Shown here one piece after another: positions 1 through 23,983 of a stretch of DNA of 23,983 nt (its first letter is position 1; the number at the start of each line of letters is the position of its first letter). Origin of the DNA: a virus; the IMG/VR virus record IMGVR_UViG_3300013010_000071, positions 1 through 23,983 of that record, one strand, 5' to 3'. A program made the translations under genes and the position numbers. The notes beneath the pieces were generated by a model, which was not told where the DNA came from, made no database searches, and worked only from the letters and a program-made list of their open reading frames with translations.

Positions 1-1298
1 CCGTACTCGACGCCGGTCAGGTCCGTCTTGAGATCCTCGTCATCAGGCAGCCTGATGCCTACCTTGATGGCGTCGCGCATGTTGCCCCACATCTGGGCCC
101 TCATGTTTGCGTAGCCGCGCTGTGTGGCCTTGGCCCCGAAGTTAATCTCAATCACATCGTGACCGAGCTGGCGCAGGCGATCAACCACCGGTCCACCCAC
201 GCCGCCACCGTCGACCATGATCGCGTCCGGGTTCTTCTCGTTGGCGATGCGTGAGACCTCAGCTGCCAGCGTCATGGTGTCGATCTGCTGATAGACGTAC
301 ATGCCTTGGCTCTCAGCGTCCCGGCCCTGCCGCATCCAGATCACGCTGCTGTCGTCACCAAACCGGGCGACATCCACACCCATGACCAGAGGCTCACTGG
401 GACCGACGAACACCTCTTGCTCGATGCACTTCTCGACGTCTCCGACGCTGATGAACTGCAGAGATCCAGCATCCGGGAACATGCCCCTGACGCGCACCTT
501 GAAGAAGTCGCTGTCCTCGCCATAGTCCTTTGCCCATTGATCGAATAGCTCCTTGTTGGTCTGCTCGACGGTTCGGCTGTCGATGAACCGCCGGATGTAG
601 TTGTTGCGAAACCTGCCGAGCATGTTCTGGTAGAAGCGGCCGCTGTTCCGCGTCGGGTTTCCGAAGTCGAACGTCATGGGCTCGCCGTCGGTCAGGCCGC
701 CCTCTCGCACCTCGTAGATCCGGTCGGGCACGGCCGACGCCTCGTCGAAGATGTAGAACGGCGTGCTGTTGGCAGCGTGCAGCCCGGCGAAGGCCTCGCT
801 GTTCTCCTCACGGCTGGTCAGGGCGTCGACGCGCCACGTCTCGCGGAAGTCTTTGTGGTACATGTTCAGCGACCCGCTGCCGCTGTTGAGCTCGTACCAG
901 TGATGCGTCAGCCCCATGCCGTGCCACTTGGCCAGCTCCGACCACGTCTTGGTTCGCAGCTGCTCGCCGGTGTTGGCTGTGACCACGCCCTTGGCGAACG
1001 GCCGGGTGTCCATGATCCACCGGATCAGCCACGCCACGATGGCAGACTTGCCGATGCCGTGACCTGAGGCGGTGCTGAACTGCAGCGGAGCGACCGGGCT
1101 CATGCCATCGAAGCCGCGCGCCAGCACCTCGTTCCCGACCTCGGTCAGCAGCTGCTGTTGCCAGTCCTGCGGTCCAGCCCTGCCCTTGAGCTGGCCGGTG
1201 CCCCACGGGTAGCTGATCAGCACATGACGCAGCGGATCGGCGTAGCAGGCCGCCATCTCGTCTGCGATCTGCTTGTTGGCGGTGGCTAGGTCGGCCAT
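1..1298 (-). CDS. terL: Terminase large subunit (partial, C-terminus beyond left edge)
   Basis: This is the packaging motor: an ATPase that drives DNA into the prohead plus a nuclease that cuts the concatemer. Reading leftward from ATG at 1298 gives 432 open codons with no stop, so the C-terminus lies outside the window. Visible motifs are a Walker A P-loop SGHGIGKS (about residues 78-85), a Walker B FYIFDEA (D185/E186), and RNase H-like nuclease acidic positions in GVDVARFGDD (D309) and IMVDGGGVGGP (D363). A GGAGG ribosome-binding site precedes the start by about 9 bases. The start overlaps the end of the upstream 65-aa gene by 13 bp, so translation is probably coupled. The motif order and spacing match family large terminases. 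It is the last visible gene of the minus operon headed by the primase. Confidence 0.95.
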   Translation of the reverse strand, partial: MADLATANKQIADEMAACYADPLRHVLISYPWGTGQLKGRAGPQDWQQQLLTEVGNEVLARGFDGMSPVAPLQFSTASGHGIGKSAIVAWLIRWIMDTRPFAKGVVTANTGEQLRTKTWSELAKWHGMGLTHHWYELNSGSGSLNMYHKDFRETWRVDALTSREENSEAFAGLHAANSTPFYIFDEASAVPDRIYEVREGGLTDGEPMTFDFGNPTRNSGRFYQNMLGRFRNNYIRRFIDSRTVEQTNKELFDQWAKDYGEDSDFFKVRVRGMFPDAGSLQFISVGDVEKCIEQEVFVGPSEPLVMGVDVARFGDDSSVIWMRQGRDAESQGMYVYQQIDTMTLAAEVSRIANEKNPDAIMVDGGGVGGPVVDRLRQLGHDVIEINFGAKATQRGYANMRAQMWGNMRDAIKVGIRLPDDEDLKTDLTGVEY

Positions 1299-1483
1299 TG
1301 GGTGATTACCTCCACGGGTGGCTCGTATCGACCTGTGCCCCAGTTGAAGACCAGCAAGTAGTCCGCGTCAGCTGGCTCAAACAAAAGTACCGGATGGCCG
1401 CCACCGTCGTTTGTCTCGATCCTCATGACGCCCTCGTCGATCTCAGGGACGTCGAGGGTGATGGTGTTATGCAAGCGGGTCAT
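1286..1483 (-). CDS. Small hypothetical protein (65 aa) upstream of terL
   Basis: A 65-aa acidic protein of unknown function with no cysteine pairs, membrane segment or motif that I recognise. It starts at 1483 inside the end of the 59-aa gene (17-bp overlap) and its stop overlaps the terL start by 13 bp. No strong ribosome-binding site is visible before it, so it is probably translated by coupling to the gene upstream. The tight double overlap is the main argument that it is real. The opposite-strand frame here is a shadow. Small genes between terS and terL are common in phages and usually uncharacterised. Confidence 0.65.
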   Translation of the reverse strand: MTRLHNTITLDVPEIDEGVMRIETNDGGGHPVLLFEPADADYLLVFNWGTGRYEPPVEVITQWPT

Positions 1484-1646
1484 AATCGTGCACCGTCTCG
1501 GTGATCGCCGCAGGGTGACCTCCCGGGCACTGCTCTGGTGCTGCTGACTGGCGCGCCCCGCAGCTGGTGCAGATTTGTTCTGAGCCCTGACCCGGCAGAG
1601 CCGAGCCCCAGCAATGTGGCTTGCTAGTGTACGCGGTGTTCGTCAT
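1467..1646 (-). CDS. Small cysteine-containing protein (59 aa), putative zinc-binding
   Basis: A 59-aa frame read from ATG at 1646 to TAA at 1467. It begins MTNTAYTSKPHCWG and contains ICTSCGARQ, that is CxxC followed by further Cys and His residues (EQCPGGH). The set C12, CxxC near residues 28-31, C40 and H43 could bind one zinc ion, although the first Cys is not part of a close pair. A GGGGGAT ribosome-binding site lies just before the start. It overlaps the terS candidate upstream by 23 bp and the 65-aa gene downstream by 17 bp, filling a gap that would otherwise be empty in a tightly packed operon. Function unknown; a small DNA- or protein-binding accessory is possible. Confidence 0.65.
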   Translation of the reverse strand: MTNTAYTSKPHCWGSALPGQGSEQICTSCGARQSAAPEQCPGGHPAAITETVHDYDPLA

Positions 1647-1941
1647 GGCTATCCCCCAGCAGCTTCGACGCCAGCGTGCGCCCCTGCTGCAACCTCTCGA
1701 CCAGCTGTGTCCCTTGGAAGACGTTGATGTCTGCCTCGATCTTCGATGGCAGCACCTTTGCCAACAGCGTCAGGTACGCCCTCGGCTCGACCGTCGCCAT
1801 CAGCGTCAGGTACTCGGCACCGCCCACGTTGGCGAAGCTCTCCTCGATTGCCTCCTTGAGCAGGACCGTCGTCTTGTTCTTTGATCCGCGCCGCCTGCCC
1901 TGCCCGGCGTTGGGCGGGATCGTACCCTTCTTTGCAGCCAT
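1624..1941 (-). CDS. Putative terminase small subunit (105 aa)
   Basis: A 105-aa basic-N-terminal protein. The start reads MAAKKGTIPPNAGQGRRRGS followed by KNKTT and a helical segment (LLKEAIEESFANVGG), then EYLTLMATVEPRAYLTLLAKVLP. This resembles the DUF5681-type and 'GRPKGSxNKTT' proteins found just before phage large terminases. The proposed role is recognition of the packaging site and loading of TerL. Support comes from its position two small genes upstream of terL on the same strand and its size. The ribosome-binding site AGAGGAGG sits about 12 bases before ATG 1941. The family assignment is from pattern memory only; a general small DNA-binding protein is the alternative. Confidence 0.6.
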   Translation of the reverse strand: MAAKKGTIPPNAGQGRRRGSKNKTTVLLKEAIEESFANVGGAEYLTLMATVEPRAYLTLLAKVLPSKIEADINVFQGTQLVERLQQGRTLASKLLGDSHDEHRVH

Positions 1942-1959
1942 CAGCAGGCGGCCTCCTCT

Positions 1960-2430
1960 TTACAGTTCTGCCCAGTATGCCGCAATCAGGGCCGCCTCGG
2001 CAACCCCGTCGTCGGCCTTGCGCTTCAGCAGCTGATCGACGCCTGCACCGAACCGGATCTTGGCGGCGTCGATGCTGGCCTGCTTGTCCCGGTTCAGGCC
2101 CATCGCCTTCTTCCAAACGGCAGGCGTGACGTAGTGCACCGGAGCGCCGACGCTGAACACCAAGCTCTCGATGCCGCCCAGCATCCGCCCGAACTGGAAG
2201 CTCGAGCTGACGCCCTGCTTTGGCATCGCGTGCACCGCCTCGATCACAGCGACATCGAACGGCACCAGGCAGTCGCCCCACCACTCGACGACCGCCCGGG
2301 CATCGACCTGCTTCTTGCCGCGCAGCTCAACCACGGGCATCCGCGTGCCCTTGACCAACCGACCGTTCTGCACGATGGCGAGCCCCCCGGTCTGTCCGGG
2401 ATCGACCCCTAGAATACGAATACTGCTCAT
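1960..2430 (-). CDS. RuvC-like Holliday junction resolvase (156 aa)
   Basis: An RNase H-fold junction-resolving nuclease; in phages it trims branched DNA before packaging. The catalytic acidic residues are recognisable: D10 in ILGVDPGQTGG, E64 in VAVIEAVHAMP, and D140/D141 in KADDGVAEAALIA. They lie in the order and spacing of E. coli RuvC (D7, E66, D138, D141). The length of 156 aa is close to the usual 160-175. The start at 2430 has an AAGGGGAT ribosome-binding site. It lies between the primase and the terminase genes on the minus strand, which fits a job linking replication and packaging. Its 5' side is the long non-coding repeat region 2431-2761. Confidence 0.9.
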   Translation of the reverse strand: MSSIRILGVDPGQTGGLAIVQNGRLVKGTRMPVVELRGKKQVDARAVVEWWGDCLVPFDVAVIEAVHAMPKQGVSSSFQFGRMLGGIESLVFSVGAPVHYVTPAVWKKAMGLNRDKQASIDAAKIRFGAGVDQLLKRKADDGVAEAALIAAYWAEL

Positions 2431-2478
2431 GCTATCATCCCCTTGCTCATGTGGTGTGGGCAGAGCTTAACAGCTCCG

Positions 2479-2537
2479 AAGACCTCGGTCGAGATGGAAA
2501 CTCCTCCCCCAGATCGACCGAGGTCTTTGTATTTTTT
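2479..2537 (+). terminator. Intrinsic terminator-like hairpin, plus strand
   Basis: AAGACCTCGGTCGA at 2479-2492 is exactly complementary to 2514-2527, giving a 14-bp stem with a 21-nt loop. It is followed on the plus strand by GTATTTTTT. Genes on both sides are on the minus strand, so in the plus sense it would stop antisense transcription. In the minus sense the same hairpin falls in the leader of the RuvC gene, about 50-100 nt upstream of its start, without a T-run. Confidence 0.6.
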
Positions 2538-2592
2538 GACCCTCGAACTTGATCGATCGGAACACCTGCAAGCCGCCCCAAAGTGGGCCTAA

Positions 2593-2637
2593 GGTGCAAA
2601 CCGTAAGGCCCCCCTTTAGGGGGGCAGCATTTGCACC
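2593..2637. repeat. Nested inverted repeat: GGTGCAAA arms around a GC hairpin
   Basis: GGTGCAAA (2593-2600) and TTTGCACC (2630-2637) form an 8-bp inverted repeat. Inside it, GCCCCCC (2608-2614) pairs with GGGGGGC (2619-2625) around a TTTA loop. No T-run follows on either strand, so a cruciform, protein site or origin hairpin is more likely than a terminator. Confidence 0.75.
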
Positions 2638-2645
2638 TAAATAAC

Positions 2646-2761
2646 GCATTGATTTTATTGCGTTTTCTTGGTGCAGAGGTGCAAAACCTAAACACATGTA
2701 AGCCATTGATTTCATTACCTTTCATTGGAACGAGGTGCATGCACCTCTTGCACCTTGCACC
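2646..2761. repeat. GGTGCA iteron-like array with two degenerate ~45-bp repeats
   Basis: Copies of GGTGCA or its complement begin at 2670, 2678, 2734, 2740, 2749 and 2756; two more lie at 2594 and 2632 in the neighbouring inverted repeat. AGGTGCATGCACCT at 2733-2746 is a perfect 14-bp palindrome, and TTGCACC is tandemly repeated at 2748-2761, right up to the primase stop. The stretches from 2646 and from 2703 are imperfect direct copies, each running from CATTGATTT through an AT-rich part to a GGTGCA site, 57 bp apart. Clustered short sites plus an AT-rich stretch beside an initiation gene is typical of iteron origins. Confidence 0.7.
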
Positions 2762-4843
2762 TCAGATGCTGACCCGGATCAAGACATTCAGCCGCTTCGT
2801 CGGCGACCGATTTTCGTCCCAAGCCAGCGCCACGAAATGGTTCACCGCGCGGGTCTGCGACGCCAGCACCTCGAGCAGTTTCATGCCCCTCCCACGGCTG
2901 CGCAGGATCTTGTCCTTGCCGTCATGGTCCCAGTGCTCGACGCGGTTCTCGCGGAAGAACTGGTCGATGGCGGTCAGGGTCACAAAGTGCTCGCCCTCGC
3001 CCAGCATCGACACCAGAGCGCTTGCCCACGCCACCCGCTGCCCAGCATCAGCCAGCGCCGTGACGCCGTTGACGGCATCCTCGAGCTCCTGCTCTGCGTC
3101 TGCCAGAGGCACCCACTGCAGCGCACCGATGGGCTTGCCGCCGGTCTTCACCGGGTGTGACACGAACTTGTATGTGGTCGCTGGGAGCGTCTGTCCCTCG
3201 CGCTGCTTGGCATGCTCAGTCACGATGAACCGATCGAGGTTTCCGTCGCGCTGCATCTGGAACAGCTTGCGCCGATTGTCCTTGGCGTTCTTGCCGACCC
3301 GGCAGGCGGGTGGCAGGTAGGGGAACAGCGTGAAGCCCTCATCCAGTGCCGAGAAGATCGCGCCGCTGCCCCGCCACGCGTTGCTGTCGCCGCTCAGGGC
3401 ATCTGGTGCCTCTGCCCGATCCTTGGGGGTGTGGTGGATGAACATGATCGCAGCGCCGGTGTGCTGCGCGATGTACTGGAAGCAGCTGATGATCTGATCG
3501 ACGCTGGCCGCGCTGTTCTCTTCCTCGCCGCCCAGCGTGTTGAACGGGTCGAAGATCACCAGCTCGATGTCGTCCTTCTTCACCTTGGCGACGATCTGGT
3601 CGAGCAGCTCGAGGTTGGGGACCATCATTCCCTGATCCTGCGTCAGGAACCGGATGCGCCCGGCGTCCTTGCCCCGCACCCATGACCTGCGCCCACCGAC
3701 CAGACCATTGGCGTGCATGGCTGCCTTGATCCTGCGCTGCAGATCCTCGCCCTTCTCCTCGTTCGCGAAGTACAGGGTCGAGATCGGCTTGTTGGCTGCT
3801 GGCAGGCCCATGACGTCGGTGCGCCCGGTCAGCAGGCAGGCGATCAGCAGCGCAATGTAGCGCGTCTTGCCCACGCCGCTGGGGCCTGCGATGGAGATCA
3901 GGTCACCGGCCGGGATCATGTCGTCGATCAGCCAGTCGATGTCTGGCAGCTGCGCCTGCAGCAGCGCGTTGCCATCGATGGAGACATACTCCCCGTCGTC
4001 GAGGGACGCCATTGGCAGGGCCGCAGGCTTTGGTTTCAGGTAATGCATGACGCTGCCGCCCGTCATGGGTTTGCGACCGCTGGCCAGCACCTCGGACGGG
4101 TCAGCCGCGCAGTCCCACATCTTGATGGCCGCGACCTCAAGCGTGTCGGCGTCGTCGCTGCCATCCCAGCGCCTGCACCACTGGATCCACGCGTCGCGCG
4201 CAGCCTCCTCATGCGGCGTGCCGTGCGCCTCGTAGTGCAGCCCATGCCCGACCGCCAGCCACGCCGCCCTGTCGCTGATCGTGTTCTCCGCAGCCTTGAC
4301 GGTCTCGATCAGGCGCGGCACATCCGATCCACGGACGGCCGCCAGCAGCGCAGCTGCCATGGGGTCGACCTTGACCGCTGCCCGCGTCGGCATCCAACTG
4401 GGCAGATCTGCAGGTGCCTCGTCAATGCTCCACTTGTACTGGCCGTTCTCGAACCGGCTGGGCGGCAGGACCACCACGCCACGGTGCTTGATGTCGACGC
4501 CCTTGTACCCGTTGAACTTGCCCGGGAACCGCTGGCCGCCGTCCTCAAAGTAATGATGCTCGCCGCCGCTCGCGCTGAACACAGACATGGTGTCCGAGAT
4601 CTCGCGGTCCCAGTTGCACTCGTCTTTGTACAGATCGAGGTCCAGAACCACGAGGCGGTTGGCCTCGGGGTTCATCCCGATGTTGTCATTCGGGTGCCGG
4701 TCCCACCAGCTCGCCACCTCTTCGGTCGTCATCCGGGCGTCGAGGTATCCCTTGACCGCCGGGATCTTGGTGCCTGCTCGGCACGGGAAAACCCAGAAGC
4801 CGTCCTCTGCCAGCGCAACCGCTGCATCTCTTAAATCAGACAT
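2762..4843 (-). CDS. Primase-polymerase / RecA-like helicase (693 aa)
   Basis: A replication initiation protein. The N-terminal ~150 residues are a bifunctional primase-polymerase (Prim-Pol) domain: FWVFPCRAGTKIP, the metal-binding LDLDLYK (D68/D70) and SASGGEHHYF. Residues about 160-260 resemble the PriCT linker domain (AWLAVGHGLHYEA, WIQWCRRWDG). From about residue 300 there is a RecA/AAA_25-type ATPase with Walker A GPSGVGKT (320-327), Walker B ELVIFDPFN (D432) and MFIHHTPKD. I chose ATG 4843 because GGAG lies 6 bases before it; an in-frame ATG at 4855 adds MEYY but has no ribosome-binding site. It heads the minus operon, downstream of a sigma70-like promoter at 4985-5014, with the iteron region immediately after its stop. 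The primer-synthesis and unwinding roles follow from the families. Confidence 0.92.
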   Translation of the reverse strand: MSDLRDAAVALAEDGFWVFPCRAGTKIPAVKGYLDARMTTEEVASWWDRHPNDNIGMNPEANRLVVLDLDLYKDECNWDREISDTMSVFSASGGEHHYFEDGGQRFPGKFNGYKGVDIKHRGVVVLPPSRFENGQYKWSIDEAPADLPSWMPTRAAVKVDPMAAALLAAVRGSDVPRLIETVKAAENTISDRAAWLAVGHGLHYEAHGTPHEEAARDAWIQWCRRWDGSDDADTLEVAAIKMWDCAADPSEVLASGRKPMTGGSVMHYLKPKPAALPMASLDDGEYVSIDGNALLQAQLPDIDWLIDDMIPAGDLISIAGPSGVGKTRYIALLIACLLTGRTDVMGLPAANKPISTLYFANEEKGEDLQRRIKAAMHANGLVGGRRSWVRGKDAGRIRFLTQDQGMMVPNLELLDQIVAKVKKDDIELVIFDPFNTLGGEEENSAASVDQIISCFQYIAQHTGAAIMFIHHTPKDRAEAPDALSGDSNAWRGSGAIFSALDEGFTLFPYLPPACRVGKNAKDNRRKLFQMQRDGNLDRFIVTEHAKQREGQTLPATTYKFVSHPVKTGGKPIGALQWVPLADAEQELEDAVNGVTALADAGQRVAWASALVSMLGEGEHFVTLTAIDQFFRENRVEHWDHDGKDKILRSRGRGMKLLEVLASQTRAVNHFVALAWDENRSPTKRLNVLIRVSI

Positions 4844-4876
4844 GTAGTACTCCATCTAGTGTTGACGGAAGGCTAA

Positions 4877-4924
4877 TGCACGAGATATGGTGGCATTGGA
4901 GATACCGCCGGGAGTGCTCGTGCA
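4877..4924. repeat. Inverted repeat in the primase leader
   Basis: TGCACGAG (4877-4884) and CTCGTGCA (4917-4924) are exact complements. Between them GGTGGCA (4889-4895) can pair with TACCGCC (4903-4909), with one mismatch and one G-T pair, around a 7-nt loop. On the minus strand this hairpin lies in the primase mRNA leader, 30-80 nt before the start codon, where it could affect translation. Confidence 0.65.
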
Positions 4925-4941
4925 AGAAACCTCCCTGAATT

Positions 4942-4973
4942 GGCCCCGCCGCTCACCCGGCTGGGCCTTTTTT
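4942..4973 (+). terminator. Intrinsic terminator in the divergent region, plus strand
   Basis: GGCCC (4942-4946) pairs with GGGCC (4963-4967), and inside it GCCG (4948-4951) pairs with CGGC (4958-4961), separated by a C/T mismatch. Six T residues follow (4968-4973). No plus-strand protein gene lies upstream, so it either ends a short antisense RNA or blocks antisense read-through. Its T-run ends just where the minus transcript should begin. Confidence 0.8.
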
Positions 4974-4984
4974 CTTGGACCTCC

Positions 4985-5014
4985 AGCATAGGCGTGGCAC
5001 CATGCTCTGGTCAA
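4985..5014 (-). promoter_or_regulatory. Sigma70-like promoter for primase/terminase operon
   Basis: Read on the minus strand: TTGACC (complement of 5009-5014), an 18-bp spacer, then TATGCT (complement of 4985-4990). The start would fall near 4978, leaving a structured leader of about 135 nt before the primase ATG at 4843. An A/T-tract (about 5020-5033) lies just upstream of its -35 box and also upstream of the divergent plus promoter, so it could act as an UP element for both. Confidence 0.65.
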
Positions 5015-5041
5015 TCCGCGAAAAAATTTTCACGCACCCCC

Positions 5042-5070
5042 TTGTCAGCTGCTGATCAGCATCTTATATA
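5042..5070 (+). promoter_or_regulatory. Early promoter P1 with palindromic operator
   Basis: TTGTCA (5042-5047), a 17-bp spacer and TATATA (5065-5070). The spacer contains the 12-bp perfect palindrome TGCTGATCAGCA (5050-5061). The same ATCAGCATC half sits at the same distance from the -10 box in promoters at 6652 and 12073. It drives the first gene of the plus operon through a short leader carrying ACACCACACGGAG. Confidence 0.75.
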
Positions 5071-5103
5071 TGGTTCATCGAGACACACCACACGGAGCCG
5101 ACC

Positions 5104-5502
5104 ATGACCTTCGACCAGATCCCACTCGCCGCCCGCTTCGAGAGCCGTGGCACCCAGTACGCCCGCATCGATCGCACCGACCGCGAACAGGTTCGCCGCC
5201 ACTCTGCAGCCTTCGGCCTCTTCGACGCCAAGGGCCGCGAGATCGGCCACGCCTACTACATCGACCGCGAGGTCCACGTCATCGACGCCGACAGCTATAC
5301 GCTTGGCGAACTGAGCAGCCTTGACCTGCTGCTTGACGAGAGCTTCATCGTCTATCCGCAGGGCCTGCGCGACGGCGTCAAGTTCGGCGCTCTGCCTACC
5401 GCCAGCTACAAGCGGTTCAAGACGCTGGTCGAGGCAGAGGCCTACGCCGACAAAGTCATCGTCCGCGCCGAGCGCAACGCAGTCAAGAAGGCTTCGGCGT
5501 AA
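5104..5502 (+). CDS. Hypothetical early protein (132 aa)
   Basis: First gene of the early operon, just downstream of promoter P1, with a CGGAG ribosome-binding site. The 132-aa product is mixed acidic and basic, predicted soluble, with no membrane segment or catalytic motif that I recognise. The N-terminal half (MTFDQIPLAARFESRGTQYA, then RIDRTDREQVRRHSAAFGLF) looks like small phage proteins with a beta-rich fold, and the C-terminus is a lysine/alanine-rich helix. First-expressed phage genes often act on host functions, but nothing here shows a target. The codon pattern matches its neighbours and the antisense 273-aa frame is a shadow. Confidence 0.75.
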   Translation: MTFDQIPLAARFESRGTQYARIDRTDREQVRRHSAAFGLFDAKGREIGHAYYIDREVHVIDADSYTLGELSSLDLLLDESFIVYPQGLRDGVKFGALPTASYKRFKTLVEAEAYADKVIVRAERNAVKKASA

Positions 5503-5538
5503 GCCGGGGCCACCCACCACACCACAGGAGACAACACC

Positions 5539-5811
5539 ATGAAACTGACCATGTACAAGAATGTCGACGGCGGCACATCGATGATCAGCCAAGACAACGC
5601 CTTCGCCGAGCTCCGCGAGCTGGGCCACAACTTCGCCATCGCGCTGGCCGAGCGCGGCCACGAAACCAAAGAGAGCGACCTGATGAACGGCCTCGCCGCC
5701 TATCACACGCTTAAGCTCGAGGGCATGTACCCCCGTGTCGACGCCGCCCATCGCATCGTGCTGCGCGAGATCACTGACATCATGTTCGTGAGGAATACAA
5801 GTAATGGCTGA
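5539..5811 (+). CDS. Hypothetical early protein (90 aa)
   Basis: A 90-aa soluble, mainly helical protein of unknown function. It follows the first early gene after a 36-bp gap that carries the leader CACACCACAGGAG, the same ribosome-binding context used at other sub-operon starts in this genome. The sequence shows an AELRELGHNFAIALAERGHE helix and a second helix near YPRVDAAHRIVLREI; no known motif is recognised. Its end overlaps the next gene (start 5804), so the two are probably translated together. Confidence 0.75.
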   Translation: MKLTMYKNVDGGTSMISQDNAFAELRELGHNFAIALAERGHETKESDLMNGLAAYHTLKLEGMYPRVDAAHRIVLREITDIMFVRNTSNG

Positions 5812-6034
5812 GCTGCGTGCACTGACCGGACCCTTTGACGCGTGGGCGCGCAGCGCCATGCCCGGATCGAAGATCATATATCACACAGGGCAGTACGCTG
5901 CGGGCACTGCCTGCCGTCAGGCTATGGACGCAGCTGACGCCGGTCTGGTACTGTTGGTCCGTAAGCGGGCCGACAAGCCCAAGCACTTCCACTACATTGC
6001 TGTGAGGGCAAAGAACAATGGGCGTAGAGAATAA
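5804..6034 (+). CDS. Hypothetical early protein (76 aa)
   Basis: A 76-aa basic protein starting at an ATG that overlaps the end of the previous gene by 8 bp (5804-5811). It contains a short amphipathic helix (CRQAMDAADAGLVLLVRKR) and a positively charged end; function unknown. It overlaps the following 63-aa gene by 17 bp. The chain of overlaps through 5539-6655 indicates a single translationally coupled block. No other motif can be claimed. Confidence 0.7.
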   Translation: MAELRALTGPFDAWARSAMPGSKIIYHTGQYAAGTACRQAMDAADAGLVLLVRKRADKPKHFHYIAVRAKNNGRRE

Positions 6035-6209
6035 AATCATGGCGCACCTGCGCGACATCGAGATCGCATCCAAGGTGATCGACATCGCGCAGGCAGTCGG
6101 CGAGAATGAGCGAGCGGTGCAGGACGCGCTGATCGAGCTAGACGACGCCGACATGGTGATCATGCGCAGTGGCTGGTATCTTGCCAGCGCCAAGGGAATG
6201 CAGGCATGA
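6018..6209 (+). CDS. Small winged-helix-like protein (63 aa)
   Basis: A 63-aa product with the layout of a minimal winged helix: helix (MAHLRDIEIASKVIDIAQ), helix (ENERAVQDALIELDDA) and a beta hairpin (DMVIMRSGWYLAS). The pattern 'AVQDALIELDDADMVI...GWYLA' is typical of wings that read DNA, so a transcriptional regulator of the phage or an accessory of the replication genes is possible. No homology search could be run. It ends 4 bp into the start of the dcd gene (ATGA overlap at 6206-6209). Confidence 0.6.
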   Translation: MGVENKIMAHLRDIEIASKVIDIAQAVGENERAVQDALIELDDADMVIMRSGWYLASAKGMQA

Positions 6210-6655
6210 TCACGAACGGCATGGGCCTGCTGCACTCGGCACCGATTGAAGACATGATCGACCACAAGGCGCGTGAGCACGGCGTCAGCTATGGTTTGAC
6301 CGAGGCGGGTTACGACATCCGCATCAAGCAGGAGATGCTGCTGAGCGAGAGCAACCGCTTCGCGCTGGCCAGCACCATCGAGCGCTTCCAGATGCCAAAG
6401 ACCTTAGCAGCGGTTGTGCACGACAAGAGCACATGGGCTCGGCGCGGCCTGTCTGTATTCAATACGGTGATCGAGCCCGGATGGTTTGGGTGGCTGACCC
6501 TCGAGCTGGTGTACCACGGGCAGGGCGAGATCCACATCCCTGCCGGTGTCGGCATCGCTCAGGTGCTGTTCCACCACCTCGAGGAGCCAGCAGATTATGG
6601 CGACGGGAAATACCAGAACCAGAAAGACGAACCGGTCGGCCCGATCACCGCTTGA
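6206..6655 (+). CDS. dcd: dCTP deaminase-like protein (dUTPase superfamily)
   Basis: A trimeric nucleotide-pool enzyme family that deaminates dCTP to dUTP, or hydrolyses dUTP. The core is well matched: GYDIRIKQEM, HDKSTWARRGLSVFNTVIEP with S75 and R79, GWFGWLTLELVYHG with the catalytic glutamate E100, GVGIAQVLF, and YQNQKDEPVGP near the C-terminus. S75, R79 and E100 correspond to E. coli Dcd S111, R115 and E138. At 149 aa it is shorter than cellular Dcd (about 193) because the N-terminal part is reduced, which is common in phage versions. Whether it only deaminates or is bifunctional cannot be told from sequence. Its stop overlaps the -35 box of promoter P2. Confidence 0.88.
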   Translation: MITNGMGLLHSAPIEDMIDHKAREHGVSYGLTEAGYDIRIKQEMLLSESNRFALASTIERFQMPKTLAAVVHDKSTWARRGLSVFNTVIEPGWFGWLTLELVYHGQGEIHIPAGVGIAQVLFHHLEEPADYGDGKYQNQKDEPVGPITA

Positions 6656-6683
6656 CGGGCCGCCAATCAGCATCATATGATGC
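6652..6683 (+). promoter_or_regulatory. Internal promoter P2 upstream of the helicase
   Basis: TTGACG (6652-6657), an 18-bp spacer and TATGAT (6676-6681). The spacer has ATCAGCATC at the same position relative to the -10 box as P1 and P3, but lacks the left half of their palindrome. A different 14-bp perfect palindrome, GCATCATATGATGC (6670-6683), overlaps the -10 box. The -35 box overlaps the dcd stop codon. Confidence 0.7.
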
Positions 6684-6738
6684 GACATGTACCCCACTGG
6701 GTGCCGTATGACGTAGCGAAGTAGGACACACACACCAC

Positions 6739-8079
6739 ATGAAACTGCTCCCACACCAAATCGAGGACGCCAAGTTCCTCGCCAGCCGCAAGATCGCCGG
6801 GTGCTTTAACGGCATGGGCACTGGCAAAACCCGCACAGCGCTGGAGGCGCTGATCGTCGCAGAGGTTCTGCGCACCGTGATCATCGGCCCGCCGATCTCG
6901 CTCCGCATGTGGGCAGCCGAGGCAGCCGATCACATGGAATGCACGCCGCAGATCATCGCCAAGGGCTCGACCGAGATCGACCCCAAGGCAGACATCCTGA
7001 TCTGCTCGTACGAGATCGCCACCAAGCGCCAACACGAGCTGATGGCGTGGGCACGCGGTCCGCTGAACGGCATGCGCTCCGCCCTGATCTGTGATGAGAG
7101 CCACGCCTTGAAGAGCACCAAAGCCAAGCGCACCAAAGCGATCCTCGGTCGCGGTGGCATGGTCGAGGCGTTCAAGCACAGCTGGTTCCTGACTGGCTCG
7201 CCGATGACCCGCTGGGCAGACGACCTGATCCCGTTCCTGTTTCGCGCAGCGCCGCAGGAGATCAAGCAGCGGATCGGGTCGTTGAGCATTGAGCGGTTCA
7301 ACCTGCGCTACTGCATCACCCAGAAGCGGCAGTTCCCGGGTGCATTTCGCCCGGTGATCATGACTGTCGGGTCGCGCAATCTGGACGAACTTGGAGCACT
7401 TCTTGCAGAGTGCGCGACCCGCCGCACGCTGGACGACGTGTGGGAGAGCATGCCCTCACTCACACATACCCGTCTGGCAGTCGAAGTGTCGGGCGTCGCC
7501 GCAATAAATCGTGCGATTGACAAGATGACCATGGCCGAGATCGAGAAGCAGCTGTCGTCCAACGACGAGAACCTCGCCACCATGCGCCGTGAGCTCGGTG
7601 TCTCAATGGTCCCAGCTGCTGCCGATTTCATCTGGCAGCGTGCCGACGCAGAGCAGGGTGCGATCCTTGTTGGTGCGTGGCATCGCGAGGTCATCGACGG
7701 TCTGGTTGAGGCCCTCAAGGCCAAGAAGCTCCGGGTCGCTCAGCTGGACGGACGCACCCCGGCAGCCAAGAAGACGGAGTTGCAGCGCCAGTTTAACGAG
7801 GGCGAGCTGGACGTGCTGGTCGGGCAGATCGGCGCAATGGGCGTCAGCCTCAACCTGCAGCGTGGTGGCAACTCCATCGTCGTGGTCGAGGAGGATTGGT
7901 CACCGGCCGTGATGGATCAGTTCTACGCCCGCCTGCACCGGATGGGTCAGGGCAAGCCGGTCCACGTCGACACTCTGTTCGTAGAAAACAAACTATCCAC
8001 CGCAGTGCACCGGATCTCATCCGCCAAGCGCCGCGCCCACACCGCAACCGCAAACGCCCATCAGGAGGCAGCACAATGA
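6739..8079 (+). CDS. SNF2-type DNA helicase/translocase (446 aa)
   Basis: A superfamily 2 ATPase of the SNF2 type, of the compact form seen in phage replication operons. Seen in order: Q-like LLPHQIEDAKFL, motif I GMGTGKT (K30), motif Ia IIGPPISLRMW, motif II DESH (119-122), motif III FLTGSPM, then in the second domain LVGAWHREVIDGL, VAQLDGRTP, DVLVGQIGAMGVSLNLQ and motif VI QFYARLHRMGQ with the arginine finger. It likely moves along duplex DNA during replication or recombination. It starts after promoter P2 with a leader ending ACACACACCACATG and only a weak Shine-Dalgarno. Its stop overlaps the next start (ATGA). Confidence 0.93.
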   Translation: MKLLPHQIEDAKFLASRKIAGCFNGMGTGKTRTALEALIVAEVLRTVIIGPPISLRMWAAEAADHMECTPQIIAKGSTEIDPKADILICSYEIATKRQHELMAWARGPLNGMRSALICDESHALKSTKAKRTKAILGRGGMVEAFKHSWFLTGSPMTRWADDLIPFLFRAAPQEIKQRIGSLSIERFNLRYCITQKRQFPGAFRPVIMTVGSRNLDELGALLAECATRRTLDDVWESMPSLTHTRLAVEVSGVAAINRAIDKMTMAEIEKQLSSNDENLATMRRELGVSMVPAAADFIWQRADAEQGAILVGAWHREVIDGLVEALKAKKLRVAQLDGRTPAAKKTELQRQFNEGELDVLVGQIGAMGVSLNLQRGGNSIVVVEEDWSPAVMDQFYARLHRMGQGKPVHVDTLFVENKLSTAVHRISSAKRRAHTATANAHQEAAQ

Positions 8080-8459
8080 AACAGCAGCAGCTAGAACTAC
8101 AGATCGCAGAGCTCGAGGCGCAGAACGCCAAGCTCCGCGCCGAGATCGACAACCTGCAGGCCCACCGGCCTGCACCCACCATCATCGACATCATCGGCCC
8201 AGAGGCCTTTGACCGGATGGTCGAGCTTTACCCATCGTTCCGCGAGAGCGGCACGCCCACCAACCCGACCGACGCCGCATCCGAGGTGCTGTGGTCCTGC
8301 ATCCGCATGATGAGCCGCACCGAGAAAACGCTGCAGGGTGTGAAGGAAAGCGCCAAAGAAAACTACGCACGCTACAGCGACGTCGTTGCCAAGAACGAGC
8401 GTACCACCAATGCGCTGGCTGAGTACGCCATGCGCGCAGCCGAGGAGGGCAACCAATGA
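8076..8459 (+). CDS. Coiled-coil hypothetical protein (127 aa)
   Basis: The start at 8076 is set by AGGAGG eight bases upstream and an ATGA overlap with the helicase stop; the open frame extends further left but only in antiphase over the helicase. Residues 1-30 form a coiled coil (heptads in LELQIAELEAQNAKLRAEID). A central segment (IDIIGPEAFDRMVELYPSF) and a long charged C-terminal helix follow. Unknown function; its place between a SNF2 helicase and a Cas4-like nuclease suggests a structural or loading partner for one of them. The stop overlaps the nuclease start by 4 bp. Confidence 0.8.
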   Translation: MKQQQLELQIAELEAQNAKLRAEIDNLQAHRPAPTIIDIIGPEAFDRMVELYPSFRESGTPTNPTDAASEVLWSCIRMMSRTEKTLQGVKESAKENYARYSDVVAKNERTTNALAEYAMRAAEEGNQ

Positions 8460-9430
8460 TCAAGGATCTGATACTGGGTGGCGCACAGGCGCTGGACGAC
8501 GACGAGGGCTTCAGCATCGACCGCTCGAAGTATATGAACGCCTCGAGCGCAGAGAGCTGCATCCGCAAGCAGTGGTTCGAGCGCCACCTCCCGGCCGTGG
8601 AGCAGGACTGGGGCTTCGCACGGCGCGGTAAGCAGGGCGAGCTCTATCTCGTGGATTGCCTGATGGCGTCGGGCGCAGACCTTATGTACTGCGGCGCTGA
8701 TCAGGTCTCGATCATCAGCGAAGAGCACCGGATCTCAGCCACACCGGACGGGTACATGGCGACCGATCAGGGCTGGGTGGGGATGGAGTTCAAGACAATC
8801 GACCCGCGCACCAACCGAAACTATTTGCCCCGGGCTGACCACATCACGCAGCTGCAGATCGGCATGGAGATCGCCAACCTGCAGGGCGATGACTTCCCGC
8901 ACCCGATCTCTGGCAAGCTGATTTACATGGACGCGTCGAACTACAACGACATCCTAGAGTTCGACGTGCCGCGCGACCGTGACATCCTCGACCGCATGGC
9001 ACCGCGAGCTAAGAAGATGCTCAACGCCAAGGGCGCTGACCGCCTCGACCGCGAAGGCAAGCGCAGTGGAGAGTGCAAGAAGTATGGCGGCTGCCCCTTC
9101 GCGGAACAGTGCGGCATCGAGGTAGAGGGCGAAGCCCACGTCACCCGGGGCAACCGTGGATCTGGGTTCGACAGCGCGGTGCAGGCCTATGTGCTGGCCA
9201 AGGGAGAGGAGGCAGAAGCCAAGGCCCGCAAGGACAACGCTGCTGAGACCATCAAGGCTGAGTTGCTGTCCCGCAACGCCAAGGAGCTGATCGTCGGGAA
9301 CCACCGGGTCAGCATGACAATCGTCGCAGGCCGCAGGTCATACGACTGGAAGACAATGGAGAAGGCCGGGATTGACCTCAGCCCCTTCATGAGCACGGGA
9401 AAGCCAAGCGAAAGGCTGACCGTGGAGTGA
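8456..9430 (+). CDS. Cas4/RecB-like Fe-S exonuclease (324 aa)
   Basis: A PD-(D/E)XK nuclease with a probable 4Fe-4S cluster. The catalytic core reads ATPDGYM (D98), GMEFKTI (E111, K113) and HITQLQIGMEI (Q132). The four cysteines expected for the cluster are C35 in SCIRKQW and C207, C213, C219 in ECKKYGGCPFAEQC, the Cas4/AddB arrangement. No Cas1, Cas2 or repeats are nearby, so this is a phage replication/recombination exonuclease rather than a CRISPR adaptation protein. It probably resects DNA ends together with the neighbouring helicase and polymerase. The start overlaps the coiled-coil gene (ATGA), so co-translation is likely. Confidence 0.9.
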   Translation: MIKDLILGGAQALDDDEGFSIDRSKYMNASSAESCIRKQWFERHLPAVEQDWGFARRGKQGELYLVDCLMASGADLMYCGADQVSIISEEHRISATPDGYMATDQGWVGMEFKTIDPRTNRNYLPRADHITQLQIGMEIANLQGDDFPHPISGKLIYMDASNYNDILEFDVPRDRDILDRMAPRAKKMLNAKGADRLDREGKRSGECKKYGGCPFAEQCGIEVEGEAHVTRGNRGSGFDSAVQAYVLAKGEEAEAKARKDNAAETIKAELLSRNAKELIVGNHRVSMTIVAGRRSYDWKTMEKAGIDLSPFMSTGKPSERLTVE

Positions 9431-9479
9431 GGCCAAGACAGCCTCTGTTGAAATGTGCAACGTAGAAAAGGAGCACAAC

Positions 9480-10202
9480 ATGTCTACATCTCTCGCAACA
9501 TACGCCAAAGGCGGAAACCTCCCGACGCTGGACAAGGACGCAATGGCCAAGGCCCTTGCCTCTGCCGGTGCCGAGGAGAGCACAGGCTCTGCCAGCGACG
9601 GCGTGGAGTACGTCTCATTCTCTGGAAAGACCGGGGCCATCACTTACGGTCGTGAGCGTGGTGACCTCCCGCAGGACGAGGTCTTCCTGATGGAGCCGCG
9701 CTCCGCCTTCCGTGGCTGGATATGCTGGAAAGACAACAAGCCGGTGGCTCGCCATCAGTGGTCGATCTACCAGCCCGAGCTGGCGATCGCTGAGCGCGAT
9801 CTCGAGGCCAAAGGCCCGTACCCCCGGCAGCAGGACGGCTGGCAGTCGATGCTGGGCTTCGGCTTCATGTCGGAGACGGTGCAGTACCAGTTCAGCACCA
9901 ACAGCACCTCGGGCAAGAACGCGGTGGGTGATCTGTTCAATGAGATCGCAGAGCGCACCATGCGGGGCGAGCCGAACTTCCCGCTGTTCTACTTCACCCG
10001 CGAAAAGTTCCAAGCGAAGGGCGAGTGGAACTTTAAGCCGAAGTTAGACATCGACGAGTGGATCACCGAGGAAGAGGCAGCCGCGATGCTGGCTGCCGGA
10101 GCCGAGGCAGCGCCCGGGACGATCGCCGAGCCCGAGCCCGAGCCCGAACCTGAGCCGGAAGAGGTCAAGCCGGTACGCACCCGGCGCGCACGCCGCACTT
10201 GA
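9480..10202 (+). CDS. Hypothetical replication-cluster protein with acidic EP tail (240 aa)
   Basis: The start at 9480 is chosen because AAGGAG lies 6 bases upstream; an in-frame ATG at 9453 has no such site. The core (about residues 40-185) has mixed beta structure with aromatic residues (AFRGWICWKDNKPVARHQWS, QDGWQSMLGFGF, FPLFYFTREKFQAKGEWNF). The C-terminus is a glutamate/proline repeat (EPEPEPEPEPEE) followed by a basic end, VRTRRARRT. The position, between a Cas4-like nuclease and DNA polymerase, and the acidic tail would suit a single-stranded DNA-binding or recombination-mediator protein, but I cannot assign an OB fold, and the basic end after the acidic run is not typical of SSB. Function unassigned. 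Confidence 0.8.
   Translation: MSTSLATYAKGGNLPTLDKDAMAKALASAGAEESTGSASDGVEYVSFSGKTGAITYGRERGDLPQDEVFLMEPRSAFRGWICWKDNKPVARHQWSIYQPELAIAERDLEAKGPYPRQQDGWQSMLGFGFMSETVQYQFSTNSTSGKNAVGDLFNEIAERTMRGEPNFPLFYFTREKFQAKGEWNFKPKLDIDEWITEEEAAAMLAAGAEAAPGTIAEPEPEPEPEPEEVKPVRTRRARRT
10129..10163 (+). repeat. In-frame 6-bp tandem repeat coding Glu-Pro
   Basis: GAGCCC-type hexamers are repeated about five times with drift (GAACCT, GAGCCG) and code for alternating Glu and Pro in the acidic tail of the preceding gene. Such repeats can expand or contract by slippage. Confidence 0.8.
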
Positions 10203-10208
10203 CAACGG

Positions 10209-10228
10209 GGCGGGCCTTCGGGCCCGCC
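10209..10228 (+). terminator. GC hairpin with TTCG tetraloop before polA
   Basis: GGCGGGCC (10209-10216) and GGCCCGCC (10221-10228) form a perfect 8-bp stem closed by the stable TTCG loop, directly after the stop at 10202 and 24 bases before the polymerase start. It is followed by TCTCC rather than a T-run, so it may be an attenuating or mRNA-stabilising hairpin rather than a full terminator. Confidence 0.55.
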
Positions 10229-10251
10229 TCTCCACACCACGGGAGGCACAC

Positions 10252-12069
10252 ATGGAATACCAGATGATTACGACCGAGGACGAGCTGAACGATCTGCTCG
10301 ACCTGATTGGCACCGGACACGCCGCGCTTGACTTCGAGACCACAGGCCTGCGCCCGCAGGAGAGCGAGGTCAGGCTGGCGCAGATCTGCAACGACGATGT
10401 CTGGGCGGTCATCGACTTCTGGGCGCTCGAGGGCGGATCGTTCGCGCCGTATGCCGAGTGGTTCGAGGCCGGCACATGGATCGCGTTCAATGCCGGGTTC
10501 GAATACCAGTGGTTCGACGCGGCCGACGCGCCGCACGTCAAGGTCATCGAGGTGGCACACACCCGGCGTGCCCGCATGGGTGGCGATCAGATGTCGCTGG
10601 CCCAGATGTTGAAGGTCGACCTCAAGCACGAGATGCCAAAGGATCAGCAGGTGTCGAACTGGGGGGCCAAGAAGCTGACAGCAGAGCAGCTCAGGTACGC
10701 CGCAGACGACGCCCTGTGGACGTGGAAGCTATGGCAGCACTGGCAGGCCAAGCTGGATGAATACCCGCCTGCCCGCGAGGCACAGGCGATGTTTGACGCG
10801 CTGATCGTACCGGTCCACGAGATGCGCGAGACCGGCCTGCTGCTTGACCAAGCCCGGCACCGGGATCTGGTGGCCAGCTGGGAGGCCAAGCGGGTGGTGT
10901 TCGAGGCCAACATCCGCCAGTTCGTCAGCGAGGGTGAGGTCGAGAACCTGCGGTCGCCGAAGCAGTGGTCGGATTACTTTGGCCAGATCCTGCCTGACGA
11001 ATACCTCGCCCACTGGCCGCGCACAGAAAAGGCAGGGCAGCTTGAGAGCAAGACCTCGACCTGCAAGGAGATGGCTGCGCTCGCAGGTGGCGAAGGGCCG
11101 CTGGCCGAGGTGCTGTTCAACATCGCAGACCTGACCACCATCAACCAGTACCTGTCGAACTTCGGCGACAAGCTGATCAACATGGCACAGGGAGCATCCG
11201 ACGGCCGCCTGCACCCCAGCTACAACATCTCGCGCGCCGTCACCGGCCGGTTCAGCTCGAGCTCGCCGAACGCGCAGCAGTTCCCCCGAGATCGCGAGCT
11301 GCTGGGCGAGCACACCAGCGTGCGCCTGTCCTTCATTGCGCCGCCAAAGAAGCGGCTGGTGTCGCTCGACTACAGCGGCATCGAGCTTAAGGTGCTGGCG
11401 CTGCTGAGCGAGGATGACCAGCTGCTGTACGACTGCGTGCATGGCGACCTGCACAGCGAGGTCGGCTCGTACATGGCCGGGTACAAGATCGACAAGAAGA
11501 CACCCGAGGGCAAAGAGATCCGATCGAAGGCCAAGGGCGTATCGTTCGGCATCATCTACGGGTCAGGGTCGCTTGGCCTGTCGGGAACGCTGCGCACCTC
11601 GATCACCCGGGCACTGGAGCTGATTGACTTCTGGGCCGACCGCTACCCCAAGGCATTCGGCCTGCGCAACACGATGATGAACCACGCGCTTGGGGATGGG
11701 GCTGGGTTCCTGCCAATGGTGGACGGCGGCACGATCTATATGGGCAAGAGGCCTGCCCTGCCCAAGTGCGCAAACTATCCAGTGCAGCGCGCCGCGCTGT
11801 CGGTCATGGCCCGGGCGATCATTCGCCACCGGGCACGCCTCGAGGAGGCCGCCGATCACGGCAAGCATATGGGCACCCGGATGGCTGCGACCATCCACGA
11901 CGCCTTGATCGATGAGGCCTACATCGAGGATGCACCCGAGGCGCTGCAGTGGATGAAAAAGGACATGGTGGCTGGCTACCTAGACATCTTTCCGGGCGCG
12001 CCGACCGACGCACTGGTCGAGGGCGGCACCGGTCCCAGCTGGGGTGAGCTAGAAGATGAGGAGGTGTAG
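10252..12069 (+). CDS. polA: Family A DNA polymerase with 3'-5' exonuclease (605 aa)
   Basis: The replicative polymerase of the phage. Residues 1-165 are a DnaQ-like proofreading domain: Exo I LDFETTG (D27, E29), Exo II FNAGFEYQW (with E84 where most family members have Asp), Exo III YAADD (Y149, D153). The polymerase motifs are A SLDYSGIELK (D373, E378), B IRSKAKGVSFGIIYG (R424, K428, F432, Y436) and C ATIHDALIDE (H549, D550). F432 aligns with E. coli Phe762, and the motif A Gln is replaced by Gly (G376). There is no 5'-3' nuclease domain, as in T7 and related phage polymerases. The ribosome-binding site GGGAGG lies close before ATG 10252. The catalytic roles are well established for the family. 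Confidence 0.96.
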   Translation: MEYQMITTEDELNDLLDLIGTGHAALDFETTGLRPQESEVRLAQICNDDVWAVIDFWALEGGSFAPYAEWFEAGTWIAFNAGFEYQWFDAADAPHVKVIEVAHTRRARMGGDQMSLAQMLKVDLKHEMPKDQQVSNWGAKKLTAEQLRYAADDALWTWKLWQHWQAKLDEYPPAREAQAMFDALIVPVHEMRETGLLLDQARHRDLVASWEAKRVVFEANIRQFVSEGEVENLRSPKQWSDYFGQILPDEYLAHWPRTEKAGQLESKTSTCKEMAALAGGEGPLAEVLFNIADLTTINQYLSNFGDKLINMAQGASDGRLHPSYNISRAVTGRFSSSSPNAQQFPRDRELLGEHTSVRLSFIAPPKKRLVSLDYSGIELKVLALLSEDDQLLYDCVHGDLHSEVGSYMAGYKIDKKTPEGKEIRSKAKGVSFGIIYGSGSLGLSGTLRTSITRALELIDFWADRYPKAFGLRNTMMNHALGDGAGFLPMVDGGTIYMGKRPALPKCANYPVQRAALSVMARAIIRHRARLEEAADHGKHMGTRMAATIHDALIDEAYIEDAPEALQWMKKDMVAGYLDIFPGAPTDALVEGGTGPSWGELEDEEV

Positions 12070-12072
12070 CCC

Positions 12073-12101
12073 TTGACCGATGCTGATCAGCATCTTATAT
12101 C
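12073..12101 (+). promoter_or_regulatory. Internal promoter P3 with 16-bp palindromic operator
   Basis: TTGACC (12073-12078), 17-bp spacer, TATATC (12096-12101). The spacer is almost entirely the perfect palindrome GATGCTGATCAGCATC (12079-12094), the fullest version of the motif also found in P1 and in half form in P2. Its leader then carries ACACACCACAGGAG before the gene at 12133. Confidence 0.75.
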
Positions 12102-12132
12102 ATGGGCACACACACCACAGGAGACCTTGACC

Positions 12133-12555
12133 ATGACCCATCCGCACCTGATCGCCACCGCCGCCGACGCCCAGCAGTTTGTTCTGGGCGGTCGCGCACG
12201 CTTCACGCTCGTGTCCAAGCAGACCGGCAAGCGCTACACCTACCGCGTGTCGAAGGCCAAGGACACCGACGACGTGTTCTTTGCCAGCCTGCTGGTCGGC
12301 CAGAACAACGAGCAGGACTACGAGTACCTTGGCTTCACCAAGAACGGCAACGCCCTGATCCCGGGCCGCAAGGGCAACCCCAGCCACCCTGCGTTCCTCG
12401 GGCTGGACTGGGCGCTGCGTCAGTTCTCGGCAGGCAAGATGCCTGAGCAGCTCGAGATCTGGCACGAGGGCCGCTGCGCCCGCTGCGGTCGGACCCTGAC
12501 CGACCCGGCATCCATCGAAGCGGGCTTCGGCCCCGAATGCATCAACCACATCTGA
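12133..12555 (+). CDS. DUF6011-type protein with Cys4-like C-terminal motif (140 aa)
   Basis: The real start is ATG 12133; an in-frame TTG at 12073 would place the coding start inside promoter P3. The C-terminal 30 residues are a compact zinc-ribbon-like motif, GRCARCGRTLTDPASIEAGF then GPEC, matching the DUF6011 pattern CxxCGRxLxxxxS...G.GPxC. The first 110 residues are a beta-rich domain (RFTLVSKQTGKRYTYRV) not known to me. Function unknown. It is the first gene of a short operon with the coiled-coil protein, the DUF5664 protein and the small basic protein, which suggests a role in metabolism or regulation during replication. Confidence 0.85.
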   Translation: MTHPHLIATAADAQQFVLGGRARFTLVSKQTGKRYTYRVSKAKDTDDVFFASLLVGQNNEQDYEYLGFTKNGNALIPGRKGNPSHPAFLGLDWALRQFSAGKMPEQLEIWHEGRCARCGRTLTDPASIEAGFGPECINHI

Positions 12556-12565
12556 GGAGACCACC

Positions 12566-12877
12566 ATGCCTTTCGACGCCACCCTTGCCATCGCCCAGAT
12601 CGACCTCGCCAGCGGCACCGACCGCCCCGATCTCGACGGCCTGCGCGCCCGCTACCCTGAGCTTGGCTTTGTCTTCGACATGCTCGAGGACAAGCTCCAC
12701 GAGGCCGAGCATTGCGCGATCGAGTACCGCGATGAACGCCGTGAGATCGAACGCGGTTACCAGCAGGATATCGACGCGCTCGAGGGCCGGGTTCAGGATC
12801 TGCGTCTTGTGCTCAACCAGATCCGCGAGCTGACCGTCGACGCGGAGATCACCAACATCATCGAGGACGCGCTGTGA
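12566..12877 (+). CDS. Hypothetical coiled-coil protein (103 aa)
   Basis: A 103-aa acidic protein, helical almost throughout. A long charged helix spans about residues 35-85 (MLEDKLHEAEHCAIEYRDER, then IERGYQQDIDALEGRVQDLR) with heptad-like spacing, so a dimeric coiled coil is likely. A GAGGAGA ribosome-binding site precedes ATG 12566. The final codons overlap the next start (ATG 12874) by 4 bp. Function unknown. Confidence 0.75.
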   Translation: MPFDATLAIAQIDLASGTDRPDLDGLRARYPELGFVFDMLEDKLHEAEHCAIEYRDERREIERGYQQDIDALEGRVQDLRLVLNQIRELTVDAEITNIIEDAL

Positions 12878-13200
12878 GCGAGGGCATCAAGCACGATCAG
12901 CACAAGGTGCCGATGCACCTGCTGCCGCCGGAGCTCCTCGAGGGCACGGCGGCAGTGCTCGACTTCGGGGCCCGAAAGTACAGCGAGCGGAACTGGGAGC
13001 TGGGCATGGCATGGCACCGCCCGTTCTCGGCGCTCATGCGCCACATGTGGGCGTGGTGGCGCGGTGAAGACCTCGACCCAGAGACTGGCGTGTCACACCT
13101 GTGGCATGCGTCATGCTGCATCGCGTTCCTGATGGCATACGAGCGGCGTGGCATAGGCACAGATGACCGACCGAAGGAGAACACAGATGCCAGTACCTAA
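12874..13200 (+). CDS. DUF5664 / dATP-dGTP diphosphohydrolase-like (MazZ-type) protein (108 aa)
   Basis: A compact MazG-like nucleotide hydrolase family member. It matches DUF5664, which has been renamed for dATP/dGTP diphosphohydrolase activity: KHDQHKVPMHLLPPELLEG, LDFGARKYSERNWELGMAW, LMRHMWAWWRGEDLDPETG and SHLWHASCCIAFLMAYE, in that order over residues 6-90. The E-D-x-D and E-T-G acid cluster and H-x-x-H residues would bind the metal and phosphates. In some Z-genome phages members of this family act beside PurZ, but no PurZ or DatZ is in this window, so the activity here could simply be nucleotide pool control. It overlaps its neighbours on both sides. Exact substrate is not predictable. 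Confidence 0.85.
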   Translation: MSEGIKHDQHKVPMHLLPPELLEGTAAVLDFGARKYSERNWELGMAWHRPFSALMRHMWAWWRGEDLDPETGVSHLWHASCCIAFLMAYERRGIGTDDRPKENTDAST

Positions 13201-13372
13201 GCAAGAAAACCCCAGCAGCCACATCAAAGCGCAGCGGTCATATCACCAGCGGCAGTTGGACAAGGGGCTGGTGCGCCTGTCGGTCTATGTGCCAGACAAA
13301 GATCGGGATGCGTTCTGGTATGCGGTTGATCGGCTGCGCATCCGGTGGAAGCGCCAAGGCCTGATCGATTAG
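13187..13372 (+). CDS. Small basic protein (61 aa), end of early operon
   Basis: The start at 13187 is favoured by AAGGAG seven bases upstream; an in-frame ATG at 13163 has none. The 61-aa product is strongly basic (HIKAQRSYHQRQLDKGL then RLSVYVPDKDRDAFWYAVDR) and the strand RLSVYVPDKDRDAF followed by a helix recalls ribbon-helix-helix DNA-binding proteins, although it is short. It overlaps the DUF5664 gene by 14 bp and its stop overlaps the convergent o-spanin stop by 4 bp. It is the last gene before the early terminator. Regulatory or DNA-binding role is only a suggestion. Confidence 0.7.
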   Translation: MPVPKQENPSSHIKAQRSYHQRQLDKGLVRLSVYVPDKDRDAFWYAVDRLRIRWKRQGLID

Positions 13373-13572
13373 AGGCAGGCACCCTGCAGCTGAGACAGCA
13401 GCACCTGACCCGCCATCACAGATTGATCACCACCATCCGCAACTAAAGCCTGCGCCAGATCGGCGCGGGCTTTTCTCGTGCCGTCACAGATCGCGTCCGC
13501 GTTCCTGATCGGCGTAATGCTGCAGCCACTCACGAGCAGCAGCGGGATCATTACCATGGATCTCAGCATCAT
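13369..13572 (-). CDS. o-spanin-like lipoprotein (67 aa)
   Basis: A short outer-membrane lipoprotein that would work with the adjacent i-spanin to fuse the two membranes at lysis. The N-terminus is MMLRSMVMIPLLLVSGCS: a brief signal peptide and a lipobox (LVSGC, C17). The mature part is short and proline-poor. I chose ATG 13572, preceded by GAGGGAG, over 13635, whose N-terminal extension would hide the signal. The gene overlaps the i-spanin by 89 bp in another frame, as in Rz/Rz1 pairs. Oddly, the plus-strand terminator of the convergent operon lies inside its coding sequence (RKARADLAQALVAD). Confidence 0.8.
   Translation of the reverse strand: MMLRSMVMIPLLLVSGCSITPIRNADAICDGTRKARADLAQALVADGGDQSVMAGQVLLSQLQGACL
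13447..13474 (+). terminator. Intrinsic terminator of the early operon, inside o-spanin gene
   Basis: AGCCTGCGCC (13447-13456) pairs with GGCGCGGGCT (13462-13471) with one G-T pair, around a 5-nt loop, followed by TTTTCT on the plus strand. It ends the plus operon about 75 bp after its last stop codon. On the minus strand the same DNA is o-spanin coding sequence and only TTT follows the hairpin, so minus read-through is expected. Confidence 0.85.
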
Positions 13573-13723
13573 CGATGCGCTCCCTCGTTTCCTTGTAGCC
13601 CTCCAGCTCGCGCAGGCGGGCAATCTCTGCGGCATCCCGTCGGCCTTTGAGGTACATGGTCACCAGCGCGATGATGGCCGCACCAGCGGCAGCCAGCCAG
13701 AGCTTGACCCGGGACAGGATCAC
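13484..13723 (-). CDS. i-spanin-like protein (79 aa)
   Basis: An inner-membrane spanin of the Rz type: GTG start at 13723 overlapping the endolysin stop (GTGA), preceded by GAGGG. Residues 7-25 form a membrane helix (VKLWLAAAGAAIIALVTMYL) and the rest is a charged periplasmic coiled coil (KGRRDAAEIARLRELEGYKE then TRERIDDAEI). The upstream in-frame ATGs at 13768 and 13741 would lengthen the cytoplasmic part within the endolysin coding region and are less likely. The o-spanin starts inside its 3' part in a different frame. Together with the endolysin they form a complete Gram-negative lysis cassette. Confidence 0.82.
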   Translation of the reverse strand: MILSRVKLWLAAAGAAIIALVTMYLKGRRDAAEIARLRELEGYKETRERIDDAEIHGNDPAAAREWLQHYADQERGRDL

Positions 13724-14388
13724 CGGTCGCCCTCGGACCATTTGCGCAGGCGCTCGCGCATGATCCACGCAGCCAGCAGCCCGACCACGGCAAAGACGAT
13801 CATGGCCACCATCTGGGCCTGACCGTCGAGGGCAGCCAGAGAGCCTACACCGCCCAGCACAGCGGCCACCAGCTGGCCTGCGCTACCCTGAACTGTCTTG
13901 GACTGTGTCGGGCTCTGACGTGGCGCTGTGGCGGCCACACGCACCGATGTGGGTGCTTGGGTGCCGGGGGCTTTGCGAACGCCCAGCAGGCGGTCGCCAG
14001 AATAGGTTTCGATGCCGACGCGGTTGGCTTGGTTGCCACCCAGAACTTGGATGCCGTCGCCGTCACGGCTGACGTAGAACCCGACGTGACCCTGCCAGCT
14101 GTCGCGCGACCCGCGCCAGAACACGACGATGTCGCCGGGCTGGGCCTCGTCGAGGTCGACGCGCTCGCCCCACTCGAGGTAGGATCTGGCGGCCAGCTTG
14201 CCGGTCTGAGGCATGCCTGCGCGCTTGAGCATGGCACCTACGAATGCGGCGCACCATGCGGTCTCGTCATCCTTCACCCAGCTGTGGCCGACGTCGGCGA
14301 AGTACTGCACGACCTTCGGGTTGTGGCCGTTCTTCCATTCCTTGGTGCCGATGTCCGCTCGGGCTAGGTCATAGGCTAGCTTGGTCAT
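13720..14388 (-). CDS. TIGR02594-type endolysin with C-terminal membrane helices (222 aa)
   Basis: A peptidoglycan-degrading enzyme of the NlpC/P60-like TIGR02594 group. The catalytic Cys is C46 in DETAWCAAFVG and the His H100 in SWQGHVGFYV; PGDIVVFWRG and NQANRVGIETYSGDRLLGVR are also typical. Residues about 140-170 form a Ser/Thr/Gln linker. A hydrophobic region (LVAAVLGGVGSLAAL and MVAMIVFAVVGLLAAWIM) lies near the end, with a basic tail. The tail could anchor the enzyme to the membrane or provide holin activity. It overlaps the one-TM protein upstream (ATGA) and the i-spanin downstream. Enzyme class is confident; the exact bond cleaved is not. Confidence 0.88.
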   Translation of the reverse strand: MTKLAYDLARADIGTKEWKNGHNPKVVQYFADVGHSWVKDDETAWCAAFVGAMLKRAGMPQTGKLAARSYLEWGERVDLDEAQPGDIVVFWRGSRDSWQGHVGFYVSRDGDGIQVLGGNQANRVGIETYSGDRLLGVRKAPGTQAPTSVRVAATAPRQSPTQSKTVQGSAGQLVAAVLGGVGSLAALDGQAQMVAMIVFAVVGLLAAWIMRERLRKWSEGDR

Positions 14389-14642
14389 ACTTTATCTCTC
14401 CCTTGTGCTCTGCTTTCCAGTAGCCGGTCGAGCTTGCTGTCCAGCGCCTCCAGCCGGTTCATGACGCGGTTGATGTCGGCGTGGGCTTCGCCCTTGGTGA
14501 CGTACTCCTTGGCCATCTCTTCGCGTGTGCGATTGAGCAGGATCGTCACCCGCTGCAACTCTGAGACGTAGGTTCGCAACACCCAGCTGAGAAGGCCAAA
14601 GAAGAAGGTGAGCAAGCCGCTCCAGACGAGTGTCAATTCCAT
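14385..14642 (-). CDS. Small one-TM coiled-coil membrane protein, holin candidate (85 aa)
   Basis: An N-terminal membrane helix (LVWSGLLTFFFGLLSWVLRT, residues about 5-24) followed by a charged helical part with TKGEAHADINRVMNRLEALD and SKLDRLLE. This pattern is common in proteins beside alphaproteobacterial phage endolysins. A holin or an accessory to lysis is likely from the position immediately upstream of the endolysin and the 4-bp overlap with it. A single TM helix with a long cytosolic or periplasmic coil is unusual for classic holins, so the function remains inferred. Confidence 0.75.
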   Translation of the reverse strand: MELTLVWSGLLTFFFGLLSWVLRTYVSELQRVTILLNRTREEMAKEYVTKGEAHADINRVMNRLEALDSKLDRLLESRAQGRDKV

Positions 14643-14644
14643 GT

Positions 14645-15163
14645 TTAGCGGCCCTCTCTGCCTTCGATCTCTTCCATGACGTCGAACAGAGCTTGAAAGG
14701 CTCGTCTTGCGCCGTCGGCGATGTGCGGGATGTCCCGCAGCCTCTTGACGAACAGCTCCGCTTCTTGGGGTTGGTCGAATTTGATGTGGTTGGCCGGTAG
14801 CGAGACCCCGTGGTCCTGCATGGCCTTCTCGATGACCCGTCCGCCGCGCCGGTGAGCGCCGATGAGCAGGTAGGCAGTCCCGAAGATCGAGACCGGATCC
14901 GTTAGCGACCGCGCGAAGCCGGAAGCTGCCGGAGACAGCGCCGGGAACACCGGCAACAGTTCAAGCAGATCTTGCGCCAGCGCGTCCGTGCGGCGGACGT
15001 GGGCGGGCAGATGCGGGTCGATAGCCTGCTGGATGACCCAGTGGGCGTGCAGCCAGTCGCACCAATCCTGCGCAGTGATCGAACCGTCGACCATCCGCTT
15101 GGCGAGGGGGTGGCCCTCAGCCTTGTGGTGCAGATCGCGCGTTGCTTTCCATAGCGGACCCAT
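14645..15163 (-). CDS. Heme oxygenase-like protein (172 aa)
   Basis: A helical protein that matches the biliverdin-producing heme oxygenase pattern. The proximal heme ligand would be H12 in LHHKAEGHPL, the same H-x-x-A-E spacing as in HO enzymes. The distal helix reads YLLIGAHRRGGRVIEKAMQ, like the GSxLGGRVI signature of bacterial enzymes, with A103 where the first distal glycine usually lies. The end (ARRAFQALFDVMEEIEG) is also typical. At 172 aa it is slightly short. Heme oxygenase opens heme to biliverdin, CO and iron. Its place between a tail protein and the lysis genes is unexplained; it might serve iron or pigment metabolism, or be a structural use of the fold. It overlaps the upstream stop by one base (TGATG). 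Confidence 0.72.
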   Translation of the reverse strand: MGPLWKATRDLHHKAEGHPLAKRMVDGSITAQDWCDWLHAHWVIQQAIDPHLPAHVRRTDALAQDLLELLPVFPALSPAASGFARSLTDPVSIFGTAYLLIGAHRRGGRVIEKAMQDHGVSLPANHIKFDQPQEAELFVKRLRDIPHIADGARRAFQALFDVMEEIEGREGR

Positions 15164-15903
15164 CAGAATACCTCTCTCTGGTTCGCGACGTAGTGGGCCG
15201 AGACTGTCAGTTCAGCTCCGGGTGTGGCTTTGACGAACAACGCATCTTGGCTCTTCATTACAAATCGCGCTGCCGGAAAGGTGTACCTTGATCCACTTAG
15301 TACGAACAGGTTTTCCACCAGCGTCCTGCTCGTGCGGTCGTCGAAGTTGACGATCTTAATCGAGACGTCTGCGGGGTCGCCATGAAAGGACAGGGCGGTG
15401 AGAATATACCGAACTTCACGCTCAGAAAACACACCGGCAGAGAGTTCATCTGGAACCAAGTACGTCGGAGGCTGCATGATGTAGGTCCACCCACCAAGAA
15501 CCCGAACATCAGTGGACCTGTAAGTACGCTCGAACAGGTTCAGCGGTGGGCGCGGTGATACAATCTCGCGGCGGAACAAGTCCGAACCGAAGAGCGCAGA
15601 CCCCGCCGCGCTCAGATCGCCGTCGGCGTAGACCACTTCCGAGATAGACCCTGCGGCACCTAGCACGTGACCCGCAGCACTCAGGTCGCCGTCGGCGTAG
15701 ATCGTGTTGGTTAATGAAGTCGTACCAGCAAAGGTGTGACCCGCAGCACTCAGGTCGCCGTCGGCGTAGATCGTGTCGGTTGATGAAGTCGTACCAGCAA
15801 AGGTGTGACCCGCCGCGATCAGATCGCCGTCGGCGTAGATGATCGTGGGGTCCGCAGCGGAACCCCCGGTCGGTGCATCAGCAAGCGGTCTGAACCCAAG
15901 CAT
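15163..15903 (-). CDS. Tail protein with four 23-residue tandem repeats (246 aa)
   Basis: The N-terminus MLGFRPLADAPTGG is typical of small tail proteins in alphaproteobacterial phages. Residues about 19-104 are four tandem copies of a 23-residue unit (IYADGDLSAAGHTFAGTTS plus a variable end), encoded by exact 69-bp periods. The C-terminal part (about 110-246) shares a domain with the 139-aa protein at 19489-19908 (PRPPLNLFE; YLVPDE versus YLIPAD; the end YVANQREVF versus FVLNQREQF). It therefore looks like a duplicated tail domain fused to a repeat stalk, perhaps a host-recognition accessory. Molecular role unknown. Confidence 0.8.
   Translation of the reverse strand: MLGFRPLADAPTGGSAADPTIIYADGDLIAAGHTFAGTTSSTDTIYADGDLSAAGHTFAGTTSLTNTIYADGDLSAAGHVLGAAGSISEVVYADGDLSAAGSALFGSDLFRREIVSPRPPLNLFERTYRSTDVRVLGGWTYIMQPPTYLVPDELSAGVFSEREVRYILTALSFHGDPADVSIKIVNFDDRTSRTLVENLFVLSGSRYTFPAARFVMKSQDALFVKATPGAELTVSAHYVANQREVF
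15602..15846. repeat. Four 69-bp tandem repeats inside a tail gene
   Basis: The core CGCCGTCGGCGTAGA begins at 15618, 15687, 15756 and 15825, exactly 69 bp apart. The two middle units are nearly identical, the outer two more diverged. Being in frame (23 codons), they can gain or lose units without breaking the gene. Confidence 0.9.
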
Positions 15904-15908
15904 CTAAC

Positions 15909-16334
15909 TTACTCCGGCTTCGTCGGCCAAGTTACATTGTAAGGGAACCCAGCTTGGTCAGTCACATTCCGCAGGGCTTGACGATAGTCAGCCCACGGCT
16001 GGGTCATCGTGTTATCGGTCAGGGCCATCCAGTCAGTTTGGCTGAGCAGCCTGTCACGCCGATCCCGAACAGACCGCTCCACCTTCTCTTCTGGAACCTG
16101 TGTAACCGTCCAGCCGAGGGTCCAGATACCGTCAACCAGCGTCGGCAGATCAGTGCGCGTAGCCACCTCCCACTCTGCCGTAGTTGGCTGGGGTAGAACT
16201 GTCACCGGATAAATCCGATACTCGGCGAGCAAAGCATCTGGGATCGTCTTCGGGAACGAGGTATTCGGGTTATCACGACGCAGTTGCCCGATTGTGTAAT
16301 TCTCGGGATGGCCGTTTGTTACTCTCACGTGCAT
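15909..16334 (-). CDS. Tail fibre assembly/chaperone-like protein (141 aa)
   Basis: The C-terminal half matches the Phage_tail_APC/XkdW-like chaperone pattern: RDRLLSQTDWMALTDNTMTQ, WADYRQALRNVTDQ and FPYNVTWPTKPE. The N-terminal half (IGQLRRDNPNTSFPKTIPDA) resembles the DUF4376-like start of the same proteins. Members help fold or trimerise tail fibres and are encoded next to them. Here the partner is probably the beta-propeller tail protein just upstream or the 759-aa fibre. It starts directly after the propeller gene stop at 16335. The role is inferred from family and context. Confidence 0.82.
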   Translation of the reverse strand: MHVRVTNGHPENYTIGQLRRDNPNTSFPKTIPDALLAEYRIYPVTVLPQPTTAEWEVATRTDLPTLVDGIWTLGWTVTQVPEEKVERSVRDRRDRLLSQTDWMALTDNTMTQPWADYRQALRNVTDQAGFPYNVTWPTKPE

Positions 16335-18443
16335 CTACAAGTCTCCTATGCTGATCCTGCCGGACCACGAAAGTGTAATCAGTTTCGTGGAGTTTGCGAA
16401 GGCTCTCGGCTCCAGCCCAAGAGCCCCCGTGTCGATGACGGACTGATCAACCAGACCTGTCACCCGGTTCCACTTCGCTGCGCCGAAACCTTGACCGCCT
16501 AGTGTTGTGAACGTCTCACCGTCTGGGTGCAGGAGGAATGTCTTAGCCACCCCCGACGTATTGAATGCTGAGCGACCGTAGGAGTTGGTCCCAGACGCGT
16601 ATACGAAGGCTGGCGCGCTGGGGGTAGACACGTCAACTCTAAGCATCGCGCACTCGTAGCTGTTCGGTATTGTGGTGAATACCTCGTCGCCGACCTTGGT
16701 TATGCAGTAGGCAACCGGAATTTGTATGCTGTACACAGTAACTCCGGTATAGAGAGATGCGATTGGTGACAGCGCACTTCCCGGAGTGCGGCCCGCCAGA
16801 TCGTAGACCTCGAAGTAGACCCCACCAGAACCAGCTCCGTTCGAGGTAGAAACGGTGTAAAGATAGTCTCCATCGAGCAGGACCGCGCTGCACTCGGACG
16901 TATTTGTAGTGAGGTGCGAGGGACTAGCGGGGTTCGTGACGTCAACTTCCCAAGCATATCTGTATCCGAAGGCAAACACAGAGTTTCCGTACTTCAGCAC
17001 TTGGTCGGCGTAGAGTTGCGTGGACGGAAAATCGACGCTCCCCACAACTGTCGGAGTGCTGCCGCTGACGTCGAACACGTACAGTCTAGTCGTGTTAGAA
17101 GTTGGTTGGAGCGTTGTGTAAAGGAGGTTGCCATCAATTACTGGTTTCCCGACGTAATAGTTCAAAACCCCCTCGCTCACAGTTAGATCGCCCGTCCGAC
17201 CCAGGAGTGCGGGGGATGCTTTGTTCGTGACGTCATACTTCGCCAAAGTCAGCAGACCGTTCGTAGCGTCTGCTTCAAAAGCGTAGAGCGTGTTTCCGTC
17301 CGCGCTTACAGCTATCTCTTCGATCCTAATGCTGGCGTACCCGGCGCTCCCCACCAGCGACAAGCTACTCAGATCAGACGCGTCGAAAATCTTGGTCGTG
17401 TTGTTCTCGGGCATGAAGATGTACTGGCCCCTGACGTCCGCCGGGGTATTGACGAAAGTACCCTTCCAGTCGCCATCCGGTGTAGCTGGAACAATCCCTT
17501 CAGACGATCCAGTGAGTATGTCGAACACCTCGTAAGACGAGTTAAGTCTATTCGTCACATACAATTTTTCGTCCGTGGCGTAGGAGTATACCGTGCTGGC
17601 GAGAGTCACCGAATTGATGTGCGTGATGCTGCCCGGTGTAGACACGTCGAAGACATGAGCGTAGTTAGTGGAGGACATGTAGAGTTTGCCGTCACGAACG
17701 TGCTGGGAAAGGTTCACGATGCCGGGATAAGCCGAAAACACGTGCCTGTCGGTCTCGGCCCCCGTGTTCAGATTGATTACAGCAGTGATAAAAGCCCCGA
17801 TTGCCGTATTATTGTATGTGATGTAGGCATAGGTTCCCGTGCTCTCTATTGCCAGCCCTTGGTCGTAGTTCATATTGCTGACAGAGACATTCTTTTGCTG
17901 TACTAGCTGCACTCTATTGTCACTTAGGCGGAAGCGGCGCGCAGAAATCCGGTCATTAGCGTGGCTGAAATACGCCACCCACTCACCTGCGGAGGCGACG
18001 TTATTCCTGACGTTGCTGGACCCGGTTCCCAGATTTAAGAGGTACTGATCCCCCTCGTTGACCACTTCCTCCGGGGTGTTGACCGCAAGATACTGTCTAT
18101 TCTCGTTGCTGTCATAGATCGCCGCTGCGACAGCTTCTTCCCCCGTTGTTAGAACGAAAGCAGCAATCTCCACATTGAGAGAGGAGATAACAGAACCATC
18201 GACCTGATCGAGCACAGCGACCTTAGCGCCCGGCGAACCTGTGGAGACGTCAATAGCCGAAACCCGGTAGCGTTCAGCATTCGGGTCAGTACTGTTCGGG
18301 TAAACAGGCTCAGTAAAGTAGACGTACTTTTCCCCGACAGCGAAGACCGCACTGTACAGCGGAGGAGCAATGGAGAGGTCAAATGACGGATTAACCCCAC
18401 CACCAACGGTCCCGCCCGCACCTTGAGCCTTGTGCCACAGCAT
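16335..18443 (-). CDS. Beta-propeller (LVIVD-repeat) tail protein (702 aa)
   Basis: The start at 18443 (MLWHKAQGAGGTVGGG) is chosen because it overlaps the upstream stop as TGATG; the frame is open 43 codons further but that part lies over the upstream gene. It has at least seven copies of the LVIVD-type unit, such as VFDVSTPGSITHINSV, IFDASDLSSLSLVGSA, YDVTNKASPALLGRTG, VFDVSGSTPTVVGS and VDVSTPSAPAFVYASG, spread through residues about 90-690. These form beta-propeller blades. In a phage tail cluster this suggests a fibre tip or receptor-binding disc. The N-terminal 20 residues are the likely attachment point. Receptor unknown. Confidence 0.85.
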   Translation of the reverse strand: MLWHKAQGAGGTVGGGVNPSFDLSIAPPLYSAVFAVGEKYVYFTEPVYPNSTDPNAERYRVSAIDVSTGSPGAKVAVLDQVDGSVISSLNVEIAAFVLTTGEEAVAAAIYDSNENRQYLAVNTPEEVVNEGDQYLLNLGTGSSNVRNNVASAGEWVAYFSHANDRISARRFRLSDNRVQLVQQKNVSVSNMNYDQGLAIESTGTYAYITYNNTAIGAFITAVINLNTGAETDRHVFSAYPGIVNLSQHVRDGKLYMSSTNYAHVFDVSTPGSITHINSVTLASTVYSYATDEKLYVTNRLNSSYEVFDILTGSSEGIVPATPDGDWKGTFVNTPADVRGQYIFMPENNTTKIFDASDLSSLSLVGSAGYASIRIEEIAVSADGNTLYAFEADATNGLLTLAKYDVTNKASPALLGRTGDLTVSEGVLNYYVGKPVIDGNLLYTTLQPTSNTTRLYVFDVSGSTPTVVGSVDFPSTQLYADQVLKYGNSVFAFGYRYAWEVDVTNPASPSHLTTNTSECSAVLLDGDYLYTVSTSNGAGSGGVYFEVYDLAGRTPGSALSPIASLYTGVTVYSIQIPVAYCITKVGDEVFTTIPNSYECAMLRVDVSTPSAPAFVYASGTNSYGRSAFNTSGVAKTFLLHPDGETFTTLGGQGFGAAKWNRVTGLVDQSVIDTGALGLEPRAFANSTKLITLSWSGRISIGDL

Positions 18444-19069
18444 CAGGAACCGTCCCCGACCAGCGCGCCGTAGAGCGTTGTGCCGACCTTCCAGATCGCA
18501 ATGACCGTATAGCCAGTGGTCGCAAGCGTGGGTGCAGAGCCACCGTTGTTGACCCAAGTCATCGTCGGCCATGTGATCGCGTAGGTAGTCCCGTCGTCAA
18601 TCATCAACGTGACGGCTTGACCAGCAGAAAATCCGTCAGTGTAGGTCGTGCTGCCCGTCAGCGTGTGCGATTGGATCGACCCGTTGTCAGGCTCCAAGGA
18701 AACGCTCGTGCCGCTCAGCGTGTGCACATCCTCTGTGATCGTCCCCGCTGTGACGACAGGATTGGTCGGGTTCATGATGTCCGCAGCCGCCGCCGTGACG
18801 AACACCACCGCCGAGCCTGACAGGTTGAGGGCTGCGTCCGCGTTGCTGCTTTCACTCACCGTTCGCGTGAGTGTCGGACCGGTGGAAGAATAAGTGCCCT
18901 GCCCGATCTCCCACTCGTTGCCGTCCTCGATCACATAGCGCACCACGTCGCCGTTCGACACGCCAGCATCCGCGAAACTCTGGTAGCCCGCCTTCACGGA
19001 ACCCAGCGTGATTGTCCCCGTCCCCGTGGTCGCCGTCTCGACGTATGCCCTGTTCACGAAGGTGGCCAT
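18443..19069 (-). CDS. Tail protein (208 aa)
   Basis: The N-terminal ~100 residues match a widespread small tail domain: FVNRAYVETATTGTGTITLG, KAGYQSFADAGVSNGDVVRY, WEIGQGTYSSTGPTLTRTV and SSN. The C-terminal part is a second beta domain (HTLTGSTTYTDGFSAGQAVT, YAITWPTMTWVNNGGSAP, GYTVIAIWKVGTTLYGALVG), also typical of fibre-linked proteins. It lies just upstream of the propeller gene with the start/stop overlap TGATG. It probably joins fibre parts to the tail or forms a baseplate/fibre connector. Exact position in the virion is unknown. Confidence 0.8.
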   Translation of the reverse strand: MATFVNRAYVETATTGTGTITLGSVKAGYQSFADAGVSNGDVVRYVIEDGNEWEIGQGTYSSTGPTLTRTVSESSNADAALNLSGSAVVFVTAAAADIMNPTNPVVTAGTITEDVHTLSGTSVSLEPDNGSIQSHTLTGSTTYTDGFSAGQAVTLMIDDGTTYAITWPTMTWVNNGGSAPTLATTGYTVIAIWKVGTTLYGALVGDGS

Positions 19070-19072
19070 CTA

Positions 19073-19474
19073 TCAGGCTCCTGTGGCTGGTTGAGAATAG
19101 ATCACGGTCGAGATCACCAGCAAGTCGCCCGAGGAAAACTCTGTCTGGCTCAGCTCGAAACTGCCGCCCCCGCCGACAACCGAGACGGTGCCCGAAAGGA
19201 TGGCTTGATCCGAGTTGTTGAGGATGGTGAAGCCGTCGCACGTCCCTGTTGCGGTGACGGCACCCGTTGCGACGACTGGCACCCCGAGGGTTGGATCACT
19301 CGTGGTCGTCGCGGTCGTTGAGCCGGAGGCTGCTGCTGGAAACACATCAGCGGCCAAGGTGAGTTCAGCAAGCACCGTCGCTCCGGCCTTGAACTGAACA
19401 GAGCCGCCGTCAAAGGTTCCGGCAACACTGTTCACCGAGGCATTGAGCGAGGTTTCAGTCAGTGTGATGGGCAT
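19073..19474 (-). CDS. Putative tail protein (133 aa)
   Basis: A 133-aa protein rich in Ser, Thr, Gly and Ala, beta-strand forming, with no charged clusters or membrane helices. The sequence SGSTTATTTSDPTLGVPVVA and ILSGTVSVVGGGGSFELSQT is typical of small virion decoration or fibre proteins. It lies between two tail genes on the same strand with only 3-14 bp gaps. No family is recognised, so the tail assignment is by context. A good GAGGAGC ribosome-binding site precedes the start at 19474. Confidence 0.72.
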   Translation of the reverse strand: MPITLTETSLNASVNSVAGTFDGGSVQFKAGATVLAELTLAADVFPAAASGSTTATTTSDPTLGVPVVATGAVTATGTCDGFTILNNSDQAILSGTVSVVGGGGSFELSQTEFSSGDLLVISTVIYSQPATGA

Positions 19475-19488
19475 GGGAAAGCTCCTCG

Positions 19489-19908
19489 TTAGATGATAAT
19501 CGTGAACTGCTCGCGCTGATTTAGCACGAAGCTGAGGTGGGCGACACCAACGGCCCCGGTAGAATACTGGATCAGGAAACGGTCCCCCGTGACGAGGACG
19601 TGCTTGTCCAGATCGACGCTCACGAAACCGGAAGCCGGGATGGTCTCACCAGAAGTTATGACGTGGGTCACATCCGCTGCATCTTTCACTGAGATGGCCG
19701 CTGTGATCGCGCTGGCTGTCCCATTCGTCAGAATTAGGTTGCTGATGATCGCTGCCGTCTTGATCGTCTGCGCGGGGTTGGGGCCGTCAGCAGGGATCAG
19801 ATATTCGGGAACGTCGTAAACCTCTGTGATCGCGTCAGTGATAGCGACGCGAACCACTTCGAAGAGGTTGAGCGGGGGGCGGGGGGTAGTGATGACTGAT
19901 GTGGCCAT
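19489..19908 (-). CDS. Tail protein paralogous to the repeat protein C-terminus (139 aa)
   Basis: A 139-aa beta-rich protein beginning MATSVITTPRPPLNLFE. Its whole length matches the C-terminal domain of the 246-aa repeat protein at 15163-15903: PRPPLNLFE is identical, EYLIPADGP matches TYLVPDELS, and the end FVLNQREQF matches YVANQREVF. This points to duplication of one tail module, with a repeat stalk added in one copy. It is directly downstream of the large fibre with a 3-bp gap. Its role is likely a structural part of the fibre or tail tip. Confidence 0.8.
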   Translation of the reverse strand: MATSVITTPRPPLNLFEVVRVAITDAITEVYDVPEYLIPADGPNPAQTIKTAAIISNLILTNGTASAITAAISVKDAADVTHVITSGETIPASGFVSVDLDKHVLVTGDRFLIQYSTGAVGVAHLSFVLNQREQFTIII

Positions 19909-19911
19909 GTG

Positions 19912-22191
19912 TCAAGCTCCAAGAGCAATGATGAGTGGAAGTGCAATGTTCTGGACACCGCGCGAGAACGCTTGACCCTCAATCGTGCTGCGCTCGAAAT
20001 CTACACGCAGGTCTTTCCCGAGATAAGTGTCGCCCACCTCAGTCGAGAAAGTGGCGTAGACCCGACCACCTCCATTCTCAATGATTGACGAAGCTGGGTT
20101 TGGCGCTTCGCCAGTTCCGCGTTGAGAGTATGGCAGAGAGTTGTAGTTGACCCCCGACCCGGCGTAGCTAAGCTGCTGACCAGTCGCTTCAACCACTGAT
20201 GGAAACGCAACGATGTATTGGCTGCCCGAACCATTGAGAGCGACATCGGCGACTACTTCTTTCATGAAGCCGATTAGCTCAGTGATCATTGTTTTGGCGG
20301 TCGGGACGGCGAAACGCTCCAGTAGCTCAGCCTCTATCTCATCCCAAGAGGCCGAAAATATGGGAACCAGCGCCGAGTTGAAGGCAAAGTTTGCATTCCA
20401 GTCGAAGAAGCCCTTGATCACATACTGGGTCGCCCGATCCTGCCCAGACCGCAGGTCGTTGGCGAGCGCCCGGAGGATAGTTCTCGTATCGCGCTCTGCA
20501 AGCTCGTCGTACGATGCGCTCCAGCCCGGAAGGGTGGCGTATCGCGCCATCAGGTCAGCAACGATGCTTTCAAACTGGCTGTCGATAATCCCAGCCGACG
20601 CGTCCTGCTCAGTGATATTCGCGGGGTTGGGGACGCCCTCAAGCTGAATTGCGTTCCGGGATCCAGTAGCCGCGAGAGCATAGTCGCCGAAGGTGCTGTT
20701 GGAGTTCGCGACGGTGACCTGCCCACCTTGGTGGCTCCACAGACCGACGCGGGACCAGTTCGTGAACACTGATACAAGCTGCACGAAGGCGTTGCGGGTG
20801 ATGGCGTAGCCGATGCCGTTCGGGTTGATCGCTGTGAAACTGTCCACGACAACGGACCGGAGCGGGCTGTCGGCGTCGAGCACGGAACCGTCGGCCAACA
20901 GGTTCCCACCACCGAGCGGCATGTCCGGGTTTCCATTTTCCCGATCGATCGGCAGCACCATCTGTGATTGGGTCAGACCGTGGAGTTGGGAGCAGTCTGC
21001 AATGTAGGGGGATCGAGTGATCAAGGCACCCTGCTTGAACACAAAAGCCCAGCCTTTGGTGGGCGGGGCAAAGCTGTTGGTCGCTGGGTCGAAGTCGTAC
21101 GCGTCGTGCTGCAGCCCGCTGAATGTGAACCCGCGAACCTTGATGCCGCTGTTCATCAAGAACATGTTGTTCTCTTCCTGACCGTCCGGCAGGCTCAGCT
21201 TGGTGACCCGCAGGTCATAGCCGTACAGCGCGCAGTTGGCAGGGATCTCGGTGTCAGGCTGGACCTCGTACTCGCCCGGATGGACGATCACGATGTTGGA
21301 TGCACCGCCGACTGCAGCCTTGGTCAGGGCCGCATTGATGGTGGCCAAAGGTGCGCCTGTCGATGTGCCGCTGTTGGTGTTGTCACCGGTCATCGAGACG
21401 TAGAAGGTGCGTGCCACGCCCTGCGTCTGAAACGGCTGCCAGCCGCCGCCAGTGCTATACACCCGGAACTTATCCTCGACGGTGTTGTAATACAGGTCAC
21501 CGGTCTGCAGCGGTGCGCCGTCCTTACGGGTGGTCGGGTCGGTCGCGCTCGGGCCATAGTACACATCGGCAAAGTTCGTGATGTCGATCACGTTGTCCGC
21601 AGCGATGACCACTTTGGTGTCGATCGCGGCCACCGCGCTGACATCATCTGCGATGCCAGCCACGGTCGTGACGTCGGCATCGATGCCTGCCACGGTGACG
21701 ATCTCATCGGCGATCCCTGCTGTGGTGATCAGCTCTTGATCCAGCGGTGCCAGCTTATTGATGTTCAGCACCAGCTGGTCGAGATCGGCTTCCTCGTACA
21801 GGTCGACCTTGATAGACCGGTCGAGCTGCTGTTGCTGATCCTGCGCAATCTGGGTCAGCCGGTCCAGACCCTCTTCTAGGGTCTCCGGGTTGACTGCGCG
21901 ACGGTTCTCGAGATCGATCTCCTGCTCGAGCGGGACGGCCCGGGTGATGACCAGCTCCTCGCCAGTGGCAGGCGGCACCACCATGGTGATCTGGCCACCG
22001 TTCGGGTTGTCGACCCCGGTCACAGTGTAGTCTGTACCGAGCACCTTGACGGTCTCGGTGATCTTGTCAGCCGCCAGCAGCGTGACGATCAGATGCTCTT
22101 CGTCGAGCACCTTGAAGGTGTAAGAAAACACCGTCGTGGAACCGTTGCCGTTGTACGGTCCTGACTTCGATGTCTGGGCGGTAATCGTCAT
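19912..22191 (-). CDS. T7-type tail fibre/spike protein (759 aa)
   Basis: The N-terminus (TSKSGPYNGNGSTTVFSYTF, VLDEEHLIVTLL, GTDYTV, GEELVITRAVPLEQEIDL) is the T7 gp17-like domain that fixes fibres to a podovirus tail. Residues about 155-205 are a repeat of the VAGIxxDVxxVA type, likely a coiled or beta stalk. From about residue 265 RTFYVSMTGDNTNSGTSTGA and PLATINAALTKA look like the start of a right-handed beta-helix (pectin-lyase-like) spike. The C-terminal 250 residues include a helical part (ERDTRTILRALANDLRSGQD) and a beta end. Such spikes often bind or cut surface polysaccharides. An AAGGAG site lies 8 bp before ATG 22191. Enzyme activity is not provable from sequence. Confidence 0.9.
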   Translation of the reverse strand: MTITAQTSKSGPYNGNGSTTVFSYTFKVLDEEHLIVTLLAADKITETVKVLGTDYTVTGVDNPNGGQITMVVPPATGEELVITRAVPLEQEIDLENRRAVNPETLEEGLDRLTQIAQDQQQQLDRSIKVDLYEEADLDQLVLNINKLAPLDQELITTAGIADEIVTVAGIDADVTTVAGIADDVSAVAAIDTKVVIAADNVIDITNFADVYYGPSATDPTTRKDGAPLQTGDLYYNTVEDKFRVYSTGGGWQPFQTQGVARTFYVSMTGDNTNSGTSTGAPLATINAALTKAAVGGASNIVIVHPGEYEVQPDTEIPANCALYGYDLRVTKLSLPDGQEENNMFLMNSGIKVRGFTFSGLQHDAYDFDPATNSFAPPTKGWAFVFKQGALITRSPYIADCSQLHGLTQSQMVLPIDRENGNPDMPLGGGNLLADGSVLDADSPLRSVVVDSFTAINPNGIGYAITRNAFVQLVSVFTNWSRVGLWSHQGGQVTVANSNSTFGDYALAATGSRNAIQLEGVPNPANITEQDASAGIIDSQFESIVADLMARYATLPGWSASYDELAERDTRTILRALANDLRSGQDRATQYVIKGFFDWNANFAFNSALVPIFSASWDEIEAELLERFAVPTAKTMITELIGFMKEVVADVALNGSGSQYIVAFPSVVEATGQQLSYAGSGVNYNSLPYSQRGTGEAPNPASSIIENGGGRVYATFSTEVGDTYLGKDLRVDFERSTIEGQAFSRGVQNIALPLIIALGA

Positions 22192-22225
22192 GTCGAGCTC
22201 TCCTTGCCTACCCTTATATCATCAA

Positions 22226-23983
22226 TCATCGGTCGGTTCCATCTCTGCCTGTGAGCGCGCCTTGGATGATGTCGACAAACCCCTCTGGGCGGCTGTCGCC
22301 TTTTTTGACGCTGATGGCGTAGCTGATCGGTTTGGATGCCCAGTTGGTCGGCAGGCCAAGCGCGAGGCCCATGGCGTCGAGCGTCGTCTTGACTGCGCGC
22401 TGGGTCTCCACATCTGTGTTGGGGTCTATCGCAGCTGCGATCAGGCGGATGACGCCCTGCAAGGTGCTCTCTGTGACCCCGATACCGGCAGACAGGCTGA
22501 TGCGGTCATCGTAAATCTGGTCGGTCACCGCGATCCCGTAGGCGGTGCTGACGACCGATCCAGCAAAAGGCACCATCGCTGCCATGGTTTTGATCTGCGA
22601 CCCGATCAGCAGCTCGAACATCAGCTGATCGCGCTCGTCTTCGTCCTCCAGATCATCGAAGCCGCTGCGCGCCAGCTGCGCGATGCTTTCCGCGACGATG
22701 GTCGGGATCGTGACGATCATCAGGTAGGCGTAGAAGGACCGGCCATATCGACCTGACCAGCCCATGTCGCTGTTCATCGCGATGTTCTTTTCGGTCACCA
22801 GCAGGTTCCCCATCGCATTGAAGTACGAGTAGAACTTGAGGAACAGGCGGGCGAGCGGCGAGGATGCCTCGATGCCAGAGACGTCGCTGGGCCTGAGCGG
22901 AGCCTGTGTGTCGCGCACGACGCTGTCCGCATAGGCGACGACCTCCGCCAGAGCTGCGGTGTCTGCGGCGGCCTCATCGCCTGTGCGAGCCAGCGCGTCA
23001 GCATATGCGGTAGGGTACACCACCTCCATGCCGTGCCGCTCCGCTGCCAGCCATACCGTCGGGTCGACCAAGTTCTGCGCGATCTGTTGCGCGAAATAGC
23101 CGTAGCGCATTGCCGAGTTCTGCGCCTTGTTCAGCAGGCCGGGTTCGGTCAGGATGTTTTCCAGCGCGATGCTGGCCTCGTTCATCCCGCCAGTCAAACG
23201 ATCCTCCATAAAGGGGGACTGCGAGAGGATGTAAGCCCGCGCGGATTGGGTGTTGACCCGCCACCGGGTGGCAGCAACAGCCAAGTGCCGTGCAGGGATG
23301 CGCGCAGCAGCGACCGGAAAGCCGGTGATCTGCTGTGCCGCGTTGACTATGTTGCCTGCCATGATGTGGAGACCGACCCGGCGATCAATGGCTGCCGCCA
23401 CCGTAGACAGCCCGGACCAGCCACGGCTAGTCGGTGGCGTGGTGACCCGCTGCTGCACTGTGCGCTGTAGCCACGGAATGACTGCGACGTCGATCACGTC
23501 AGGGCTGCCCGGGGCGATGGCGGCCCGGAACTGCCTATTTGTTACCAAGCGCGCCGCCTGCCTGACTGCAGGGCCAAGGTAGGAGAACTTCATGACCCGA
23601 TCAAAGTGTGCAGGGATGCGGGTGAGGTCGAGGTCGAGTGGCTGGTTGTACTCCACGCGAGACTGGGTGAACCCCTTCTCTGCCCCCGGGAACATCGCGG
23701 CATTGGACTGCTGAGACATAACCTCCTCAGCCTCAAAGCGGTCTCCGTCTGGGTTCATCATGGTATCAGTGATCGCGGGCGCATAGCCACCAGCGTAGAC
23801 ACCGACCGGCGTAGACAGCGGCTCTGGCATAACCTCGGTGAAGTAGTACCCGTACATCTTCTTGTGGGCTGCCTGAGCCTGCTGCTTGGTGCTGTCGAAT
23901 ATGTCCCAGATCCCCTGCACCAGATCCATGTCTGCTTTGGTGAGGGTGCCATCCGCGAACAGCCGAGCGATAAACGCATCCCA
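22226..23983 (-). CDS. C-terminal part of a large virion/polyvalent protein (partial)
   Basis: The frame is open to the right edge (reading WDAFIARLFADGTLTKADMD at the border), so the start is outside and the 586 visible codons are only the end of a larger protein; an internal ATG at 23929 is not a credible start. It is mostly alpha-helical. Stretches such as FLKFYSYFNAMGNLLVTEKN, SFYAYLMIVTIPTIVAESIA and MAAMVPFAGSVVSTAYGIAV are hydrophobic or amphipathic, as in ejection proteins that enter the host membrane. Its place just upstream of a T7-type tail fibre corresponds to the gp16-like internal protein in T7 order. A large polyvalent ejected protein is an equal possibility. No catalytic domain is visible in this part. 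Confidence 0.8.
   Translation of the reverse strand, partial: WDAFIARLFADGTLTKADMDLVQGIWDIFDSTKQQAQAAHKKMYGYYFTEVMPEPLSTPVGVYAGGYAPAITDTMMNPDGDRFEAEEVMSQQSNAAMFPGAEKGFTQSRVEYNQPLDLDLTRIPAHFDRVMKFSYLGPAVRQAARLVTNRQFRAAIAPGSPDVIDVAVIPWLQRTVQQRVTTPPTSRGWSGLSTVAAAIDRRVGLHIMAGNIVNAAQQITGFPVAAARIPARHLAVAATRWRVNTQSARAYILSQSPFMEDRLTGGMNEASIALENILTEPGLLNKAQNSAMRYGYFAQQIAQNLVDPTVWLAAERHGMEVVYPTAYADALARTGDEAAADTAALAEVVAYADSVVRDTQAPLRPSDVSGIEASSPLARLFLKFYSYFNAMGNLLVTEKNIAMNSDMGWSGRYGRSFYAYLMIVTIPTIVAESIAQLARSGFDDLEDEDERDQLMFELLIGSQIKTMAAMVPFAGSVVSTAYGIAVTDQIYDDRISLSAGIGVTESTLQGVIRLIAAAIDPNTDVETQRAVKTTLDAMGLALGLPTNWASKPISYAISVKKGDSRPEGFVDIIQGALTGRDGTDR

Follow-up and report, generated by a model that had tools for sequence, protein, structure and literature searches.

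The segment at positions 2593-2761 of the viral sequence analysed here is, with a probability that we put at roughly 85%, the replication origin of a marine phage, lying directly 3' of the gene that encodes its initiator. Iterons there would be bound by the C-terminal domain of this protein, IHF would bend the DNA, and a hairpin would serve for priming. The sequence, referred to as the window, is a 23,983-bp IMG/VR record; a relative of 38,863 bp contains it at 99.9% identity. The phage encodes a family-A polymerase, a SNF2-type helicase, a RecE-like nuclease, a dCTP deaminase, a RuvC-like resolvase, and a terminase whose identity to its counterparts in Pseudomonas phage HU1 and several Vibrio phages reaches about 50%. 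In the mechanism that we propose, the C-terminal domain of a Prim-Pol/RepA-type protein would bind GGTGCA iterons, and IHF, or a similar host bending protein, would bind two AT-rich spacers 57 bp apart and compact the array by folding it. The helicase domain would load at AT-rich DNA and unwind it, Prim-Pol would start at the GC hairpin thus exposed, and extension would fall to the family-A polymerase of the phage.

GGTGCA or its complement TGCACC begins at positions 2593, 2632, 2670, 2678, 2734, 2740, 2749, and 2756. These eight of the window's 30 copies lie within 164 bp, or 0.7% of its length, and the largest GGTGCA cluster in 1000 first-order Markov windows had four copies. The array is the densest hexamer cluster, all other hexamers of the window being less densely clustered, and GGTGCA itself clusters nowhere else in the window. 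A first-pass annotation of this DNA, which had counted eight copies in about 170 bp and proposed an iteron origin beside an initiation protein, suggested comparing the motif count across the genome and the layout among related phages. Its count is borne out, the copies are denser in the array than elsewhere in the window, and the layout proved strongly conserved in relatives, with a site sequence that varies by lineage; the density of the array and its conserved layout make the iteron origin the best-supported reading.

The sites form three blocks with two AT-rich spacers between them, so that iterons flank AT-rich DNA, as in the PICI type. Block I (2732-2761, no strand assigned) contains the sites at 2734 on the plus strand and at 2740, 2749, and 2756 on the minus strand, together with the palindrome GAGGTGCATGCACCTC. 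The final site adjoins the stop codon of the primase gene (2762), just where the earlier annotation had its TTGCACC copies end; the palindrome that it placed at 2733-2746 exists, with a length of 16 rather than 14 bp (2732-2747). Block II (2670-2683, plus strand) consists of the sites at 2670 and 2678. In Block III (2593-2637, no strand assigned), the inverted arms GGTGCAAA (2593-2600) and TTTGCACC (2630-2637) enclose a GC hairpin at 2608-2625, again as first described. No DnaA boxes were found near the array, an Rfam scan of positions 1900-5200 gave no match, and a DNA similarity search with the array in phages and plasmids returned nothing meaningful. Cumulative GC skew of contigs of 38.9 and 44.2 kb, which is confounded by gene orientation, shows no clear minimum at the array.

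The two spacers are 66% and 75% AT, compared with 39% across the window, and each contains a match to the IHF consensus. The published form of this consensus is WATCARNNNNTTR, often with an A-tract on its left (PMC8421141). We used a stricter form, WATCAANNNNTTR, and the term IHF site denotes a consensus match. Site 1 (AATCAATGGCTTA, 2699-2711, minus strand) lies in the 66% AT spacer and site 2 (AATCAATGCGTTA, 2642-2654, minus strand), 57 bp away, in the 75% AT spacer. Perfect matches to the stricter form number exactly two in the window and in the 38.9-kb contig, both within the array, against about 0.2 expected per 38.9 kb. The published form has three matches in the window (0.36 expected), two of them inside the array, and its sole match in the 44-kb contig of relative L009 falls in the array of that contig. 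The AT-rich stretch of the first annotation and its two degenerate direct repeats, separated by 57 bp, are real and correspond mainly to these two 13-bp matches. A spacing of 56-58 bp recurs in relatives L003-L010, L012-L015, L017, and L153-L158, including a family with the site motif GTGGCAG; the second site is imperfect in L005 and L017, the spacing is 81 bp in L011, and L016 and L159 have one good site each. From these matches we infer that IHF may bind at both spacers.

The hairpin of Block III reads GCCCCCC-TAAA-GGGGGGC on the minus strand (GCCCCCC-TTTA-GGGGGGC on the plus strand). In most lineages 29 or 30 nt separate the start of its stem from that of IHF site 2; L012 and L158 have a short stem at a greater distance. 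The stems vary among lineages (CCCCCC, CCCCTATC, TTCTTTC, TACCCCC, CCCCCGCCT), and the loop is nearly constant (TAC, TAAA, TAAC, or TTC). Compared with Markov shuffles, hairpin conservation over 14 loci gave a combined Fisher p of 2.6e-9, a value that overstates independence because the loci are related; the script chose a neighbouring hairpin in L016, L154, and L156. Since RepB' of RSF1010 recognises such hairpins and primes 3' of them (PMC4234260, PMC4434180), this candidate is most likely a priming site. A role as a transcription terminator is less likely, because no T-run follows the hairpin on the coding strand.

The gene that precedes the array (2762-4855, minus strand) encodes a 697-residue fusion of Prim-Pol, PriCT-2, RepA-like helicase, and C-terminal domains, a candidate primase, helicase, and origin initiator. 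Pfam assigns Prim-Pol to residues 12-154 (PF09250, E = 2e-24) and an AAA_25 helicase to residues 299-480, with a weak match to PriCT_2. Foldseek placed RSF1010 RepA among the closest folds to the helicase, and a profile comparison with the PDB returned RSF1010 RepA (1g8y) as the sole match (E = 7.5e-11). Codons 274-293 form a low-confidence linker in the AlphaFold2 model. The C-terminal domain, which we propose as the iteron reader, comprises residues 584-697 (2765-3106, minus strand); for the last ~115 residues AlphaFold2 models predict a long helix followed by a strand, two helices, and two strands (H-E-H-H-E-E), the order of elements found in winged helices. As a fold search against the PDB yielded no significant match to this domain, the winged helix stays a prediction from element order. 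Sequence searches of Pfam and the PDB with the domain gave no match, and thus no recognised DNA-binding family.

Two scans of IMG/VR recovered about two dozen related loci, a small metagenomic set, and about 20 of them carry an array at the same place. In the closer relatives whose contigs include the 3' end of the gene, the array follows it, the first site being no farther than about 25 bp from the stop codon, if not right at it, as in the window. The common plan consists of direct repeats and a palindrome at the stop codon, an AT-rich spacer, further sites, a second AT-rich spacer, and a final site with the hairpin. When 6-mer clustering was ranked along each locus, the array was the top-ranked segment in nearly all, with a tie in L005; the distant L164 was unremarkable. 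The motif GGTGCA is common to one large group, including members whose C-terminal domains are merely 29-36% identical to that of the window, and other lineages use TGTGCAG (L011), GTGGCAG (L012-L014 and L158), GTTTCCCC (L159), or GTTCC (L016). In the named phages that encode related primases, the DNA 3' of the gene holds either a weaker repeat region (Pseudomonas MR14) or no comparable array (Caulobacter RW, Pseudoalteromonas C7, Rhodoferax P26218, Vibrio 1.005.O, Gordonia Mahdia, BFK20, and KayaCho). Plasmid unnamed3 of Ruegeria sp. SCSIO 43209 (L298, 3757-4150) carries a gene for an AAA-family (RepA-type) primase, with a helicase 27% identical. Downstream of this gene come CAATTTAC/GTAAATTG repeats, a single IHF-like site, and a pair of inverted sites that enclose a CCCCC-TAC-GGGGG hairpin.

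Looser scans of the collection recovered a few arrays (L199, L224, L076, L067), the matches to tandem AGGTGCA being mostly coding repeats and those to GTGCA with two IHF sites mostly chance matches in AT-rich DNA. In L076 (4262-4462), a different, VirE-like primase/helicase gene is directly followed by an array of AGGTGCAC in both orientations with IHF-like spacers; this protein was not found as a relative, yet the arrangement is alike. An array of TTGTGCAC with two IHF-like sites occurs at 3340-3600 of L199, with no primase gene adjoining on that piece of sequence. Two of the related genes are irregular: L007 (3500-3583) has a deletion within the C-terminal region that leaves the array intact, and in L004 (216-224) codon three, counted from the aligned start, is a stop. 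Either may be an assembly error or real damage.

Comparison of close relatives revealed that the array is exchanged together with part of the initiator gene. In blastn alignments of L012 with the window, similarity breaks at positions 4037 and 2542, delimiting a cassette (2542-4037, minus strand) that contains the helicase half, the C-terminal domain, and the array; L158 and L159 give similar boundaries. Replacement sets in at the linker (codon ~272-280) and extends to a point 219-262 bp beyond the stop codon, a little farther than the hairpins. L012 and L003 are 95% identical in DNA to codon about 272, and are unrelated in helicase, C-terminal domain, and array, after which identity returns to 92%, starting 242 bp beyond the L012 stop; their proteins share 92% identity in Prim-Pol, 29% in the helicase, and 20% in the C-terminal domain. 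L158 and L159, each compared with L005 and L006, break at codon 275-280, and similarity resumes about 240-260 bp after the stop relative to L005, and in a patchy manner and later relative to L006. Between L159 and L005, Prim-Pol is 88%, the helicase 22%, and the C-terminal domain 19% identical, and the motif is GTTTCCCC versus GGTGCA. There are three cases in which a near-identical primase half is joined to a different helicase, C-terminal domain, and array, and the array motif changes while ruvC and the genes beyond it stay alike (84-97% DNA identity). The cassettes of L012 and L158 are themselves alike (helicase 95%, C-terminal domain 86%) and are attached to Prim-Pol halves that are 79% identical, which indicates that at least two backgrounds have hosted the cassette. 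The L012 and L159 cassette proteins are encoded by no phage in the collection.

Because the array is co-replaced with the helicase and C-terminal domain across lineages, the site motif, to judge from sequence comparison, belongs to that half of the protein and not to the Prim-Pol half. The helicase also changes in these large exchanges, so that they do not prove the C-terminal domain alone to be the reader; L011 separates the two in part. Its helicase is 76% identical to that of L153 and its C-terminal domain 27%, and the motif has changed; against GGTGCA relatives in general, the values are 74-76% and 27-31%, again with the new motif. This single case points to the C-terminal domain as the probable reader and is not proof. 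Whether the helicase half, the C-terminal reader, and the origin form a self-contained specificity cassette is in our judgement an evenly balanced question; such a cassette would have fixed boundaries and, swapped between otherwise similar genomes, would change the origin code wholesale on a rigid iteron/IHF/hairpin scaffold. If so, the initiator-origin pairs would exclude one another and together make up a system that diversifies; competition among co-infecting phages, or origin parasites, may be what drives it.

The position and anatomy of the array, its co-replacement with half of the initiator, and the unchanged neighbours from ruvC onward fit an origin that is read by its own initiator. 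It is unlikely, in our view, that the array is instead an operator at which the primase protein or another regulator controls the ruvC-terminase operon, the IHF sites being promoter architecture. Iteron-binding initiators often act as regulators too, and the stretch from the array to ruvC does hold promoter-like elements, together with an inverted repeat that is conserved, in the window and in its close relatives. However, this promoter block is missing from L010, L015, and L153-L156, where ruvC comes shortly after an array that is as rich or richer, and an operator leaves unexplained the conserved hairpin and the exchange with the helicase; nor does GGTGCA cluster anywhere else in the window. 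The conserved hairpin also resembles single-strand initiation sites (PMC4434180, PMC4234260), which would suit a region for single-strand or lagging-strand priming, or a replication enhancer, rather than the main origin; priming alone has no need for iterons, IHF sites, or linkage to the helicase/C-terminal half, and we regard this reading as quite improbable. There is very little to be said for a phage attachment site, in which a core would be flanked by arm-type repeats and IHF sites. The fixed register of short repeats and IHF sites does recall attP of lambda-type phages, but the motif tracks the replication protein, and no relative was found among 84,980 bacterial and archaeal genomes. This reading was rejected on finding no tyrosine integrase (PF00589) in the window and four longer relatives, five records that are possibly fragments, with a search whose control gave a hit in 14 of 14 genomes. 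A packaging (cos/pac) site is just as hard to credit and was likewise rejected: the array does lie between the primase and terminase genes, but its motifs are wholly different where ruvC and the DNA beyond it match at 84-97% identity.

Several further elements adjoin the putative origin or lie elsewhere in the window. The RuvC-like Holliday junction resolvase gene (1960-2430, minus strand; PHROG 1770) is the conserved neighbour downstream of the array, outside the exchanged cassette. Between the two, at 2479-2527, lies the inverted repeat AAGACCTCGGTCGA / TCGACCGAGGTCTT, which is kept in close relatives with both arms changing in step (for example, AACGCCCTCGGTC / GACCGAGGGCGT) and is absent from L010, L015, and L153-L156. 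In several relatives one arm overlaps a promoter-like TTGACC-17-TAAGCT; the repeat may act as an RNA leader or as a pair of operators. The leader of the primase gene contains a second inverted repeat, TGCACGAG / CTCGTGCA (4877-4924), possibly a leader RNA or operator, and many relatives share ACCATATCTCGTG of this leader. Two copies of a promoter-like stretch that contains the palindrome TGCTGATCAGCA, ~77% identical to each other, lie at about 5039-5133 and 12070-12165, one at either end of the early plus-strand gene block; the stretch is a candidate early operator. Tandem repeats (repeated TIYADGDLIAAGHTFAGT) are found at 15602-15840 within a minus-strand gene of the virion region.

For most lytic phages known only from metagenomes, origins are unmapped; here a probable one is placed within about 170 bp by comparison alone. 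The five site codes and their matching proteins make initiator-origin specificity directly testable by domain swaps. The layout also provides a rule for finding origins in phages and plasmids, namely an array next to the stop codon, two IHF sites spaced by 57 bp, and a hairpin after a further 29-30 nt; the primase of the Ruegeria plasmid may already conform to it.

The finding links the replication designs of PICI, pRN1, P4, and RSF1010. According to the cited sections, PICI origins sit 3' of rep (PMC6092414), and the C-terminal domains of SaPI Rep and Cch2 recognise the downstream origin (PMC7581432). The window shares with these elements short repeats around AT-rich DNA directly 3' of an initiator-helicase gene, repeats that differ between elements, and, as proposed here, their reading by a C-terminal domain (PMC6092414, PMC7581432). 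As described in the same sections, SaPI/PICI Reps are DUF927 or D5-type helicases of satellites (PMC7581432), whereas here a RepA/DnaB-like helicase is fused to Prim-Pol in a phage with structural genes and its own polymerase, and with no tyrosine integrase found; those sections do not describe for SaPI/PICI rep-ori the paired IHF sites and TAC/TAAA hairpin seen here. The P4 alpha protein likewise combines primase, helicase, and a C-terminal winged helix (here predicted) that binds origin repeats in one polypeptide, but its primase is of the Toprim type (PMC4234260) and its helicase of another class, in contrast to Prim-Pol and AAA_25/RepA.

ORF904 of pRN1 joins Prim-Pol, a helicase, and a C-terminal winged-helix domain, the last again predicted here, and needs a stem-loop directly 3' of its own gene, the structure of which is conserved and the stem sequence poorly so, much like the hairpin described here (PMC4234260). 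That protein has an SF3 helicase and its origin a single ~100-nt stem-loop and no iterons, whereas here a short hairpin lies inside an iteron array beside a RepA-type helicase gene. RSF1010 (IncQ) has a RepA-type helicase, the closest solved structure, a primase of the archaeo-eukaryotic type, and iterons with stem-loop priming sites (PMC4234260, PMC4434180). Its RepA, RepB', and RepC are three proteins with a separate iteron binder, whereas here all functions would reside in one gene; no separate RepC-like binder was recognised among the window genes scanned. Iterons, AT-rich DNA, and IHF also occur together in pSC101 and R6K, which need DnaA and have no fused helicase (PMC5043065); the array has no DnaA box near it, and the phage supplies its own helicase. 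The putative origin would work like these systems and is a member of none. It differs from PICI by the missing satellite context and D5/DUF927-type helicase, from P4 by the missing Toprim primase, from pRN1 by not being a lone stem-loop free of iterons, and from RSF1010, within the genes scanned, by having no separate iteron binder. Its overall kind is known from PICI, P4, pRN1, and RSF1010, and its RepA-helicase form, paired IHF sites, and cassette exchange look new.
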